DNA from: Mesorhizobium sp. AR02
GTDB lineage: Bacteria > Pseudomonadota > Alphaproteobacteria > Rhizobiales > Rhizobiaceae
Length of the DNA stretch: 64,000 bases
Assembly (NCBI RefSeq): GCF_024746835.1
Contig: NZ_CP080531.1
Span: forward strand, 4,236,001-4,300,000
Direction: 5' to 3'
Made by a program: the position numbers and the translations under genes. The notes below the pieces were generated by a model, which saw only the letters and a program-made list of their open reading frames with translations, had not been told where the DNA came from and ran no database searches. Below, piece after piece: positions 1 through 64,000 of the stretch. Each line of letters opens with the position of its first letter. The first letter of the stretch is position 1.

Positions 1-320
1 CATCGGGCAAAGAATTTTGTTTTTATGCCAATGTAAGCCAGGGCGATAAGTAGCCCTGCGCCGACAATCACGCTCTTGGTCAGAACTATCGCGATAAGAG
101 ATAAAGCAAAGCCGCTTCCAACAATGAACCCGAAACGAAAGGAATGTTGTTGGCCTTTTCCGGCCCATCCCACTCCAATCGACATCGCAGCCCAGGCCAG
201 GAAAATAAAGGTCGTTATTCCCCATTCCGAATCCCAGAATGGACGAAACGCAATTCCTGCAATGGTAGCGAGGATGCCGATTAAAAGACGTAATAGTAAC
301 GTCCTGATGCCCTGATTCAT
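1..320 (-). CDS. Membrane protein of unknown function (partial, cut by window edge)
   Basis: Reading from an ATG at 320 towards the left edge gives 106 codons without a stop. The product is strongly hydrophobic, with membrane-like stretches at about residues 8-24, 36-50, 66-80 and 83-96. An AGGTGGG ribosome binding site lies 8 bases before the ATG and supports this start. I recognise no family. The base composition is visibly richer in A and T than in the genes to its right, which may mean recent acquisition. The C-terminus lies outside the window. Confidence 0.7.
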   Translation of the reverse strand, partial: MNQGIRTLLLRLLIGILATIAGIAFRPFWDSEWGITTFIFLAWAAMSIGVGWAGKGQQHSFRFGFIVGSGFALSLIAIVLTKSVIVGAGLLIALAYIGIKTKFFAR

Positions 321-435
321 TACGAAATCCCACCTGCTGGTAGGAATCCATGAGAGAGGGCAAGTCGTTAAGATTTCTCTTCACGCCATGCCGTCGAATG
401 GCGCTCAACATTACGCTGAATGAAGATCGGCTGCT

Positions 436-1659
436 TTATCCACCGCTCGCCAGGCTGGCCGAAAGCAGCAGCAGCCCGAACAGGAAGACGAAAGCGGCGC
501 CGCCGATCTCGACGATCGAATGGATGCGGTTGCCCATGCGGCCGTCGCCGGCGAAATACACCGCCCAGTTCTTGGCGGTCACCGCAAGCGTTGCCAGCGC
601 CGAGACGGTGATCGCGGTTCCCAGCGACATCGCCAGCACCGACAGCAGGCCGCCGAGCCAGAGCCCGTTGAGCAGCGCGAAGCTCAGCACGATCAGCGCG
701 CCGGAGCAGGGGCGGATGCCGACGGCGGCCACCGCTGACCAGGCGGTGCGCCAGTCGAAGCGGTCGCCCGACAGCAGCGCCGGATCGGGCGCATGCGAGT
801 GGCCGCAGGTTTCGCAGACCTCGCCCGCCGCGTGATCGTGATGCGCATGATCGTGCGCGCCATGGTCGTGATGGTGGTCATGCGCGGCGGGGTCATGGTG
901 GTCGTGCGAATGGTCATGAACATGGTCGTGATCGTCATGTACCTGCAGCGCGTGCGAATGGGCATGCGCCGAATGGCTGTGGGCCGCATGCGAATGGCCG
1001 GCATGGGAATGACCAGCGTGGCCGGCATGGGAGTGGCCACCGTGCGAATGGCCGGCATGAGCCGCCGACAGACTGTAGGCCGGCGCCCTGCCGAACAGGC
1101 GCAGGATGGAAGGGCCGAGCTTGCGCCACAGCAGCCAGGCGCCGAACAGGGTGACGAGGGCAAAGCTCATGATCTCCATGAACCAGGCCGCGTCGGTCAT
1201 CGAGATGGTGGTGCCGCGCAGGACGAAATAGGCGAGCAGCATGACCACGATCGCCGTCAGGCCCTGCAGCAGCGCCGAGACGAAGGACAACAGGACGCCG
1301 CGCCGCAGCGCCACTTCATTGGCGACCATGTAGGACGAGATCACCGCCTTGCCGTGACCGGGACCGGCGGCGTGGAAAATGCCATAGGCGAAGGACAGGC
1401 CGATGAGCACCCAGAGCTTGCTGTTGTCCTGGCGCATCGCCTTCATGGCCGTCGCCAGCGCGCGATAGAATTCCTGCTGCCGCAGGTTGATCCACATCAG
1501 GATGTGGGCGAACGGGCCGGTGGTCGGCGCCATGCCGTCATTGACGCCGATGCCGAGCGAACTCTGGGCGTGCGCGACATCAGCGAAATGCATCGACACA
1601 AAGGCGAGGGCCAACAGGCCGAATGCCAAACGCAGGGACGGTTTCGTCACCGGCTTCAT
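436..1659 (-). CDS. NicO-family nickel/cobalt exporter with histidine-rich loop
   Basis: A 407-residue polytopic inner-membrane protein of the NicO (RcnA/NreB-like) family, expected to move Ni2+ or Co2+ out of the cytoplasm. A signal-like hydrophobic N-terminus (residues 10-31) is followed by membrane segments. The motif HAAGPGHGK (96-104) is typical of the family. A long histidine-rich cytoplasmic loop (about 201-289) ends with a CETC motif (282-285), a likely metal sensor or sink. GIRPCSGALIV (314-324) begins the second membrane half. Its start overlaps the end of the DUF1007 gene by 4 bases (ATGA), so the two are translationally coupled. The metal is inferred; direction of transport is by family analogy. 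Confidence 0.85.
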   Translation of the reverse strand: MKPVTKPSLRLAFGLLALAFVSMHFADVAHAQSSLGIGVNDGMAPTTGPFAHILMWINLRQQEFYRALATAMKAMRQDNSKLWVLIGLSFAYGIFHAAGPGHGKAVISSYMVANEVALRRGVLLSFVSALLQGLTAIVVMLLAYFVLRGTTISMTDAAWFMEIMSFALVTLFGAWLLWRKLGPSILRLFGRAPAYSLSAAHAGHSHGGHSHAGHAGHSHAGHSHAAHSHSAHAHSHALQVHDDHDHVHDHSHDHHDPAAHDHHHDHGAHDHAHHDHAAGEVCETCGHSHAPDPALLSGDRFDWRTAWSAVAAVGIRPCSGALIVLSFALLNGLWLGGLLSVLAMSLGTAITVSALATLAVTAKNWAVYFAGDGRMGNRIHSIVEIGGAAFVFLFGLLLLSASLASGG

Positions 1660-2324
1660 CCTTCTGGCTGACAGGTCAGTTCGAGCTTGGTGGCAAAGAT
1701 CTTGCTCATGTCGGTGCCTGTCGGGTCGTTGAAGAAGGCATCCGTCAAGGTCTTCTGGTTTTCCTTGATGGCTTCATCGGGGTCCGGCCGGATCACCTTG
1801 CTGGTGCAATTCGACGGCAGGCCTGCAACGGTGATGTTGGAATCCTCGGTGAAGTCGATCGCCGTGTAGAAAGTCGGGTCGTAGACGCCGATGTCGATGG
1901 TGCCGGTCAGCTTGATCGGCGCCTTGGGCTCGGACTCGAACAGGATGATCAGCTGGTCGTTGTCGAAATTGGCCATCAGATGTGGGGGCGGCACCATCGT
2001 CACGTCCTTGCCGTTCTGCGTGACGAGCTGGAAATAGTTGAATTCGGCCAGCGAGGCATGAACGGTGTCGGCGACCTCCTTCAGCTCCTTGTCGTCAAGC
2101 TTCAGGTCGGAGTTCTTGTCGAACTCCATCATCACCGTACTCGAAAACAGGTCGTCGAAGCGCCAGAGATGACGCAGCGCTTTCACACTTTGGTGATCCG
2201 GCGACAGGATCACGTCGAGGCGGGCCTCGGCGAAGACGTGCGGATGCACGTAAGCCGGTCCCGTGGCGGCAAAGGTCGCCGCCAAGGCCGAAGCCAGCAT
2301 GATTGCGTGCCGTTTGAGGTGCAT
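1656..2324 (-). CDS. DUF1007-family periplasmic protein
   Basis: A 222-residue secreted protein of the DUF1007 family (COG3683), whose members pair with NicO metal exporters in many proteobacteria. Residues 1-24 form a signal peptide, and the mature protein opens with an HPHVF motif that could ligate metal. I chose the ATG at 2324 because the signal peptide begins there; an in-frame extension to 2471 would run through the upstream palindrome and lacks membrane character. The last codons overlap the exporter gene by 4 bases. A role as periplasmic partner of the exporter is inference from context. Confidence 0.8.
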   Translation of the reverse strand: MHLKRHAIMLASALAATFAATGPAYVHPHVFAEARLDVILSPDHQSVKALRHLWRFDDLFSSTVMMEFDKNSDLKLDDKELKEVADTVHASLAEFNYFQLVTQNGKDVTMVPPPHLMANFDNDQLIILFESEPKAPIKLTGTIDIGVYDPTFYTAIDFTEDSNITVAGLPSNCTSKVIRPDPDEAIKENQKTLTDAFFNDPTGTDMSKIFATKLELTCQPEG

Positions 2325-2397
2325 TCCCGGTCGCGATTCCCTTGGCTTTGGAGAGAAACTGAAGGTTACCAGAAAGGGGGCGAAATTGGGACCGCCA

Positions 2398-2446
2398 GTG
2401 CGTGTCACCCAAAAGTGCGCAGCGGTTTTGGGGTAACGGCACGCAC
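2398..2446. repeat. Dispersed palindromic repeat (GCGCAC-core type)
   Basis: GTGCGTG at 2398-2404 pairs with CACGCAC at 2440-2446, and ACCCAAAA pairs with TTTTGGGGT inside them, around a core AGTGCGCAGCGG. This matches in form the intergenic mosaic repeats common in rhizobial genomes. It sits between the LysR gene end (2468) and the DUF1007 start (2324), so it could also act as a terminator or RNA-stability element between the two operons. Confidence 0.65.
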
Positions 2447-2467
2447 GCAACAAGAGCCCGAGGCAGG

Positions 2468-3367
2468 TCAAGCGACCTCACGCGTTCTGAACCACTGCAC
2501 CAGGAAGTCGACAAAAACGCGGACCTTGGCCGGCAGATAACGGCGGTGCGGGTAGACGGCGAAGATGCCGCCGCCGGACAGGATGCGGTCGTCGAGCGCC
2601 GTCACCAGCTGGCCGCTCTTGAGATCGGGCGAGGCGATGAAATCCGGCAGGATGCAAAATCCGAGCCCCGATACGGCGGCGGCTCGCGCCGCCATCGGGC
2701 TGTTGACCTCGATCGGGCCCGACACGGCGACGCTCAGCTGATCGTTGTTGTCGCCCTTGAACGCCCAGTTGTTCAGACCGCGGCCATTGGTGTCGACGAT
2801 GCAGGGCATGTGGCCGAGATCCTGCGGCCGCGTCGGCATGCCATGCTTGGCGATCAGTTCAGGCGAGGCGCAGAGTTTTATCGAAAACGGCGCCAGCCGC
2901 CTGGCGATCAGCGACGAATTCTCCAGGCGTGAGATGCGCACCGCGAGATCGAAGCCTTCCTCGACCAGGTCGACGAAGCGGTCGTCGAGCTGGATGTCGA
3001 GCACGATGTCGGGGTGCTGCTTGGCGAAGTCGATCAGCGACTGGCCGATCGGCGCGTCGGCGAAGGTGCGTGGCGCCGACAGCTTAATCCTGCCGCGCAC
3101 GTCGCCGGAGGATTCGCGCACGGCGTCCGCCAGGCTGTCGACCTCGCGCACGATCTCCGAGGCGCGCCGGTAGTAGGTGTGGCCCGCCTCGGTCATCGAG
3201 AACTGGCGCGTGGTGCGGTTGAGGAGCAGCGCGCCGAGCTCGTCCTCCAGCTCGCGCACATACTTTGACAGCAGCGCCTTGGAGCGGCCGATCTTGCGCG
3301 CCGCCGCCGAAAAGCCCTCGGCCTCGACGACGTCGATGAAGGCGCGCATGCGGGTCAGTGTATCCAT
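2468..3367 (-). CDS. LysR-family transcriptional regulator
   Basis: A 299-residue LysR-type regulator. The N-terminal winged helix-turn-helix covers residues 1-60, with the recognition part near AARKIGRSKALLSKYV. It is followed by a linker helix and a two-lobe effector-binding domain (about 90-295) of periplasmic-binding-protein fold. Length is normal for the family. It lies three bases downstream of the amidase gene on the same strand, so both are probably on one message. LysR proteins usually act on a neighbouring promoter; here the candidate is the long region before the amidase. The effector cannot be read from the sequence. Confidence 0.9.
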   Translation of the reverse strand: MDTLTRMRAFIDVVEAEGFSAAARKIGRSKALLSKYVRELEDELGALLLNRTTRQFSMTEAGHTYYRRASEIVREVDSLADAVRESSGDVRGRIKLSAPRTFADAPIGQSLIDFAKQHPDIVLDIQLDDRFVDLVEEGFDLAVRISRLENSSLIARRLAPFSIKLCASPELIAKHGMPTRPQDLGHMPCIVDTNGRGLNNWAFKGDNNDQLSVAVSGPIEVNSPMAARAAAVSGLGFCILPDFIASPDLKSGQLVTALDDRILSGGGIFAVYPHRRYLPAKVRVFVDFLVQWFRTREVA

Positions 3368-3370
3368 GGT

Positions 3371-4567
3371 TCAGGCCCTTTGTGCTGCGTCGAGAAGTTT
3401 TCGGCCGAGCCGTATCAGGGCAATGTCGCTACCGGAAGGGCCTAGCAGCGACAGGCCGAACGGAGCGCCGGCGACCGAACCGATGGGCAAGGTGATCTGT
3501 GGAAAGCCGGAGAGCCCGGCCAGGCACAGAAGATGCAGCGCCCGCTCGCGATAGGCCTGGAACTGCTCCGGCGTGCTATCGACATAGGGCGCCGGGCCTG
3601 GCACCGTCGGCAGGACAAGGAAGCCGTCCTTGCCAAGCAGCGCGCTCAGTTCGCCGCGAAAGGTCAGGCGGCGCACTTTCTCGGACTGCGCCGTGCGGTC
3701 ATCGACGGCGCGGCCAAAGCCGAAACGCTCCTCGACGCCGGGGCCAAGGTCGCGCTCGCCGCTGGTGATCCAGTCGCCGTGCACGCTCCACGCCTCCCTG
3801 GCCTGCAGCCGGCGAAAGCACCAGTAAAGTTCATCGGGGGGCGAGGTGAAGCGCATCGTTGGCGTTACCGGCGCGCCGAAAACCGCGCTCGCCAGCCCCT
3901 TCATCCCCGCATATTCGGCAAGGGCGGGGCGAGCGACCATCTCATCCAGCCAGGTGAGCGATATCGGGCGGTCCAGGGAATGCTGGTGCGGGTCGCGGCC
4001 AAGCAGCAGCTTGCCGACGGTCTCGTAGGTCTCGATGTCGTCGGCGAACCAGCCGAACGTGTCGAAGCTCGGCGCCAGTTTCATGGTGCCATCGAGTGGA
4101 ATGCGGCCATGCGTGGTGCGCAGCCCGATCAGTCCGCAAAAACTCGCCGGCGCGCGGATAGAGCCGCCAGTGTCGGAGCCGGTAGCGATGTCGGCCAGCC
4201 TGCCCGCCACCGCCGACGCCGACCCCGACGAGGAGCCGCCGGTGACACGGTCGGGGGCTGCCGGGTTCACCGGAAACGGAAAATGCGCGTTCTGGCCGAA
4301 CAGCGCGAAGGCCAGTTCGTCGGTCTGCGTCTTGCCGACGAAGCGCGCGCCGGCATCGAGAATCGTCCGCACGGCTGGTGCCGTGCGCGAGGCGGCATGG
4401 CTGTCTGTGAATTTCCTGGGATTGCCGCAGCCGGTGCGGTAGCCGGCAACGTCGTAGATGTCCTTGACGGCCAGCCGCAGGCCGGCGAGCGGGCCGAGCT
4501 CGGCATGGGCCACCGGCATCTGGCGAAGATCGAGAAAGGCGTTGTAAGGGCCGTGCGTGCCTGGCAT
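3371..4567 (-). CDS. Amidase-signature family hydrolase
   Basis: A 398-residue amidase of the Ser-cisSer-Lys class. The catalytic lysine is in LAVKDIYDVAG near the N-terminus, the cis-serine in GGSSSGSASA and the nucleophilic serine in SDTGGSIRAPA. These enzymes hydrolyse carboxamide bonds; the substrate is not predictable. It is at the short end for the family. The start at 4567 gives the standard N-terminus; an in-frame extension to 4846 runs through A/T-rich intergenic sequence and is unlikely to be coding. It is the first gene of an apparent operon with the LysR gene. Confidence 0.85.
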   Translation of the reverse strand: MPGTHGPYNAFLDLRQMPVAHAELGPLAGLRLAVKDIYDVAGYRTGCGNPRKFTDSHAASRTAPAVRTILDAGARFVGKTQTDELAFALFGQNAHFPFPVNPAAPDRVTGGSSSGSASAVAGRLADIATGSDTGGSIRAPASFCGLIGLRTTHGRIPLDGTMKLAPSFDTFGWFADDIETYETVGKLLLGRDPHQHSLDRPISLTWLDEMVARPALAEYAGMKGLASAVFGAPVTPTMRFTSPPDELYWCFRRLQAREAWSVHGDWITSGERDLGPGVEERFGFGRAVDDRTAQSEKVRRLTFRGELSALLGKDGFLVLPTVPGPAPYVDSTPEQFQAYRERALHLLCLAGLSGFPQITLPIGSVAGAPFGLSLLGPSGSDIALIRLGRKLLDAAQRA

Positions 4568-4860
4568 CGTTCGATATCCGGATACGGTTGCCCCAACATT
4601 GTTCGATGCCAGAAATTTTACAACCTTGGATACGATTTTTATTGATTGTGACGGCAACCAGCCATATATCGCGCTTGCCCAAAGTCGCACGTGCCTGTGG
4701 GTGTCCGCCGATCCTCGAATGGTGAGGGAAATCGGTAAGGTAACTGGAGCCAACCCCTCCAGTCGGTCTAGCGGCCAACCGCCAGCCCGAGGACACCTTG
4801 AAGCAACGACGGTGCGGGCCTTTCTGGTTCTCTGCCGGTTGTCCAAAGACCGGGGTTACT
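4568..4860. other. Divergent intergenic region before amidase and decarboxylase
   Basis: About 290 bases without a convincing gene. The part nearest the amidase (4600-4650) is A/T-rich and should hold its promoter. A TTGGATACGA block at 4624-4633 resembles half of a GntR- or LysR-type operator, but I see no clean second half. The rest shows no codon bias on either strand. Confidence 0.4.
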
Positions 4861-4949
4861 GAAGAGGCACACCTTCATTGCCGGCAGTGCGGAACGGGGT
4901 TCTCCCAATCCAAGCCAAGGCAGACAAAGCGGACCGAAGCCGGGCAAGG

Positions 4950-5108
4950 CTGAGGTTCATCGCCGCGAGACGGCGTTTCATGGTTCCGGGGTCTCCACCG
5001 GCTGGTTCCATGGATTTCCGTCCCGCCTTTGTCCACCGCGTGTTCGCGAGGCCGATAGCCCGCGACCGCACCCTTGTGCGCGCCGAAAGGCGTGTTTGGA
5101 GATACCCG
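4950..5108 (+). promoter_or_regulatory. Structured leader of ornithine decarboxylase (speF-motif candidate)
   Basis: The leader holds a CGCCG/CGGCG hairpin (4961-4975). A longer element has CATGG (4979-4983) pairing with CCATG (5008-5012) and CCGG (4986-4989) pairing with CCGG (4998-5001). A GCGCC-GAAA-GGCG stem lies close to the ribosome binding site. A GGAG at 5098-5101 precedes the ATG by 7 bases. An ATG at 5010 opens a reading frame in phase with the enzyme. A conserved RNA called the speF motif is known upstream of decarboxylase genes in alphaproteobacteria; this region is the expected place for it, but I have not matched it to the covariance model. Confidence 0.45.
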
Positions 5109-6242
5109 ATGGCTACCCAGCGCATCCTCGACTTCCTCGCCACCCGACGTCCGTCCGGCCCTTGCCTCGTCGTCGACCTCGACGTCGTGCGCGACAATTT
5201 CCGCGCCTTCGAGAAGGCGCTGCCCGATTCCAAGATCTACTATGCGGTGAAAGCAAACCCGGCGCCGGAAATCCTGCGCCTCCTTGCTGCGATGGGCTCG
5301 TCCTTCGACACCGCTTCCGTTGCCGAAGTCGAGATGGCGATGGACGCGGGTGCGCCCGCGGACCGCATCTCCTTCGGCAACACCATCAAGAAGGAGCGTG
5401 ACATCGCACGCGCCTACCAGCTCGGCATCCGGCTGTTCGCCGTCGATTGCGTCGAGGAGGTCGAAAAGATCGCCCGCGTCGCTCCCGGCGCCCGCGTGTT
5501 CTGCCGTGTGCTGACCGATGGCGAAGGCGCCGAATGGCCGCTGTCGCGCAAGTTCGGCTGCGTGCCTGCCATGGCTGTCGACGTGCTGCGTCATGCCAAG
5601 GGCCTCGGCCTCGACGCCTACGGCGTGTCGTTCCATGTCGGCTCGCAGCAGACCGACCTGACCGCCTGGGACCGTGCGCTGGCCGACGCCAAGAAGGTGT
5701 TCGCGACGCTCGCCGAGGAAGGCATTGTCTTGAAGATGGTCAATATGGGTGGCGGTTTCCCGACGCGCTATTTGCGTGATGTGCCGGCGGCGCAGGCCTA
5801 TGGCCAGGCGATCTTCTCGGCGCTGCGCAAGCATTTCGGCAATGCCATTCCGGAAACCATCATCGAGCCGGGCCGTGGCATGGTCGGCAATGCCGGCGTC
5901 ATCAAGTCGGAAGTCGTGCTGATCTCGAAGAAGGCCGACAACGACAATGTGCGCTGGGTGTTCCTCGACATCGGCAAGTTCGGCGGTCTGGCCGAGACGA
6001 TGGACGAGGCGATCCGCTATCCCCTCGTCACCCGCCATGACGGCACCGAGACCGCGCCTTGCGTGCTTGCCGGCCCGACCTGCGATTCGGCTGATGTGAT
6101 GTACGAGAAGACGCCGTATCCGCTGCCTCTCTCGCTGACGATCGGCGACGAGGTGCTGATCGAAGGCACCGGCGCCTACACGACCACCTACTCGGCGGTC
6201 GCGTTCAACGGCTTCGAGCCTCTCCGATCCTACGTGATCTGA
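5109..6242 (+). CDS. Type III PLP-dependent ornithine/lysine decarboxylase
   Basis: A 377-residue alanine-racemase-fold decarboxylase expected to turn ornithine into putrescine, or lysine into cadaverine, in the cytoplasm. Lys48 in YYAVKANP is the PLP Schiff-base lysine. HVGSQ (176-180), GGGFP (214-218) and EPGRGMVGNAG (253-263) bind the cofactor phosphate, and Cys325 in CDSAD belongs to the active site made across the dimer. The start at 5109 is fixed by GGAG seven bases upstream; an in-frame extension to 4878 would translate the structured leader. Downstream is a GNAT gene, the same pairing seen around odc genes in Sinorhizobium. Ornithine and lysine use cannot be told apart here. Confidence 0.9.
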   Translation: MATQRILDFLATRRPSGPCLVVDLDVVRDNFRAFEKALPDSKIYYAVKANPAPEILRLLAAMGSSFDTASVAEVEMAMDAGAPADRISFGNTIKKERDIARAYQLGIRLFAVDCVEEVEKIARVAPGARVFCRVLTDGEGAEWPLSRKFGCVPAMAVDVLRHAKGLGLDAYGVSFHVGSQQTDLTAWDRALADAKKVFATLAEEGIVLKMVNMGGGFPTRYLRDVPAAQAYGQAIFSALRKHFGNAIPETIIEPGRGMVGNAGVIKSEVVLISKKADNDNVRWVFLDIGKFGGLAETMDEAIRYPLVTRHDGTETAPCVLAGPTCDSADVMYEKTPYPLPLSLTIGDEVLIEGTGAYTTTYSAVAFNGFEPLRSYVI

Positions 6243-6340
6243 CGGTTCGAAAGAAACCGGTCAGATCATCCCAGGTGGGCGCTTGTCGCCCGCCCGGGCT
6301 CGCTTGTGGAACAGATCTCCGCTTGCCAGGGATTGCGGAA

Positions 6341-6913
6341 ATGGAAATGTCAGTTGAAATCGTAGCTCATGCGCCGGCCTTCTCCATGGTCGCCGAAACC
6401 GTCGCCGACGTCGCGGCACGCGAAGCCTTGCTCGATCGCGCCATGGGGCCGATGCGGCGGAAAAAATCGTCGGAGAAGCTGCGGCGCAGCCGCCGGCCCT
6501 CGGAAGGCCTGGCCTTCGTCGCGCGCGATGCATCAGGCGGCGTCGCCGGCACGGTGCGGCTGTGGGATGTCCGGCTGGGCGAGGGCGGTCCGGCAGCGCT
6601 GCTGCTCGGCCCGCTCGCCGTCGATCCGTCGCTCAAGAATGCCGGCATCGGCTCGGCGCTGATGCGCCACGCCATCGCCGAAGCGGCTCGCCTCGGCCAC
6701 GCGGCGATCCTGCTGGTCGGCGATGCGCCCTATTACGGACGCTTCGGCTTCTCGGCCGCCAGGACCGGCTCGCTCGCCATGCCGGGGCCTTATGAGCGGC
6801 ATCGGCTGCTGGCGCTGGAGCTGGTGGACGGCGCGCTTGATGGCGTGCACGGCACGCTGAAGGCTTGCGGCCGCAAGCTGTCAGTTCCAGCCGAAGTGCT
6901 GCGCGCTGGCTGA
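6341..6913 (+). CDS. GNAT-family N-acetyltransferase
   Basis: A 190-residue acetyltransferase of the GNAT fold. The acetyl-CoA pyrophosphate loop is seen as LKNAGIGSAL after the beta-strand GPLAVDPS, and the C-terminal part YYGRFGFSAA is typical of YhbS-like members. The start at 6341 follows a G-rich stretch and leaves a normal N-terminal strand. The gene lies about 100 bases after the decarboxylase on the same strand, so it may share its message and could act on a polyamine or related amine; that is inference. Its last 33 bases overlap the convergent gene on the other strand. Confidence 0.8.
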   Translation: MEMSVEIVAHAPAFSMVAETVADVAAREALLDRAMGPMRRKKSSEKLRRSRRPSEGLAFVARDASGGVAGTVRLWDVRLGEGGPAALLLGPLAVDPSLKNAGIGSALMRHAIAEAARLGHAAILLVGDAPYYGRFGFSAARTGSLAMPGPYERHRLLALELVDGALDGVHGTLKACGRKLSVPAEVLRAG

Positions 6914-7720
6914 GACCAGCGCGGCATACTCGGTCGCGACGGCATCCAGGCCGGTCACCGTCGGGGAACCGGCACCTCCGAGGCGGCTCACATAGCCCTC
7001 GCCTTTGGGGGCCTTGTCCCAGTCGTTGCCGATGAAGCGGGCCGCTGCCGTGCCGGAGTCCGATACTTGCGGCGCCGGCGGCCCGAACGCGGCTGCGGTG
7101 CGCTTCAGCCCATCCAGAAATGCTGCATTGTCGAGGCCGCTATAGGGCTTGCCGTTGCCGTCCACGACATTGAGAAATATCTGCTCGTCGCCAAAGGCGG
7201 TGTAACCGCCGCCCAGGCCCTTTTCCACGGCATCGGCTTTTTCGAAGAAACGCTGTGCCACAGCGGCATCGAGCGTGTCCTTGGGAAAACGGACGGTGAC
7301 GAAGCCCGTGCTGCCGCTGCTGTCGTCCAATCGAGAAACGAGCACACTGTGCTGGTGGAAAATGTAGCCGAAGGCGGCGGCCAGACGATCGGCGGTCGCG
7401 TCGTCGAGCGTGGCCTCGGTCTGCAGCGAGGCGTTGGTCTTGAGGAGGTAGCCGCCCGGTGTGACTTCCGTCTCGAGCGCCGCCGGATCGACGCCTATGC
7501 TGGCGACGATTTTTGGCACGATTTTCTCAAGCACCTGCGCCGAAAAGGCAGCCCGTTCGGCGTAGCCGGCCGTCTTCAGCTTTGGCAGGTCGAAGCCCAC
7601 GGAGGGTGTGGCCTCGTAGGAAATCAGGACACGCTCGTCGGCGGCCGCCGCCGCAGTCACCGAAACCACGGCAGCGATCAGCACCGCGCGCGCCACTGCT
7701 CGAACACTATGGATATTCAT
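6881..7720 (-). CDS. Secreted protein of unknown function
   Basis: A 279-residue protein with a clear signal peptide (residues 1-27, ending in a run of alanines). I recognise no domain. The mature part alternates charged and hydrophobic residues, carries no cysteine pairs and has glycine-rich turns near 165-200. Codon use matches the genome, so it is a real gene. It is convergent with the GNAT gene, overlapping it by 33 bases, and has its own upstream region of about 270 bases, so it is probably transcribed alone. Location is periplasmic or extracellular. Confidence 0.75.
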   Translation of the reverse strand: MNIHSVRAVARAVLIAAVVSVTAAAAADERVLISYEATPSVGFDLPKLKTAGYAERAAFSAQVLEKIVPKIVASIGVDPAALETEVTPGGYLLKTNASLQTEATLDDATADRLAAAFGYIFHQHSVLVSRLDDSSGSTGFVTVRFPKDTLDAAVAQRFFEKADAVEKGLGGGYTAFGDEQIFLNVVDGNGKPYSGLDNAAFLDGLKRTAAAFGPPAPQVSDSGTAAARFIGNDWDKAPKGEGYVSRLGGAGSPTVTGLDAVATEYAALVSASAQHFGWN

Positions 7721-7986
7721 TACCGACCTCGCTGCTTTGCCGCCCCTATGGAGCCGAGGTCAGACTAAATGGATGATTTCACAATCAAAGGTATGAGCAG
7801 CTTGCGGTTCTCTGCCGCGTGAAGGTTTCGTGCCAAGATTGCCGAAGCCTGTGGAACGAATGTGCCGTCTTGAAGACGGTGTCCCGACAAGGCCCGAAGC
7901 ACGTCCAGATGGATCATGAGGCGCGCTTCAGCCCTGTCTTATGCATGTCCATCCAAGCCATCGTATGGCTTGCGAGATCCATGCCG

Positions 7987-8271
7987 TCAGCCGATCAACT
8001 GGCTGAGCGCCATGGCCACCGTCATGTCGCCTTCGACTTTGATCTTGCCGGTCATGAACGCCATGGTCGGGTTCAGGTCGCCAGCGATCAGCGAGTCGAG
8101 ATCGTCGAGCGAGAGCTTGATGGTGCAGTCGGTGGGGGCATCTGATGTCGAGACGGTTGCGCCGTCGATGACGATGACGCCATCGCCGCCGGTGTCGAAC
8201 TTCACGGAACGATCGAACCCGCTGCTGGCCACGCGCGACTTGATCTTCTCGGCAATCTCCTGAACGCTCAC
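7987..8271 (-). CDS. SCP2 sterol-transfer-like small protein
   Basis: A 94-residue protein with the SCP2 lipid-carrier fold pattern: VKFDTGGDGVIVIDG, then DCTIKLSLDDLDSLIAG, then GKIKVEGDMTVAMAL, which lines the hydrophobic tunnel. Such proteins bind fatty acyl-CoA or sterols. I chose the GTG at 8271 because GGAG lies six bases upstream and the fold begins right after it; a longer ATG reading to 8331 has no ribosome binding site. About 100 bases upstream is a perfect 18-base palindrome that could control it. It is probably monocistronic. Confidence 0.8.
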   Translation of the reverse strand: MSVQEIAEKIKSRVASSGFDRSVKFDTGGDGVIVIDGATVSTSDAPTDCTIKLSLDDLDSLIAGDLNPTMAFMTGKIKVEGDMTVAMALSQLIG

Positions 8272-8372
8272 GCTGTTCTCCTGTCTGGTTGCATCTGTCG
8301 CGCAGGGCATTTCGGTCCGGCCGAAGCCCATGCAGCATTTGCGATCTTGGTCGCTGCCGCATATAGCTTTGG

Positions 8373-8390
8373 GTTGACGTTTACGTCAAC
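8373..8390. promoter_or_regulatory. Perfect palindromic operator upstream of SCP2-like gene
   Basis: GTTGACGT (8373-8380) and ACGTCAAC (8383-8390) are exact inverted copies separated by TT. The form resembles MerR-type LiuR sites that control branched-chain amino acid and fatty acid breakdown genes in proteobacteria, which would fit a lipid-carrier target. Identity of the regulator is inference. Confidence 0.55.
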
Positions 8391-8449
8391 GCGAATCCTG
8401 GAGGCTGGTTCCTATCGCCGCACCGGACGAGCTGGTGGGGCACCAGTGG

Positions 8450-8986
8450 TCAGTGGGCCGGCGGCGCATCCGCTTCGACCGGTTTGGCCGTCTCGGGCGC
8501 CGTGGTGGTGGAATCCTGCCGGCGGCGCAGCCAGTTGTCGCGGATCTCGTCCTTGCTCAGGAAATTGACCTGATCGACCAGAACCTCATGCACCAAGTTT
8601 GCGCCGACGCGGGTGTTGATGGTGTCGCGGATCGCGGCGCGAAAGGCATCGAGGTCGATCGTCGCCTTCTTGGTGAAGTCGATCTGGGGATTGGAATAGA
8701 GGTAGGTGTAGACTTGGTCGGTGATCAGCGCTTCGGCCGGGATCGACAGTTTCTTTATCTGCTCCGGCTCGACGGTGTAGACCAGCTTGGCCAGGAAATA
8801 GCCGCCGATCTTGGAGTCGCGGATCAGCGGCACCGAAATGACGTCGGTCTTGACGTAATCCAGCCCGCCCAGCATCGGCTTGGGTTTCTCGCCGACGCCG
8901 CGTTCGCCGGCAGCCTGGAACGAATAGAACACCGCGCCGAGCGTGGCGGCGCAGACCCAGACCGCAATGGCGATGACCTTGATCAT
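8450..8986 (-). CDS. Membrane-anchored protein of the flgJ-flgN operon, unknown function
   Basis: A 178-residue protein with one N-terminal membrane anchor or uncleaved signal (residues 3-26). The soluble part, on the periplasmic side, has an alternating strand pattern (KIGGYFLAKLVYTVEP), a helix-rich region (FRAAIRDTINTR) and a polar C-terminal tail. The layout recalls FliL or stomatin-like proteins, with short cytoplasmic N-terminus, one anchor and a mixed domain, but there is no clear family match. It is the last gene after the flgJ and FlgN-like genes, 29 bases downstream, and a motility role is inferred from that position only. Confidence 0.7.
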   Translation of the reverse strand: MIKVIAIAVWVCAATLGAVFYSFQAAGERGVGEKPKPMLGGLDYVKTDVISVPLIRDSKIGGYFLAKLVYTVEPEQIKKLSIPAEALITDQVYTYLYSNPQIDFTKKATIDLDAFRAAIRDTINTRVGANLVHEVLVDQVNFLSKDEIRDNWLRRRQDSTTTAPETAKPVEADAPPAH

Positions 8987-9015
8987 TTGGAACCCGAGCC
9001 CGACATCACCGCGCT

Positions 9016-9441
9016 CTAACCTTTCAGCCGGCCGAATTCGCCGGCGGAGTAGGTGCCGTCGGTTTCGGCACGCTGGATGGCACTGCGCAGCAGGCTGGCG
9101 ACCTCGTTGACGGCGCTCAGATGCGCCAGGATCGCCGCCTCGTTCTTCGCCAGTTTCTGGCGCAGCCGGGTCAGGCCCTCGCGGTGCTGTTCGAGGAACT
9201 CGGCTTCGCTGCCGCCCTTCATGGCGCGCGTCAGCTCATAGAGATAGCGGCTCTTGCGTGCATTCGACGCCTTGAGGTCATAGCTGGTGTCGCTGCGGAT
9301 GCCGGCGGTCTCTTCCTCGACCACCTCCTCGATGCGGCCGATGATGGCGGCAAGGTTTCCAGGCCGCGCGAACGGGATAGGAGCCTCCGACGCGGTGGTG
9401 CGCGCCGGCAGGTTGGCGGTGAATTCAGAAGAGTCGGTCAT
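9016..9441 (-). CDS. FlgN-like flagellar export chaperone
   Basis: A 141-residue, mostly helical protein with the profile of FlgN, the cytoplasmic chaperone that keeps hook-filament junction proteins FlgK and FlgL soluble before export. Helices cover about residues 27-75 and 80-130 with heptad-like spacing, and the N-terminal 25 residues are disordered and threonine-rich. It lies 13 bases after flgJ on the same strand. In Sinorhizobium and relatives the same neighbour follows flgJ. Sequence similarity in this family is weak, so the call leans on position, size and helicity. Confidence 0.65.
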   Translation of the reverse strand: MTDSSEFTANLPARTTASEAPIPFARPGNLAAIIGRIEEVVEEETAGIRSDTSYDLKASNARKSRYLYELTRAMKGGSEAEFLEQHREGLTRLRQKLAKNEAAILAHLSAVNEVASLLRSAIQRAETDGTYSAGEFGRLKG

Positions 9442-9454
9442 GGTGTTTTCCAGC

Positions 9455-10027
9455 CTAGATCTTGATGTCTGTTTTTATGGTTGTCTCGTCGCCGGTCATC
9501 GACCTGGCGGCCTTGCGCTGCAATTCCTGGACGAGCGAGGTGGACAGACGGGTTTGCTGATCGATCTCGGTCTTTTCCGGTCCGTTTGAGACCGGGCCGA
9601 TCGGCACCTTGCGCTTGCCGTCCATATAGTGGTCGGCGAGCAGCGACTTGGCGATGCCGATGCCGCCGCGCTCGGCCATGACGTCGGCGACGCGCTCGGC
9701 GAGCTGCGATTTCCACATGTCGCCTGCGAGGCCGGTGCCGTAGACGCCCTCGGTGTCCTTGGGCAGCATGTTCTGGATGAAGGTCTGCAAGACCATCGCC
9801 TCGAACTTCTTGAATTTCTTGGCCGGATCGGCTGTCGCCGCCGCCTTGTCAGCCGTGGCGCGCGACAGGATCGAGCCGGCATCGATGGACGCCGCCGTAT
9901 CGACCGAGAACGTGCCGACGGCACCACTCGCGCGCTTGGTCAGCGCGGCGCGGGCAGCCTCGATATCCATCGGATCGGCAGCTCGGGCGACATCCATAAC
10001 GATGTCGCTGGGTGGTGAAATCGCCAA
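9455..10027 (-). CDS. flgJ: Rod-binding protein FlgJ (N-terminal domain only)
   Basis: A 190-residue protein with the rod-binding domain of FlgJ (about residues 70-140: KKFKKFEAMVLQTFIQNML and MWKSQLAERVADVMAERGG). It helps assemble the flagellar rod in the periplasm. The muramidase domain found in enteric FlgJ is absent, as is usual in alphaproteobacteria; the slt gene in the fliK operon may supply that activity. I favour the TTG at 10027, which is preceded by AAGGCGGA and gives the N-terminus AISPPSDIV; the next ATG is at 9997. It heads a three-gene operon now about 8 kb from the flhA-fliR unit. Confidence 0.8.
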   Translation of the reverse strand: MAISPPSDIVMDVARAADPMDIEAARAALTKRASGAVGTFSVDTAASIDAGSILSRATADKAAATADPAKKFKKFEAMVLQTFIQNMLPKDTEGVYGTGLAGDMWKSQLAERVADVMAERGGIGIAKSLLADHYMDGKRKVPIGPVSNGPEKTEIDQQTRLSTSLVQELQRKAARSMTGDETTIKTDIKI

Positions 10028-10357
10028 GAAAGTCCGCCTTTTGCCGGGTTTCCTTAGCCAGACCATGCCTCAACAAGCTTGTGGCAGGCTTGCGGGGGAG
10101 CGAGGCGGAATGCAGGTGTGAGGATCGGTTGTCCGCTTCGCGCCAGAAGCGGCCATCGCCGAGCAGATGTTCTGATGTCGCCTTTTGGGCCGGGAGAGGA
10201 CCGTCCGGTTCTGGCATTGAAGGCAAGGGAGCAGACCTGCCGTCGACCCTTGTAGACATTCCGTTTCTGCCGAAGCCAGCCGTCGAATTGTTGCAACTTT
10301 GTTGTCGCCTATGGGTTATCCGATTACCAACAGTGTTCAACACGGAGTCCCGATCAA
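10028..10357. other. Divergent intergenic region, flgJ operon and GreA-like gene
   Basis: About 330 bases without a supported gene. It should contain the promoters of both flanking units. One clear hairpin is visible: CCGCTTC (10133-10139) against GAAGCGG (10146-10152). Open frames on either strand here lack a ribosome binding site and family features. Confidence 0.45.
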
Positions 10358-10840
10358 TTGAGCGTAGCATTTGCCAAGGAGGAAAGCGCCGAGGCAGCAT
10401 CGGAAACCATCCTGCCGGCTCGCCCTATCTCCGATCGGATCAACCTGGTCACGGAGGCGGGCCTCAAGATGCTGCAGGATGAATTGGCTCGCGCTCAGCA
10501 GGCTCTCGAGATCGCCAGCGTGCTGGAAGATGTCAACGAGAGGCGACGGCAATCGGCGGTTCCGGTTCGGGATATGCGCTATTATGCCGAACGCGTCCGT
10601 ACGGCCCAGCTTATGTCGGTGCCGACGTCCAATGAAGTGATCGCCTTCGGTCACACCGTCACCTTCGAGCGTGATGATGGCCGCACGCAGACCTTCCGCA
10701 TCGTCGGTGAGGATGAGGCCAACCCCTCCCAAGCGTCCATATCGCATGGTTCACCGGTTGCCATCGCACTGATTGGCAAAAGCGTTGGCGAAATTGTCCA
10801 GCTGGGGCAGCGCGAACTCGAGATCCTGTCCATTTCTTAG
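10358..10840 (+). CDS. GreA/GreB-family transcription elongation factor
   Basis: A 160-residue protein with the two parts of Gre factors: an N-terminal coiled coil (LVTEAGLKMLQDELARAQQA and on, about 30-75) and a C-terminal FKBP-like domain (about 90-160) with the characteristic ending SPVAIALIGKSVGEIVQLGQ. Gre factors enter the RNA polymerase secondary channel and stimulate cleavage of backtracked RNA. The coil tip has acidic residues (EDVNERRR) where catalytic acids are expected, less canonical than in GreA, so this is probably an accessory paralogue. The start is a TTG with GGAG upstream. Its stop codon lies inside a 19-bp palindrome. Confidence 0.8.
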   Translation: MSVAFAKEESAEAASETILPARPISDRINLVTEAGLKMLQDELARAQQALEIASVLEDVNERRRQSAVPVRDMRYYAERVRTAQLMSVPTSNEVIAFGHTVTFERDDGRTQTFRIVGEDEANPSQASISHGSPVAIALIGKSVGEIVQLGQRELEILSIS

Positions 10841-10964
10841 AGCAGTTCACCGTTTCACGGAAACGGTGAACTGCTCTAACTCTTTGTTTTGACGCAATTC
10901 CCTAGGGAAAGCCTACGCGCTTTTCCCGGGAAAACCGTTTCACACTTTTCCTGGAATTGCTCTA
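10838..10964. repeat. Composite intergenic repeat with perfect 19-bp stem
   Basis: A perfect inverted repeat has arms at 10838-10856 and 10860-10878 (TAGAGCAGTTCACCGTTTC and its complement) around a three-base loop. It is followed by two further palindromes, TTCCCTAGGGAA (10899-10910) and TTTTCCCGGGAAAA (10921-10934), and ends in GAATTGCTCTA, the inverse of the opening bases. This is the form of a mosaic dispersed repeat in rhizobia. The first stem contains the TAG stop of the GreA-like gene and probably ends its message. Confidence 0.75.
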
Positions 10965-11090
10965 GGTGGAGATCGGTGTAGAACGCACGATCGAATTGCG
11001 GGGCATGTTCTGTGAACTCGTCACGGTCAACCGCCACCGTGACGTTTGGTACACCGTCAGGTGACGCCCAGCGAGCAGTGCTGCTTAATG

Positions 11091-12260
11091 TCAAAAGCCC
11101 GGAATAGGCTGGGTCTTTCCACTCAATCGAGCGCCAAGTGTCAAAGCCGCTGGAAAATTCTTAATCACGGCGCGCATAGCCGTCGCGCCGCCAGGCCCAA
11201 GCGCTATTCGGGCAATCAAGGCTGCGGCACGCAAACGGGTCGAGAATTGCCGACGCCATTGCCTTTCGTAGCGATGTCCGGCCTCGTCGTGGCCCTCGTG
11301 GCCTTTACCCAACGCGGTCAGTTCTCTCGCAAGGAGCCAGCCGGATTGCAGCGCCATCGAAATCCCTTCCGCGATTACAGGATGTGACTCACCTGCGATG
11401 TTGCCGACGCGGAAGATACCCTGATCATAGCAGGTTCGAATACCGGGATGAATCGGTCCCGCGGCGAGCCATGGGCCATCCAATTCGGCACTGGCCAGCA
11501 CAGTTCCCACGCCTCGGCACGAGGCCAAGACATGGCGCCATAGTGCATCGGCGGCCGCACTATTTCCAGAACGTTGGCGCAGCCCGGATAGAACATCTCG
11601 GCGGATACAGCAGGAAATTGAAACCCGGCCACGGTCTGCCGTTACCATTCCACCATAGCCGCCCGGGAATACCAGCAGCGGCATCAGGTCGGGCGCCAGC
11701 GCGGCGCCGGTAAAATGCGCTTTGAACCCGAAAAGGTCGGAAGGTTGGCTCGTTCTTTCAATCTGGCTTGGGAGTTTCCCGGCTTCCCAGGATCCGTGCG
11801 CGGCAATTATAACAGGTGCGCTCAAAACCTTTTGTTGCTGTTCCGTCTCCACAGTCACAAACTGCACATCATCGCGCCGACGAATAGCGACAGCCTTGCA
11901 AGGCTGGAGAATTTCGACACCCGCGCGTTCGGCGGCCTGCAAAAGGACGAAATCCAGACGATCGCGGCCGAGAGCGCGGCCGAGACCCGTCTTGGCGCGC
12001 GGCATTCGCGCCTCGGCTGAGACATCGCCCGAAAAGAACCCGACGCGACGTATTTCGGGGCCGGCTTCCGCGCGCCAAGTCTCGCCGACGCCCAACTGGT
12101 CGAGCAAGGCAAGGCTGGTGCCTGACATGAATTCGCCGCAGACCTTTCGGCGAGGAAACGCGACCTTCTCCACCATTGCCACCGACCAACCATGCTGGGC
12201 CAGCGCAATGGCGGTAGAACTGCCGGCGGGGCCGGCACCGATGACTATTGCGTCGTGCAT
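11091..12260 (-). CDS. FAD-dependent oxidoreductase, geranylgeranyl-reductase type
   Basis: A 389-residue flavoprotein. The dinucleotide-binding motif GAGPAGSS (8-15) opens the FAD domain, FPRRKVCGEFMSG (about 35-47) is the signature seen in geranylgeranyl reductase and FixC-like enzymes, and GNIAGESHPVIAEGISMAL is the second FAD contact near 300. It should hydroxylate or reduce a lipid or aromatic substrate. It is read from the same message as the methyltransferase, whose stop overlaps its ATG (TAATG). Opposite lies the type III polyketide synthase; PKS, methyltransferase and flavoprotein trios build methylated phenolic lipids in other bacteria, so tailoring of the PKS product is the likely job. 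Confidence 0.82.
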   Translation of the reverse strand: MHDAIVIGAGPAGSSTAIALAQHGWSVAMVEKVAFPRRKVCGEFMSGTSLALLDQLGVGETWRAEAGPEIRRVGFFSGDVSAEARMPRAKTGLGRALGRDRLDFVLLQAAERAGVEILQPCKAVAIRRRDDVQFVTVETEQQQKVLSAPVIIAAHGSWEAGKLPSQIERTSQPSDLFGFKAHFTGAALAPDLMPLLVFPGGYGGMVTADRGRVSISCCIRRDVLSGLRQRSGNSAAADALWRHVLASCRGVGTVLASAELDGPWLAAGPIHPGIRTCYDQGIFRVGNIAGESHPVIAEGISMALQSGWLLARELTALGKGHEGHDEAGHRYERQWRRQFSTRLRAAALIARIALGPGGATAMRAVIKNFPAALTLGARLSGKTQPIPGF

Positions 12261-12964
12261 TATTTGGTGCCGGGCATGCTGGCGCCGACAAAACCTTGAG
12301 TGAAGAGGCCTTTGCGGGCCTCCATCACGGGCGTTCCACCTGACAGTTGCCACAATTGTGAAAGTTCCGTGCCGCGAAAACCGGCGCGGACACTTTGCGC
12401 CGCGTCGTTCAGCGTCACCGCGCAGGCGCCGATCAATCGCAGGAACCGGGTCGCGGCAAGTGGCACCTTGGCCCTGAGCGGCTCCGTCGCGACGAGCATC
12501 GGAGCCATCGTCATGATCCGGGCAAACAGCTCCAGCAGGCGCGTGTCGTCGAAGTGATGGAGGATAAGGTTGGCGCAAACTAGATCGAAGGGCCCGTCCC
12601 CTGTCCAATCGAATATATCGGCGGTTACGGGTCGCGCCTGCCAACCAAATTCGGCAAAAGAGTTGCACAAATCCTTGCCGATCAGGTCGATCCTGTCGAC
12701 CATGACGATCTCCACATCGGGCCAGCGCCGCGCCATCAGCCGCGCCACCGTCAGCATGAACTTTCCGTCACCGGCCCCTATTTCAAGGATGCGTAGCGGC
12801 GGCGTCGGCACGTTCGTTCGCAGGAGCGATGCCATGATCCTGGCCTGGAACATCAATGCATTGATGCGAACGAGATCACGACGGGATGCAATCGCACGAG
12901 GATCATCGGCCGGGAGACCGTCGAGGAGCTCTGGCTCCAGATGCCGGATGTTTATGTCGGTCAT
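12260..12964 (-). CDS. SAM-dependent methyltransferase
   Basis: A 234-residue class I methyltransferase. Motif I, ILEIGAGDGKF (59-69), binds the methionine part of SAM; the acidic residue after the second strand is in VMVDRIDL, and FDLVCANLILHHFDD is motif IV with the catalytic region. The start at 12964 gives a compact N-terminal helix; an extension to 12991 is possible. It overlaps the oxidoreductase start by one base and is divergent from the type III PKS, sharing a 276-base control region. An O- or C-methylation of the polyketide is inferred from context. Confidence 0.82.
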   Translation of the reverse strand: MTDINIRHLEPELLDGLPADDPRAIASRRDLVRINALMFQARIMASLLRTNVPTPPLRILEIGAGDGKFMLTVARLMARRWPDVEIVMVDRIDLIGKDLCNSFAEFGWQARPVTADIFDWTGDGPFDLVCANLILHHFDDTRLLELFARIMTMAPMLVATEPLRAKVPLAATRFLRLIGACAVTLNDAAQSVRAGFRGTELSQLWQLSGGTPVMEARKGLFTQGFVGASMPGTK

Positions 12965-13240
12965 GCGGAAATCTAGGGCTTCAGCCGGCAATCCGGCAAT
13001 TCGGTCGTACCTTCATGGCCGCGCGCTGTTCATGGCGGAACTCGCATGTGAACTCAATCCGGATGGCGAAGCCGAACGTCGGTCCCTTTCATACAGGATC
13101 GGAGGCTGGTATCACAGTTTGCTAATAAGAAATATCGGCGCTACGCAATAAAATGCTTTACGCCGGCGTTTACCTTAGGAACGCTTCCCCAATTCCTAGA
13201 CCTCTTATGAGACCCGATTGGGCTCATTGTCGGAGCAATT
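12965..13240. promoter_or_regulatory. Divergent promoter region of the polyketide island
   Basis: This region separates the methyltransferase-oxidoreductase operon from the type III PKS operon and must hold both promoters. An imperfect palindrome at 13207-13227, with ATGAG at one end and CTCAT at the other, lies just before the PKS ribosome binding site (GGAG at about 13231) and is a candidate operator. The central part (13110-13170) is A/T-rich. Confidence 0.45.
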
Positions 13241-14311
13241 TTGTCCCCTCAAGCGTATCTGAACCGCATTGCCACGTCAGTTCCAGAACACGACGTGCAT
13301 CAGTTCTACCTCCGCTATGGGGCTTTGCTGCTCGAAGACGATGCCCAGCGCCTTACGCTCTTCGAGCGAATGGTCGCTCTTGCCGGGATCGAACATCGCT
13401 ATTCCTGCTTTGCGCCTGCCGACGATCCGCGCGGTGGGGCAATCGACCGCGACGGCACCTCGGTCAGGGGCTCGTTCGCCAGCACCGCAATCCGTATGGA
13501 GATGTACGAAGCCGCCGCGCCGGAGCTCGCGCAACAGGCCGTCGACAAGCTTCTGGCCGACGACGACCGCTCGCTGATCACGCATTTGATCGTGACGAGC
13601 TGCACCGGCTTTTCGGCGCCCGGCATCGACCTCGAGCTGGTGCAGCGATGCGGCCTGCCGACGTCGGTCGAGCGCACCATCGTCGGCTTCATGGGGTGCT
13701 ATGCCGCCATCAACGCCTTGAAGCTGTCACGCCATATCGTGCGCTCCGACCCGAAAGCCCGCGTGCTGATCGTCAACATCGAATTGTGCACGCTGCATTT
13801 CAGGGAAGCCGCCGAGCTCGAGAAGCTGATCTCGTTCTGTCTATGGGGCGACGGTTGCGCGGCCTCGCTGGTAACGGCTGAGCCGCATGGCATTCTGCTC
13901 GAAAGCTTCCACGCCATCGTCGCGGCGGAGTGCAAGGAGCTGATGAGCTGGCGCATCCGCGACGACGGCTTTGACATGGTGCTGTCCGGCCAGGTTCCCG
14001 GCGCGGTCCGCGAGACGCTGCGCAACGAGCATCCGGCCATCCTCGGCGGCAGGCCCGCCAAGGAGATCGATTTGTGGGCGGTGCATCCCGGCGGCCGCTC
14101 CGTGCTCGACGCGGTCGAGCGGGCACTCAAACTGGAGCCGACCGCGCTCGCCGCATCGCGCGAAGTGCTCCGGCGATACGGCAACATGTCGTCGGCAACC
14201 GTGATGTTCGTGATGGCCGAAATGCTGAAGGAGCCAGCGGGCTTGCGCGGCTGCGGCATGGCGTTCGGGCCGGGGTTGACCACCGAGACCATGATGTTCC
14301 GGACTGCCTGA
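13241..14311 (+). CDS. Type III polyketide synthase (chalcone/stilbene synthase family)
   Basis: A 356-residue ketosynthase homodimer subunit that would condense malonyl-CoA units onto an acyl-CoA starter and cyclise the chain to a resorcinol, pyrone or similar ring. The catalytic triad is complete: Cys153 in GFMGCYAA, His282 in WAVHPGG and Asn315 in RYGNMSSAT. The C-terminal loop GMAFGPGLTTE closes the active site. The start is a TTG with GGAG five bases upstream. It heads an apparent operon with a sulfotransferase and lipid-transport genes and is divergent from tailoring enzymes. The starter and number of extensions cannot be read from sequence; neighbours suggest a fatty starter. Confidence 0.92.
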   Translation: MSPQAYLNRIATSVPEHDVHQFYLRYGALLLEDDAQRLTLFERMVALAGIEHRYSCFAPADDPRGGAIDRDGTSVRGSFASTAIRMEMYEAAAPELAQQAVDKLLADDDRSLITHLIVTSCTGFSAPGIDLELVQRCGLPTSVERTIVGFMGCYAAINALKLSRHIVRSDPKARVLIVNIELCTLHFREAAELEKLISFCLWGDGCAASLVTAEPHGILLESFHAIVAAECKELMSWRIRDDGFDMVLSGQVPGAVRETLRNEHPAILGGRPAKEIDLWAVHPGGRSVLDAVERALKLEPTALAASREVLRRYGNMSSATVMFVMAEMLKEPAGLRGCGMAFGPGLTTETMMFRTA

Positions 14312-14369
14312 GGAGGTCTGGTGGCCTGCCCGGTTTGAACATCTGAACCTATGGATCATAAGTTCCTTG

Positions 14370-15590
14370 ATGATGCCATCGCACAATGTCCAACATCGCA
14401 TCCGAGCTTTCGCAGCCCGTTGGCTGGTGCCTTATTTGCCGTATCCGCACTTCATGTTCGTGGCACCTCTTGACGCCGTGCTGAGGATCCTGTGGCACGC
14501 GGAAGGCCGGATTCCTCCCGCCTATTGGCCGCGCCTGGTTCTCCTGCTCCTGCTTTCCGGGATCAGCACGGTCGCCTCCCTGCCGGAGCGCATGATCCTT
14601 TGGCTATGGCTGCGGCTGCGACCTCCCCGGATGGAGCGGGATAACGCCCCTGTGTTCGTCCTCGGCTACTTCCGATCCGGGACGACGTTTTTGCAGAACC
14701 TGCTGGCAGCCGATCCGAGCCTGAGATCGCCGAGCTTGCCGCAGGTCCTGGCGCCCCAGACATTCGTCCTCGGCTGGGTTCTGCTCCGCTACCTTTTCGT
14801 ACCGTTGCTGCCGTTGACGCGCCTCAACGCAGTGGTGCCGGTAGGCGCCAGATTGCCAGCGGAGGACGATTTCGCGTTGAACAATATGGGTGGGATGTCT
14901 GTCCTCGCAGGACGCGCCATGTTTCCCCGCCGGCAGGCCTTCTTCAATCGATTTCACGATCTCGACGCGCTTTCGGTGGACGAGTTTAGCCGCTGGCGCT
15001 CACATCAGTTCGCTTTCGTCCAGAAGCTTGCTCTCGTTGCGGGCGGGCGGCGACTTCTGCTCAAGTCGCCGAGCCATACGGCGCGCGTCCGCTACCTCCT
15101 GGAGCTGTTTCCGGGCGCCAAGTTTGTCCACATCTCCCGTTCACCGGAAGTCGTGTTTCGGTCCAACCTCCTTCTGGCGCGCGAATTGCAACGTGCATTC
15201 GCCCTGCAGCCGCCACTGCCCGAGGACGAGCAGGAGGAGATCATCACCTGCGAATATCTCGCGACAGAAATGCACTATCTGGCAGATAGAGCTCAGATTC
15301 CCGCCGCCGACCTCGCAGAAGTGCGGCTGCAGGATCTGATCGCCGACCCCGTGGGCGAGATGAAGCGGATCTACCGCGAACTGGGCCTGCCATTTTCCCG
15401 CAGCTGCGAGGAGCGGATGCTGCAGGTCGCTGCGACGTTCGTCAAACAGGTGCCCAACCGCCATCCCGACCTGACGGAAAGGCAGAAAGCGCGGGTAGCT
15501 CGCCTCGAACCGCTGGCTGCGACTTTCGGGCATACGCCTGCACAGGCTTCTGAGAGGCTCGATGTTGACAGCCAACAGCGCATCGGATGA
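14370..15590 (+). CDS. Membrane-associated sulfotransferase
   Basis: A 406-residue sulfotransferase (Sulfotransfer_3-like), expected to move a sulfuryl group from PAPS to an acceptor hydroxyl. The 5'-phosphosulfate loop is LGYFRSGTTFLQNLL (98-112), LKSPSHTAR (231-239) is the second conserved strand, and KFVHISRSPEVVFRS (251-265) contacts the 3'-phosphate. An N-terminal hydrophobic segment (about 56-72) suggests membrane attachment, which fits a lipid acceptor. It follows the PKS by 58 bases on the same strand. ATG codons at 14370 and 14373 are both possible. Sulfation of the polyketide product is inference from the operon. Confidence 0.82.
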   Translation: MMPSHNVQHRIRAFAARWLVPYLPYPHFMFVAPLDAVLRILWHAEGRIPPAYWPRLVLLLLLSGISTVASLPERMILWLWLRLRPPRMERDNAPVFVLGYFRSGTTFLQNLLAADPSLRSPSLPQVLAPQTFVLGWVLLRYLFVPLLPLTRLNAVVPVGARLPAEDDFALNNMGGMSVLAGRAMFPRRQAFFNRFHDLDALSVDEFSRWRSHQFAFVQKLALVAGGRRLLLKSPSHTARVRYLLELFPGAKFVHISRSPEVVFRSNLLLARELQRAFALQPPLPEDEQEEIITCEYLATEMHYLADRAQIPAADLAEVRLQDLIADPVGEMKRIYRELGLPFSRSCEERMLQVAATFVKQVPNRHPDLTERQKARVARLEPLAATFGHTPAQASERLDVDSQQRIG

Positions 15591-15599
15591 CATAGGATC

Positions 15600-16214
15600 A
15601 TGACAGCAGCCCTATGGTCGCACGCAAGCTGGGCAGCGTTGGCCCGGCTGTTGCTCGTCTCCGTGCTACTCGCGATCTGCGCCCCATCGCTTTCGGCAGC
15701 TGCCGATGAGCAGAGTGAGGCGGTCAAGTTGGTTGAGACTGTGCGCCAGGCGGCGATTGTGCTTGGGCACGGTGGATCCGCCGAGGGGCAGCTCCGCTCG
15801 ATCTCCGCGGCGTTCGACGGTAGGGGGATCGCGCAAGCCGTGCTCGGGACGTATTGGCGCCGTGCGAGTGCGGAAGACCGCGCCTCGGTGGTCGATGCGC
15901 TTCTTTATGCCATTGCACACAGGCTGGCCGACAAGCTGGAGCGGACGCAGGACAAGACTTTCACAGTGCTCGGCACAAAGGCTCTGGCTAACGGCGACAT
16001 CCTGGTGCGCAGCGAATTCCGCCGGCCGCTCCACGGCCCAACGTCCGTGGACTGGCGTGTCCGCCACTGCCGCGGACAACTCTGCATCGGCGATGTCTTT
16101 GTCGACGGCGGCTCCGTGACCGTGCAGCAGCGGGACCGCATTGCCCAGTTGCTCGCCGGCAACGGCGGCTCGATCCCAGCACTTGTCGCCGATCTCAGGA
16201 AAGGCCGGGTATGA
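15600..16214 (+). CDS. MlaC-like periplasmic lipid-binding protein
   Basis: A 204-residue secreted protein with a signal peptide (about 1-34). The mature part follows the MlaC/Ttg2D pattern: helices, then paired strands (FTVLGTKALANGDILVRSEF, then TSVDWRVRH and GDVFVDGGSVTV), then a C-terminal helix RDRIAQLLAG ending in VADLRKG. MlaC proteins carry phospholipid across the periplasm between membrane complexes. Two cysteines (CRGQLC) are unusual for MlaC and may form a disulfide. The gene sits 9 bases after the sulfotransferase and just before an ABC transporter, so here it likely ferries the island's lipid product. The family call rests on pattern, not a search. Confidence 0.7.
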   Translation: MTAALWSHASWAALARLLLVSVLLAICAPSLSAAADEQSEAVKLVETVRQAAIVLGHGGSAEGQLRSISAAFDGRGIAQAVLGTYWRRASAEDRASVVDALLYAIAHRLADKLERTQDKTFTVLGTKALANGDILVRSEFRRPLHGPTSVDWRVRHCRGQLCIGDVFVDGGSVTVQQRDRIAQLLAGNGGSIPALVADLRKGRV

Positions 16215-16230
16215 CTCCCCGCTCGTGCTC

Positions 16231-16944
16231 ATGTCCCTCCTCGTCGAATTGAGCAATGTCGGCCGCGACTTTGACGGCGGCCGCATTGTCGCCGTTGACG
16301 ATGTGTCGCTTGCGATCGAGGATGACGAGACCGTCGCCATTGTCGGCCGGAGCGGAAGCGGCAAGTCGACGATCCTGAACCTGGTCTGTGGGCTTGACCG
16401 GCCGACGCGCGGCGAAGTTCGGTTCGAAGGACGGGCCATCAACGGAAGGGCTGCATGGGCAGCCGTCCGGGCCAGCAAGATCGGCATCGTTTTCCAGAAC
16501 TTCTTCCTGCTCCAGTCGTTGTCGGCGCGCGAGAACATCGAAGTGGCTTTGTTGGGAAACCTCGGCGGAGCGCGGCAGCGTCGCGTTCGCGCGCTCGAAC
16601 TTCTGGCACATTTCGGTCTTGCCGAGCGCGCCACGCTCCGGCCGGCCGAGCTTTCGGGCGGCGAACGCCAGCGGCTTGCAATTGCACGAGCGCTTGCAAA
16701 CCGCCCGAAGCTTCTCGTTGCGGACGAGCCGACAGGAAGCCTCGACGTTCAGACGAGCCAATCCGTGATGAGCATCATTGGTAACGTGCATCGTGAGTTC
16801 GGCACTGCGGTGGTCGTCGTGACCCATGACGAGGATGTGGCCGCACTGTGCGGTCGGCGCGTCGAGATCTCCGACGGCCGCATCCGTTCGGACAGCCGAA
16901 TGGGGGCAATGTCGACGCCCGCGCCGATGTCGCGGATCCGCTGA
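16231..16944 (+). CDS. ABC transporter ATPase, MacB/LolD type
   Basis: A 237-residue nucleotide-binding subunit. Walker A is GRSGSGKST (39-47), the Q-loop is IVFQNFFLLQ (86-95), the signature LSGGERQR (141-148), Walker B LLVADEP (161-167) and the switch histidine lies in VVVTHDEDVA. The sequence groups with LolD/MacB/FtsE-like ATPases that drive FtsX-type permeases rather than importers. It starts 16 bases after the MlaC-like gene and ends 3 bases before the permease, so the three act together. Such machines extract or push hydrophobic substrates at the inner membrane using cytoplasmic ATP. Confidence 0.88.
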   Translation: MSLLVELSNVGRDFDGGRIVAVDDVSLAIEDDETVAIVGRSGSGKSTILNLVCGLDRPTRGEVRFEGRAINGRAAWAAVRASKIGIVFQNFFLLQSLSARENIEVALLGNLGGARQRRVRALELLAHFGLAERATLRPAELSGGERQRLAIARALANRPKLLVADEPTGSLDVQTSQSVMSIIGNVHREFGTAVVVVTHDEDVAALCGRRVEISDGRIRSDSRMGAMSTPAPMSRIR

Positions 16945-16947
16945 CCC

Positions 16948-18069
16948 ATGACAGAGCTGACCCTTCCCTTGCGCGGTCTGATTGCGCGCCCGCTTCGCAC
17001 GCTCCTCACGGTTCTCGGCATCGCCTTGGCGGTCGCGGGCTTTGTGGCGCTTACCGGCCTGACTGCCGGCGTCCAGCGCTCGTTCGCATCGGGAATCGAT
17101 GAGAACGGCGCGGACCTGGTGGTGAGCCAGCGCGGCGCGTTCAACCTGGTGAGCAGCACCGTGCCTAGGTCGCTGGGCTCCGGGCTTACCGCGGTGCCAA
17201 ACGTCGAGGCCGTGTCGGGCGTTCTCCTGAACATCACCACCGCCGACGACGATGCGAATATTGTCATGGCGGGCTGGCCCGCCGGCAGCTTCCTGTGGAA
17301 GGATATGCACCTCCTGGCGGGGCGAATCCCTGCACCGGGGGATCAGTGGCCCGTGATCCTAGGCGAGTCGATCGCCACCGCATTGGACAAGCGGGTCGGT
17401 GATACCATCGAACTCCAGTTCCAGCCCTACCAGATTGTCGGCATCGCGTCGTTCTCGTCAGTGCTGAACCAAAACAGCGCGATCGTTCCGCTCGAAGGGC
17501 TGCAGCAACTCCTGTCGCGGGAGGACGTGTTTACCTTGTACGAGGTGAGGTTGAAGCGCCCGCTCGAGAGCAACGACATCGCCGTTGCACGAACCCGGCT
17601 CATCGCGGCCGCACCGGGATTCGCGGTGGGCGACACCGAGCAGTTTGCCAGCAGCATCCGCATCTTCGATCTGCTTCAGGCGATTGCCCGGACAATTTCA
17701 CTGGTTGTCATGGCGATGGCCTCTGTCGCCGTTGCCAATACACTGCTGATGGCGGTGAACGAACGGACGTTCGAGATTGGGGTTCTCGCAGCGCTTGGCT
17801 GGTCTCCGAGGCGGATCCTTCGGCTCATTCTTATCGAAGGCGTGATCATGAGCGCTGCCGGCGGGGTAATCGGGATCATTCTCGGCGCCCTTGCCATGGA
17901 AATGGCGGCGAAGACAAAGTTCGCGGCGGGTCTGATCGTGCCTTACCTGTCGGGCTGGTCGATCGCGCAGGCGCTGATCTTCGTCTTCATTGCAGGGCCC
18001 CTCGGCGCGCTCTACCCGGCCTGGCGCGCCACGCGCCTTCTCCCCGCTGACGCGCTCCGCAGGATCTGA
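16948..18069 (+). CDS. FtsX/MacB-family ABC permease
   Basis: A 373-residue permease with the topology of LolC/MacB: one membrane helix at residues 16-40, a large periplasmic domain (about 45-240, with the MacB-core pattern), then three C-terminal helices (about 245-275, 295-320 and 340-362). FtsX-type permeases transmit force to periplasmic partners instead of opening a plain channel. With the ATPase gene 3 bases upstream and the MlaC-like carrier before that, the set could lift a lipid from the inner membrane and hand it to the carrier. It is the last gene of the polyketide operon. The substrate is inferred. Confidence 0.87.
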   Translation: MTELTLPLRGLIARPLRTLLTVLGIALAVAGFVALTGLTAGVQRSFASGIDENGADLVVSQRGAFNLVSSTVPRSLGSGLTAVPNVEAVSGVLLNITTADDDANIVMAGWPAGSFLWKDMHLLAGRIPAPGDQWPVILGESIATALDKRVGDTIELQFQPYQIVGIASFSSVLNQNSAIVPLEGLQQLLSREDVFTLYEVRLKRPLESNDIAVARTRLIAAAPGFAVGDTEQFASSIRIFDLLQAIARTISLVVMAMASVAVANTLLMAVNERTFEIGVLAALGWSPRRILRLILIEGVIMSAAGGVIGIILGALAMEMAAKTKFAAGLIVPYLSGWSIAQALIFVFIAGPLGALYPAWRATRLLPADALRRI

Positions 18070-18233
18070 CGGGTGGTCGAGTGTTTATCAAACAGGCGGA
18101 TCATGCGGGGGCAGGCTGAAGAGGGACCCGTGGTGACCGGCGATATCTGCTTTCAGGAAAGAGCATGGCAAAGCGGTCGTTCATGTCGCTCCGTCCGTAA
18201 GTCAGCTTTGGGTCATAATCGGAATTCTCGCCG

Positions 18234-18617
18234 CTACTCCTCGTGCCGCTTCTGCGCGATCAGGTCCAGCCGTTCGCGGTCGGCGCTCTCGCGCTCGTCG
18301 CGGTTGCGCACGTCCTTGTAGGCGCGCTCGACCATGTTGGTGCGCGCGCTTGCCGCGGCGATGAGGGCGACTTCTTGTTTGGCACTTTCCAGGCTCTTCT
18401 CCTGGCGCACCACGGCCTGGGCGATGCGGCGATGATAGAGATCGGGGAACAGGCCGGACAGCGAATTGTCCTGGTCGAAATGGCCGATCAATTCCCGGGC
18501 TTCGGCCTCGGCGGCGTTTGCCGCGGCCAGGAAGGTGGCGTGGCGGGTCTCGTGCAGCGCCTTCAGCTGTTCCTGCACCTTGACCAGTTTCTTCAGGCGG
18601 TCCTTGCGGGTGGTCAT
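18234..18617 (-). CDS. FliJ-like flagellar helical protein
   Basis: A 127-residue, almost entirely helical and highly charged protein following fliR, two bases after its stop. Its long coiled coil (about 10-120, rich in Glu, Arg and Ala) and size match FliJ, the stalk protein that links the FliI ATPase ring to FlhA. In Sinorhizobium an uncharacterised gene occupies the same place after fliR. No separate fliJ is seen beside fliI in this window, which makes the assignment attractive, but helical proteins score alike, so it remains a structural guess. Confidence 0.65.
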   Translation of the reverse strand: MTTRKDRLKKLVKVQEQLKALHETRHATFLAAANAAEAEARELIGHFDQDNSLSGLFPDLYHRRIAQAVVRQEKSLESAKQEVALIAAASARTNMVERAYKDVRNRDERESADRERLDLIAQKRHEE

Positions 18618-18619
18618 CG

Positions 18620-19372
18620 CTACCTCGCCAGCGTCAGGTCGACGAAGCCGTCGACGAACAGCGACAGCATGGTGCCGATGGCGAAATAGAAGATGATCAT
18701 GCCGCCGGCGATGACGAAGGGCTGGGAGATGAAATAGATCGGGATCTGCGGGGTCAGCTTGTTGACGAAGCCGATCGTCAGATTGACCAGAATGGCATAG
18801 GCGACGAACGGGCTGCCGAGGCGGATGACCAGAAAGAACGTGTCCGACACGGTGTCGGTGATGTCGACGAGGGCGGTCTGCGGGTTGAAGAAGACGTTGA
18901 CCGGCGCGACGGTGTAGGACGCCACCAGGGCGCGGACGATCTCGTGGTCGAAATCGAAGACGAACAGCATCAACAGCGCCGAGAACGAGATGATGGCGGC
19001 AAGGGCGGCCTGCGGTTCCGGCTCCTCGATCGCCGGTCCGCCCGAGCCGCCATAGCCGATCAGCATGGCAATCGCCGAGCCCATGAAGCGCAGTGCCTCC
19101 ATGTAGAGCCTGGTCATGGCGCCGATCAGCCCGCCGACCAAAAGTTCCGAGATGATCATCGGCACCAGGATCTGCGGGCGCGGATCGACGAAAGGGATGA
19201 TGCGGTCCCACAGGAAGGCGAGCAGGCCGCCGGTGGCGGCGACCGCCACGAACAGCCTGACCTGCACCGGCACGCGGGCGCTGGACAGGCCCGGCATCAG
19301 CATGAAGCAGGCGCCGATGCGGCAGAAGGCGAGGAACGCCGCGATGACGACGCTCTGCGAAAGAACGCTCAC
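18620..19372 (-). CDS. fliR: Flagellar export gate protein FliR
   Basis: A 250-residue inner-membrane protein of the flagellar type III export gate. It has about six hydrophobic helices, and the conserved early region [15 protein letters not shown] and the C-terminal part [20 protein letters not shown] are typical of FliR/SctT. With FliP and FliQ it forms the helical pore through which rod, hook and filament proteins leave. The start is a GTG whose last two bases and following A form the flhA stop (GTGA), so it is coupled to flhA. The FliJ-like gene follows two bases after its stop. Confidence 0.95.
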
Positions 19373-21456
19373 GATATGGTCCCGAGCACCCTGATCTCGA
19401 CGCCCTTGGCGATTTCGACATGGGAGAGCACCGGCAGCGTGGTGAACAGGCGCTCGATGATCATGCGCACATAGGGGCGGGCGTCGGGCGCGGTGACGAG
19501 GACGAAACGCTCGCCGGCTTCGAGGAATTTCTTGATCGCCTTGGTGGCGTCCTGGCCGAATTCCTCGAGCTGGCGCGGATCAATGTCGAACTCGCGCACC
19601 TCGCCCTTGGCGTCGCGCTTGAGGCTCTGGTGGAAGGCAAGGTCCCAGCGGTTGCCAAGACGCAACACCTTGAGCACGCCGCCTTCAGAGAGATCGCCGC
19701 AGATCTGCTGCGCCATGCGGATGCGGACATGCTCGACGATCTGCTCGGTACGGCGCACATGCGGCGCGATCTCGGCGATGGCCTCGATGATCAGGTGCAG
19801 ATTGCGGATCGAGACGCGCTCGGCAAGCAGCAGCTTCAGCACCGCCTGCAGACCGGGATAGGAGATGTGCGTGGTGCAGATCTCGTCGGCGAGCTTGCGA
19901 TACTCCTGGTCCTGGCGCTCGAGCAGCGCCTTCATGTCCTTGTAGGACAGGAGCTGCGGCAGGTTGTTGCGGATCACCTCGGAGAGATGGGTGAGCAGCA
20001 CCGACATGTTGTCGGCAAAGGTGTAGTTCTCGCGCTTCAGATCCTCGGCGAAGGTTTCCATGACGGAATAGGCGCGCATGCCGAAGGCCGGCTCGCGGAT
20101 CTCTTCGCCGGGTATTTCGGGCACGTCGCGGCTGCCGAGCAGCACCATGATCTCGCCGACGCGCATCGAATATTCGGCAACCACCGTGCCATGCACCTTG
20201 ATCTGATAGCTCTTCGGCGGGATGGCGAAATCGTCGGCGACGCGCACTTCCGGCACGACGAAGCCGTATTGCTGGGCGAATTTCTTGCGCATCTTGGCCA
20301 TGCGGAAGACCAGTTCCTGATGCGAGACCAGCAGCCGGGTCGACAGCTGCTTGCCAATCAGGAGTTCGATCTCGGCGGTGGCGAGCGAGGCCTTGACCGA
20401 GTTCTTCTCCTCCTCGACCTTGGTCGCCTTCTCCTGGGTCTTCAACGCTTCGGCCGCGGCGAGGACGCGGTTGGCGCGCATCGGGATGATGTAGCCGAGA
20501 GCGGCCATGCCACCGGCCAGTGCAAAGAAGGGAAACAGCGGCAGGCCGGGCATCAGGCCGAGCAGCACCAGCAGCGCCGCCGCCACGTAAAGCGCGCGCG
20601 GATGGGCGCCGAGCTGGCCGAACACGGCCTGGTTGGTCGAGCCGCGCGTGCCGCCCTTGGACACCAGCAGGCCGGCGGCGAGCGAGACGATCAGCGCCGG
20701 GATCTGGGTGACTAGGCCGTCGCCGACCGACAGCTTGATGAACACGTCGGCGGCCTCGCCCATGCCCATGCCATGCCTGATGTAGCCGATGGCGATGCCG
20801 CCGACGATGTTGATGGCGGTGATGATGAGGCCGGCAATGGCGTCGCCGCGTACGAATTTCGAGGCACCGTCCATCGAGCCGAAGAAGGAGGATTCTTCTT
20901 CCAGCTCGCGGCGGCGCAGCTGCGCGGTCTTGTCGTCGATCATGCCGGCGGAAAGATCGGCGTCGATCGACATCTGCTTGCCGGGGATGGCGTCGAGGGT
21001 GAAGCGGGCGCCGACTTCGGCGATACGGGTGGCGCCCTTGGTGATGACGATGAAGTTCACCACGATCAGGATCATGAAGACGATCAAGCCGATGACGAAA
21101 TCGCTGGCCATCACCAGCTTGGAGAAGCCAGCAATGACGTAGCCGGCGGCGTGCGTGCCCTCATTGCCGTGCGACAGGATCATGCGCGTGGTGGCGATGT
21201 TCAGGGATAGCCGCAGCATCGTGGCGATGAGCAGCACAGTCGGGAACGAGGAGAAATCGAGCGGCCGCTGGATCCACAGCGCCACCATCAGGATCAGCAC
21301 CGAAAGCGCGATCGAGAAGGCGAGGCCGATGTCGATGAGAAAGGCCGGGATCGGCAGGAACAGCACGGCCAGGATGATGACGATGCCGAGCGCGAAGAAG
21401 ACATCGCGGCCGTTCTTGGCCACCGCGCCGGGCTGGATGCTTTCGCTGATCGCCAT
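19369..21456 (-). CDS. flhA: Flagellar export gate protein FlhA
   Basis: A 695-residue protein with eight predicted membrane helices in residues 18-320 and a large cytoplasmic domain that docks export chaperones. The FHIPEP signature is present near 150-172 ([18 protein letters not shown]), as is [11 protein letters not shown] (81-91). FlhA couples the proton gradient to protein export. The start at 21456 gives the expected short N-terminus. In relatives fliQ lies directly upstream; here an unrelated ABM gene is divergent instead and fliQ is about 15 kb away, so flhA must use a promoter in the 117 bases before it. Confidence 0.95.
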
Positions 21457-21573
21457 TGAAGTCCTCGAACCATAGACTGCCCGCGCATAGGACAGCCCGG
21501 CGAGGGTAGCTGGCCAAGCTTGCGCGAGGGTGGGAAAGTGGCCGGACCTGATGTCGCGAAGGAAGGGAAACCC

Positions 21574-21873
21574 ATGCTCCTGATCATTGGCACGATCCGT
21601 TTGCCGCCCGACAGATTCGAGGAGGCAAGGCTTGCGATGGAGCGCATGATCTCGGGCAGCCGCGCCGAGGATGGCTGCCTCGAATATTCCTATGCACGGG
21701 ACGTGCTCGACGCGGGGCTGATCCGGGTTACCGAGGCGTGGCGCGACAGGGCCGCGCTCGATGCGCATTTCCGCTCGCCGCACATCGCCGAGTGGCGTTC
21801 AAGCTGGCCGTCGCTTGGCATCGGCGAGCGCAACCTCGTGCTCTACGAGGCAGGTGAGCCCACGCCGACCTGA
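21574..21873 (+). CDS. Antibiotic-biosynthesis-monooxygenase (ABM) domain protein
   Basis: A 99-residue single-domain ABM protein with a dimeric ferredoxin-like fold: strand [10 protein letters not shown], helix [12 protein letters not shown], strand CLEYSYARD, strand [10 protein letters not shown], helix [16 protein letters not shown]. These small proteins include quinol monooxygenases and detoxifying enzymes that need no cofactor. GGAAGGGAAACCC before the ATG at 21574 fixes the start. It is divergent from flhA and convergent with a marR gene, which ends just after it. It may belong to the MarR, epimerase and cupin neighbourhood as a stress-response function. Confidence 0.8.
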
Positions 21874-22353
21874 TCAGGACTCGGCTGTGGTGGCCGTGGC
21901 GACGCCGACCAGCCAGCGCCTGACCGCGCGTTCTTCCGCAACCGACAGCCCCTGCGTCAGCTCGCTCTCGATGGCTCTCACGCGCTCGCGACAGGCGCGC
22001 AGCAGGGCGCGGCCGCTGTCGCTGAGATCGATGTGCTGGATGCGGCCATGAACGGCATGCGGTTTGCGCACCAGCGAGCCGGCTCGTTCGAGATTGGCGA
22101 CGATGACGCTGAGCGTTTGTGGGGTGAGCAGCGCCAGCCGGGCAAGGTCGGCATTGGAGAGGCCGGGATAGGCCGCAAGCATGGTCAGCGTGACGAATTG
22201 CGGCTGCGTCACGCCGAGATCGCCCAGCGCCCTGTCCATTCTAAGCCGATGCGCGCCGGCGGCCTGCCGCAGGAGATAGCCGAGATAGCCTTCCTCGCCG
22301 CGTTTGCCTTCGCCGGGAGCCGGAATCGACGGACGCTGATTGGGCTTGCGCAT
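21874..22353 (-). CDS. MarR-family transcriptional regulator
   Basis: A 159-residue winged helix-turn-helix regulator of the MarR family. The DNA-binding part is at about 60-110 (LSNADLARLALLTPQTLSVIVANLE, then the wing RKPHAVHGRIQHIDLS), and helices at both ends form the dimer. MarR proteins usually repress a divergent gene and themselves and let go on binding a phenolic ligand. The divergent neighbour is an epimerase gene, and a 16-base palindrome overlaps the region just upstream of this start, so autorepression is likely. Confidence 0.9.
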   Translation of the reverse strand: MRKPNQRPSIPAPGEGKRGEEGYLGYLLRQAAGAHRLRMDRALGDLGVTQPQFVTLTMLAAYPGLSNADLARLALLTPQTLSVIVANLERAGSLVRKPHAVHGRIQHIDLSDSGRALLRACRERVRAIESELTQGLSVAEERAVRRWLVGVATATTAES

Positions 22354-22355
22354 GA

Positions 22356-22371
22356 TATCAGAGCTCTTATA
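22356..22371. promoter_or_regulatory. Palindromic operator candidate for MarR regulator
   Basis: TATCAGAGCTCTTATA is a 16-base palindrome with one mismatched pair, three bases from the marR start and about 45 bases before the divergent epimerase gene. A second inverted pair, ATATCAG (22355-22361) and CTGATAT (22385-22391), frames the divergent promoter. Size and place fit MarR binding sites. Confidence 0.5.
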
Positions 22372-22415
22372 TGTTGTTCGTGCACTGATATTACGACGAT
22401 GTGGAGTTCATGACG

Positions 22416-23144
22416 ATGGGTCATCGAATTTTTCTTGCCGGCGCCTCGGGCGCCATCGGCCAGCGGCTGATCCCGCAGTTTCTGGCCGCCGGCCATCAGG
22501 TGACCGGCACCACGCGCAATGCGAACAAGGCCGCGACATTGCGCGCCCTCGGGGTCGAGCCGGCGGTCGTGGATGTCTTCGATGCCGAGGCGCTGTCGCG
22601 CGTGATGCTCGCCGCCAAGCCTGACATCGTCGTCCACCAGCTGACCGACCTGCCGCCGGGCCTCGACCCGAGCCGGATGGGCGAGGCCATCGTGCGCAAT
22701 GCCCGTATCCGCGACGAAGGCACGCGCAATCTGGTCGCGGCCGCCGTCGCATCCGGTGTCCGGCGCATGGTGGCGCAAAGCATCGCCTGGGCCTACGCGC
22801 CGGGTCCGGAGCCGCATGCCGAAGCCGACCCGCTGGACGGTGGCGCCAGCGGCAATCGCGGCATCAGCGTCGGCGGTGTCATCGCCTTGGAAAAGGCCGT
22901 TCTCAACGCACCATTCGAGGGTGTCGTCCTGCGCTACGGTCAGCTCTATGGGCCGGGAACGGGAACCGATGCGGCTGCCGGCGCATCGCCGGTGCATGTC
23001 GATGCGGCTGCCTATGCAGCGCTGCTCGCGCTCGACAAGGGTGCGCCCGGAATCTTCAACGTGGCGGAGCCCAACCAGGCGGTCTCGACGCAAAGGGCGG
23101 TCGAGGAGCTGGGTTGGCGCGCCGATTTCCGTTTGCCTGCCTGA
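22416..23144 (+). CDS. NAD-dependent epimerase/dehydratase family protein
   Basis: A 242-residue atypical short-chain dehydrogenase. The Rossmann motif LAGASGAIGQRL lies in the first 17 residues and NARIRDEGTRNLVAAAVASG matches the long helix of the family. The usual YxxxK pair is not obvious: the region VIALEKAV lacks the tyrosine, so it may bind NAD(P) without classic epimerase chemistry. I favour the ATG at 22416, nine bases after GGAG; 22410 is too close to it. It is divergent from marR and followed 16 bases later by a cupin gene, suggesting a MarR-controlled two-gene operon. Confidence 0.8.
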   Translation: MGHRIFLAGASGAIGQRLIPQFLAAGHQVTGTTRNANKAATLRALGVEPAVVDVFDAEALSRVMLAAKPDIVVHQLTDLPPGLDPSRMGEAIVRNARIRDEGTRNLVAAAVASGVRRMVAQSIAWAYAPGPEPHAEADPLDGGASGNRGISVGGVIALEKAVLNAPFEGVVLRYGQLYGPGTGTDAAAGASPVHVDAAAYAALLALDKGAPGIFNVAEPNQAVSTQRAVEELGWRADFRLPA

Positions 23145-23160
23145 ATTCGGAGACATCGAT

Positions 23161-23667
23161 ATGATCGGCAATCAAGCTCGTTTGCGCACCGGCCAATCTC
23201 TTATCGCCGTCAGCGCTGTCGGGGTTCTGTTTGCGCTCACGGCAAAGTGGGCCGGCCCCGATTTCATTGGCGTCGTGCCTGATGGCATGGAAATGCAGAT
23301 GGCAAATGCCGATGCGGACGGTGCCGCCGGGGCACGGCCGAAGACGGTCGTCACGCCGGTCTCCTGTGAGCAACTGCCGAACGTGCCGGGCAAGTCGATC
23401 ACCACGGTGATCGTGGCATTTCCGCCCAACGGCTTTACGCCCCGCCACCGGCATCCGGGCTCGGTCAGCGCCTTCGTCCTCAAAGGCACGCTGCGCTCGC
23501 AGCTCGAAGGCAGCCCGGCCGTCGTCTATACCGAGGGACAGACCTGGTTCGAGCCACCTAGCACGGTCCATCTCTTCGCTGAGAATGCCAGCACCACCGA
23601 GCCCGCCGAACTCCTGGCAACATTCATCGCCGACGACGATTGCGGGCCGCTGACCATACCGGATTGA
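23161..23667 (+). CDS. Cupin-domain protein with N-terminal membrane anchor or signal
   Basis: A 168-residue protein with a hydrophobic N-terminal segment (about 13-33) and a single cupin barrel. The first metal-binding cupin motif is HRHPGSVSAFVLKG; the second is weaker (FEPPSTVHLF). The protein is probably exported or anchored facing the periplasm. GGAG eight bases upstream fixes the start. It follows the epimerase gene by 16 bases. Small anchored cupins of this type often accompany stress or carotenoid-type oxidative genes, but no substrate can be named. Confidence 0.78.
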   Translation: MIGNQARLRTGQSLIAVSAVGVLFALTAKWAGPDFIGVVPDGMEMQMANADADGAAGARPKTVVTPVSCEQLPNVPGKSITTVIVAFPPNGFTPRHRHPGSVSAFVLKGTLRSQLEGSPAVVYTEGQTWFEPPSTVHLFAENASTTEPAELLATFIADDDCGPLTIPD

Positions 23668-23766
23668 CGGCAGAAGCGGTTGCCTCTCGATCGGATGGCA
23701 AAGAAGGCCCAAAGCGCGTCACGTTGAAACGCATTCATGCGACGCACTTCAGGTCCTTGTTTTTAT

Positions 23767-23810
23767 GCATGTCGTTTTCGCAGAACCGAGGTCACTTTTG
23801 GGCGACCTGC
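23767..23810. repeat. Degenerate dispersed palindromic repeat
   Basis: GCATGTCG near 23767 pairs with CGACCTGC near 23803 with one mismatch, around a core ending in CACTTTTGGGCGAC. The right half shares its CACTTTTGGG-type core with the element at 2398-2446, so both appear to be members of one rhizobial mosaic repeat family. The flanking 23714-23766 (starting GCGCGTCACGTTGAAACGC) is probably another module of the same repeat. It lies between the cupin gene and the convergent cysteine-rich gene. Confidence 0.55.
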
Positions 23811-23811
23811 A

Positions 23812-24120
23812 TTAGCAGGCGTTGACCTGTCTGCAGGACCAACCTCCGCCATCGGTATCGTGGCAATCTTCATAGCTGCCGTAACACATGTTTGTTGAGT
23901 TACGGTACCAAGGATAACCGCCAGGACAGCAGACGTCCTGCTGTGCGGTCCGAAGAAGTCCTTCCGTCGGCCGGCTCTGTTTTTCCGTATTGCCTCCCGA
24001 CAAAAGAGACATGGAGTATGAAATATTATGCTTAACTGGCATATCTATGCTTGAGTGGCTTATTGCAGACGAACTCAAAAAAATCGTGGCAAACAGCCAA
24101 TGAAAACAACCCCCGCGCAC
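23812..24120 (-). CDS. Small secreted cysteine-rich protein
   Basis: A 102-residue protein with a likely signal peptide (residues 1-22, hydrophobic core WLFATIFLSSSAIS) and a C-terminal module with six cysteines: CC, then C after 13 residues, C after 6, C after 9 and C as the last residue but none after it. The spacing suggests three disulfides. AAGGAGG precedes a GTG at 24120 by nine bases; an ATG at 24124 with the same site leads to another frame that stops after 30 codons, so either GTG is used or a frameshift exists. Composition is A/T-richer than the neighbours. Function unknown. Confidence 0.55.
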   Translation of the reverse strand: MRGGCFHWLFATIFLSSSAISHSSIDMPVKHNISYSMSLLSGGNTEKQSRPTEGLLRTAQQDVCCPGGYPWYRNSTNMCYGSYEDCHDTDGGGWSCRQVNAC

Positions 24121-24321
24121 TCATGTTCTCCTCCTTGAGGGAAATAGTGACGGGTTAAAATATCACGCTTCAGGCGGTGCGTCGATTTCGCAAGTGAACG
24201 GGGGAAGGAGCATCGCCGCGAATCCGCTGTCGGATTTCAGATGACCGCCTCACTTATGCCTTTTGGGCTCGGGATTGATCGAAAGAAGCCTCTAAACCGT
24301 TCGAGAACGATCCTTACATCG

Positions 24322-24343
24322 GGCAACCGGCATCGCGGTTGCC
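24322..24343. promoter_or_regulatory. Hairpin upstream of ClC channel gene
   Basis: GGCAACCG (24322-24329) and CGGTTGCC (24336-24343) form a perfect eight-base stem with a six-base loop, about 60 bases before the channel start. It may lie in the 5' leader of that message. No T-run follows, so it is not a plain terminator. Confidence 0.4.
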
Positions 24344-24403
24344 ATGCTGTATCGCTGGGCGTATCAGCCTTCCACGTCCCTTTGATATCGGCGAGCCGCC
24401 CCG

Positions 24404-26185
24404 GTGCTTTCCAGAAACCAACCACAAGTCTACGCCCGCCGGCTGCGCGCGGTGCTGCTGAGGTCAATTCCGCTGCTCGAGGCGCGCGGCATCGCCGTCG
24501 TCATCCTGGCGGGCGTCGTCGGCGTCATGGCGGGCATACTGGTCACGGCGATGAGCCAGATCGTGCAGGATTTGCACGGGCTGTTGTTCGGCGTTCAGCC
24601 CGGCGGCCGGCTTTCCGGCATGTTCTCGCTCGCCAATCCCATGCAGGCGCTGATACCGGCGGTCGGCGGCGCCTTGCTTGGGCTGAGCGTAATCTGGCTG
24701 CGGTTGCGTAAATTCCGCACCCCGGTCGATCCGATCGAAGCCAACGCGCTCTATGGCGGGCGCATGTCGCTGACCGACACGTTCATCATCGCCGGCCAGA
24801 CGATGATCTCCAGCGGCTTCGGCGCCTCGGTCGGACTGGAAGCCGGCTACACACAGGTCGGATCCGGCCTGGCATCGCGGCTGGCGCGCATCTTCAGGCT
24901 GCGCCGCAACGATGTCCGCATCCTGGTCGGCTGTGGTGCGGCCGGCGCCATCGCCGCCGCCTTCGATGCGCCGCTGACGGGTGCCTTCTACGGTTTCGAA
25001 CTGGTCATCGGCATCTACTCGGTCGCCAATGTCGCGCCTGTGATGACGGCCGCGATCTGCGCCTCGCTGACGGCGGAGATGTTCGGCGGCGTGCCGTTTC
25101 CGCTCGAGCTTTCAGGGCTGCCGGCGCTGACGCCCAGCCAGTACGTGCCGTTCCTGCTGCTTGGGCTGCTGGGCGGCGCGGCTTCGATCGCCATCATGCA
25201 ACTGGTGACGCTGATCGAACGCGGCTTCAACAGGCTGTCGGTCGATGCCTCGCTGCGCCCCGTCATCGGCGGCGTCCTCGTCGGCCTGCTGGGGCTGATC
25301 ACGCCGCAGGTCCTGTCCAGCGGCCATGGCGCGCTGCACCGCGAATTCGCCATGAATTATGGGCTGACCGTGGTCGCCAGCGTCTTCGTGCTCAAGCTCG
25401 CGGCGTCAGCAATCTCGCTTGGTTCCGGCTTTCGCGGCGGCCTGTTCTTCGCTTCGCTGTTCCTCGGCGCGCTGCTCGGCAAGGCGTTCGCCGGCGTGAT
25501 GGCGCTGGTCTCGCCGGCGACCGGCATCGACCCTTCGGTTGCCGCCGTCGTCGGCATGACCTCGCTTGCCGTCGGCGTCGTCGGCGGCCCGCTGACCATG
25601 ACCTTCCTGGCACTGGAATCGACGCGCGACCTGACGCTCACCGGCGTCGTCCTGGCGGCCTCGATCATGGCGGCGATCCTGGTGCGCGAAACCTTCGGCT
25701 ATTCGTTCTCGACATGGCGCTTCCATCTGCGTGGCGAAACGATCCGCAGCGCCCATGATGTCGGCTGGATGCGCAGCCTGACCGTCGGCTCGATGATGCG
25801 CAAGGACATCAAGACCATCGATGCCTCGACGACGCTTTCCGCCTTCCGCAAGCAAATCCCGCTCGGCTCTGCCCAGCGCGTCATCGCCGTCGACCCGGGC
25901 GATCAGTATGTCGGCGTGCTGATCGTGGCCGAACTGCACAGCGATCCCGCCGGCGGCGAGGTGCCGGTGCGCGATCTCGCCCAGTACAAGGATGCCGTCC
26001 TGGTGCCCAGCATGAACGTGCAGGCCGCCGCCGAGACGTTCCAGCGCGCCGGCGCCGAGGAACTGGCGGTCGTCGAGGATTTCACCGACCACATCGTGCT
26101 CGGTCTGCTGACCGAGGGCCATCTGATGCGGCGCTACGCCGAAGAACTCGAAAAGGCGCGCCGGGACCTGTCGGGCGAGGGGTAG
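24404..26185 (+). CDS. ClC-family chloride channel/transporter with C-terminal CBS-like region
   Basis: A 593-residue ClC protein. About ten membrane helices fill residues 25-440. The second conserved loop reads SSGFGASVGLEAGYTQVGSG, where the glutamate of GLEAG takes the place of the gating glutamate of GREGP, and GSGFRGGLFFASLFLGALLG matches the GxFxP loop with changes. The C-terminal 130 residues look like a degenerate CBS pair (SMMRKDIKTIDAS through VVEDFTDHIVLGLLTEG), which may bind nucleotides. The start is a GTG with a weak upstream site. ClC proteins move chloride or exchange it for protons. It is transcribed alone. Confidence 0.85.
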   Translation: MLSRNQPQVYARRLRAVLLRSIPLLEARGIAVVILAGVVGVMAGILVTAMSQIVQDLHGLLFGVQPGGRLSGMFSLANPMQALIPAVGGALLGLSVIWLRLRKFRTPVDPIEANALYGGRMSLTDTFIIAGQTMISSGFGASVGLEAGYTQVGSGLASRLARIFRLRRNDVRILVGCGAAGAIAAAFDAPLTGAFYGFELVIGIYSVANVAPVMTAAICASLTAEMFGGVPFPLELSGLPALTPSQYVPFLLLGLLGGAASIAIMQLVTLIERGFNRLSVDASLRPVIGGVLVGLLGLITPQVLSSGHGALHREFAMNYGLTVVASVFVLKLAASAISLGSGFRGGLFFASLFLGALLGKAFAGVMALVSPATGIDPSVAAVVGMTSLAVGVVGGPLTMTFLALESTRDLTLTGVVLAASIMAAILVRETFGYSFSTWRFHLRGETIRSAHDVGWMRSLTVGSMMRKDIKTIDASTTLSAFRKQIPLGSAQRVIAVDPGDQYVGVLIVAELHSDPAGGEVPVRDLAQYKDAVLVPSMNVQAAAETFQRAGAEELAVVEDFTDHIVLGLLTEGHLMRRYAEELEKARRDLSGEG

Positions 26186-26308
26186 AGGGCGCACCTGCGC
26201 ATCCCCTTGTCGACCGGCGGGCACGTCCTCCCCAGGACACACCCTCCGATTTGAGCAAGCCTGGCCCAGATATCGGTGCACTCCTGACACCATGCGCGGC
26301 TTGCCAAT

Positions 26309-26327
26309 TGTACAGTGCCACTGTACA
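26309..26327. promoter_or_regulatory. Perfect palindrome upstream of XRE-cupin regulator
   Basis: TGTACAGTG (26309-26317) and CACTGTACA (26319-26327) are exact inverted copies around one C. The site ends 26 bases before the regulator's ATG and heads the polyamine-type operon. Symmetry and position suggest the operator bound by the XRE-cupin protein itself. Confidence 0.65.
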
Positions 26328-26353
26328 GAATGTTAAGTGAGGTGGAAGACGGC

Positions 26354-27013
26354 ATGAGCAAGGGGTCCGACAAGGCTTCGGTAAAGACGGGCGACGTATC
26401 GGCCGCGACGCATGCCCATCAGGTGCTGGGCATGCGCCTCAAGAGCCTTCGTCTCGCCCGCAGGCTGTCCTTGCGGGAGCTTGCCGAAGCGACCGGAACG
26501 AGCGCCAGTTTCATCAGCCAGCTTGAACGCGGCCTGACCGGCGCCAGCACCGCTTCGCTCAACCAGATGGCTTCGGCGCTCGGCGTCAGCGTCGCCATGC
26601 TGTTCGAGGAAAGCACGGCGCAAAACCATGGCGTCCTGAGACGCAGCGAGCGGCCGAGCCTGCCGCCCAGCGACGGCTGCCGCAAGATGCTGTTGTCGCG
26701 CCCGCCGCTGAGCGACATGGAAGTCTATGTCGGGGAATTCGACATTGGCGGCTCGACCGGACCCGATCGCTACACCCATGGCGACGCACACGAGATGCTC
26801 GTCGTGCTGCGCGGGGTCGTCGAGGTCTCGCTCGGCGAGGCGCGCCATGTGCTCGAGGAGGGCGACAGCATCGAATACACGACCTCGACACCGCATCGCT
26901 CAGAGAACATCGGCAGTGGCCGAGCCGAAGTGATGTGGATCATAGCGCCGCCGACCTCGGTGCGCGCCGAACTCGACCAATACACGGCCTGGAAACCGCT
27001 CGCGGCCAGGTAG
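26354..27013 (+). CDS. XRE-family regulator with C-terminal cupin sensor
   Basis: A 219-residue regulator. A helix-turn-helix of the lambda-repressor type (about 25-80; SLRELAEATGTSASFISQLERG) is joined to a cupin barrel (about 125-205; HGDAHEMLVVLRG and VLEEGDSIEYTTSTPHRSEN). Proteins with this plan, such as PuuR, control polyamine and amino acid catabolism. A perfect 19-base palindrome lies just upstream. The gene comes immediately before an ABC transporter and an amine-oxidase-like gene on the same strand, so it probably senses their substrate. I chose the ATG at 26354, which follows GGTGGAAG. Confidence 0.88.
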   Translation: MSKGSDKASVKTGDVSAATHAHQVLGMRLKSLRLARRLSLRELAEATGTSASFISQLERGLTGASTASLNQMASALGVSVAMLFEESTAQNHGVLRRSERPSLPPSDGCRKMLLSRPPLSDMEVYVGEFDIGGSTGPDRYTHGDAHEMLVVLRGVVEVSLGEARHVLEEGDSIEYTTSTPHRSENIGSGRAEVMWIIAPPTSVRAELDQYTAWKPLAAR

Positions 27014-27052
27014 GTCCAATCCAATGCGGGCATCAATGGGAGAATGACAATC

Positions 27053-28129
27053 ATGCAGAAAACGAAAGCTTTGTATCTCAGCGCCGTGATGGCGCTTGGC
27101 GTGCTGGCAACCGCGGCGTTCGCGCAGGAGAAGCCGGTCGCAGGCGAGGTCAAGGAGGGGTCGCTGAAGGGCAAGACCCTGACGTTCGTCTCCTATGGCG
27201 GCATCTACCAGGACGGCCAGGCGGCCGCGCTGAAGGAGTTCGTCGACAAGTCCGGCGTCAAGCTGCTCAATGACGGACCGACCGAGATCGCCAAGCTGCA
27301 GGCGCAGGTCGAGTCCGGCAATGTAGCCTGGGACGTCGTCGACACCGACGACCTGCCGCCTTACGTCTATTGCGGCAAGCTGTTCCAGAAGCTGGATCTG
27401 ACGAAGCTCGACGTCTCGAAAATCCCGGAAGGCCAGGTCGGCGAGTGCTCGGTGCCGGCGATGAACTACGGCGTCGTGCTGATGTACAACAAGGAGAAGT
27501 ACAAGGATAACCCGCCCAAGAGCTGGGCCGACTTCTTCGATACGGCAAAGTTCCCCGGCGTGCGCGGGATCGACGGCTCAGGCAGCCCGACGGGTGGCTT
27601 GCTGGAACAGGCGTTCAAGGTTGCCGGCGGCGATCCGAAGGCGATGACGGTGGCCGATATCGACAAGGCTATCGATGTGGTCCGCAAGCTCGGCCCCGAT
27701 ACGATTTTCTGGAAGACGGGGGCTGAATCGCAGCAGCTGGCGGAATCCGGCGAGGCCGACATGCTGATGATGTGGACAGGTCGCGCCATGACCGCGGTCA
27801 AGAACGGCGCCAAATACGCGCCGGCCTGGCAGGATTGGCTGGTGGTGATGGACCAGATGACGATCCCGGTCGGCGTCAAGGATACGGACGCGTCCTACGC
27901 GCTGCTCAATGCCTATCTCGGCAAACAGTCGCAGGAAATCCTGGCGGAGAAGACCTCCTACACGCCGATCAACAGCGACGCGCAGCCCAAGGTCGACGCT
28001 TCCGTCGCCGCCTTCCTGACCAACACGCCGGATCGCCAGAAGCAGGGCTACAAGCAGAACTTCAAGTTCTGGGTCCCGAACTTCGCGCTGGCGCAGGAGA
28101 AGTGGTCCGCGCTGATGGCCGGCAACTGA
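27053..28129 (+). CDS. Polyamine-type ABC transporter substrate-binding protein
   Basis: A 358-residue periplasmic binding protein of the PotD/spermidine-putrescine class. A signal peptide (1-25, ending AAFAQ) precedes the first strand LTFVSYGGIYQ and the two-lobed fold. NYGVVLMYNKEKY, GSGSPTGGLLEQAF and WTGRAM are typical of family 1 extracellular binding proteins in this group. GGGAG lies ten bases before the ATG at 27053 and only one base before the ATG at 27044, so 27053 is preferred. Permeases and ATPase follow in order. The ligand could be a polyamine, an opine or another amine. Confidence 0.87.
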   Translation: MQKTKALYLSAVMALGVLATAAFAQEKPVAGEVKEGSLKGKTLTFVSYGGIYQDGQAAALKEFVDKSGVKLLNDGPTEIAKLQAQVESGNVAWDVVDTDDLPPYVYCGKLFQKLDLTKLDVSKIPEGQVGECSVPAMNYGVVLMYNKEKYKDNPPKSWADFFDTAKFPGVRGIDGSGSPTGGLLEQAFKVAGGDPKAMTVADIDKAIDVVRKLGPDTIFWKTGAESQQLAESGEADMLMMWTGRAMTAVKNGAKYAPAWQDWLVVMDQMTIPVGVKDTDASYALLNAYLGKQSQEILAEKTSYTPINSDAQPKVDASVAAFLTNTPDRQKQGYKQNFKFWVPNFALAQEKWSALMAGN

Positions 28130-28151
28130 GCGAGCGAACGAGAGGCAGATC

Positions 28152-29024
28152 GTGAGCGCGTCCGAGCTTCCGACCCAACCCGCCGCCGATGTGCGGCCGG
28201 GACGGGCATGGCGGCCGTTCGCGCTCACGGCGCCGGCGCTGATCCTGCTCGTCGCGGTGATCGGCTATCCGCTGCTCACCATTGTGCTGCGCAGCCTGTC
28301 GGAGCCGGAATGGGGCGTGCAGAACTACGTCTGGTTCTTCGGCGCGCCCATCAATCTCACGGTGCTACAGCGCACTTTCACCATCTCGGCCTGGGTGACG
28401 ATCGTCTGCGTGATCTGCGCTTATCCTTACGCCTATCTGATGACCGCCGTCGGGCCGCGCGTGCGGCTCGTCCTGGTGCTCTGCGTGCTGATCCCGTTCT
28501 GGGTGAGCGGGGTGGTTCGCACGCTGTCCTGGGTGATTCTGCTGCAGGATTCAGGCGTCATCAATTCGCTGCTGAGGTCGGCCGGTTTTGACGGCATCCG
28601 GCTGATCCGTACCCAGACCGGCGTGGTGATCGGCATGGCGCAGGTGCTCCTGCCCTTCATGATCCTGCCGCTCTATTCGGTGATGAAGGGCATCGACCTC
28701 AGGCTGATGCGGGCTGCGCAAAGCCTCGGTGCACGACCTTCGCGCGCGTTCCTTACCGTCTACCTGCCGCTGTCGCTGCCCGGCGTGTATGCCGGCGCGA
28801 TCATCGTCTTCATCCTGGCGCTGGGCTTCTACATCACGCCGGCGCTGCTCGGTGGGCCGCGCTCGACCATGCTGTCGACGCTGGTGCAGACCCAGGTGCT
28901 CAGCCTGCTGCAATGGGGTCGCGGCGGCGCCATGGGCGTGGTGCTGCTCGTCACCACGTTCGTGCTTCTGGCGCTCGCAGCACCCGTGATGCGCTCGCGG
29001 TACCGGGAAGCGGGGCGGCACTGA
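28152..29024 (+). CDS. ABC transporter permease, PotB type
   Basis: A 290-residue inner-membrane permease with six helices. The cytoplasmic coupling loop reads RAAQSLGARPSRAFLTVYLP, which contains the EAA-type motif that docks the ATPase. N-terminal residues 22-42 form the first helix. The start is a GTG after GAGAGGCAGATC. The stop TGA overlaps the ATG of the next permease by one base (TGATG), so the pair is coupled and forms the heterodimeric channel for the substrate brought by the binding protein. Confidence 0.9.
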   Translation: MSASELPTQPAADVRPGRAWRPFALTAPALILLVAVIGYPLLTIVLRSLSEPEWGVQNYVWFFGAPINLTVLQRTFTISAWVTIVCVICAYPYAYLMTAVGPRVRLVLVLCVLIPFWVSGVVRTLSWVILLQDSGVINSLLRSAGFDGIRLIRTQTGVVIGMAQVLLPFMILPLYSVMKGIDLRLMRAAQSLGARPSRAFLTVYLPLSLPGVYAGAIIVFILALGFYITPALLGGPRSTMLSTLVQTQVLSLLQWGRGGAMGVVLLVTTFVLLALAAPVMRSRYREAGRH

Positions 29025-29821
29025 TGGAGATGAAACCGCTCACCCGCGTGATCCTCGGCCTCGTCTGCCTGCTGGTGGCGGTATGGCTGGTGGCGCCGAC
29101 GCTGGTCGTCGTGCCGATGTCGTTCAACGCCAACAAGTCACTCGCCTTTCCGCCGCAGGGCTTCTCCTGGCAGTGGTACCAGAACTTCTTCACCAATCCG
29201 GACTGGTCGTCGAGCTTCCTCAACTCGTTGAAGGTCGCCTCGGTGGTGGCGGCGCTGGCAACGGTGCTCGGCACGCTCGCGGCCTTCGGCCTCGACCGCA
29301 TGAAGGCCGGGCCGGCCAACCTGTTGCGCATGCTGATGCTGACGCCGATGGTGGTGCCGGGCGTGGTGCTGGCCATTGGCATCTACGCCGTCTATCTCGA
29401 CACCCACCTGGTCGGCACGCTGCTGGGCTTCGTGCTTGCCCACACCATCCTGGCACTTCCCTTCGTGCTGATCGCGGTCTCGGCCAGCCTCGAAGTGTTC
29501 GACAGGCGCCTCGAGACGGCGGCGGCGAGCCTCGGCGCGGGAGCGCTGACCGCGTTCCGCACGGTGACGCTGCCGTTGATCCTGCCCGGCATCCTGTCCG
29601 GCCTGCTCTTCGCCTTCGCCACCTCCTTCGACGAGATCGTGGTGTCGCTGTTCATCACCAACCCCTATCTCAAGACCTTGCCCGTGCAGATATTCTCCTC
29701 CATCACACGCGACGCCGACCCGACCGTTGCCGCCGTCGGCACGATCCTGCTTTTCGCCACCACGATCCTGATCGGCGGCGGCATGCTTCTTCTTGGTCGC
29801 GAGCGGAAAGGACGCCAATGA
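29024..29821 (+). CDS. ABC transporter permease, PotC type
   Basis: A 265-residue permease, second half of the channel. It has six membrane helices and the EAA loop ETAAASLGAGALTAFRTVTLP (split by the ATPase contact glycine). The sequence SFNANKSLAFPPQGFSWQWY after the first helix is typical of PotC-like proteins. It starts within the stop codon of the PotB-type gene and its own stop overlaps the ATPase start by four bases (ATGA), so the transporter genes are tightly coupled in one operon. Confidence 0.9.
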   Translation: MEMKPLTRVILGLVCLLVAVWLVAPTLVVVPMSFNANKSLAFPPQGFSWQWYQNFFTNPDWSSSFLNSLKVASVVAALATVLGTLAAFGLDRMKAGPANLLRMLMLTPMVVPGVVLAIGIYAVYLDTHLVGTLLGFVLAHTILALPFVLIAVSASLEVFDRRLETAAASLGAGALTAFRTVTLPLILPGILSGLLFAFATSFDEIVVSLFITNPYLKTLPVQIFSSITRDADPTVAAVGTILLFATTILIGGGMLLLGRERKGRQ

Positions 29822-30933
29822 AGCAGGGACAGCAGAGCAAGGGCGCGGCGATCGATCTCGAATCGATCAGCAAGGCCTATGGCGGCTTCAAGGCGCTGGA
29901 CGGCGTGTCGCTGCGGATCGAGCCTGGCGAGTTCATGACGCTGCTCGGCCCGAGCGGCTCCGGCAAGACCACGACGCTGAATGTCGTGGCCGGCTTCACC
30001 GATCTGACGAGCGGCAAACTGCTGGTCGGCGGCAAGAACGTCGTCGGCGTGCCGGCGCACAAGCGCAACATCGGCGTGGTGTTCCAGCACTATGCGCTGT
30101 TCCCGCATATGAGCGTCGGCCGCAACGTCGCCTATCCGCTGACGCTGCGCGGCGTCGACCAGGCGACGCGGCAAGCGCGTGTGGCAAGGGCGCTCGACAT
30201 GGTCAAGATGGGCGATTTCGCGCATCGCTATCCCAGCGAACTGTCGGGCGGCCAGCAGCAGCGCGTGGCGCTGGCGCGCGCCATCGTCTTCGACCCGCCG
30301 CTGCTTTTGATGGACGAGCCGCTCGGTGCGCTCGACAAGAAGCTGCGCGAATGGCTGCAGCTCGAGATCAAGCGCATCCACCGCGAGCTTGGCACCACCT
30401 TTGTCTATGTGACGCACGACCAGGAAGAGGCGCTGGTTCTGTCGGACCGCATCGCCGTGTTCAATCGCGGGCGGATCGAGCAGGTTGGCACCGGCCGCGA
30501 ACTCTATGATGAACCGACGACGCTGTTCGTCGGCCGCTTCATCGGCGATTCCACCGTGCTGCGCGGCGAGGCGCGAAGCGACGGCGCGAGCACGGCGCTA
30601 AGCATCGCCGGCGAGACGGTGACGACGCCTCGGCGGATCGCCGGCGAGGCCAGCCCGGTCATGCTGCTGCGCCCCGAAAAGCTCGCCATCCGCCGGCCCG
30701 GCCAGAGCGCGGCGGGCACCACCAACCGGCTGCCGGGGACGATCGCGGAAGCCATCTATCTCGGCTCGGGATCGAAATACGAGGTCAGGCTCGCCGATGA
30801 CTCCACGGCGATCGTGCGCTCGCCGCTGACCGGCGACAGCTTTGGCCTTGGCGACAAGGTGGAGCTTTGCTTCGACGGTGCCGACGCCAAGCTTCTGGCC
30901 GATGACAGCTCGGCCGACGCGACGCTGACCTGA
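29818..30933 (+). CDS. ABC transporter ATPase, PotA type
   Basis: A 371-residue ATPase of the polyamine/opine importer class. Walker A GPSGSGKTT lies near 44-52, the Q-loop in VVFQHYALFPHM, signature LSGGQQQRVALARA, Walker B LLLMDEPLGALD and switch histidine in YVTHDQEEAL. After residue 240 comes a C-terminal TOBE-like barrel (VMLLRPEKLAIR and AIYLGSGSKYEVRL), which senses substrate or regulates uptake in this family. It is coupled by a 4-base overlap to the permease. The oxidoreductase gene follows after 25 bases. Confidence 0.92.
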   Translation: MKQGQQSKGAAIDLESISKAYGGFKALDGVSLRIEPGEFMTLLGPSGSGKTTTLNVVAGFTDLTSGKLLVGGKNVVGVPAHKRNIGVVFQHYALFPHMSVGRNVAYPLTLRGVDQATRQARVARALDMVKMGDFAHRYPSELSGGQQQRVALARAIVFDPPLLLMDEPLGALDKKLREWLQLEIKRIHRELGTTFVYVTHDQEEALVLSDRIAVFNRGRIEQVGTGRELYDEPTTLFVGRFIGDSTVLRGEARSDGASTALSIAGETVTTPRRIAGEASPVMLLRPEKLAIRRPGQSAAGTTNRLPGTIAEAIYLGSGSKYEVRLADDSTAIVRSPLTGDSFGLGDKVELCFDGADAKLLADDSSADATLT

Positions 30934-30958
30934 TCCCCATCAACCCGAAAGTCATTCC

Positions 30959-32344
30959 ATGCAAGCCAAACGCAACGGCGACATATCGTTCTGGTATGCG
31001 GATCTGGGAGGGGTTCCCGCACCCCGGCCACCTTTGCCTGGCGATATCGAAACCGATGTCGCGATCGTCGGCGCCGGCTATACCGGGCTGTGGACCGCCT
31101 ACTATCTGAAGAAGGCCAGGCCTTCGCTGCGCATCGCGCTGATCGAGCGCGAGTTTGCCGGTTTCGGCGCTTCGGGCCGCAATGGCGGCTGGCTGTCGGG
31201 TGGTTTCAGCTGGTCGCGTGAAAAATATCTCAAGACATCGAGCCGGCAAGGTGTGAGCGCCATGCAGGCGGCCATGGCGGGCTGTGTCGACGAGGTGATC
31301 CGGGTGGCGACAGAGGAAGGGATCGATGCCGATATCCGCCGCGTCGACAATCTGACGGTGGCCACCAACCCCGCGCAGCTCGAACGCGCGCGCGAGGAGT
31401 GCGAAACGATCCGCGCCTGGGATGTCGATCCGGACCGCGTCGAAATGCTGGATCAAGCGGCGACGCGGGCACGCATCAATATCCGCAATGTCATGGGCGG
31501 CTTCGTCGTCCATGGCCAGGCGCGGGTGCAGCCGGCCAAGCTGGTGCGCGGGCTTGCCGCCGCCGTCGAGCGGCTCGGCGTGCCGATCTACGAACAGACG
31601 ACGGTGACGGCCATCGCCAAGGGCAGCGTGACGACGAACCGCGGAACGGTGCGGGCGGAAACCATCATCCGCGCGACGGAGGGGTTTACATCAGGCATTC
31701 CCGGCGAGGAACGGACCTGGCTGGCGCTCAACAGCGTGCAGATCGTCACCGAGCCGCTGCCGCCGGCGCTGTGGCGCGACATCGGCTGGGAGGGGCATGA
31801 ACTTCTCGGCAACGCCGCCCACGCCTATTGCTATGCCCAGCGTACGCGCGAGGGGCGCATCACCATGGGTGGGCGCGGCGTGCCCTATCGCTACGGCTCG
31901 CGCACCGACGTCAATGGACAGACGCAGCAGGCGACGATCGACCAGCTGCATCAGATCCTGACGACGCTCTTGCCGCAGACGGCGAACTGCCGCATCGAGC
32001 ACGCCTGGTGCGGCGTGCTCGGCGTGCCGCGCGACTGGTGCACGACCGTTGGCCTCGATCCCGCGACCCGCATCGGCTGGGCCGGCGGCTATGTCGGGCT
32101 TGGCGTGTCGAGCTCCAATCTTTCGGGACGCACGCTTGCCGACCTGATCCTTGGCCAGGACACCGAGCTTACGAAGCTGCCCTGGGTCAACCGCAAGGTC
32201 AGGCCATGGGAGCCGGAGCCGTTCCGCTGGCTCGGCGTGCATTCGATGTACCAGCTTTATCGCATCGCTGACGGGCGCGAGGCCGCTGGGCTTGCGCATA
32301 CGTCGAGACTGGCCGCGCTCGCCGACAGCATCACGGGCCACTGA
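30959..32344 (+). CDS. FAD-dependent amine oxidoreductase (PuuB/DAO-like)
   Basis: A 461-residue flavoenzyme of the D-amino-acid-oxidase fold. The FAD motif VAIVGAGYTGLWTAYYL (34-50), the adenine-binding acid in LIEREFAGFGASGRNGG and the C-terminal GWAGGYVGLGVSSSN identify the family. PuuB-like members oxidise gamma-glutamylputrescine or other secondary amines. Placement right after a polyamine-type importer and under an XRE-cupin regulator supports first-step catabolism of the imported amine. The exact substrate is open; no gamma-glutamyl-putrescine ligase is nearby, which argues for a ready-made substrate. Confidence 0.85.
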   Translation: MQAKRNGDISFWYADLGGVPAPRPPLPGDIETDVAIVGAGYTGLWTAYYLKKARPSLRIALIEREFAGFGASGRNGGWLSGGFSWSREKYLKTSSRQGVSAMQAAMAGCVDEVIRVATEEGIDADIRRVDNLTVATNPAQLERAREECETIRAWDVDPDRVEMLDQAATRARINIRNVMGGFVVHGQARVQPAKLVRGLAAAVERLGVPIYEQTTVTAIAKGSVTTNRGTVRAETIIRATEGFTSGIPGEERTWLALNSVQIVTEPLPPALWRDIGWEGHELLGNAAHAYCYAQRTREGRITMGGRGVPYRYGSRTDVNGQTQQATIDQLHQILTTLLPQTANCRIEHAWCGVLGVPRDWCTTVGLDPATRIGWAGGYVGLGVSSSNLSGRTLADLILGQDTELTKLPWVNRKVRPWEPEPFRWLGVHSMYQLYRIADGREAAGLAHTSRLAALADSITGH

Positions 32345-32347
32345 TTG

Positions 32348-32716
32348 ATGGAGACCAGTTTGATCGACCTTTCGACCTTCCACGATCTCGCCAAGGCCGA
32401 TATCGGCACGTTCTCACCCAAGCCGACCAGCATCGAGGGGGATCAGGTCGAGGCCGTGCGCTCGTTCTTCCAGTCGCCGGACGGAACCGTCGATATCGGC
32501 ATCTGGGAATGCACGCCCGGCCGCTTCACCGCCGACCGCACAGGTTCGTCGGAGATATGCCACATCATTTCGGGGCGGGTGGAGGTGAGCCGGGCCGACG
32601 GCGAGGCGCGCGAACTGGGGCCGGGCGACCTTCTCGTGCTACCGCAGGGATGGAAGGGCGAATGGCGCATCCGCGAGACCACGCGCAAGCTCTACATGAT
32701 CCAGTCGGCCGGCTAA
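32348..32716 (+). CDS. Small cupin-domain protein
   Basis: A 122-residue single cupin of the DUF861/ureidoglycine-aminohydrolase-like group: strand GTVDIGIWECTPGRF, then SSEICHIISGRVEVS as the first motif and LGPGDLLVLPQGWKGEWRI as the second. Metal ligands are partly replaced, so catalysis is uncertain. A TTG at 32345 and the ATG at 32348 are both next to the previous stop; I use the ATG. It is the last gene of the amine uptake and oxidation operon and may bind or help release the oxidised product. Confidence 0.82.
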   Translation: METSLIDLSTFHDLAKADIGTFSPKPTSIEGDQVEAVRSFFQSPDGTVDIGIWECTPGRFTADRTGSSEICHIISGRVEVSRADGEARELGPGDLLVLPQGWKGEWRIRETTRKLYMIQSAG

Positions 32717-32740
32717 CAGGCATCGACCGGCCTGACGAAA

Positions 32741-34384
32741 TCAGTGCTCGATCGGCCCCTTGGCCATCACCAGCGCCGTGCCGGCGGTGGTCGGACGCTC
32801 GATGACGCGACGCACGCGCGGCGACTCGTCGCCGCTGTGCAGCGCCCGCAAGCGCTCGCCGACCATGGCGTCGGCATGGGTGATACGACCATTGTGCCTG
32901 ACATATTCGAGCCAGGTCGGCGTGTGGTAGTGCTCGATCCATATCATGGGATTTTCGAGATCGCGCGCCAGCGTCCAGTTACGGGCGCCGTCGCGGCGGC
33001 GGATGCGGCCGCGTTCGGCCATGGTGGCGAGGAATTCCGCCTCGTCCTCGTGGCGGATGATGTATTCGATCATGATGGCGATAGGGCCGCTGCGCGGCTT
33101 CAGGTCGAGCGCGAGATGCGGCTCCTTGAAGCGGTTGAGCGGGTCGAGGTTGAGCACCTGCTGCTGCGGCAGCGGCAACACCAGGCCGATGGCGCCGCCG
33201 GCCAGCATGGCGATGGCGGCGGCGATCAGCGCCGTCTCGGCGCCATGCGCATCGGCGACGACGCCCCAGATCCAGCTGCCCAGCGCGATACCGCCGAAGG
33301 TCGCGGTCTGGTAGACCGACAGAACCCGGCCGACCACCCAGCGCGGCGTCGCCATTTGCACGGTGACGTTGAAGTGTGACAGCGCGATCACCCAGCAGGC
33401 GCCGCCGACCAGCAGGCCGAGCGACGTCTGCCAGGCGTGATGGCTGATCGCGGCATTGAAGGCGCAGACGGCGAAGCCGGCGAAGGCACAGCGCACCATC
33501 GTCTCGCTGGAGAGCAACTGCCGCAGCCGCACGCTGATCAGCGCGCCGCCGACGGCGCCGATTCCGAACGAGCCTAGCATGATGCCGTAGGTCAGGGCGT
33601 CGCCCTTGACGACATCGCGCGCGACGAGCGGCAGCAGCGCCAGGACGGCGCCGGCGCTGAAGCCGAAGGCGGCGCCCCTGACCAGCACCTTGCCGATGTT
33701 GGGCGACATGGCGACATAGCGCAGGCCGGCCCCCATGGCCGCGCCCAGCGATTCGCGCGGCAAGGTCGATACCGGTACGTCAGGCTTCCAGCGCGCCATC
33801 ACGACGATGAGGCCGATATAGCTGACCGCGTTCGCCGCGAAGGCGGCCGCGGCACCGGCGGCCGCGACGATGATGCCGCCGATCGCCGGGCCGACGCTGC
33901 GTGTCAGGTTGAAGCCCATGGAGTTCAGCGCCACGGCCGCGGGCACCTTGTTGCGGGGAACCATGTCGCCGACGGACGCCTGCCAGGACGGGCTGTTGAG
34001 CGCCGTGCCACTGTCGATGAGGAAGGTGAAGGCAAGCAGCGTCCAGGGCGTGAGCAGGTGATAGTAGGTGAATACGGTCAGAAGCACCGAAACGACCAGC
34101 ATGAAGGTCTGCGCGACCAGCATCACCTTGCGCCGGTCGAAGCTGTCGGCGATAGCGCCGGCGACAAGTGCGAACAGCATGATCGGCAGAGTGGTGGAGG
34201 CCTGGACCAGGGCGACCTGATAGGGCGAAGTGGCGATCGTGGTCATCATCCAGGCGGCGCCGACGCCCTGGATCAGGCCACCGAAATTGGACACGAGACT
34301 TGCGGACCAGACGGCGCGGAAAATGCCATGCCGGAACGGCGCCAGCGCCGAAACGCCTTCGCTATCCGGTTTCTCGTCAATCAT
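32741..34384 (-). CDS. MFS exporter (MFS_3 type) with C-terminal ABM-like domain
   Basis: A 547-residue major-facilitator protein. Twelve helices fill residues 20-410, with the loop AGAIADSFDRRKVMLVAQ as the conserved 2-3 loop, and the sequence groups with MFS_3/EntS-like exporters. The remaining 125 residues (about 425-545) form a soluble domain starting IAIMIEYIIRHEDEAEFL and including IWIEHYHTPTWLEYVRHNGR, which reads like a ferredoxin-fold ABM domain. The start at 34384 has AGGAA upstream; an extension to 34462 is unlikely. It is convergent with the amine operon. Substrate unknown. Confidence 0.85.
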   Translation of the reverse strand: MIDEKPDSEGVSALAPFRHGIFRAVWSASLVSNFGGLIQGVGAAWMMTTIATSPYQVALVQASTTLPIMLFALVAGAIADSFDRRKVMLVAQTFMLVVSVLLTVFTYYHLLTPWTLLAFTFLIDSGTALNSPSWQASVGDMVPRNKVPAAVALNSMGFNLTRSVGPAIGGIIVAAAGAAAAFAANAVSYIGLIVVMARWKPDVPVSTLPRESLGAAMGAGLRYVAMSPNIGKVLVRGAAFGFSAGAVLALLPLVARDVVKGDALTYGIMLGSFGIGAVGGALISVRLRQLLSSETMVRCAFAGFAVCAFNAAISHHAWQTSLGLLVGGACWVIALSHFNVTVQMATPRWVVGRVLSVYQTATFGGIALGSWIWGVVADAHGAETALIAAAIAMLAGGAIGLVLPLPQQQVLNLDPLNRFKEPHLALDLKPRSGPIAIMIEYIIRHEDEAEFLATMAERGRIRRRDGARNWTLARDLENPMIWIEHYHTPTWLEYVRHNGRITHADAMVGERLRALHSGDESPRVRRVIERPTTAGTALVMAKGPIEH

Positions 34385-34575
34385 GGATGGGTTCCTGCGA
34401 CAGCGTGCTGATCCTTGCGGTTTCTCCGCATCGTTTGCCGAAACTATGGCATCGCGCCGCAAAGGGCGAATGTCATGCGCGGAAGATCATGGTCCAACAA
34501 GGGGATAGAGGAGGGCCACGCCTGCGTCGGCATCGCGAAATGCCATGCCATTGCGCCCGGTCCCGTTCGTTTTCC

Positions 34576-36444
34576 TCAGCGAGCGTCGCTGACCGCCGCA
34601 TGCAGCGCTTCGGTGAGCTGGCCGGTGGTCTGGGCGCCGGCATGCAGGCGAAGGAAAAGCTCCATGCCGACCAGCCGCAGCCGCGACGGCTGGTCTCGCT
34701 TTGCCAACTCGATCAGGTCTTCGACCGAAGCCGCCGGCCACTTCATGACGTCGCGCAGCAAGCCGCCGCGCAGCAGACCCTGCGTGCCCGTGGTGAAGTT
34801 GTTCGATACCTGGAAGCCGTTCTTGCGGGCGTTCACGTTCTGAAGCGGAATGTGTTTTTCCGCGACTTTCTTCAACAGCCATTTTCCCTGCTTGTGGCGG
34901 TATTTGTGCCGCCTCGGCAGATGGATCGCGAAGTCGATCAGCCGGTTTTCGAGGAACGGCACCCTGAGCTCCACCGAAGCCGCCATGCTGAGCCGGTCAT
35001 GCCTGTTCAACAGGTCCTGCAGATGCGCGTACATGTCGTGAAGGCAGCATCCCAGGAAGGCACGGTCACTGAGTGACGCGACCGGCTCGAGCCGGTCGAA
35101 AATCTTGGTCTGAAGGAAGTTCAGTTCCGGCGACAGCGCCCTGAGCACGATGTTGCGGTCCCAGCCATGGCCACCCGCAACCGATGTCCGGAACGGGGCA
35201 TGACGCAGGCGCTCGAATCTGCGGGCAAGCCGGGCCTTGGAGCGAAACAGCCGTTGCGGCCATGACCAGGGCCGCCACGGCCGCATGCTGGCTTCCTGCC
35301 AGTCGTAGCCGCCAAAGAGCTCGTCGGCGCCTTCACCCGTCAACAGCACCTTGATGCCGTCGGCCCGGCACTGCTCGGCAAGCGCCAGCAGGCAGACATG
35401 GCTTGCATGCCAGCCGTCGCTCTCCAGATGCCAGATGGTTCTTGGCCAGAGTTCGAGGAACCGGTCCTTGTCGACGGGCACCCTGTTCAGCGGCACGCCG
35501 GCATGGCGCGCGGTGCGTTCGGCGTCTTCGGCTTCGCTGTGGCCAAGGCGCGGATCGACGACATAGGCTGTCATCTCCGGTCTGAACCGTTTCGCCAGCG
35601 TCGTGACGAGACCGGAATCGACGCCGCCGCTGCAAGCGGCGGCCAGCCTGGTGTCGGCAATGCAGTGCAGCCCGACGCTGTCCTGGATCAACGCCTCCAG
35701 CGTCGCCATGTGCTCGGCGTCGGTGGCGGTGTCGCCGGCGATACGGGCGGCGTCGAGCACATCGAGGACATGCCAGAAACAGCGCTTCTCGATGCCGGCG
35801 TCGGTGATCTTCCACAGACCCGCCGGTGGCAGCCGCTCCATGCCCTCGAACAGGCTGGAGCTGGAGTCGCGGCTTTGCCAGGCAAGACGCAACGTGATTT
35901 CGCGCGCATCGATGGCCCGTGCGACGCCGTCACAGGCAAGGATCGCCTTGTCCTCGGAAGCGAACAGGATTCGCTCACTCGTCTCGGCCACCGACATCGG
36001 CTTGATGCCGAGGCGATCGCGTGCAAGCCAGAGCGTAGTGGCCCGTGCGTCGAAATAGGCGAGGGAAAACATGCCGTCGAACAGCGGGATGGCCTTGTCC
36101 GGTCCCCAATGGTGCAGGGCTTCCAGAACCACTTCGGCATCCGAGACCGTCCGGAATCGCCTGCCTTCAGCTTCAAGCGTCGCGCGCAGGGCCCGGTAAT
36201 TGTAGACCTCGCCATTGTAGACCAGCACGCCCTGGCCACAGGCGGTGAGCATCGGCTCGCGCGCCTGCGCCGACAGATCGATGATCGAGAGTCGCCGGTG
36301 ACCCAGCGCCAGCCGGCTGTCGTTCCAGCTGGCATGGTCGTCGGGGCCGCGATGCACCAGTGCCTGCATCATGCGGCCGACATCGGCGAGATCGCCGCCG
36401 CCGATCGGGTTCCGCTTGCGCCAGACGCCGGCTATGCCGCACAT
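34576..36444 (-). CDS. asnB: Glutamine-hydrolysing asparagine synthase
   Basis: A 622-residue two-domain enzyme. Cys2 (MCGIAG) is the glutaminase nucleophile, LVYNGEVYNYRAL and ARDRLGIKPM belong to the N-terminal Ntn domain, and the synthetase part has the pyrophosphate loop AACSGGVDSGLVTTL and TGEGADELFGGYDW. It would transfer ammonia to a carboxylate activated with ATP, aspartate in the standard case. Homologues in surface-sugar clusters amidate other acids. The start is set by the required Cys2. It lies downstream of fliQ on the same strand with 174 bases between, so it may be read from the flagellar operon. Confidence 0.9.
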   Translation of the reverse strand: MCGIAGVWRKRNPIGGGDLADVGRMMQALVHRGPDDHASWNDSRLALGHRRLSIIDLSAQAREPMLTACGQGVLVYNGEVYNYRALRATLEAEGRRFRTVSDAEVVLEALHHWGPDKAIPLFDGMFSLAYFDARATTLWLARDRLGIKPMSVAETSERILFASEDKAILACDGVARAIDAREITLRLAWQSRDSSSSLFEGMERLPPAGLWKITDAGIEKRCFWHVLDVLDAARIAGDTATDAEHMATLEALIQDSVGLHCIADTRLAAACSGGVDSGLVTTLAKRFRPEMTAYVVDPRLGHSEAEDAERTARHAGVPLNRVPVDKDRFLELWPRTIWHLESDGWHASHVCLLALAEQCRADGIKVLLTGEGADELFGGYDWQEASMRPWRPWSWPQRLFRSKARLARRFERLRHAPFRTSVAGGHGWDRNIVLRALSPELNFLQTKIFDRLEPVASLSDRAFLGCCLHDMYAHLQDLLNRHDRLSMAASVELRVPFLENRLIDFAIHLPRRHKYRHKQGKWLLKKVAEKHIPLQNVNARKNGFQVSNNFTTGTQGLLRGGLLRDVMKWPAASVEDLIELAKRDQPSRLRLVGMELFLRLHAGAQTTGQLTEALHAAVSDAR

Positions 36445-36618
36445 GGTCCGCTGGTCGATCTGGGTTGGTTCAGGAGATTTCGAGAGGCCATTGGGACAGA
36501 ACGATCGCCTGGCCGGGAGTGGCCTGCACGGCAATCTAGCCGGAACCGGGCCGGCCGCAAGCGGACCGCTGTTTTCAGCAACTCCGAAGTGAAGTCGCCG
36601 CACCTTCCCTCGAAGGGT

Positions 36619-36885
36619 TCAGAACCCGTTCTGGATGCGCTGGAAGATGACGTTGGTGAAGGCCGATATCTGGCCGCCGATGAATGGGCCGGTGAGCGCC
36701 ACCACCAACATGATGGCGACGATCTTCGGCACGAATGTCAAGGTGATTTCCTGGATCTGCGTCAGCGCCTGGATGAGGGCGATGCCGATGCCGACCGCCA
36801 TGGCCACCAGCACCACCGGCGCGGACGCGGTCAGCACCGTCCACACCGCGTACTGGACGATGTCGAGTGCGTCGGCCTCGTTCAT
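36619..36885 (-). CDS. fliQ: Flagellar export gate protein FliQ
   Basis: An 88-residue protein with two membrane helices (about 15-38 and 50-75), the standard size and layout of FliQ. LIQALTQIQEITLTFVPKI is the conserved loop and second helix start. Four copies wrap the FliP-FliR core of the export gate. It follows flgD by 13 bases and closes the ftcR-to-fliQ operon. In relatives flhA comes next; here asnB does. Confidence 0.95.
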   Translation of the reverse strand: MNEADALDIVQYAVWTVLTASAPVVLVAMAVGIGIALIQALTQIQEITLTFVPKIVAIMLVVALTGPFIGGQISAFTNVIFQRIQNGF

Positions 36886-36898
36886 GTCGGAGGTTGGC

Positions 36899-37306
36899 CT
36901 AGCTTGCCGGCTTGATCGACACGCCTGCACCAACGGGGACCTGGGTGCCATCCTGCAGCACTGCGATCAGTCCGCTGCTGGCGAGCGTCACCGAAGCCAC
37001 TATGCCGGTGGTCTTGCCGTCGGCCGACGTGATCGAACGGCCGATAATGGCGTCGGCCTGCGACAGCGCCGAGGACTGCATGATCTGGTCGAGCTTGGTG
37101 TTGGTCTGCACCGATTGCTCGACCTGCGAGAAGGTGGCGAGCTGGGCGACATACTGAGTCGAATCCATCGGCTTGGTCGGATCCTGGTTCTTCATCTCGG
37201 CGATCAGAAGCTTCAGGAAGGACTGATAGTCGACCGCCGTCTTCGAGGTCGAGGTGGTCGTCGAATTGGCGCCAACCGGTATCGTCGTCGTCATGTCCAC
37301 GGTCAT
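36899..37306 (-). CDS. flgD: Hook-capping protein FlgD (short alphaproteobacterial form)
   Basis: A 135-residue hook cap scaffold. The N-terminal export and cap motif DYQSFLKLLIAEMKNQDP, followed by DSTQYVAQLATFSQVEQS, is diagnostic of FlgD. It is much shorter than the 230-residue enteric protein because the C-terminal Tudor and Fn3-like domains are missing, as is normal in rhizobia. Its ATG overlaps the flbT stop by one base (TAATG). FlgD caps the growing hook outside the cell and is released when FlgK is added. Confidence 0.93.
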   Translation of the reverse strand: MTVDMTTTIPVGANSTTTSTSKTAVDYQSFLKLLIAEMKNQDPTKPMDSTQYVAQLATFSQVEQSVQTNTKLDQIMQSSALSQADAIIGRSITSADGKTTGIVASVTLASSGLIAVLQDGTQVPVGAGVSIKPAS

Positions 37307-37749
37307 TAGTAGCGTGCTCCCACGGCCAGCGGGCGCGGGGCGCCCGGAACATCGTCATTGCCGCCAAGCGCGCGGCGTTCGAGAGGATAGAGCGAACGGA
37401 TCGCCTTCAATGCCTCGTAGATATGATCCTCGCCGACCATGCGGTCGATCTGTTTCAGCGCGCTGCAGATATCAGCGTCCTCGAAGCTTGCAATGAGCAG
37501 CGGCAGCGAGCGGCGGAACATCTCGCGGGCCTCATCAGCGCCGGCCGGGTTGATCAGCATGACCTGCACGATGAAATAGAGCTGCCTGAGCGGCGTCGAT
37601 GCCTGGTCGGCCTGGATCACATGGCTTTCGAGCAGGAACTGCACGTCGTTCATCAGCTCAACCGTGACCTTGCGGTCGACGCGGATGACGGCGCCGTTGA
37701 TGTAGATCTTCTCGCTGGGCTTCAGCGATATCTTCAGCGTGTTGGTCAT
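37306..37749 (-). CDS. flbT: Flagellin synthesis regulator FlbT
   Basis: A 147-residue protein of the FlbT family (TLKISLKPSEKIYINGAVIR at the N-terminus). In Caulobacter FlbT binds the 5' leader of flagellin mRNA and lowers its stability until the hook is complete; in Brucella and some rhizobia it can act positively. Both flagellin genes in this window have a stem-loop in that leader. The gene overlaps flaF by four bases (ATGA) and flgD by one, so the three are translationally coupled. Confidence 0.92.
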   Translation of the reverse strand: MTNTLKISLKPSEKIYINGAVIRVDRKVTVELMNDVQFLLESHVIQADQASTPLRQLYFIVQVMLINPAGADEAREMFRRSLPLLIASFEDADICSALKQIDRMVGEDHIYEALKAIRSLYPLERRALGGNDDVPGAPRPLAVGARY

Positions 37750-38093
37750 TGAATGCCGTCGCGGATGATCTGGGACACTTCGATCAGCCCTTCGAAATTG
37801 TTGGTGCGGCCCTGGCGGATGTCCTCCGCCTCGCGCAGCAGCCACAGGCCGATGGAAATCAGGTTGGCGCGCAATTCCTTGGGCAGCGCATTGTCGCTGG
37901 AGCCGAGATCCTCGACGAAGACGGTCCAGACGCGGTTGGTGAAATTGAGCGCCTCCACGGCCTCCATCGACTCCAGGCCGGCTGCGGCGGCCGCCGACAG
38001 CATGTCGATCGAGCGGGTCAGAAGCTCGCGCTCACGGTCCTTGGCGTCCGAGACGGAGGTGCTTTGGACGTCGGCGTAGGAGAATTGATACAT
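37746..38093 (-). CDS. flaF: Flagellar biosynthesis regulator FlaF
   Basis: A 115-residue cytoplasmic helical protein. The start MYQFSYADVQ and the central LNFTNRVWTVFVEDLGS are typical of FlaF, which promotes flagellin translation or secretion and opposes FlbT in Caulobacter and Brucella. It lies between flgL and flbT, its standard place in Hyphomicrobiales, and overlaps flbT by four bases. Found only with alphaproteobacterial flagella, it supports the taxonomic reading of the window. Confidence 0.92.
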   Translation of the reverse strand: MYQFSYADVQSTSVSDAKDRERELLTRSIDMLSAAAAAGLESMEAVEALNFTNRVWTVFVEDLGSSDNALPKELRANLISIGLWLLREAEDIRQGRTNNFEGLIEVSQIIRDGIQ

Positions 38094-38123
38094 CGTTGGC
38101 TCTACCGTTCCGGTTCAGTGCTT

Positions 38124-39167
38124 TCAGGTCAGGTACTTCAGCAGGCTGAGCTGCTGCAGGCGCGCTGTCAGAGCGAAGGACGTCTCGATATGCTGCGTAA
38201 GATCCGCGACTTTGGTGGCGGCCGTGGCCGGGTCGACGGCTTCGAGATCGAGGATATGGCGTTCGAACAGGTCGATCTGCGTCTTCATGCGGTCGCTGGC
38301 ATCGGAGACGCGCTTCTGCACGATACCGGTCTCCGACTGGACCTGGGCGATGCCGCTCAGCGCCTCGCCGACCAGTGTCTGCGAGTGGCTGACGATGCTG
38401 TCCTTCGCCGCCTGGCTGATGTTGGTGGACATCAGGCTTGAAACCATTGCGGCGGCCATTGCGAGCTTCTTGATGCCGTCACTGTTGGCGCTGGTCGACG
38501 TCCCAGTGGTTTCGTTGAGCGCGATGCGGCTGACGATCTGTTGGTCGGTGGCGTTCGACATGTTGGTCTGCCAGCCCGCGCCGAGGAACTGCGGCGTGAC
38601 ATCGTTGGTGATGAAATCGTCCATCTGGGCCGCGGTGATGTTGGCGGCTGCCGGGTCATTGGGCGTGAAGCCGAATTTGGCGACGAAGGAGGCGTCGAAG
38701 GCAGCCTTGGCGGGTGAGCCGGCCGCCGTGAAATCGTTGATCGGCTTGACGTCGGTGTTGGTGCCGGCGAACAGGTATTCGCCGTTGACGCTGGTGTTGA
38801 GGATCGAGGTAAGCTGCTGGATCGTCGTCTGCCCGGTCGATTGGGTCAGGCTGTCGGAGTTGTCGCCCGACGATGCGGTGGTCAGGCTGGACAGGAAGGT
38901 CTGTGCGACGCTGGAGAGCTGGCCGAGCGAGGTCTGGGTCGACGAAAGTCGGGCGGCGACAAGTCCGTTGGAATCGACGATGACGTTGAGCCGGTCGAGA
39001 TCGCGCTGGAAGGTGACGGACTGAGCGGTGCGTCCGCCCAGCGCCAAGCCGACATCGGCGACCTTCCCGGTCGAGGATTCCTTGGTGGCTTTGACGAGGT
39101 CGGCCTGCATGCGCATCTGTTGATAGCGCATGGCGTTGGAGAGGGCGGCCGAGGAAACTGAGGTCAT
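38124..39167 (-). CDS. flgL: Hook-filament junction protein FlgL
   Basis: A 347-residue axial protein with flagellin-like helical ends: N-terminal MRYQQMRMQADLVKATKES and C-terminal heptads up to LQQLSLLKYL. The middle carries the beta-rich insert GEYLFAGTNTDVKPI typical of FlgL. It joins hook and filament outside the cell together with FlgK and is exported by the type III gate. It starts three bases after flgK. Confidence 0.9.
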   Translation of the reverse strand: MTSVSSAALSNAMRYQQMRMQADLVKATKESSTGKVADVGLALGGRTAQSVTFQRDLDRLNVIVDSNGLVAARLSSTQTSLGQLSSVAQTFLSSLTTASSGDNSDSLTQSTGQTTIQQLTSILNTSVNGEYLFAGTNTDVKPINDFTAAGSPAKAAFDASFVAKFGFTPNDPAAANITAAQMDDFITNDVTPQFLGAGWQTNMSNATDQQIVSRIALNETTGTSTSANSDGIKKLAMAAAMVSSLMSTNISQAAKDSIVSHSQTLVGEALSGIAQVQSETGIVQKRVSDASDRMKTQIDLFERHILDLEAVDPATAATKVADLTQHIETSFALTARLQQLSLLKYLT

Positions 39168-39170
39168 GGA

Positions 39171-40625
39171 TTATCCCACCGCGCTCAACAGGGCCGTCAT
39201 CATGTCGTCGACGGTCTTCATCATCCGGGCTGATGCTTGATAGGTATGTTCGAGGTCAAGCATCAGCGACATTTCCTGATCGACATTGACGCCGGTCGCA
39301 TTGGACAGCGCCTCGGAACTGCGCTGTGCCAGCGCCTGCTTCGCGTCGGCGGCGGTCGAAGCCTGCTGGCGCATGCCCTGGAGCCAGCCGATCGAATTGG
39401 CGGCGTAGTCGGAAACGCTGGACGTTGCCGAAATGCCGGCGGCGGGGTCGAACGTCATCGGCTTGTCGAGCCGGTCGCCATAGGCCACCAGAAGGCTGGA
39501 ATAGGAAGCGCCGCCAGTGGTGTTGGCGACATAGGCAGCGCCGTTGGCGCCGCCGTCGCGCAGCAATGTCGGATTGCCGCCAGCGCTCGGATCCATCGCC
39601 GCATTGATGCTGATCGTGCCGGCCAGGCCATTGACCAGCGTGCCCGCGGCCGGCACGGCCGGTGCGCCGGACCAGGTGAACAGGCCGGCTGCGTTGGGCA
39701 TCGAGGGCGCGGTCTCGGCAAAGGCCGTGATCAGGCCGCGCGCGGTCTCGTCGAGCTGGCTCTGCATGGTCGAGGCGACGCCGTCGCGCAACTGCAGCAG
39801 GCCGGCAAGCTTGCCGCTGGCGCTGGTGTTGCCGCCGCTTCCCGCCGAGACCGGCACGTTGTCGATATAGACGGTGTTGCCGGCGGCTCCGGCGGCATAG
39901 CCGGCCGATGGCGTGAAGCTCACCGTGCGGGGGATCGTCTCGAACAGCGTGGTGCCGTCACCCGTGGTGATGACCATGTCATTGTCGCCGCGCGTGAAGG
40001 TCGATATCGGAACATAGTCCGCGATCTTCTTCAGCAGCGCGTCGCGCTGGTCGAGCGCATCGGACACATCGGTGCCGGAACGGGTTCCGGAAATGACCGC
40101 CTGGTTGGCGTCCTGGAACTGGCCGAGCAGCGAGTTGAGGTCCTTGACCGCCGTGTCGATCTGGCCGTCGGTCTGGGTGCGGAAATCCTGAATGGCCTTG
40201 GAGCCTTCATTCAGGGAACGCACGACCTGCTTGGCCGCGTCGATGACGCTGGAGCCGAGATTCTGGTTGGACGGCGAGGTGGCGTAGAGCTGCAGCGCCT
40301 GCTGCAGATTGGCGATGGCGGTCGAGGGCGAGGAGGCGTTGTCGACGCCGTTGACCGACACGTCCAGCTGATCCATGCCGCTGTAGAGCGCGTTCTGGCC
40401 GCTATAGGCCGACAAGGCGCCGAGATTCTGCCGGAAGAGCAGGTCGTTGGTTACGCGCTGGATATCAACCGAACGCGCGCCGGGCGCCGTGCTGGTGACG
40501 ACGGCGATGCGGCGCGTATAGTCCGGATTGGAGGCGTCTGAGACGTTGCGCGTGACAACGCTGGTCTGCCGCGCGGTATTCATAAGCGCCGATTGGGCGA
40601 TGCTCAATGCGGAAGATAACGACAT
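39171..40625 (-). CDS. flgK: Hook-filament junction protein FlgK
   Basis: A 484-residue junction protein. The rod-hook N-terminal motif SLSSALSIAQSALMNTARQ and ASNPDYTRR are conserved, and the C-terminal region GVNVDQEMSLMLDLEHTYQ with ARMMKTVDDMM forms the terminal coiled coil. The middle is variable and rich in Ala, Gly and Thr. It caps the hook and receives FlgL. Positioned after flgE with 27 bases between, on one operon. Confidence 0.93.
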   Translation of the reverse strand: MSLSSALSIAQSALMNTARQTSVVTRNVSDASNPDYTRRIAVVTSTAPGARSVDIQRVTNDLLFRQNLGALSAYSGQNALYSGMDQLDVSVNGVDNASSPSTAIANLQQALQLYATSPSNQNLGSSVIDAAKQVVRSLNEGSKAIQDFRTQTDGQIDTAVKDLNSLLGQFQDANQAVISGTRSGTDVSDALDQRDALLKKIADYVPISTFTRGDNDMVITTGDGTTLFETIPRTVSFTPSAGYAAGAAGNTVYIDNVPVSAGSGGNTSASGKLAGLLQLRDGVASTMQSQLDETARGLITAFAETAPSMPNAAGLFTWSGAPAVPAAGTLVNGLAGTISINAAMDPSAGGNPTLLRDGGANGAAYVANTTGGASYSSLLVAYGDRLDKPMTFDPAAGISATSSVSDYAANSIGWLQGMRQQASTAADAKQALAQRSSEALSNATGVNVDQEMSLMLDLEHTYQASARMMKTVDDMMTALLSAVG

Positions 40626-40652
40626 GCGGGTCTTTCACGGGCCACGCCCGGT

Positions 40653-41909
40653 TTATCTCTTCAGGTTGACTAGGACGTCCATCAGGTCGGAACCGGTCTG
40701 GAAGACTTTCGAATTGGCGGTGTAGCTGCGCTGCGCCGCGATCATGTTGGTCAGTTCCTCGGCGATATCGACGTTGGAATTCTCGAGCGCGCCGGAGATG
40801 ATCGAGCCGAGCTTGCCTTCATTGGCAAAGCCGACGCGGACCGCGCCGGATTCGGTACCTTGGGCGTAGACGTTGCCGGGAAGGGCCTTGAGCTGGTCCG
40901 GGCTTTGCACGTCGGCCAGCGGAATCTTGTAGAGTGCCTTGGTGGAGCCGTCCTTGTACTGGGCGTAGATGGTGCCGTCCTTGCTAATCTGGACCTTGTC
41001 GATGGTGCTCGGCGCGTTGCCGTTGACCTGGGCGTCGGAAACCGTGAAGCCGGTTCCGAGCTGGGTCATCTTCGACAGGTCGAGATTGAGGCTGGCGCCG
41101 CCCGGCACTGTAAAGGAAACGCCTGTGGTCGCGCCGGTCAGCTTGCCGGTGGTGGTGTCGAAGGTCAGGTTGGCCGTGCCCAGCGCACCGCCTGTGTAGG
41201 GGAACGACGTTCCAGCCGTGGCCTTCGACTGATCGAAGACCGACACTTCCCAGGTGCCGGCGCCGGTGTTGGTGAAATAGACGTCGAGCAGCTTCTTGTT
41301 GCCGAGATTGTCGTAGGCGACCATCGAGGATTTCGAGGTGTATTGCGCGCCTGCCGAGTTGGTGGAGGGCAGGTTGGCGGCGGCAACCGGGGTAGCGCCA
41401 GCCGACAGGTTGCCGGTGTAGCTGCCCTCGGTGCTCGGCGTCGCGGTCATCCCCTGGTCGGAGACGACGACCGGGACCAGTCCGTCGAAGCCGTTGACCG
41501 TCGCCGCCGGCACGCCGTTGGCATAGCTGTAGGCCATCAGCTGGAAGCCGGCTGCGTTGACCAGCCTGCCCTGTGCATCGGGAACGAAGGCGCCGGCGCG
41601 GGTCAGGAAAGGTGTGCCGCTCGGATCCTGGACGACGAAGAAGCCATCGCCGCTGACGGCAAGATCGGAGACCGAGGTCGTGTACTGAAGCACGCCGGGA
41701 TCGCTGACCGCCTGGCGGATCGTCGTGGTGACGCCGCCGGAATTATAGGCGCCGCCCGTCGATGGCATGATCAGCGTCGAGAATTCGGCCGAAGACCGCT
41801 TGTAACCGGTGGTGTCGGAGTTGGCGATGTTGTCGGCTGTCGTCGACAGGCGGTTTGCCTGTGCATTCATGCCGGAAACGCCGGTCCGCATCATTCCGTA
41901 GAGGCTCAT
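40653..41909 (-). CDS. flgE: Flagellar hook protein FlgE
   Basis: A 418-residue hook subunit. It begins MSLYGMMRTGVSGMNAQAN, with the rod-hook motif NIANSDTTGYK, and ends with ENSNVDIAEELTNMIAAQRS and VFQTGSDLMDVLVNLKR, the C-terminal helix of hook and rod proteins. The middle (about 90-340) forms the surface domains. GGAG lies twelve bases before the ATG. It is the first structural gene after the regulator ftcR, separated by 79 bases. Confidence 0.94.
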   Translation of the reverse strand: MSLYGMMRTGVSGMNAQANRLSTTADNIANSDTTGYKRSSAEFSTLIMPSTGGAYNSGGVTTTIRQAVSDPGVLQYTTSVSDLAVSGDGFFVVQDPSGTPFLTRAGAFVPDAQGRLVNAAGFQLMAYSYANGVPAATVNGFDGLVPVVVSDQGMTATPSTEGSYTGNLSAGATPVAAANLPSTNSAGAQYTSKSSMVAYDNLGNKKLLDVYFTNTGAGTWEVSVFDQSKATAGTSFPYTGGALGTANLTFDTTTGKLTGATTGVSFTVPGGASLNLDLSKMTQLGTGFTVSDAQVNGNAPSTIDKVQISKDGTIYAQYKDGSTKALYKIPLADVQSPDQLKALPGNVYAQGTESGAVRVGFANEGKLGSIISGALENSNVDIAEELTNMIAAQRSYTANSKVFQTGSDLMDVLVNLKR

Positions 41910-41988
41910 CGAGATGTCTCCGCAATATCCATGCCACTGGCAGCGAGGCTACGCGTCCTGTCTTGCGCGAGGCTGGCGCGGCGCGGCA

Positions 41989-42657
41989 TCAGAACACGAG
42001 CCGGTAGCCGAGGAAGCGCTTGGAATCGATCGGGTCTGTGCCCAGCTTCTCGCGCAGCTTCTTGCGCAATTTGCTGATGTGGCTTTCCACCACGTTCTCC
42101 TCGACCTCTTCGTCGAAGATGCCGTAGATGGCGTTGAAGACCTGGGTCTTGGTGACGCGGCGGCCGCGGTTGCTCGCCAGATATTCGAGGATGCGGCGTT
42201 CGCGACGCGGCAAGGGCAGCGGCTGGCCGTCGATCTCGGGGTCGCGGCCGTCCATGAAGATGCGCATGGCGCCGATCTCGGTGTAGGCGACATCCTCATG
42301 GGCGCGACGGCGGATGGCGGTGATGCGGGCCAGGATCTCTCTGATATGGACGGGCTTGCGGATGACGTCGTCGACGCCGCTCTCGAACAACCGCAGCGTG
42401 TTTTCCAGCGAATGCTGCTCGCTGAGCGCAATGACCGGAGCGCCGGTGCGGTCGCGGATCTGGCGCGGAGAGATGGCGCCGTCGCGGCAGTCGCCGATCA
42501 GGAAGGCCCGCACCGAACGCAGATCGGTGTCGGCGGCCGAGTTCACCCACTCGCCGAATTCGCCAGGCGCGAAGCCCGCACAGGCGACGCCCTCGCGATC
42601 AAAAAGTGAATTGTATCCCTCAGTTACGAGCTCTCGCTCGTCAACGATCACGATCAT
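41989..42657 (-). CDS. ftcR: OmpR-type flagellar regulator Rem/FtcR
   Basis: A 222-residue response-regulator-like activator. The N-terminus [15 protein letters not shown] matches Rem of Sinorhizobium and FtcR of Brucella; the receiver-like domain covers 1-115 and the winged-helix DNA-binding domain about 125-222 ([33 protein letters not shown]). These proteins activate middle flagellar genes including flgE and sit below VisNR in the cascade. The start at 42657 is the family start; a 24-residue extension is not supported. Upstream is a seven-base inverted repeat that could bind its own regulator. Confidence 0.93.
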
Positions 42658-42814
42658 CGGCCCCGCCTTCCGAATCAGCACATCTGCCCCGTGGGAAAAG
42701 GCGTAACCGCTGGCGGGAAACCTGAACAACCGTCATTTCTTGTAACTAGTTTCTTGGGAGTCTGGAATCGCACCGGTTGCATTAGCGTGCAGCCAGATAT
42801 GCTTTCGGTGGGAA

Positions 42815-42833
42815 GTTTTGAGCAAGTCAAAAC
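42815..42833. promoter_or_regulatory. Inverted repeat upstream of ftcR
   Basis: GTTTTGA (42815-42821) and TCAAAAC (42827-42833) form a symmetric site with a five-base gap, about 160 bases before the ftcR start. The 224-base region between ftcR and slt should hold the ftcR promoter, a known target of VisNR-type control in relatives. A second inverted pair, GCGTATT and AATACGC (about 42855-42878), may be the slt terminator. Confidence 0.35.
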
Positions 42834-42881
42834 GGCAACCCCAAAGCAGTGCGATGGGCGTATTAGAAGCAGAAAATACGC

Positions 42882-43472
42882 TTAGGGGTTGCAGAAGGCG
42901 CGGGCGTTGGTTGTCCACTTGCCGAAGCCGGTGGCAACCATGTTGGCGATTACCCTGCAGACATAGACCTTCTGCGCCGGGTCGTTGTCGGGACCGGCAT
43001 GATAGCGGGCGACGGCCATCGACCAGGTTTCGTGACGGGCATGGAGACTGGCCAGGAAACGCGCTGCGTAGTCGACGTTCTGGCGCGGGTCGAGCATGTC
43101 CTCGACGCTGCGGAAATGCGATGCGTGGTAGTGGTGGTTGATCTGCATGCAGCCGAGATCGATCAGCGTCTTGCCCTCGCGCTGTGCATTGGCGAAGGTG
43201 GCAAGCGCTTCGGCCCGGCTCTTTGGGAAGACTGCTTTTCCTTCTATATTCAATGCATTAGGCTGAAGACTGCCCTTCTTGCCCGTCTCGGTCAGGCCGA
43301 CGGCATAGAGGATGCCGGCGGGCACGCCATAGCGGTCGGCGGCGCGCAGGATCTCGGGCTCGCAGGGATTGGTGGCGGCGAGGGCGGCGTTCGCTAAGCT
43401 AGATAAACATATCGCCGCCAGCGCGTTCGCGAGATGGCGAAGCGGTGCGGCCGAGTGCTTGCGCGTCATCAT
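42882..43472 (-). CDS. Lytic transglycosylase SLT-domain protein
   Basis: A 196-residue periplasmic muramidase with a signal peptide (1-32). The SLT domain begins ILRAADRYGVPAGILYAVGLTETGKKG, where the glutamate of TETG is the catalytic acid, and continues with IDLGCMQINHHYH and VDYAARFLASL. It cleaves peptidoglycan with 1,6-anhydro ends, probably opening the wall for the rod because FlgJ here lacks its enzymatic half. GGGGGAACC precedes the ATG at 43472. Its first 74 bases overlap the 3' end of fliK in another frame. Confidence 0.88.
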   Translation of the reverse strand: MMTRKHSAAPLRHLANALAAICLSSLANAALAATNPCEPEILRAADRYGVPAGILYAVGLTETGKKGSLQPNALNIEGKAVFPKSRAEALATFANAQREGKTLIDLGCMQINHHYHASHFRSVEDMLDPRQNVDYAARFLASLHARHETWSMAVARYHAGPDNDPAQKVYVCRVIANMVATGFGKWTTNARAFCNP

Positions 43473-44763
43473 GGTTCCCCCTTGCGGACTGCTGGCCTGG
43501 TTGCTGGCCGCCGGCTCCACTGTTGCCGCCGCCGGAGTTTCCGGGCTGAAAGGAGGACTGGTCGCGGCCAGGCGCGGCGGTGAGCGAGGCGGTTGCATCC
43601 GCCCGGGTTGTAGCCGGAACGGCCACTGACGGTTGCATGATGGTGACCTTGTCAACCTCGAAGCCCAGCCCGCGCAGCGACTTGACGATTGCTTCGCTGT
43701 CGCTGGAAAGACGGCGGTAGGCGTCGTGCGTTTCGGGCTTCAGTTCAATCGAGAGTTGTTCTCCCGAGAGGCGAAGATGAGCCGTGACCATGCCCAGTTC
43801 GGCGGGGTGAAGTTCGATCTTCAACACATGTGTCGGAACGGCAACAGAGCTGGCCAGCTGGGTGTTCGCGGAGGCTGTCGAAAACGCCTGCGGGCCACCA
43901 TCGGCCGCTACGGCATTGATTACGTTGAGCGCTGCCTGGCTCATCGGAGCCTGCGGCGGGGCAGGGAAGCTGCGCTCGGAAACCACGTCGACGCGCGCCT
44001 GCGCCGAAAGCTGTTTTCCTGGCTCCGACCGCAACGAGGATTGGACGTCGGCGATGGACTTCAGCTGCGGCGCCACCTGCTTCGGCTCAACGCCCGGCAC
44101 CTCGGCAGTCGCCGTGTCGGGCAGCGGGCCGGCAGCGATTGCATTGTCACGCCGCGGCGCGCCAGCGCCGGCATCGCGGACGGCCTCGAGCTTCGTCAGC
44201 GGCCCGTCGACGAGCGACGCCTGCTCTGGTTTCGCCATCGGTTCGAGGTCGTCATGCCCGGCGGCGGATGTCGCCCGATAGGCCTTCGGCAAGAGCTGCC
44301 CGCCGAGCGCCGGTTGCTGTCCGGCTTCGCCTGCGTCGGCTGACTTGGCCGATGTCGAGAAATGGCGCAGGTCATGAAACGCCATCAGCAGAGGCAGATG
44401 GTCGTCGAGCGGCGTTGAGCCGGCGTCGGTTGTCGGCGTTTCGGTATCGGCGTCCTTGTCCGCCTCAACATCCTTGCCGTCTTTTGCGGATTTCGCAGCC
44501 GTCAATCCGGTCGGCGTGGTCCTTACCTTGCCGGACGGCATCGGTTCGTCCTGGCCTGCCTGTGCCGCAAGGCCGGCGGCAAGTTTGCTCCAGCGCGGGT
44601 CGCGCGACCCGGTCTCGGCCGTCGGCTGTTTTTCCGCCTGGCTCGCGCCACCATGCACCATCTTGCCGAAACCGACGTCATCCTTCTTGCCGGGCGCGGC
44701 CGGCTGTTCCGCCGTGCGCGCGGCGGTAAATCCTGGCAAGGCCGGGCCGAGGCTGGGGGTCAT
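43399..44763 (-). CDS. fliK: Hook-length control protein FliK (formerly MotD)
   Basis: A 454-residue export-switching ruler. The long, low-complexity N-terminal part (1-320) is rich in Ala, Pro, Lys and Asp. The conserved C-terminal Flg_hook domain lies at about 335-400: VLKIELHPAELGMVTAHLRL and DSEAIVKSLRGLGFEVDKV. In Sinorhizobium the gene was first named motD and later shown to be fliK. It overlaps the motC stop by four bases and extends 74 bases into slt, so all three are coupled. The tail after the Flg_hook domain is glycine- and glutamine-rich. Confidence 0.9.
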   Translation of the reverse strand: MTPSLGPALPGFTAARTAEQPAAPGKKDDVGFGKMVHGGASQAEKQPTAETGSRDPRWSKLAAGLAAQAGQDEPMPSGKVRTTPTGLTAAKSAKDGKDVEADKDADTETPTTDAGSTPLDDHLPLLMAFHDLRHFSTSAKSADAGEAGQQPALGGQLLPKAYRATSAAGHDDLEPMAKPEQASLVDGPLTKLEAVRDAGAGAPRRDNAIAAGPLPDTATAEVPGVEPKQVAPQLKSIADVQSSLRSEPGKQLSAQARVDVVSERSFPAPPQAPMSQAALNVINAVAADGGPQAFSTASANTQLASSVAVPTHVLKIELHPAELGMVTAHLRLSGEQLSIELKPETHDAYRRLSSDSEAIVKSLRGLGFEVDKVTIMQPSVAVPATTRADATASLTAAPGRDQSSFQPGNSGGGNSGAGGQQPGQQSARGNHDDAQALGRTASPSRERAGGDMFI

Positions 44764-46128
44764 TTCGGGGCGGCTCCAAGCATCTGGTCGATCAGGTCGA
44801 GCTGTCGACGGGTTTTCATCATGGCGGCGTCGGTCGGATCGGTCGTGTCGGGACCGGCAGAGGTTGCCGGCGCCGACGCCGGCAGCACCGTTGCCGCATC
44901 GGCTGAAGGCGCCGGCGCTTTCGGCGCAGCAACCACTGTCCCGCCGGACGACGGGGCGGCGGGCTGTTCGGAGACGGCACCCTCGACAGGCGGCAATCCG
45001 GCCTCGTCAGCGGCCTGGACGGCGACTTCAGGTTTGGGCTGTGGCGTAGCGTCTGCAGGCGCCGGACTTGCGGCTGGAAGGGAAGCGGGTGGCGCCACCA
45101 CCTCACCGGCGATCGCCTGCGCGGCGTCGAGCAGGTCACGGTCACCGTCCGACAACTTGCTGCGGTCAATCTTGCCGAGCTTGGTGCGCACGTCCTCGAT
45201 CGTGCCCGAAGTCACGGTGGACAGGCTGGAGTAAAGCAGCGCGCGCGGATCGCCCTGATTGGTGTTGCCGTCACGACCCTGCTCGGCCCGTGCCGAGGCG
45301 AAGGCCGACAATTCACTCAGGCCGTCGATCGCGGCGCGGCGGGCAATGCGCAGATAGATCACCTTTTCGCGCTCGGGATCCATCATCGCGGTGATATCGG
45401 CCAGCTTGTCCTGGCTGATCGACATGTGCAGCGTGATGACGCCGGAGACGAAGGAATCGGCGAACTGGCTGGCATAGGGCGAATAGAGGTAGCGCTCGAC
45501 ATACTGGGTGGAGGCAAGCGCGAACCGTGCCCCGTCGCCTTGCGCCACGGCGATGCCGACCGATCGGCGCAAGGCCGCTTCCTCAACCACGTGTGCCAGG
45601 GCTGAGCAGCTTGGCCTCGTCGAGCAGCGTCAGCGCCGCCGCCGGGTCGTCCGTCGCCATCAGCGATCCTTTGACCAGGGCAAGGAACGCGCCGAGATCG
45701 CCGGGCAGTGTCATCGGATCGATCGGCCTCAGGGCTTCGATCGCGTCGCCGGGCCGGCCGTTCAGATAGTCGATCACGCCCTTGGCGATGGCGAGACCCG
45801 CCGGATCCGTGGCGGCACGCGACACGGCCGCCTCGACAGTCACCGGATTGCCGCCGCTCATGCCGTAGACCAGGAGCGCGCGAAAATTCTTGGGATCCTT
45901 GAAGTCCTCCGCATCCGCTTCGCGCAGGCGCGTATCGGTCATCTCGAGCAGCTTGGCCTGCATCGGCATCGCGGCGTGATCGCCGGCGGCGATGCGGTCC
46001 TGGACGAGCTGCAGCGAACGCACCAACTGGTAAGGCTGCAGCGTGTCCTGGGCGAAGCCGGCCGACGGATAGCCGGCTGCCAGCAGCAACAGGCCCATCA
46101 GCCGGCTGGTGACGGCCGCCCGCTTCAT
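44760..46128 (-). pseudogene. motC: motC, periplasmic motility protein, split by a one-base frameshift
   Basis: Two overlapping pieces together cover MotC. The first (46128 to 45583) has a signal peptide (MKRAAVTSRLMGLLLLAAGY) and runs to LLSPGTRG before a TGA at 45583-45585. The second continues in the next frame from VEEAALRRSVGIA to the end at 44760. Removing one base within 45586-45594 (for example turning CGTG into CTG) would join them into 455 codons, near the length of known MotC. MotC binds MotB in the periplasm and is needed for rotation in Sinorhizobium. The downstream piece could start at a GTG (45590) but would lack a signal. A sequencing error is the other explanation. Confidence 0.75.
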
Positions 46129-47534
46129 CCGCCGGTCGCCATCAGGATCTCGATACGGCGATTGGCCGCCGACAGGGGATCGGCCGGATCCTTCGGCTGG
46201 CGGTCGGCGAAGCCGGCGACCTCGGTGATGCGCCGTTCGTCGACGCCGCCGCGCACGAGCATGTAGTAGGCGGAATGCGCGCGCGCCGTCGACAGCCGCC
46301 AATTGTCGTAGCTGGCGCTGCGGAACGGCCGCGCATCGGTGTGACCGTTGATGCTGATGGTGCCCTTCTGGCCGTTGACGATGCGGCCGATCTTTTCCAT
46401 CGCCAGCACCAGTTCGCGGCTCGGCACCGCCGAGCCGACTTCGAACATGCCGAAGTCGAGCTGATCGGTGATCGAGATGACGACGCCCTTGTCGGTGGCT
46501 TCCACCGAGACTCCGTCATGCAGCTTGTCGCCGGGCTTGAAGGCATCGGCCAGCTGCCGCTTGACGTCGGCCGCGGCCTTCATCGCTGCGGCGGTGGGCG
46601 GCTTTTGCCCGGCTTCAGGCGCGGTCGTCTCTTGCGCGGCGGCTGCGGCATCCGCCTTGGCGGCAGCCGCGGCCTTGCTGTCTCCAGCCTTGGTATCGCC
46701 GGCCTTGGCACTGCTGGCTTTGGTTTCGCTGGCTTTGGTTTCGCTGGCCTTGGTTTCGCCGGCCTTGGCCATCGTTGCTGCGGCGTCCTTGCCATCTCCG
46801 GCCAGGGGCTCGAGAGGTGCGTCCTTGACGGGCGGTGCCGGCGGCACGGCCTTGACCTTGGCGACCTGCGTTTCCGCGGCCTTGTCGCCTGATTTGAGCG
46901 GGTCGCCCTCGATCTTGGGGCGCTGCGCACTCGCCTCGGCGGCGGGCGTGGCGACCTGCTGCGACCAGAAATCGGGCTCGAAGGGATCGCGGTAGGACGC
47001 GCCGCCCGAGGCGCCCGTCGCCGGACCGGCGCTCTGCGCGCCGCCATCGCCCTTCTGGCTGACATTCTGCATGACGCCGGTGTCGGTGGCGATTTCGGAG
47101 AGCACGGCGTAAGGGTCGGCGAACAGATGCTCGTCGGACTGCTCAGCCTTGTTCGGCTCCTGCTTGTCCTGCTTGCGGTTGGATGAGCCCGCCGCGCCGA
47201 TGCCATCTTGTCCGGATTTTTTCGTCGCCTCCTGCGGGTCGTGGGTCGTCATCCCGACCGCGCGGGGCCCATTGCCGAGATCCTCAAGGCCCTTGCGGCT
47301 CGACTCACGGTCGACCAGCTTGACTGGGTTGAAGTAGCTGGCGACGGCCGCCTTGGTCTGTTCGTTGGCGGCGTTGATCAGCCACATGACCAGGAAGAAG
47401 CACATCATGGCGGTCATGAAGTCGGCGAAGGCAATCTTCCAGACGCCGCCATGATGGGCTTCGTCGTGGTCGTCATGAGCCCGCCGCACGATGATGATCT
47501 CGTGCCTGCCGTGATCGGCCTCGGCGACACTCAT
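46125..47534 (-). CDS. motB: Stator protein MotB (rhizobial long form)
   Basis: A 469-residue stator subunit. One membrane helix (about 35-55) carries FADFMTAMMCFFLVMWLI, in which the aspartate of FADFM is the proton acceptor. The C-terminal OmpA-like domain (about 350-465: TISINGHTDARPF and WRLSTARAHSAYY) grips peptidoglycan. Between them is a long linker with five-residue repeats of the KASET type (about 255-290). The start at 47534 overlaps the FliH-like stop by four bases. MotA is not in this window. Confidence 0.93.
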   Translation of the reverse strand: MSVAEADHGRHEIIIVRRAHDDHDEAHHGGVWKIAFADFMTAMMCFFLVMWLINAANEQTKAAVASYFNPVKLVDRESSRKGLEDLGNGPRAVGMTTHDPQEATKKSGQDGIGAAGSSNRKQDKQEPNKAEQSDEHLFADPYAVLSEIATDTGVMQNVSQKGDGGAQSAGPATGASGGASYRDPFEPDFWSQQVATPAAEASAQRPKIEGDPLKSGDKAAETQVAKVKAVPPAPPVKDAPLEPLAGDGKDAAATMAKAGETKASETKASETKASSAKAGDTKAGDSKAAAAAKADAAAAAQETTAPEAGQKPPTAAAMKAAADVKRQLADAFKPGDKLHDGVSVEATDKGVVISITDQLDFGMFEVGSAVPSRELVLAMEKIGRIVNGQKGTISINGHTDARPFRSASYDNWRLSTARAHSAYYMLVRGGVDERRITEVAGFADRQPKDPADPLSAANRRIEILMATGG

Positions 47535-48151
47535 GACAGGACCTCGGAAAGGGTTGCCGACCATTCGGCGATGCGTGTTTCGAACACGGCCTCGTCAATG
47601 GTCACCGTCAGGTCGAAGCCGGGCGCCTCGATGAAATCGAGATTTGCAATGCGTGGTCCAAGCGATGCCTTCAGCGTTTCGAACAGCGACAGCGGACCGC
47701 GGACGGCGATACGCACCGCGTCGCCGTCGCCGACGGCTTCGCGAACCGCGCCGGCAAGCGCCTCGAGCGAACGCTTCTGCAGATCGTCGCTGACAACGCC
47801 GCCGATGATGCGGGCGACCGTGGCTGCGACGAGGTCCGTCACGCGCGTCTCCATGGCGTCGATGCGCAGCGAGACCGCCTTGCCGATATCACCGCCGAAG
47901 CTTTCGAGAAAGATCCTTGCTTCCTCGGCATTCGCCTGACGCTCCGCTTCCAAGGCCGCGTCATGGGCAGCGACAAGCCGTTCCGCCAGCGTTGCCTCCG
48001 CCTGGGCAACCGCCTCGGCGATCAGCGTGCCGATATCGGCCTTCGGTGCGGATGCTTCCGGTCTGTGTTCGGACGCGGCCTGGGGCTGGCTGACGCGCGG
48101 CGCGCGCGTGCCGAAATCAGGGAGAAGATCGAAAAGGGCTGCGGAGGCCAT
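47531..48151 (-). CDS. FliH-like regulator of the FliI ATPase
   Basis: A 206-residue cytoplasmic protein lying between fliF and motB, as in Brucella. Residues 40-90 form a long alanine- and glutamate-rich helix (EAVAQAEATLAERLVAAHDA) and the C-terminal half has the strand-helix pattern of FliH/SctL (DDLQKRSLEALAGAVREAVG and EAPGFDLTVTIDE). FliH dimers hold FliI and steer it to the export gate. Identity is by pattern and position, since FliH proteins diverge strongly. It follows fliF by three bases and overlaps motB. Confidence 0.72.
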   Translation of the reverse strand: MASAALFDLLPDFGTRAPRVSQPQAASEHRPEASAPKADIGTLIAEAVAQAEATLAERLVAAHDAALEAERQANAEEARIFLESFGGDIGKAVSLRIDAMETRVTDLVAATVARIIGGVVSDDLQKRSLEALAGAVREAVGDGDAVRIAVRGPLSLFETLKASLGPRIANLDFIEAPGFDLTVTIDEAVFETRIAEWSATLSEVLS

Positions 48152-48154
48152 GGT

Positions 48155-49804
48155 TTACGCCGCGACTTCCTGGGCCGCCCATTTGCGCAGGATCTGCGCG
48201 GTGCGCTCCTCATTGAGGTCGACCATGCGGGCAAGCCGCTCCTGTGGCGCCGGCCTGATCTTCTGGCGAAGATCATCGAGCGGATTGGCGCCGGGCCGCG
48301 AGCCGGGCAAGGCGCCGATGGCGGCACCGGCATCGGCGGAAGCGGCTGCCTCCGGTGTCGGCAGCGAACGCTGGACTTCATCGAAATTGGGGCCCGACAG
48401 AGCGGGTGTCGCCTTTGCCGTCAGCGCCGCCGCCATCGGCCGCAGGCCGAAGAAGGCCACCAGGAAGACCACGACGATGAAAGCGCCGGCGTTGATCAGC
48501 GTGCCGGCGTGCTGGCCGACGGAATCCAGCATTCCAGCCTGCGGGATCGCCTCGCCGTCCAGCCCGTCGATGAATTCGACCGCCGAGACGTCGATGACGT
48601 CACCGCGCTTGTCGTCGAGGCCGGTGGCAGACGTCACCATCTTCTGGATCTCGGCGACGCGCTTGGCGATCTGCTCCGGGGTCGCGTCCTTGCCAAGGAT
48701 CGCCTTCAGCCGATCCTGGTTGACGACGACGGCGATCGACATCTTGGTGACGGTATAGCCGTTGGAGACGGTGGCGATCTTCTTGGAGTTGATCTCGTAA
48801 TTGGTGATCTCTTCCTTGCGGTCGTTGGCCGAAGAGGTTTGCGGACCCTCGGTGCTGGTCGCCTGGGTCTCCGGCAGGTTCTGCTCGACGCTGGCCGGGG
48901 TCGAGGCCTGCTTCTGGTTGCTGTTTTCATTGGCGCGCACTGACTGCACCGAGCGCTCGACACGTGAATTCGGATCGAAAATGGTTTCTTCCGTCTGGCG
49001 GGTGTCGGTGTTGACCTCGGCCTTGACGCTGGCGCGGAAATTGTCGGGGCCGAGATACGGCGCCAGCGCGCGGCGAATGTTGTCGCCGATCTGGGCCTCG
49101 ACGGTCTGCTCGACGCCGAGCGTGCGGGCCGCACTGGTGTTGGAGGGATCATCGCCGGCGGCCAGCAGGTTGCCGTTGGAATCGAGCACCGTCACCTTGT
49201 CGGCCGACAGGCCAGGCACGGCGGCGGCGACGAGATGGCGGATCGACTGGGCACTTTTCTCGGCGTCGATGCCGGCATAGCGGATGACGACCGATGCCGA
49301 GGGCTGCTGTTCGTCGCGGCGGAAATTGGCGCGCTCGGACATGACGATGTGGACGCGCGCCGCCTTGATGCCTGATATGGACTGGATGGTGCGGGCGATC
49401 TCGCCTTCCAGCGCACGCACGCGGGTGATCTGCTGCATGAACGAGGTCAGGCCCATAGCGCCGACATTGTCGAACAGTTCGTAGCCGGCATTGGCGCTGG
49501 TCGGCAGACCCTTTTCGGCAAGCAGCATGCGTGCCTGCGCCGTGGTGCCGGCCGGCACCAGCACGGAGGTTCCGTCGGCGCCGACGTCGAAGCCGATGCC
49601 GGCCTCGCCCAGCACCAGGCCGATCTGGTTCACGTCGGAACGGTCGAGGCCGACATAGAGCGTGTCGTAGGCCGGGCGGTTGAGGTAGACCGAGGCGATG
49701 CCGATGACGCCCATCACCAGAACGGCGATGCCCGCCAGCATGGCGAGGCGCTTTACGCCAAAACCGCGGAGATTCGAGATGATGCTCTGGATCTGTTCCG
49801 GCAC
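48155..49804 (-). CDS. fliF: MS-ring protein FliF
   Basis: A 549-residue inner-membrane ring protein. Two membrane helices (about 20-40 and 430-452) enclose the periplasmic ring domains: YVGLDRSDVNQIGLVLGEAG, then EGEIARTIQSISGIKAARVH and ANFRRDEQQPSASVVI. The C-terminal tail QERLARMVDLNEERTAQILRKW is the helix that binds FliG. It is the first gene of the fliF to slt operon; the promoter must lie in 49805-49872, next to the flagellin terminator. Length is normal for the family. Confidence 0.95.
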   Translation of the reverse strand: MPEQIQSIISNLRGFGVKRLAMLAGIAVLVMGVIGIASVYLNRPAYDTLYVGLDRSDVNQIGLVLGEAGIGFDVGADGTSVLVPAGTTAQARMLLAEKGLPTSANAGYELFDNVGAMGLTSFMQQITRVRALEGEIARTIQSISGIKAARVHIVMSERANFRRDEQQPSASVVIRYAGIDAEKSAQSIRHLVAAAVPGLSADKVTVLDSNGNLLAAGDDPSNTSAARTLGVEQTVEAQIGDNIRRALAPYLGPDNFRASVKAEVNTDTRQTEETIFDPNSRVERSVQSVRANENSNQKQASTPASVEQNLPETQATSTEGPQTSSANDRKEEITNYEINSKKIATVSNGYTVTKMSIAVVVNQDRLKAILGKDATPEQIAKRVAEIQKMVTSATGLDDKRGDVIDVSAVEFIDGLDGEAIPQAGMLDSVGQHAGTLINAGAFIVVVFLVAFFGLRPMAAALTAKATPALSGPNFDEVQRSLPTPEAAASADAGAAIGALPGSRPGANPLDDLRQKIRPAPQERLARMVDLNEERTAQILRKWAAQEVAA

Positions 49805-49872
49805 GATAGAGCGACTCCCAGCATGATTGTCCGCCGGAACACTAGCCCTCGAAGCTTGTGCGAAAATGAAAT

Positions 49873-49897
49873 CGGGCCGCGCTTGCGGCGCGGCCCG
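49873..49897 (-). terminator. Rho-independent terminator of flagellin gene 1
   Basis: CGGGCCGCGC (49873-49882) and GCGCGGCCCG (49888-49897) form a ten-base G/C stem 38 bases after the flagellin stop; on the minus strand it is followed by ATTTCATTTT. It is almost identical to the terminator of the second flagellin, which suggests that gene and terminator were duplicated together. Confidence 0.75.
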
Positions 49898-49935
49898 TGA
49901 ATTGGAGGTAGGGGTATCTGTCCGTTACGGCTGGA

Positions 49936-51003
49936 TTAGCCGTTCTTGAACAGCGACAGGATCGACTGCGACGAGCTGTTGGCGATCGACAGGGACTGGA
50001 TGCCGAGCTGCTGTTGCACCTGCAGTGCCTGCAGGCGGGTCGATTCCTTGTTCATGTCGGCATCGACGAGCTGACCGACGCCGCGGTCGATGGAGTCCAT
50101 CAGGCTCTGCGTGAAGGTCTTCTGCAGGTCGATGGAGCTCTTTGCCGAACCGAGGATGGTGGCCTGGTCGGTCAGCTGGCTCATGACCTTGTCGATCTTG
50201 CCGATCATCTGGGTGATGATATCGTCGGTCACGCCTGATGCCGTGATGTCGAGATTGAAGGCGGAAACGTTGTCGACCTTGGCGACCGCCCCCGCAGCTG
50301 TCTGACCAGCGGTGTTGGCGGCAATGTCCGTGGAGCCACCGGCGAGCGCGGTCGCATAGGCGTTGTCGTAAAGGGTCTGGGCCGCCGCTGTCGCGTACAC
50401 AGACGTCTTGCGGTCGAGCGTGCCCTGGTTCTTGACGGCGGTGGAGAGACCGGAATCGAACAGTTTCGTGCTCTCGACATCGATGTCGATCGTTCCGAGC
50501 GAGATGGCGCCAGACGAGGAGCGGTTGAAGGACGAGACGATCTTGGCGTCGGGTTGGACGCCGTCATTAGGGGCAGCGACCTGCGTTGACGTCACTGAAA
50601 GGAAATTCGAACCCGAAAAGGTGGCGGCATCGGCAAAGGACTTCATCTGCGCCTGGAGCGCGGTGATTTCCGTCTGCGTCTTTGCCTTGGCGGCATCCGT
50701 CTGGCCGACGGTCGAAAGCAGCTTGGTCTTGATCTGGCCGATCGACGTCAGAACATTGTTCATGCCGGTATAGGCGGTGTCGACCTTGGATGCGCCGAGG
50801 CCGAGCGCATCCTGTACGGTCGACAGCGCCTGGTTGTCGGAGCGCATCGTCGTGGCGATCGACCAGTAGGCGGCGTTGTCGGAAGCTTCGGCGACCCTAT
50901 AGCCGGTCGAGATTCGAGCCTGTGTCTGCTGGAGCGATTTGTTGGTGGCGTTGAGGCTTTGAAGTGCAGTCAACGCCGCAGCGTTTGTCATGATGCTCGC
51001 CAA
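49936..51003 (-). CDS. Flagellin (gene 1)
   Basis: A 355-residue filament subunit. Conserved helical ends SLNATNKSLQQTQARISTGY and LVDADMNKESTRLQALQVQQ with the C-terminal SIANSSSQSILSLFKNG make the D0/D1 core; the middle (about 130-270) is variable. The start is a TTG at 51003 with GGAG eight bases upstream (51012-51015), at the place where flagellin 2 has ATG. The gene is separated from its tandem paralogue by an IS element. A CCGG-core hairpin lies between promoter and ribosome site. Export is by the type III gate and no signal peptide is expected. Confidence 0.94.
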   Translation of the reverse strand: MASIMTNAAALTALQSLNATNKSLQQTQARISTGYRVAEASDNAAYWSIATTMRSDNQALSTVQDALGLGASKVDTAYTGMNNVLTSIGQIKTKLLSTVGQTDAAKAKTQTEITALQAQMKSFADAATFSGSNFLSVTSTQVAAPNDGVQPDAKIVSSFNRSSSGAISLGTIDIDVESTKLFDSGLSTAVKNQGTLDRKTSVYATAAAQTLYDNAYATALAGGSTDIAANTAGQTAAGAVAKVDNVSAFNLDITASGVTDDIITQMIGKIDKVMSQLTDQATILGSAKSSIDLQKTFTQSLMDSIDRGVGQLVDADMNKESTRLQALQVQQQLGIQSLSIANSSSQSILSLFKNG

Positions 51004-51025
51004 GAAACTCGCTCCTTTTTTCCAG

Positions 51026-51048
51026 GCCGGTCTTTCTCAAAAACCGGC
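51026..51048 (-). promoter_or_regulatory. 5' leader hairpin of flagellin gene 1
   Basis: GCCGGT (51026-51031) and ACCGGC (51043-51048) form a stem, extended by TTT/AAA pairing in the loop, ending about 10 bases before the GGAG ribosome site. The second flagellin has a similar CCGG stem in the same place. A binding site for FlbT or another leader-binding factor is a reasonable inference. Confidence 0.5.
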
Positions 51049-51126
51049 GTTGCCCTCGCGAGCCGCTCGCCCGCCTATCGATTGCCGTCGTCCCGACCGG
51101 GCCGATTCGCCAATCCGTTGTAAGCT

Positions 51127-51138
51127 ATGGTTAACCAT
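51127..51138. promoter_or_regulatory. Palindrome in the upstream region of flagellin gene 1
   Basis: ATGGTTAACCAT is a perfect 12-base palindrome, and the sequence TATGGTTAAC recurs at about 51150-51159 in the same direction. The pair lies about 125-155 bases before the flagellin start and could bind a regulator of late flagellar genes. On the minus strand this is upstream of the leader hairpin. Confidence 0.35.
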
Positions 51139-51224
51139 GACTAGCTTGTTATGGTTAACGGCCTGTTAAAGGCTCGCTTTGGAGGGTTAGGAAACGAGGG
51201 TTGCGCGGGGCTGGAGCAAACGCA

Positions 51225-51255
51225 AAACGGGCCGCGCTTTTGGCGCGGCCCGTTT
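51225..51255. repeat. Left copy of 31-bp target duplication (orphan terminator hairpin)
   Basis: Identical over 31 bases to 52779-52809. Each copy is a G/C hairpin (AAACGGGCCGCGC, TTTTG, GCGCGGCCCGTTT) and the IS element lies exactly between them. The right copy is the working terminator of flagellin 2, so this left copy is the duplicate made by insertion. Confidence 0.8.
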
Positions 51256-52778
51256 CAGACCGCTGACAAACCCCGTCGATTTTCGGCGGGGTTTTTCTTA
51301 TGGGGTTGGTGGGTCAGGATTTTCGGCCGTCAGCAGCGTTTGTCAGGGTTGCCTGCCTCATGCGAGGCGGGGTTTTGGCCTTGGGCTGAGGGCCAGGGCG
51401 ATCTTCTTCATGTTCTGGGCTGCGGCGGCGATCAGACACTGGCAGGCTACCCTGGTGAGACTTCGGAACCGGGCATAGCGGTGGCCGTGCAGTTGCTTGG
51501 CGTCGGCGAAGGAGCGCTCGACAGTTTCCTTGCGGCGGCGGTAGACGGCCTTGCCCCACGCCGTCAGCCGGTTGGCGTCGGTGCGTTCCTTGGCATCGGC
51601 CCAGACGTGGCGGATGATGGTGCGCTGGGCCTTGGCATTGGTGGTGCAGGAAGCGAGCAGTGGACAGTCGCGGCAGATAGCGGGGGCGCTCTTGTAATGG
51701 CGGTAGCCATTGCGGTCGGTGGTCGCGTAGGCCAACAACTGGCCCTGTGGGCAGCGATAGCCATCGGTCTCGGGCTCATGGGTGAAGGATGACGGTCCCA
51801 TCATGCCAGGCTTGGGCGGTGTTGGGCGGCGATAGCCGGTGACGCCGCGTATTGCGCGATCCTCCAGCCCTTTGGCGATGCCGGCCGTGGCATAGCCGGC
51901 GTCCAGCCCGACAGCGCCGACATCAAAGCCGAAGCGCTCCACCTGGCGGTCGAGCCGCGACAGGTAGACCGTAGAATCGTGGACGATCGCTGTCGTGTGC
52001 GTGTCGGTGATGATGGCGTGGGCCGCATCCACCGTGCGGTGGTCGAGATAGAAGAAGCCCTTCGGTTTGCCCTCGCGCACCATGTAGCCGCTGTCGGGAT
52101 CGGTGCGCGATACCTTCGTCTCCTTCACCGCGGGCTGGCGTTGCTTCTCCTTCAGCGGCTTCTGGCCGTGCAGCCCTCGTTCGGCGTCGATCGCACGATC
52201 GAGGTCGGCCCAATAGTCGGCCCGCGACTTGGCGATCATGGCAAGATCGTATTTGCCCTTGTTGGCGTTGGCCTTCAGATGGGTGGAGTCGGTGTAAAGC
52301 ACCGTGCCATCGACAAGGCCCGCTCGGATCGCCTGCTCGACGATACGGTCGAAGATCGCCTGCGACACGCTGGTGTCGTCGTAGCGTCGACGCCGGTTCT
52401 GCGACAGCGTCGAGGCGTCGAACACCTTGTCCGTCAGTTTCAGCCGCAAAAACCAACGATAGGCGACATTGACCTCGATCTCGCGCACCAACTGCCGTTC
52501 CGAGCGAACTCCAAACAGGTAGCCGATGAACAGCGCCTTGAACATCAAGGTCGGATCGAGCGGCGGCCGGCCATTGTCCGGGCAATAGAGTGGCGCCGTC
52601 AGATCGTGGATGAAGGAGAAATCGATCACACGGTCGATCTTGCGCAACAGGTGATCAGCCGGAACCAGCTGATCCAGCGTTACCATCTCAAGCGCGGTCT
52701 GTTCAGGGGCGGGTCGCTTCAACATGACCCAGTGAATCAAAAACCCCCGGCAAATGCCAGGGGTTTGTCAGCAGTCTG
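51256..52778 (-). mobile_element. IS1182-family insertion sequence, complete (1523 bp)
   Basis: Terminal inverted repeats are CAGACCGCTGACAAACCCC (51256-51274) and, on the other strand, CAGACTGCTGACAAACCCC (52760-52778), 18 of 19 matching. Just inside each end is a G/C hairpin followed by five Ts read inward: 51271-51296 on the plus strand and 52763-52739 on the minus strand. These should stop outside transcription before the transposase. The element holds one intact transposase gene and is flanked by a 31-bp direct repeat. All parts look intact, so it may be active and recent. Confidence 0.9.
51358..52725 (-). CDS. IS1182-family transposase
   Basis: A 455-residue DDE transposase. It opens LKRPAPEQTALEMVTLDQLV, followed by the N-terminal domain (DNGRPPLDPTLMFKALFIGY), the catalytic aspartate region VLYTDSTHLKANANKG, VGLDAGYATAGIAKG for the second acid and RKETVERSFADAKQLHGHRY for the glutamate near the C-terminus. 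A cysteine cluster (CRDCPLLASC) typical of this family precedes the last motif. I use the ATG at 52725; a TTG at 52740 is possible. The reading frame is unbroken. It cuts and moves the surrounding 1.5-kb element. Confidence 0.93.
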   Translation of the reverse strand: MLKRPAPEQTALEMVTLDQLVPADHLLRKIDRVIDFSFIHDLTAPLYCPDNGRPPLDPTLMFKALFIGYLFGVRSERQLVREIEVNVAYRWFLRLKLTDKVFDASTLSQNRRRRYDDTSVSQAIFDRIVEQAIRAGLVDGTVLYTDSTHLKANANKGKYDLAMIAKSRADYWADLDRAIDAERGLHGQKPLKEKQRQPAVKETKVSRTDPDSGYMVREGKPKGFFYLDHRTVDAAHAIITDTHTTAIVHDSTVYLSRLDRQVERFGFDVGAVGLDAGYATAGIAKGLEDRAIRGVTGYRRPTPPKPGMMGPSSFTHEPETDGYRCPQGQLLAYATTDRNGYRHYKSAPAICRDCPLLASCTTNAKAQRTIIRHVWADAKERTDANRLTAWGKAVYRRRKETVERSFADAKQLHGHRYARFRSLTRVACQCLIAAAAQNMKKIALALSPRPKPRLA

Positions 52779-52809
52779 AAACGGGCCGCGCTTTTGGCGC
52801 GGCCCGTTT
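52779..52809 (-). terminator. Terminator of flagellin gene 2 and right copy of target duplication
   Basis: The G/C hairpin lies 24 bases after the flagellin 2 stop, with A-rich left and T-rich right flanks, so it works on either strand. It is exactly repeated at 51225-51255 on the other side of the IS element. Confidence 0.8.
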
Positions 52810-52833
52810 TCTTGATTGGTCGGTCTAGGGCGA

Positions 52834-53826
52834 TCAGCCGCGGAAGAGCGACAGGATCGACTGCGACGAGCCGTTGGCGATCGACAGCGCCTGGACGCCG
52901 AGCTGCTGCTGGACCTGCAGCGCCTGGAGGCGGGTCGATTCCTTGTTCATGTCGGCATCGACGAGCTGGCCAACGCCGCGGTCGATGGAGTCCATCAGGC
53001 TCTGCGTGAAGGTCTTCTGCAGGTCGATGGAGCTCTTGGCGGCGCCGAGCTTGGTGGCGGCGGTCGTCATATCCTTAAGCGCGGCGTCGACGACGGTCAT
53101 CATCTGCGAGATCTGAGCGTCGCTGGCGGCCACGCCGCCCGTGGAGATGGAAAGGCTGGCAACCGAATAGGTGTCGCCGGCAGCGGGAGCGGCACCAAGG
53201 GTCGGGTTCTGTGCCGTGGCGGTTGCAGCGCCAGTGGTGCCAAGGCGGGCCGTGTCGAGGATGCCCTTGGCGGTCGCAGCTGTGCCGGCTTCATACAGCT
53301 TGATGCTTTCCACGTTGACGTCGATCGTCGAGATCGAAACCGCGCCGGCGGAGCTGCGGTTGAAGGCCGAAACGATCTTGACGTCCGCAGCGGTGGTGGC
53401 CGTCGCGCCGCTGTTTACGGACAGCATGTTGGTGCCGGAGAAGGTGGCGGAGTCGGCGTAACCCTTCAGCTGTGCCTGAAGCGCGGCGATTTCGACCTGC
53501 GTCTTTTCCTTGGCGGCATCGGTCTGACCGTAGGAGCCGGTCAGCTTCTGCTGGATCGAGTTGATGGTGGTGATCGCGCTGCTCATGCCGGTGTAGGCGG
53601 TGTCGACCTTCGACGCGCCAAGGCCGAGCGAGTCCGAAACGGTGGACATGGCCTGGTTGTCGGAGCGCATGGTGGTGGCGATCGACCAGTAGGCGGCGTT
53701 GTCCGAAGCCTGGGAAACGCGATAACCCGTCGAGATGCGGGCCTGGGTGGTCGAGAGGTTGCTCTGGGTGGCGTTAAGGCTCTGCAGGGCCGTCAATGCG
53801 GCGCTGTTCGTCATGATGCTGGACAT
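52834..53826 (-). CDS. Flagellin (gene 2)
   Basis: A 330-residue flagellin, paralogue of gene 1. The N-terminus SSIMTNSAALTALQSLNATQ and the C-terminal 65 residues are nearly the same as in gene 1, while the middle differs in length and sequence. Nucleotide identity at the two ends is very high, consistent with recent duplication or gene conversion. The start is an ATG at 53826. An eight-base hairpin sits in its leader. Rhizobial filaments often mix several flagellins, so both may be used. Confidence 0.94.
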   Translation of the reverse strand: MSSIMTNSAALTALQSLNATQSNLSTTQARISTGYRVSQASDNAAYWSIATTMRSDNQAMSTVSDSLGLGASKVDTAYTGMSSAITTINSIQQKLTGSYGQTDAAKEKTQVEIAALQAQLKGYADSATFSGTNMLSVNSGATATTAADVKIVSAFNRSSAGAVSISTIDVNVESIKLYEAGTAATAKGILDTARLGTTGAATATAQNPTLGAAPAAGDTYSVASLSISTGGVAASDAQISQMMTVVDAALKDMTTAATKLGAAKSSIDLQKTFTQSLMDSIDRGVGQLVDADMNKESTRLQALQVQQQLGVQALSIANGSSQSILSLFRG

Positions 53827-53863
53827 GGCTACTCGTACCTTGTTTTTACAGGTGTTCTTTTGA

Positions 53864-53884
53864 CATACCGGCTTTTCCGGTATG
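53864..53884 (-). promoter_or_regulatory. 5' leader hairpin of flagellin gene 2
   Basis: CATACCGG (53864-53871) and CCGGTATG (53877-53884) pair perfectly around a five-base loop, about 40-60 bases before the ATG. The position and CCGG core match the hairpin before flagellin gene 1, while the outer bases differ. Confidence 0.55.
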
Positions 53885-54002
53885 ACGGAGCGGCATCATG
53901 CCAATGACCGTCGCGTTTGGGTCACCCGCCATCTGCGAGCGACTATGGCGGCGAGTTCCTACCAAAGACCTAAACTGGACGGTTAAGCAAAAATAATTAG
54001 AG

Positions 54003-54047
54003 AAAAAATCGACGCCTCGCACACGGCGCGGTCCTTGCGGCAGTCGA
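54003..54047 (-). terminator. Terminator of the flgF-fliP operon
   Basis: On the minus strand TCGAC-GCC pairs with GGC-GTCGA (54047 to 54009, with one bulge) and is followed directly by TTTTTT (54008-54003). It lies 24 bases after the fliP stop and would end the long operon before the flagellin promoter. Confidence 0.6.
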
Positions 54048-54070
54048 CGCTTTGCGCCGAGACGGCGAGG

Positions 54071-54802
54071 TCAGTTGAAGGATCTCACCAGGCTGCCGAC
54101 GAGCAGGTTCCAGCCGTCGATCAGGACGAAGAACAGGATCTTGAACGGCAGCGACACCACGGTCGGCGGCAGCATCATCATGCCCATAGCCATGGTGATG
54201 GTGGCGACGATCAGATCGATGACCAGGAATGGCAGCACGATCAGGAAGCCGATCTCGAAGCCGCGGCGGATCTCGGAGATCATGAAGGCGGGCACCAGGA
54301 TGCGCAGGTCCACCGTCTCCTTGGCAACGACCTGGCCACGCTCGCGGGCAAGATCGGCGAAAAGATCGAAGTCCTTGTCGCGCACATTGTGCAGCATGAA
54401 GGTGCGGAAGGGATCCGAGATCTTCTCGAAGGCCTCGGTCTGGCTGATCTGGTTGTCCATCAGCGGCTTGACGCCGGTGTTCCAGGCCTGATCGAAGGTC
54501 GGCGCCATGACATAGAAGGTCATGAACAGCGACAGCGAAATCAGGATGAGGTTTGCCGGCGTCGACTGCAGGCCGATGCCGGCGCGCAGGATCGAGAATG
54601 CGATGACGAAACGGGTGAAGCTCGTCACCATGATCAGCAGGCCCGGCGCCACCGACAGCACGGTCAGCAGGCCGAACATCTGGATGATGTAGCCGACGGT
54701 GGTGCCGTCGGCCTTGCCGATGCCGCCCAGGTCCAGCTGCTGCGCCGCCGCGACGGAGGTAGCGGCGCCGATCAGCGCCGCGGCGAGAAGGAACTTCTTC
54801 AT
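54071..54802 (-). CDS. fliP: Flagellar export gate protein FliP
   Basis: A 243-residue membrane protein, core of the export gate pore. It has a cleavable signal peptide (1-20), then four helices; SFTRFVIAFSILRAGIG and FMISEIRRGFEIGFLIVLPF are conserved FliP signatures, and MMMLPPTVVSLPFKILFFVL is the last part. No fliO is present, as is usual in this order. It overlaps fliL by four bases and is the last gene of the operon. Confidence 0.95.
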   Translation of the reverse strand: MKKFLLAAALIGAATSVAAAQQLDLGGIGKADGTTVGYIIQMFGLLTVLSVAPGLLIMVTSFTRFVIAFSILRAGIGLQSTPANLILISLSLFMTFYVMAPTFDQAWNTGVKPLMDNQISQTEAFEKISDPFRTFMLHNVRDKDFDLFADLARERGQVVAKETVDLRILVPAFMISEIRRGFEIGFLIVLPFLVIDLIVATITMAMGMMMLPPTVVSLPFKILFFVLIDGWNLLVGSLVRSFN

Positions 54803-55293
54803 TCGAGCAGCAATGTCCTGATGAGAACCTGTTTGGCGTGACCCTGGCTGCGGATCGAGGCGCGTTCCTCGAGATCGGCTTTCAGGTGCTGGTAACCGCT
54901 GGCGCCCTCGACCTGATGCATCTTCAGCGTGCGCACGAAGGCCAGAAGGTCCTGATGGATGTCCTCCGTCATCGCCGGCGGCTGCGGCGCGTCGTAGACC
55001 ACGGATACTTCCATCCTGATCCAGGTGTCGGCGGGGGATGCGATGTTGGTGGTGATCGGCGCCAGCGCGACGAGCGTCGGCCCCGTGCCCGGCTGTTGCG
55101 CGGCAGCGGGTTCGGTGACCTTGCCCTCATTTTCAGGCGCAGCCGGCACCGATGACGGTGCGCCGACGCCCTTGAGATAGCCGCCGGACATCCAGCCCAT
55201 GCCGATGGCGGCGGCCGTCACCACCAGCAGCGCGGCGCCCTGGACGACAAGGGAAGGACCCTTGCGAGGCTGAGGCTGTTCGACATTGGCCAC
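54799..55293 (-). CDS. fliL: Flagellar basal-body protein FliL
   Basis: A 164-residue single-pass membrane protein. Residues 14-37 form the anchor and the periplasmic domain has the FliL pattern from LVALAPITTNIASPADTW to IHQDLLAFVRTLKMHQVEG and ending in KQVLIRTLLLE. FliL rings surround the stator and stabilise it under load. It starts 21 bases after flgH and overlaps fliP by four bases. Confidence 0.92.
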   Translation of the reverse strand: MANVEQPQPRKGPSLVVQGAALLVVTAAAIGMGWMSGGYLKGVGAPSSVPAAPENEGKVTEPAAAQQPGTGPTLVALAPITTNIASPADTWIRMEVSVVYDAPQPPAMTEDIHQDLLAFVRTLKMHQVEGASGYQHLKADLEERASIRSQGHAKQVLIRTLLLE

Positions 55294-55313
55294 GGTGCTT
55301 TGGTCTCCAATCC

Positions 55314-56021
55314 CTAGAACGGAAGAACCTGGTCGAGAACCTGCTGGCCGTAGGCCGGCTGCTGGATCTCGGTGATGCGGCCGCGTCCGCCGTAGGAGAT
55401 GCGCGCTTCGGCGATGCGTTCGTAGGGGATCGTGTTCTCGGCGCCGATATCGGCCGGCCGCACGATGCCGGCGATGGTCAGCACCCTCAGCTCGGCGTTG
55501 ACGCGCACTTCCTGCGACCCTGTGATCATCAGATTGCCGTTCGGCAAGACATCGGTGACGATCGCAGCGACATTGAGCTCAAGCGTTTCCGATCGCTTGA
55601 TCTCGCCATCGGCCGTTGTATCCGTGGCGGAGTTGAGCGATCCAGCACCCTTGCCGGCGGTGCTCCACTTGTCCCATTGCGCACTGAGGTCGAAGCCGAG
55701 CTTGCGGTTGGCGGTGCGGCTCCTGTCGTTCTGGTTCTTGAAATTGGCGCGGTCGTTGATCTTGATCTTGACGGTCAGGATGTCGCCCTGCGAGAGCGCC
55801 CGGGGATCGGTGAAGAGACGGCTCTGGCGATCGTCCCACAGCGAGAACTTCTTCACCGGTGCCCGAGGTGGCTCGGGGTATTTGTAGAGGGATCCGGTGT
55901 TGCCGCCGTCGATGCCGGAGCCGACCGGCGACAGCGCCGGGTCCTTGCCGACTTCCTTGAGATTGGTTCCGCAGCCGGACAGCGCCGCGACCGCGCACAG
56001 GATGAGCATTCTGCGGATCAT
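55314..56021 (-). CDS. flgH: Outer-membrane L-ring lipoprotein FlgH
   Basis: A 235-residue lipoprotein. The lipobox ALSGC places the lipid anchor on Cys17. LWDDRQSRLFTDPRALSQGD and LTVKIKINDRANFKNQN are FlgH signatures, and VLPNGNLMITGSQEVRVNAE forms the barrel region. FlgH makes the bushing ring in the outer membrane. It overlaps motE by four bases and precedes fliL. Confidence 0.95.
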   Translation of the reverse strand: MIRRMLILCAVAALSGCGTNLKEVGKDPALSPVGSGIDGGNTGSLYKYPEPPRAPVKKFSLWDDRQSRLFTDPRALSQGDILTVKIKINDRANFKNQNDRSRTANRKLGFDLSAQWDKWSTAGKGAGSLNSATDTTADGEIKRSETLELNVAAIVTDVLPNGNLMITGSQEVRVNAELRVLTIAGIVRPADIGAENTIPYERIAEARISYGGRGRITEIQQPAYGQQVLDQVLPF

Positions 56022-56599
56022 GACGGATCTACCCTTCGGGCTGCGCTGGCCATGATGCCGGTGAGCGTCGCCGCCGCCTTCTGGTCCATTTCGTTGAGAA
56101 TGACGCTGGCCTTGCGTGGATCGAGTTTCATCAGGATGGCCGCGGCCAGGTCGGCATTGACGATTGCCAGGCGTTCGGCCGCGGCGTCCGGTTTCATGCC
56201 GGCATAGATCTTGACGACTCCGTCCTCGGCCCGGGCCAGGAACACCTCGCGTCGCTTCAGCCAGGTCTCGTATTCGGCCTTTTTGGCGTCCAGAGCTTTC
56301 ATGCGCTCGTCAATGCCGGCCTGCAGCTGCTTCAACTCCTCGGCCTGCAAGGCATAGCGGCGGTCGCGGGCGGCGTCGGCGATGTTGGAGCAGAAGCGCT
56401 CGATCTCGCTTTGATCCGGCGCCTTTTCCCGCGTCAATTGCTGGGGTGCCACCGCGGGCTGCGCTCCGGGCAGAACCTGGCGAACGACATCCTCGCTGTG
56501 TGCACCCCCACTGGCAGCGGACATGGCCGTGAGAACCGCTGCCGCGAACAGCATCGCGCGGCGTCTTTCATGGGATGAGAGCGGAGGGATCATCGGCAT
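56018..56599 (-). CDS. motE: MotE, periplasmic chaperone of MotC
   Basis: A 193-residue secreted protein with a signal peptide (about 10-35). A coiled coil (about 75-125, ELKQLQAGIDERMKALDAKK) leads into an MgtE-N-like helical domain (ILMKLDPRKASVILNEMDQK). In Sinorhizobium MotE is a periplasmic chaperone that folds MotC. It lies between flgI and flgH, its usual place in rhizobia. Its partner motC carries a frameshift in this window, which would leave MotE without a client if the frameshift is real. Confidence 0.88.
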   Translation of the reverse strand: MPMIPPLSSHERRRAMLFAAAVLTAMSAASGGAHSEDVVRQVLPGAQPAVAPQQLTREKAPDQSEIERFCSNIADAARDRRYALQAEELKQLQAGIDERMKALDAKKAEYETWLKRREVFLARAEDGVVKIYAGMKPDAAAERLAIVNADLAAAILMKLDPRKASVILNEMDQKAAATLTGIMASAARRVDPS

Positions 56600-56602
56600 C
56601 GC

Positions 56603-57844
56603 CTATTGGAGAACCAGATCGGCTTGCAGGGCGCCGGCCGACTTGATGCCTTGCAGGATGGCAATGATGCCGTCCGGCTTGACGCCGAGGCGGTTGAGGC
56701 CGGAGACAAGGGTTTGCAGGTCTGGCCCGTCGAGCACCGCGACGCGGCCATTGGGCCGGCTGGCGTCGATGGCGGTGAACGGCTCGACGGCGGTTTCGCC
56801 CTTGGAGAAGGGTTCGGGCTGCACGACGCGCGGCGCTTCCGTTATGCGCACCGTCAATGTGCCGTGGCTGATGGCGACGCGCGAGATCTTGACGTCGTTG
56901 CCGATGACGATGGTGCCGGTGCGCTCGTCGATGACGACGCGGGCCGGCGTGTCGGATTCGACGACCAGGTTTTCGATCTCGGCATAGAAGCGCGCGGCCG
57001 AAACGGCCTTCGGCCTTCTGATTTGCACGGTGCGGGAATCCCGCTCGGCCGCCACGCGCATGCCGAAGCGCTGGCTGGTATAGTCGTTGATCGCGTCGGC
57101 GATGCGGATGGCGGTCGAAAAATCGGGATTGCGCAACTGCAGCGTCAGCGTCGACTGGTCGTCGAATTCGGCTTTCACCTGCCGCTCGACGATGGCGCCG
57201 TTCGGCACCCGGCCGGCGGTCGGTACACCTTGCGTCAACTGCTGGGCCTGACCCTGCGCGATGAAGCCGGAAACGATGACCGCGCCCTGGCCGACGGCAT
57301 AGATTTCGCCATCCGCCGCCTTCAGCGGCGTCATGATCAGCGTGCCGCCGGCAAGCGAGGTGGCGTCGCCCATCGAGGAGACGTCGATGTCGATGCGGGC
57401 GCCCGACTGCACGTAGGGCGGCATATTGGCGGTGACGATGACGGCGGCGACATTCTTGGCGCGCGCGCTACCGCCTTCGGTGGCGATGCCGAGATTTTCC
57501 AGCATGGCGCGGATCGACTGTTCGGTGAACGGCGAATTGCGCAGGCTGTCGCCCGAGCCGGCGAGGCCGATAACCAGGCCGTAGCCGACCAACTGGTTGT
57601 CGCGCGAACTCTGCAGCTGGGCGATGTCCTTGATGCGCGAGGCGACCTGGCCAGGCGGCAGCGAGCTTGGCCCGGGCGAAACGCGGAACATGCGGGTGGT
57701 GGTCGCCGGATCATATTCCGGATCGTCGTAGACGCCGCCGTTCTTGGCGGCGAGCTCGTGCTTGGCCTTGGGCGTCAGGCCGTCGGCCAGCGCTGGCTGC
57801 AGGCCGAGCGTGGCCGCGAGCAGAAGGGTAAGCATGCGCATCAT
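56603..57844 (-). CDS. flgI: Periplasmic P-ring protein FlgI
   Basis: A 413-residue protein with a signal peptide (about 1-21). RIKDIAQLQSSRDNQLVGYG, VIGLAGSGDSLRNSPFT and GARIDIDVSSMGDATSLAGG are the standard FlgI motifs, and the end SLNRLGVKPD-like region GLNRLGVKPDGIIAILQGIK with SAGALQADL is fully conserved. An extra stretch after the signal (GVYDDPEYDPATTT) is rhizobial. It overlaps flgA by four bases. Confidence 0.95.
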   Translation of the reverse strand: MMRMLTLLLAATLGLQPALADGLTPKAKHELAAKNGGVYDDPEYDPATTTRMFRVSPGPSSLPPGQVASRIKDIAQLQSSRDNQLVGYGLVIGLAGSGDSLRNSPFTEQSIRAMLENLGIATEGGSARAKNVAAVIVTANMPPYVQSGARIDIDVSSMGDATSLAGGTLIMTPLKAADGEIYAVGQGAVIVSGFIAQGQAQQLTQGVPTAGRVPNGAIVERQVKAEFDDQSTLTLQLRNPDFSTAIRIADAINDYTSQRFGMRVAAERDSRTVQIRRPKAVSAARFYAEIENLVVESDTPARVVIDERTGTIVIGNDVKISRVAISHGTLTVRITEAPRVVQPEPFSKGETAVEPFTAIDASRPNGRVAVLDGPDLQTLVSGLNRLGVKPDGIIAILQGIKSAGALQADLVLQ

Positions 57845-58368
57845 GAAGCGCTGACCTGGATGGTTCCGTCGGCCATCACGGTGCCGGAAAGGATCTTGCC
57901 GCTGTCGCTGTTGCGAACCTTGATGAGGTCGCCCGCCGAACCTGGCTGCAAGGTCACGGCGGTCGCAGATATCGTCAGTCCGCCGGCGATGAAGAAGACC
58001 TGCACGGCCGCACCCTGTTCGACCAGCCAGGCTTGGCGGATGGCGGTGGAGGGAATGTAGCGGCCGGGCAGCAGCGTGCGCTTGGCGACCTTGCCCTGGA
58101 GTTCTTCGGCACGTGTCGCCATGGCGTCGGGCTTGTGCTTGCCCGGGATGAGGGTCACCTGCTTCAGGGCGGCAAGCTCGATGGTTTCGCCGGGATAGAT
58201 GACGCGGTTGGGGATCAGCACGACCTCGCCGGCAGGCTGATTGCTGGCGATCTGGGTTGCCGACTGATTTGCCGATTCCTGGGCGAAAGCCGGCATGCCG
58301 CCGGACACCAGCGCGAGGATCAGCGCGGTGCGGCGGAATGCGGAGCAGGAGATCGGCATGGCCATCAT
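57841..58368 (-). CDS. flgA: P-ring assembly chaperone FlgA
   Basis: A 175-residue periplasmic protein with a signal peptide (about 1-29). The SAF/beta-clip domain covers about 45-175: VVLIPNRVIYPGETIELAAL, then RTLLPGRYIPSTAIRQAWLV and GDLIKVRNSDSGKILSG. FlgA helps FlgI polymerise around the rod. It lies three bases after flgG and overlaps flgI by four. Confidence 0.93.
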   Translation of the reverse strand: MMAMPISCSAFRRTALILALVSGGMPAFAQESANQSATQIASNQPAGEVVLIPNRVIYPGETIELAALKQVTLIPGKHKPDAMATRAEELQGKVAKRTLLPGRYIPSTAIRQAWLVEQGAAVQVFFIAGGLTISATAVTLQPGSAGDLIKVRNSDSGKILSGTVMADGTIQVSAS

Positions 58369-58371
58369 CCC

Positions 58372-59160
58372 TTACCTGATGTTCTTGGAGACGACGGAGG
58401 CCATGTCGTCGGCGGCTTGAATTACTTTGGAATTCATCTCATAGGCGCGCTGCGCCGAGATCAGTTCGGTGATTTCCTTGACCGGGTCGACGTTGGAAGC
58501 CTCGAGGTAGCCTTGCTGGACGCTGGCGAAGCCGGGATCGCCGGGTACGCCGACATTGGCCGGGCCGGATGCCGTGGTTTCCTTGAAGAGATTGTCGCCG
58601 AGCGGCGCCAGACCTGCCTCATTGGCGAAATTGGCGATCTGAAGCTGGCCGAGGCTCTGCAAGGCTGTCTGGCCGTCGATGCGGGCAAAAACCTCGCCGG
58701 TCTTGTTGACGATGACCTCAACGGCATTAACCGGTACCGTGATGGCCGGAATGACATTGGCGCCATCCACCGTCACCAGCTGGCCGGTGGCATTGGTGTT
58801 GAAAGCGCCGGCGCGGGTGTAGAGCGTGCCGCCATCGGCGCCCTCGATCTGGAACCAGCCCCGGCCGGTCAGCGCCATGTCGAAACTGTTGCCGGTGCTG
58901 GTCAGTTCGCCCTGGGTATGCACGTTGCGCACGGCCGTCGTCTTGACGCCGAGGCCGATCGAAACGCCCTCCGGCACCAGCGAGGCGTTGGAGCGGTTGG
59001 GTACGCCTTGCGTGCGGTCGACCTGGTAGAGCAGGTCGGAGAATTCGGCGCGCGCCCGCTTGTAGCCGGTGGTGTTGATGTTGGCGATGTTGTTGGCGAT
59101 GACTTCCAGATTCGTCTGCTGGGCATTCATGCCGGTGGCGGCGATGGCAAGTGCTTTCAT
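58372..59160 (-). CDS. flgG: Distal rod protein FlgG
   Basis: A 262-residue rod subunit. It begins [20 protein letters not shown] with [17 protein letters not shown], then [11 protein letters not shown] and GLGVKTTAV typical of FlgG, and ends [20 protein letters not shown] with the terminal helix [14 protein letters not shown]. It forms the outer part of the rod passing through the P and L rings. It follows fliE by 11 bases. Confidence 0.95.
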
Positions 59161-59171
59161 GCCCTAACTCC

Positions 59172-59495
59172 TCAAATACCCATTCGACTGACTTCGAGAT
59201 AGGCGGAAACGACCTTGTCGCGGATGGCGACAGCGGTCTGAAGCGCCTGCTGGGCGCTCATCACGGCATCGACGACCTGGCGGGTGTCGGCATCGCCCTT
59301 GAGCGCCTGGAGCGACACTTGCTCGGCATTCTGCAGCGTGTTGACGGTCTTGGAGGCTGCCTGGCTCACCGCTTCGGCGAAGGAGGTGCCAAGGTTGCCC
59401 GACGTCGCCGGCGCGACACCGCCCTGAAGCAGGTCGGTCGCCGTGTCGCCCAGCCCGGGCTTCAGGTTAAGCGCGCCGATGCCATTCACGATCAT
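59172..59495 (-). CDS. fliE: Hook-basal body complex protein FliE
   Basis: A 107-residue helical adaptor between the MS ring and the rod. The C-terminal half, [20 protein letters not shown] and [20 protein letters not shown], is the FliE signature. It overlaps flgC by four bases in the usual flgB-flgC-fliE order and is the first axial protein to be exported. Confidence 0.93.
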
Positions 59496-59908
59496 TGGTT
59501 CCTCATCAGGTCGATGGTCATTGAAATGAGGTCGCGCGCCTGCTTCACGACTTGCAGGTTGGCCTCGTAGGAGCGGTTGGCCTCGGTCATGTCGGCCATT
59601 TCGATCAGCACGTTGACGTTGGGCATCTTGACGTAGCCCTTCTCGTCGGCGGCCTCGTTGCCGGGCTGGAATTCGACGGGAAAATCACTCGGATCGCGGT
59701 CGATCGAGTTCACTTGAACCGTTGAACTGCCTGAGGCCCGGTCGAGCTCGGAGACGAAGCTGATGGTCTTGCGGCGATAGGGGTCGGCGCCGGGCGTGGT
59801 GCCGGTCGACTGGGCATTGGCGAGGTTTTCCGAAACCACGCGCAGGCGCTCGGACTGGGCGCCAAGGCCGGATGCTGCGACTTTCAGGGCTGCGGTCAGT
59901 GCGTCCAT
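59492..59908 (-). CDS. flgC: Proximal rod protein FlgC
   Basis: A 138-residue rod protein with [20 protein letters not shown] at its start, [20 protein letters not shown] as the rod motif and [20 protein letters not shown] at the C-terminal helix. It stacks on FlgB and FliE. It starts two bases after the flgB stop. Confidence 0.94.
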
Positions 59909-59910
59909 GG

Positions 59911-60291
59911 TCAGCTCTTCACCGCCATCATCATCATCGAGTGGAAGGCCTTGACGATCGCCGTGTTGAGCTCGAAGGAGCGGCGCACCTCGCCGGCCTT
60001 GAGAAGCTGGTCTTCAAGCACGACGGTGTTCTTGGACGGCATGACCACGCCATCATCTTCCTGCGGCTTGATGGTGAAGCCGGCATTGGTCGCCGCGCTG
60101 CCGAGATGGCCGGCCTCGGTGGTCTGCAGCGACACCGCGGTACGGTCGAGCACCTTTTCGAAGGGCTCGACATCGTTTGCCGTGTAGCCCGGCGTGTTGG
60201 CGTTGGCGATGTTGCCGGCGATCGCCGACTGGCGCACGGAAAGCCACTGCGCTTGCTTGGCGGCGAGATCGAAAAGGGAAACGGGCTCCAT
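59911..60291 (-). CDS. flgB: Proximal rod protein FlgB
   Basis: A 126-residue rod protein. [20 protein letters not shown] and [15 protein letters not shown] form the N-terminal rod domain; [20 protein letters not shown] closes the C-terminal helix. GGAG six bases before the ATG at 60291 selects that start over one eight codons upstream. It is 78 bases after the conserved membrane protein gene and may have an internal promoter there. Confidence 0.93.
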
Positions 60292-60369
60292 GGGAATCTC
60301 CGGGCATGTGCCCAAAGACTAGGCCGCCAGTCTTGCGCGGACCTTGCGGGCGGCAGAGCCGCGACAGCC

Positions 60370-61200
60370 TTACCTGGAGAGCTGGATCACCTGGTTGGTG
60401 CTGGTCAGCATGACCCATTTGCCGTTGCGCTGCTCGATCGACGACACCATGCTTGAATCCGGTAGCGTCGAGCCGCGCTGGACGATCCACAGGCCGGTGT
60501 CGTCCTCGATCATGGCGCGGCCGTTGGCGACATGGACCATGCGGAATTTCGCGACATCGGCGGGGAAGGGCTGGTCGCCGGGCGGCTGTGCCGGGGTGGC
60601 GTCATCCTGCACCGTTCCGGTGGCGAGCGGATCGATGCTGGTGTTGGGAACGTCCTTGGCCGTCAGCGGCGCGCTGCGCGAGGCGACCACGCCACCGCCC
60701 GCGCGCCCCGAATTGGTGCCCGTGCCGCCAAACTTGATCGCCTGAACGCCGAACTGCTCCTGGTTGAAGAAGATATACCAGGGAAACAGGGCGCAGATCA
60801 GGCCGAGCGTGACGCCGAGCGCGGCGATGACGAAGTCGCTTCGCCGGTCTGCCTTCTTGCTCAATTTTGGAAATTGCGCCTTTGGTGGTTGCGGCCATTC
60901 GGTGACGGGGAACAGGCCGTCGATCAGCGATTCGCGGTTTGCCTGCGTCATCTCGGCAGGCTCGACGCGGGGAACCATATGCATGGCGGCAGTCTGAGCC
61001 AGAACAGGCTCGGATCTGGGCAGAGCCGGCTTGGCGGCTCTGGCCAGAACAGCCGCGGTCTTGGCAGCTATGGCGCTGGCAGCCTTTGCCTTGGCGGCCC
61101 TCTCTTCCTCGGCCCGAGCTGCCTCGGCGGCGTTCGCCGCGGCGATCATCTCGTTCAGGATGCGCTCGGTATACTGGCGTTCAGTCTCCTGATTCGGCAT
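60370..61200 (-). CDS. Flagellar-cluster membrane protein of unknown function
   Basis: A 276-residue protein found between fliI and flgB, the place of an uncharacterised conserved gene in Sinorhizobium. Residues 1-65 are alanine-, lysine- and glutamate-rich and probably coiled. One membrane helix lies at about 124-148 (VIAALGVTLGLICALFPWYI). The periplasmic C-terminal part (about 205-276) has a compact strand pattern, FRMVHVANGRAMIEDDTGLW and KWVMLTSTNQVIQL, recalling small SH3-like folds. Its start overlaps the fliI end by 20 bases. Function is unknown but it is likely part of the flagellar apparatus. Confidence 0.8.
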   Translation of the reverse strand: MPNQETERQYTERILNEMIAAANAAEAARAEEERAAKAKAASAIAAKTAAVLARAAKPALPRSEPVLAQTAAMHMVPRVEPAEMTQANRESLIDGLFPVTEWPQPPKAQFPKLSKKADRRSDFVIAALGVTLGLICALFPWYIFFNQEQFGVQAIKFGGTGTNSGRAGGGVVASRSAPLTAKDVPNTSIDPLATGTVQDDATPAQPPGDQPFPADVAKFRMVHVANGRAMIEDDTGLWIVQRGSTLPDSSMVSSIEQRNGKWVMLTSTNQVIQLSR

Positions 61201-62581
61201 TCAGCTTTCCCTTGAGATGGCGGGCGAGGTCGGAGAACGGATCGGCTGACGGGCGGTCCCTGGGCGATTGCGTCAGCGCCTCGTAGATCAGCGGCACCTG
61301 GCGCACGGCGATGTCGAGCTCGGCGTCGGCGCCGCCCTGATAGGCGCCGAGCAGGCGGATGTCGCGCGTGTCCTCGAAGCGGGAGATCATCGACTTCAGC
61401 CGCGTCACCAAAGCGCGCTGTTCGACACTCCAGGCCTTGCCGGCCAGGCGCGATATGGACGACAGCGGATTGACCGGCGGATAGCGGCCCTGTTCGGCGA
61501 TCGCGCGGTCGAGCACGACATGGCCGTCAAGAATGCCGCGCACGGAATCGGCGACCGGATCGTTGTGGTCGTCGCCGTCGACCAGCACGGAGATGATGGC
61601 GGTGATCGAGCCCTTTCCTTCAGCCCCCGGCCCGGCGCGCTCGAGCAGCTTGGGCAGTTCGGTGAAAACCGAGGCGGGATAGCCGCGCGCGACCGGCGGC
61701 TCGCCGGTTCCCGTCGCCACCTCACGCAAGGCATGGGCGAAGCGGGTGATCGAATCCAGCACCAGGAGCACACGGTGGCCCTGGTCGCGAAAGTGCTCGG
61801 CGACGCGCATGGCGGTGTCGGGCGCGCGCCGGCGCATCATGGCGCTCTCGTCGCTGGTGGCGACGACGGCCACGGTCTTGGCCATGCTGTCGCCGATCGT
61901 GTCCTCGAGGAATTCCCGGACCTCGCGGCCGCGTTCGCCGATCAGCGCCACGACGACTGTGTCGAACGCGTCGGCGCCGGCGAGCATGGCGAGCAGCGTC
62001 GACTTGCCGACGCCCGAACCGGCAAAGACGCCCATGCGCTGGCCGAAGCACAGCGGCGTGAAGATGTCGATGACCTTGACGCCGGTCATGAAGGCGGTGC
62101 CGACGCGCTGCCGTGCCATGGCACCGGGCGTCGTGGAACTGCCCGACAGGTCGTCGCCCCTGATCAGCGGCGGGCCGCCATCGATCGCCCGGGTGAGCGC
62201 GTCGATGGTGCGGCCGCGCCATGAACCGTGCGGCGCCACCGCGAGCGGACCCCTGCGAAACACGGCATCGCCGATACCGGCATCGGCGCTGCGTTCAAAG
62301 GGCGCTACGACGACCTCGTCGCGGCTGATCTTGACGATCTCGCCGCGGCGCGCGCCGGTCTGGCCGCGCTGTTCGACCATGTCGCCCAGCCTGGCGAAAT
62401 CGGAAAGGCCGCGCACCTTGTAATGCGTCGGCGTGACTTCGGTGACGAGACCGCCGCGCTTGACCAGCCCATCGGCGTTGCTGAAGCGTCGAAATACCCG
62501 TTCCAACGCGGCCAAACGGTCCTCCGGCGCCGGCTGGAGCTGGATTTCGGGTGCGCGGATGGAGGACCGGTCGAGCGACAT
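61181..62581 (-). CDS. fliI: Flagellar export ATPase FliI
   Basis: A 466-residue cytoplasmic ATPase related to F1 beta. Walker A is AGSGVGKST with Lys193, Walker B is VLLVLDSITRFAHAL, and RPPVNPLSSISRLAG-like PPVNPLSSISRLAGK is the family signature around the arginine finger region. It forms a hexamer under FlhA and strips chaperones from export cargo. It starts one base from the flgF stop and overlaps the next gene by 20 bases. Confidence 0.95.
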   Translation of the reverse strand: MSLDRSSIRAPEIQLQPAPEDRLAALERVFRRFSNADGLVKRGGLVTEVTPTHYKVRGLSDFARLGDMVEQRGQTGARRGEIVKISRDEVVVAPFERSADAGIGDAVFRRGPLAVAPHGSWRGRTIDALTRAIDGGPPLIRGDDLSGSSTTPGAMARQRVGTAFMTGVKVIDIFTPLCFGQRMGVFAGSGVGKSTLLAMLAGADAFDTVVVALIGERGREVREFLEDTIGDSMAKTVAVVATSDESAMMRRRAPDTAMRVAEHFRDQGHRVLLVLDSITRFAHALREVATGTGEPPVARGYPASVFTELPKLLERAGPGAEGKGSITAIISVLVDGDDHNDPVADSVRGILDGHVVLDRAIAEQGRYPPVNPLSSISRLAGKAWSVEQRALVTRLKSMISRFEDTRDIRLLGAYQGGADAELDIAVRQVPLIYEALTQSPRDRPSADPFSDLARHLKGKLNAESGD

Positions 62582-62582
62582 G

Positions 62583-63308
62583 CTACGACTTCGAGCCGAG
62601 CGTCTTGATCGCCTCGTCGGTGGAGGAATCCGTCTGCCGCATCAGGGCCGCGGTGTTCTCGAAGGCGCGCTGGACCATGATCAGCCGGGTCATCTCCAGC
62701 ACCGGATTGACGTTGGATTCCTCGACGAAACCCTGGGCTATGCCGACATCGGAGCGATCAGTGACCGGCTCGGGGGTGCGCGAAGGCACAATGCCAGAAT
62801 TGCCGTAACGCACGAAATTCTGACCCGGATCGAAATTGTAGAGGCCGATCGAGCCGACAAGCTGGTCGTTCTGGCGCAGCGAGCCGTCGGCGCCGGCCTT
62901 GGGCGGGCCGTTGCGGGGGTCGAGCTGGATCGGCGCGCCGCCGGCGTCGAGCACCGGATGGCCTTCGATCGACATCAGCTCGCCATTTTCGTTCATCGAG
63001 AAGCGGCCGTCGCGGGTCATGACGGTGCCGGCCGGCGTGTCGATGGCGAACCAGGCGTCGCCCTGGATGGCGAAATCGAACGGATTGCCGGTCTCGCTCA
63101 GGGACCCATGGGCGCCCGAAAGATAGGTCTTGCCCGACGAGGCGAAGGACACCGATTTCTGTCCGGTACCCGATACCACGTCCTCGAATTTCACGCCGGT
63201 GGCGCGAAAGCCGACGGTGTTGGCGTTGGCGACGTTGTCGGCGATCGTGTCGAGCCGGCGCTCGAGCGCCATCTGCGCGGAAAGGGCGACGTAGAGACTG
63301 TCCTGCAT
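62583..63308 (-). CDS. flgF: Proximal rod protein FlgF
   Basis: A 241-residue rod protein. The N-terminal DSLYVALSAQMALERRLDTI and NVANANTVGFRATGVKFED, the middle YLSGAHGSLSETGNPFDFAI and the C-terminal EESNVNPVLEMTRLIMVQRA identify FlgF. It lies two bases after the DUF1217 gene and just before fliI, as in Sinorhizobium, rather than next to flgG as in enteric bacteria. Confidence 0.93.
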   Translation of the reverse strand: MQDSLYVALSAQMALERRLDTIADNVANANTVGFRATGVKFEDVVSGTGQKSVSFASSGKTYLSGAHGSLSETGNPFDFAIQGDAWFAIDTPAGTVMTRDGRFSMNENGELMSIEGHPVLDAGGAPIQLDPRNGPPKAGADGSLRQNDQLVGSIGLYNFDPGQNFVRYGNSGIVPSRTPEPVTDRSDVGIAQGFVEESNVNPVLEMTRLIMVQRAFENTAALMRQTDSSTDEAIKTLGSKS

Positions 63309-63310
63309 GA

Positions 63311-64000
63311 TCAGAACTTCAACTTCTGCATGGCCATCATCAGGTCGGTGGAGATGCCCACCGTGACCGGCTGGGCGAACAGCACGCTGACTGACGTCAC
63401 GGCCGTCGAGGTCGGATTGTTGATCTCGTACATGCTGGTGAAGCGGGTCAGGAACTTGCCGAGTTTCTGCGGGTCGGAGAAATCCGAGATGTTGAGTTTC
63501 TGCGCGAACAGCTGCGCCTGCTTGTCTATGTCGGCGGTGGCGAAGGAATCGGGGAGACCCAGCGCGGTGCGCACGACGGTGGCTAGTGCCGTGTCGGCCA
63601 GCACGTCATACCAACTGGTGATGTCGGGCGCCTTGCGCTGGAAATAGAGCGCCAGCCGCACACCCTCGTTGGTCTGGCCGGCATCCTCCTCAAGCGTCTG
63701 GCGCATATACTTGTCGACGGTTGGCTGCTGCGCCGGATTGATGGTGGTGGCGTTCTCGCCGTATTGCTCGAAGTTGAAGGCCGAGGCCAGTGCGGCGTAG
63801 GCCGGGTTCGTCTGCTTGTTGGCGACGCTGTTGGGGTCGCGCACGCCACCTTGCAGGACCGACTTGATCAGGTCCTTGTTCTCCGTCGCCGAATCGAGAC
63901 CGAACGCGGCCAGCGCGTAGGTGTAGAGCCGGCTGTTCGACATCAGGTCGTCGACGGACTTCACCTTGGTGATGTTGGCGAGATAATACGTGGTCTCGCC
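63311..64000 (-). CDS. DUF1217 flagellar-cluster protein (partial, start outside window)
   Basis: At least 229 residues of a DUF1217 protein, found upstream of flgF in rhizobia. Visible parts are KSVDDLMSNSRLYTYALAAF, a region around ASAFNFEQYGENATTI and ALYFQRKAPDITSWYDVLAD, followed by LGLPDSFATADIDKQAQLFA. The frame stays open through the right edge (YYLANITKVK), so the N-terminus lies beyond 64000; a GTG at 63964 is not the true start. It appears helical and may be an exported axial or assembly protein. Role unproven. Confidence 0.8.
   Translation of the reverse strand, partial: GETTYYLANITKVKSVDDLMSNSRLYTYALAAFGLDSATENKDLIKSVLQGGVRDPNSVANKQTNPAYAALASAFNFEQYGENATTINPAQQPTVDKYMRQTLEEDAGQTNEGVRLALYFQRKAPDITSWYDVLADTALATVVRTALGLPDSFATADIDKQAQLFAQKLNISDFSDPQKLGKFLTRFTSMYEINNPTSTAVTSVSVLFAQPVTVGISTDLMMAMQKLKF

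Follow-up and report, generated by a model that had tools for sequence, protein, structure and literature searches.

The window, i.e. the whole stretch of 64,000 nucleotides of Mesorhizobium sp. AR02 DNA that was analysed, carries an island of seven genes at positions 11091-18069, all of which are open, intact and in the order first described. The island sits within a flagellar cluster: its left neighbours are a greB-like gene and one for a rod-binding protein, and those on its right belong to the fliR and flhA families. It is built from two modules. Module A consists of the genes for a type III polyketide synthase (PKS), a methyltransferase and an FAD enzyme, and module B of those for a sulfotransferase, an MlaC-type carrier, an ATPase and a permease. 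The layout agrees with that given by an earlier, sequence-only reading of this DNA: a divergent methyltransferase-FAD pair and, after the PKS, the co-directional genes of module B, separated by small gaps of 9, 16 and 3 bases.

The last gene of the divergent pair (11091-12260, minus strand) encodes an FAD-dependent oxidoreductase of the FAD_binding_3/geranylgeranyl-reductase-like superfamily (Pfam 4.3e-17), which has a GAGPAG motif and scores 96.4 bits against TIGR02032, below the cut-off of 158.8 of that model. Its start overlaps by one base (TAATG) with the stop of the gene for a class I SAM methyltransferase (12260-12964, minus strand; PF13649 2.4e-7, PRK06202 model below cut-off). The divergent intergenic region (12965-13240) contains blocks that are conserved in an alignment of 12 carriers of the island, and includes the SD sequence (GGAG) and TTG start of the PKS gene, both kept in the 12. 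None of the conserved blocks was identified as a known regulatory motif, a simple scan of the region gave no sigma-70-like site, and the promoter and terminator scan gave matches no better than those in shuffled sequence.

The PKS (13241-14311, plus strand; PF00195 2.8e-24, PF02797 4.3e-24) aligns with PKS18 (1ted), which is among its closest solved relatives. The complete Cys-His-Asn triad noted earlier was confirmed: Cys153, His282 and Asn315 are invariant in 77 aligned sequences, including the window and 11 other carriers. The residues at the positions of PKS18 Thr144 and Ala148, which we take to be long-chain tunnel residues as well, are kept in 77 and 74 of the 77 sequences. The residue at the position of PKS18 Cys205, discussed with regard to the long-chain tunnel in the consulted part of PMC6274091, is kept in 74. 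Such PKS18-like tunnel residues lead us to expect a long-chain product. Trp237 is invariant in 77/77 sequences; no equivalence is claimed with Trp281 of ArsB, which is described as a switch between resorcinol and pyrone formation (PMC6274091, same part).

The sulfotransferase gene (14373-15590, plus strand; Sulfotransfer_3, PF13469 8.2e-31) starts at TTG 14367 in the list of open reading frames, but comparison with relatives favours ATG 14373 as the best start. The protein contains the motifs RSGT (103) and RSPE (258), numbered on the 407-amino-acid version and presumably with PAPS-site-like roles, and two marginal hydrophobic segments. Among 120 listed homologues, five are named omega-hydroxy-beta-dihydromenaquinone-9 sulfotransferase. 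The next gene (15600-16214, plus strand) encodes a periplasmic lipid carrier of the MlaC family with a predicted MlaC fold and an N-terminal hydrophobic, signal-like segment. It is followed by a LolD/MacB-type ABC ATPase (16231-16944, plus strand; PF00005 1.2e-35) with Walker A and LSGGE motifs, and by a permease of the MacB_PCD/FtsX family (16948-18069, plus strand) with a periplasmic core domain; together they have the predicted fold of a type VII ABC transporter. The LolD and LolC/E NCBIfam scores of this pair are far below cut-off (LolD model 202 bits, cut-off 360), and among solved structures it is MacB that the permease matches best in sequence. There is one permease gene, so the permease is presumably a homodimer. 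The transport proteins belong to lipid-handling fold families, which supports the lipid-transport role that the sequence-only reading gave them. Among the seven genes there is no PAPS-synthesis gene, MCE protein, outer-membrane acceptor or TolC-like exit.

In 146 Mesorhizobium genomes the sulfotransferase, the permease and a 92-100% PKS were each found in 12, and these were the same 12, the permease count coming from a search that scored a limited number of first-look candidates per genome (13) and may have missed weak matches. The sequence-only reading depended on the gene set recurring in other genomes, and it does: the window and the 11 other carriers have all seven genes in one order. A low mean dN/dS between the window and the 11 others (0.11-0.23 across the seven genes), matched stretches free of stop codons in the 12 carriers and the recurrence in 12 of 146 genomes indicate that the set is more than a chance assembly. 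The carriers form a single clade in the PKS, methyltransferase and FAD enzyme trees. In 10 of the 12, the PKS stop and the sulfotransferase start overlap (TGATG) in such a way that the overlap opens the sulfotransferase frame, which points to one operon; the remaining two carriers have a PKS-sulfotransferase spacer of about 60 bases. The overlap is lost in the window, and at locus L150 the frame opened by it ends after 5 codons.

At 1e-40, the window alone was found to harbor an orthologue among 289 genomes of the class, and at 1e-30 a search of 199 genomes of the order returned the window and 14 others, the latter at 30-38% identity; nine of these 14 loci (L203-L211, about 1.5 kb on each side) gave no module B partner by tblastn. 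A plasmid origin was considered and rejected: of 72,556 plasmid records searched by tblastn with the sulfotransferase, 18 gave matches, all with less than 60% identity and none covering 80%.

Module A occurs more widely. The methyltransferase gene adjoins the PKS gene in 72 of 75 non-carrier loci and the FAD enzyme gene in 69, and in all 69 loci holding the three genes these are co-directional, in contrast to the window and the other 11 carriers, whose trio is divergent and not a single co-directional operon. The non-carrier trios are found in Mesorhizobium, Devosia, Aureimonas, Afifella and Rhodobacteraceae. Correlations of pairwise distances over 77 loci (0.96 for PKS and methyltransferase, 0.86 for PKS and FAD enzyme) show that the trio is co-inherited. 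Apart from generic ABC ATPases, present near the trio in 9 of 20 representative non-carrier loci, and shadow frames, no fourth gene recurs beside it in more than three of these 20. Of 80 named PKS loci, 75 hold the trio, or the PKS alone, and no module B. Among the PKS loci examined, the trio is more often found without module B than with it, so its basic role does not require sulfation or export. The earlier view of the seven genes as one system therefore holds as far as a conserved set is concerned, but the set consists of two separable modules.

Module B also occurs without a recognizable partner PKS. Genome G546, from the same order, has its four genes in the same order while its best PF00195 match is below cut-off, so the transporter could have a cargo other than a PKS product. 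The MlaC family is confined to the carriers in a sample of 61 Mesorhizobium genomes (6/6 carriers, 0/55 others). Outside the genus, an MlaC gene lies directly upstream of the ATPase-permease pair in six of six loci selected for the permease subfamily at E 1e-50 or better, the MlaC protein of one being below the Pfam cut-off; this search scored 6 first-look candidates per genome and may have missed weak matches. Four loci with weaker permease matches (L199-L202) gave no MlaC by tblastn, a test which also missed those at L197 and L198. Four of five outside genomes with the triad have, on another contig, a match to type III PKS above the cut-off, and at L220 the MlaC-ABC triad has an AMP-ligase/reductase protein and a desaturase nearby.

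We propose, with about an even chance of being right, that module A and the sulfotransferase make a sulfated, methylated phenolic lipid, which the transporter pulls out of the inner membrane and the MlaC-type carrier moves across the periplasm. We infer the substrate, product, sulfation site, transport direction and ABC-to-MlaC hand-over as follows. The PKS would add malonyl units to a starter derived from a fatty acid, giving a phenolic lipid of the alkylresorcinol or alkylpyrone type, and the methyltransferase and flavoenzyme would methylate and oxidize the ring. The sulfotransferase, probably membrane-associated, would transfer sulfate from PAPS to a ring hydroxyl, giving an anionic lipid that would remain in the inner membrane. 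Methylation by HidA caps both ring hydroxyls, according to the consulted part of PMC10896814; if this also applied here, a third hydroxyl would have to be present for the sulfotransferase to act on. The LolD/FtsX-type (type VII) ABC would then lift the sulfated lipid from the inner membrane and pass it to the MlaC-type carrier, which would shuttle it through the periplasm, with the outer membrane as its probable destination.

Whether the two modules act on the same lipid may be questioned. They could be independent neighbours with only a promoter in common, in which case the membrane would retain the trio lipid in unsulfated form, and another lipid would be sulfated and moved by module B, such as a hopanoid, an ornithine lipid or a glycolipid. 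The trio without module B in non-carrier loci, module B alone in G546 and the gene neighbourhood at L220 would fit this explanation. We nevertheless regard it as unlikely, in view of the strict co-inheritance in 12/12 carriers despite eight different flanking contexts, the PKS/sulfotransferase overlap, and the type III PKSs in most outside triad genomes; moreover, none of the 146 genus genomes has the sulfotransferase or permease (E 1e-20) without a window-type PKS.

Transport could also be inward, or serve lipid maintenance, with MlaC taking phenolic lipid or phospholipids back from the outer membrane to the inner one, as is thought for E. coli Mla. That this system is described as retrograde in the texts consulted, and that some type VII ABC proteins, like FtsEX, regulate instead of transporting, counts against the export proposed above. 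We nevertheless give inward transport or maintenance little chance: type VII members are described as extracting molecules from the inner membrane or working periplasmic partners (PMC12646458, consulted in part). The ABC partner in the island is of this type and not the MCE-type MlaE/MlaD, and neither MlaA nor an MCE gene is among the seven. Finally, the product could be a soluble, secreted small molecule and the ABC a MacB-type efflux pump, since type III PKSs can take small starters and MacB provides the best solved matches of the permease, but this is very improbable given that the island has no MacA adaptor or TolC-like gene, that ATPase and permease are separate genes, that the carrier is from a lipid-binding family and that the PKS keeps its PKS18-like tunnel residues.

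Returning to export of a sulfated phenolic lipid, the least expected part of the island is its transport half, in which an MlaC-type carrier is paired with a type VII ABC of the MacB/Lol kind. The triad may represent a distinct class of lipid exporter, in which an MlaC-fold shuttle is loaded by a Lol/MacB-like extractor; various sets of lipid-making genes would use it, and it would have been recruited once in Mesorhizobium to export a sulfated methylated phenolic lipid. This we suggest tentatively, at somewhat less than even chances. If true, it would offer a natural case where the loading of an MlaC-type carrier depends on an ABC extractor, and MlaC would join the partners by which type VII ABC functions are defined. 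Since the sampled genomes of the genus have no other MlaC, the direction in which MlaC carries lipid could then be tested cleanly. It would also link a widespread Hyphomicrobiales type III PKS operon, for which no functional report was found in the open-licence literature, to the envelope lipids of plant-associated bacteria.

By enzyme type, the island trio resembles hidABC, a planctomycete operon and srsABC of Streptomyces, in which we presume the same three enzyme types beyond SrsA. The common set is a type III PKS, in the island with its Cys-His-Asn triad, together with a methyltransferase and an FAD enzyme, which in the island are adjacent to the PKS and co-inherited with it. The sequence-only reading pointed to such trios as makers of methylated phenolic lipids in Streptomyces (srs) and related systems, and the trio is indeed a real unit with characterized counterparts: according to the consulted part of PMC10896814, methyltransferase-oxidoreductase-type III PKS operons are responsible for planctomycete alkylresorcinols and for the hierridin B of cyanobacteria, and SrsA is named alongside such hid-type operons. 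By analogy, long-chain alkylresorcinol chemistry is expected of the island trio. Compared to hid and srs, the gene order differs, transcription in the carriers is divergent, and the island adds sulfotransferase and transport genes.

The sequence-only reading knew of no description of the seven-gene set. Indeed, titles and abstract beginnings among the matches listed from the open-licence literature described neither this set nor an MlaC-type VII ABC pair, but type III PKS with sulfotransferase has precedents in the adp, cpz and tot clusters and in Rv1371-1373. In the adp cluster of Streptomyces davaonensis a clustered sulfotransferase was proven to sulfate a type III PKS alkylresorcinol, giving sulfated adipostatins (PMC12135136). 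As in the island, where this is judged from sequence, PKS and sulfotransferase share an operon. The consulted part of that paper lists a PKS, a sulfotransferase and three PAPS genes, but no methyltransferase, FAD enzyme or transporter; the island, in turn, has no dedicated PAPS genes among its seven. The mycobacterial rv1371/pks18/rv1373 operon likewise places a type III PKS beside a lipid sulfotransferase, but a desaturase-like gene takes the place of the methyltransferase and FAD enzyme, and the consulted part of PMC13141999 mentions no carrier or ABC transporter, unlike what is found in the island.

With the Mla pathway (MlaA-MlaC-MlaFEDB) the island has the MlaC-fold periplasmic lipid carrier in common, but the partner is a type VII ABC (PF00005 with MacB_PCD/FtsX), and MlaE, MlaD (MCE) and MlaA are absent from the seven genes. 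The ATPase and FtsX-type permease fold is shared with LolCDE-LolA, MacAB-TolC, FtsEX-EnvC, YbbAP-TesA, BceAB and HrtBA. Relative to MacAB-TolC, the island has separate ATPase and permease genes and lacks the MacA adaptor among its seven, and relative to Lol its carrier is of the MlaC and not the LolA family; among these type VII systems, the island stands apart by an MlaC-type partner in place of LolA, MacA, EnvC or TesA.

The island (11091-18069), part of a Mesorhizobium genome of 8.9 Mb in 4 contigs, contains seven genes, all intact in the window. Both the divergent gene pair and the unidirectional series from PKS to permease that had been noticed in the sequence-only reading are borne out: the FAD oxidoreductase and methyltransferase genes, with a stop/start overlap of one base, lie on the left side, and on the right side the type III PKS gene is followed in the same direction by those for a sulfotransferase, a MlaC-family protein, a LolD/MacB-type ATPase and a MacB_PCD/FtsX permease. 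The PKS was said to be complete, with a Cys-His-Asn triad, and this holds, as the three catalytic residues align with those of PKS18 and the rice enzyme and are invariant in all 77 aligned sequences, including those of the 12 Mesorhizobium genomes with all seven genes (carriers). The residues at the positions of PKS18 Thr144, Ala148 and Cys205 are also kept. Thr144 and Ala148 belong to the long-chain tunnel of PKS18. Cys205 is treated in PMC6274091. The FAD enzyme may be a hydroxylase or a reductase; the NCBIfam models listed for it all score under their cut-offs. PAPS genes are not among the seven, and the island encodes no outer-membrane acceptor. Many sulfotransferase homologues (P0055, P0057-P0063 and most of P0094-P0120) have about 490-550 residues, exceeding the window protein by roughly 100-140, which suggests an extra domain.

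A search for conserved co-occurrence of the seven genes found all of them, in identical order, in 12 of 146 Mesorhizobium species genomes (the window and 11 others). A PKS match at E 1e-3 is present in 80 of the 146, some of these being fragments or distant homologues; the window-type PKS (92-100% identity), the sulfotransferase (E 1e-20) and the permease (E 1e-20) each occur in the identical 12. The carrier flanks, about 4.4-6 kb beyond the FAD and permease genes, represent eight contexts: the window with L160; L153, which has only the left side in common with these; L154 with L157; L155 with L158 and L159; and L150, L151, L152 and L156, with at most short stretches in common. One gene order is thus combined with eight different contexts, and the block stays together as a unit while what surrounds it differs. 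Comparison of the window with the other carriers gave mean dN/dS values of 0.11-0.23 across the seven genes and no stop codons in the matched stretches. The PKS stop and sulfotransferase start overlap as TGATG, in the sulfotransferase frame, in 10 of the 12 carriers; the window has no such overlap, and the corresponding frame of L150 ends after 5 codons. These two loci have a PKS-sulfotransferase spacer of about 60 bases. Judged from the carriers with the overlap, the sulfotransferase start is best put at ATG 14373.

A greB-like gene (PF01272, 10358-10840), followed by a terminator-like stem of 20 pairs (10837-10879), adjoins the FAD gene; because it is common to five of the 12 carriers (window, L153, L154, L156, L157) despite differing outer flanks, it may travel with the island. 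The flagellar cluster at 9455-47561 has two interruptions, the first being the island and the second a stretch of about 16 kb between the flhA-family gene and flagellin plus flgK, with among others a CLC channel, a solute-binding protein, an ABC ATPase, a DAO oxidoreductase and an asparagine-synthase-like gene. Within 4677-6242 there is an ar45 small RNA (159 bits), and a speF leader (93 bits) comes immediately after it, where an ornithine/arginine-decarboxylase-family gene (4878-6242) starts.

Among the best 80 of 104 confirmed, named PKS loci, 5 belong to carriers and 75 to non-carriers. The methyltransferase gene adjoins the PKS gene in 72 of the 75, and an at least partial FAD gene is nearby in 69; three of the six loci lacking the latter (L079, L091, L149) stop at a contig edge, and the FAD match is merely 28-29% in three Rhodobacteraceae-type loci. 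In the flanks examined, none of the 75 matched the sulfotransferase, MlaC or the permease at 1e-8. The trio of PKS, methyltransferase and FAD enzyme, the first of two modules in the island, is co-directional in all 69 non-carrier loci that have it (Mesorhizobium, Devosia, Aureimonas, Afifella, Rhodobacteraceae), and over 77 loci the pairwise distances of the PKS correlate with those of the methyltransferase (0.96) and FAD enzyme (0.86). The carriers group together as one clade in each of the PKS, methyltransferase and FAD trees (FastTree, local support, midpoint root). Given this single clade and the co-directional trio elsewhere, the seven-gene form would most simply have a single origin, with inversion of the methyltransferase-FAD pair. 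In Mesorhizobium soli a related PKS (60%) is present twice (L145 and L146, the same loci as L062 and L063), and neither a methyltransferase nor a FAD gene was found beside these copies.

The second module, sulfotransferase-MlaC-ATPase-permease, occurs with unchanged gene order in G546, a genome from another family of the same order (identities 33, 45, 61 and 62%), of which the sole PF00195 (type III PKS) match scores 24.8 bits, below the cut-off of 27. Four of five outside genomes with the MlaC-ATPase-permease triad (G866, G868, G500, G477) also have a PF00195 match over cut-off, in each case located on a different contig from the triad. In a big protein collection, PKS, sulfotransferase and permease homologues are tied, indirectly by equal length of the longest contig, to a single contig of 11,028 bases, and sulfotransferase-permease pairs of about 70% identity are similarly tied to contigs of 23,518 and 7,485 bases. 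In locus L220 (7787-15864) a triad ends about 1.3 kb ahead of genes for an AMP-ligase/carrier/reductase protein and a fatty-acid desaturase, neighbours hinting at a different lipid cargo.

Past the enzyme-family assignments, we infer all steps of the following route. The trio would make a methylated phenolic lipid, to which the sulfotransferase would add sulfate; the type VII ABC transporter would extract the sulfated lipid, a direction deduced from the ABC type, and the MlaC-type protein would carry it away. Since the two modules are separable, the transport module's cargo may instead be a lipid other than the PKS product.

In the open-licence literature searched (titles and abstract openings), we found neither the seven-gene combination nor the MlaC-type VII ABC pairing, which recurs here, described. 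Both halves of the island have known counterparts. Type VII ABC transporters are described as having their job defined by the periplasmic partner: LolCDE-LolA extracts lipoproteins, and extraction of hydrophobic compounds is proposed for YbbAP-TesA (PMC12646458). Alkylresorcinol sulfation by a clustered sulfotransferase is proven in Streptomyces (PMC12135136), and a mycobacterial PKS18-sulfotransferase operon is reported to alter lipid composition (PMC13141999). The methyltransferase, oxidoreductase and type III PKS of the island are the kind of trio by which planctomycetes make alkylresorcinols and cyanobacteria make hierridin B (PMC10896814).
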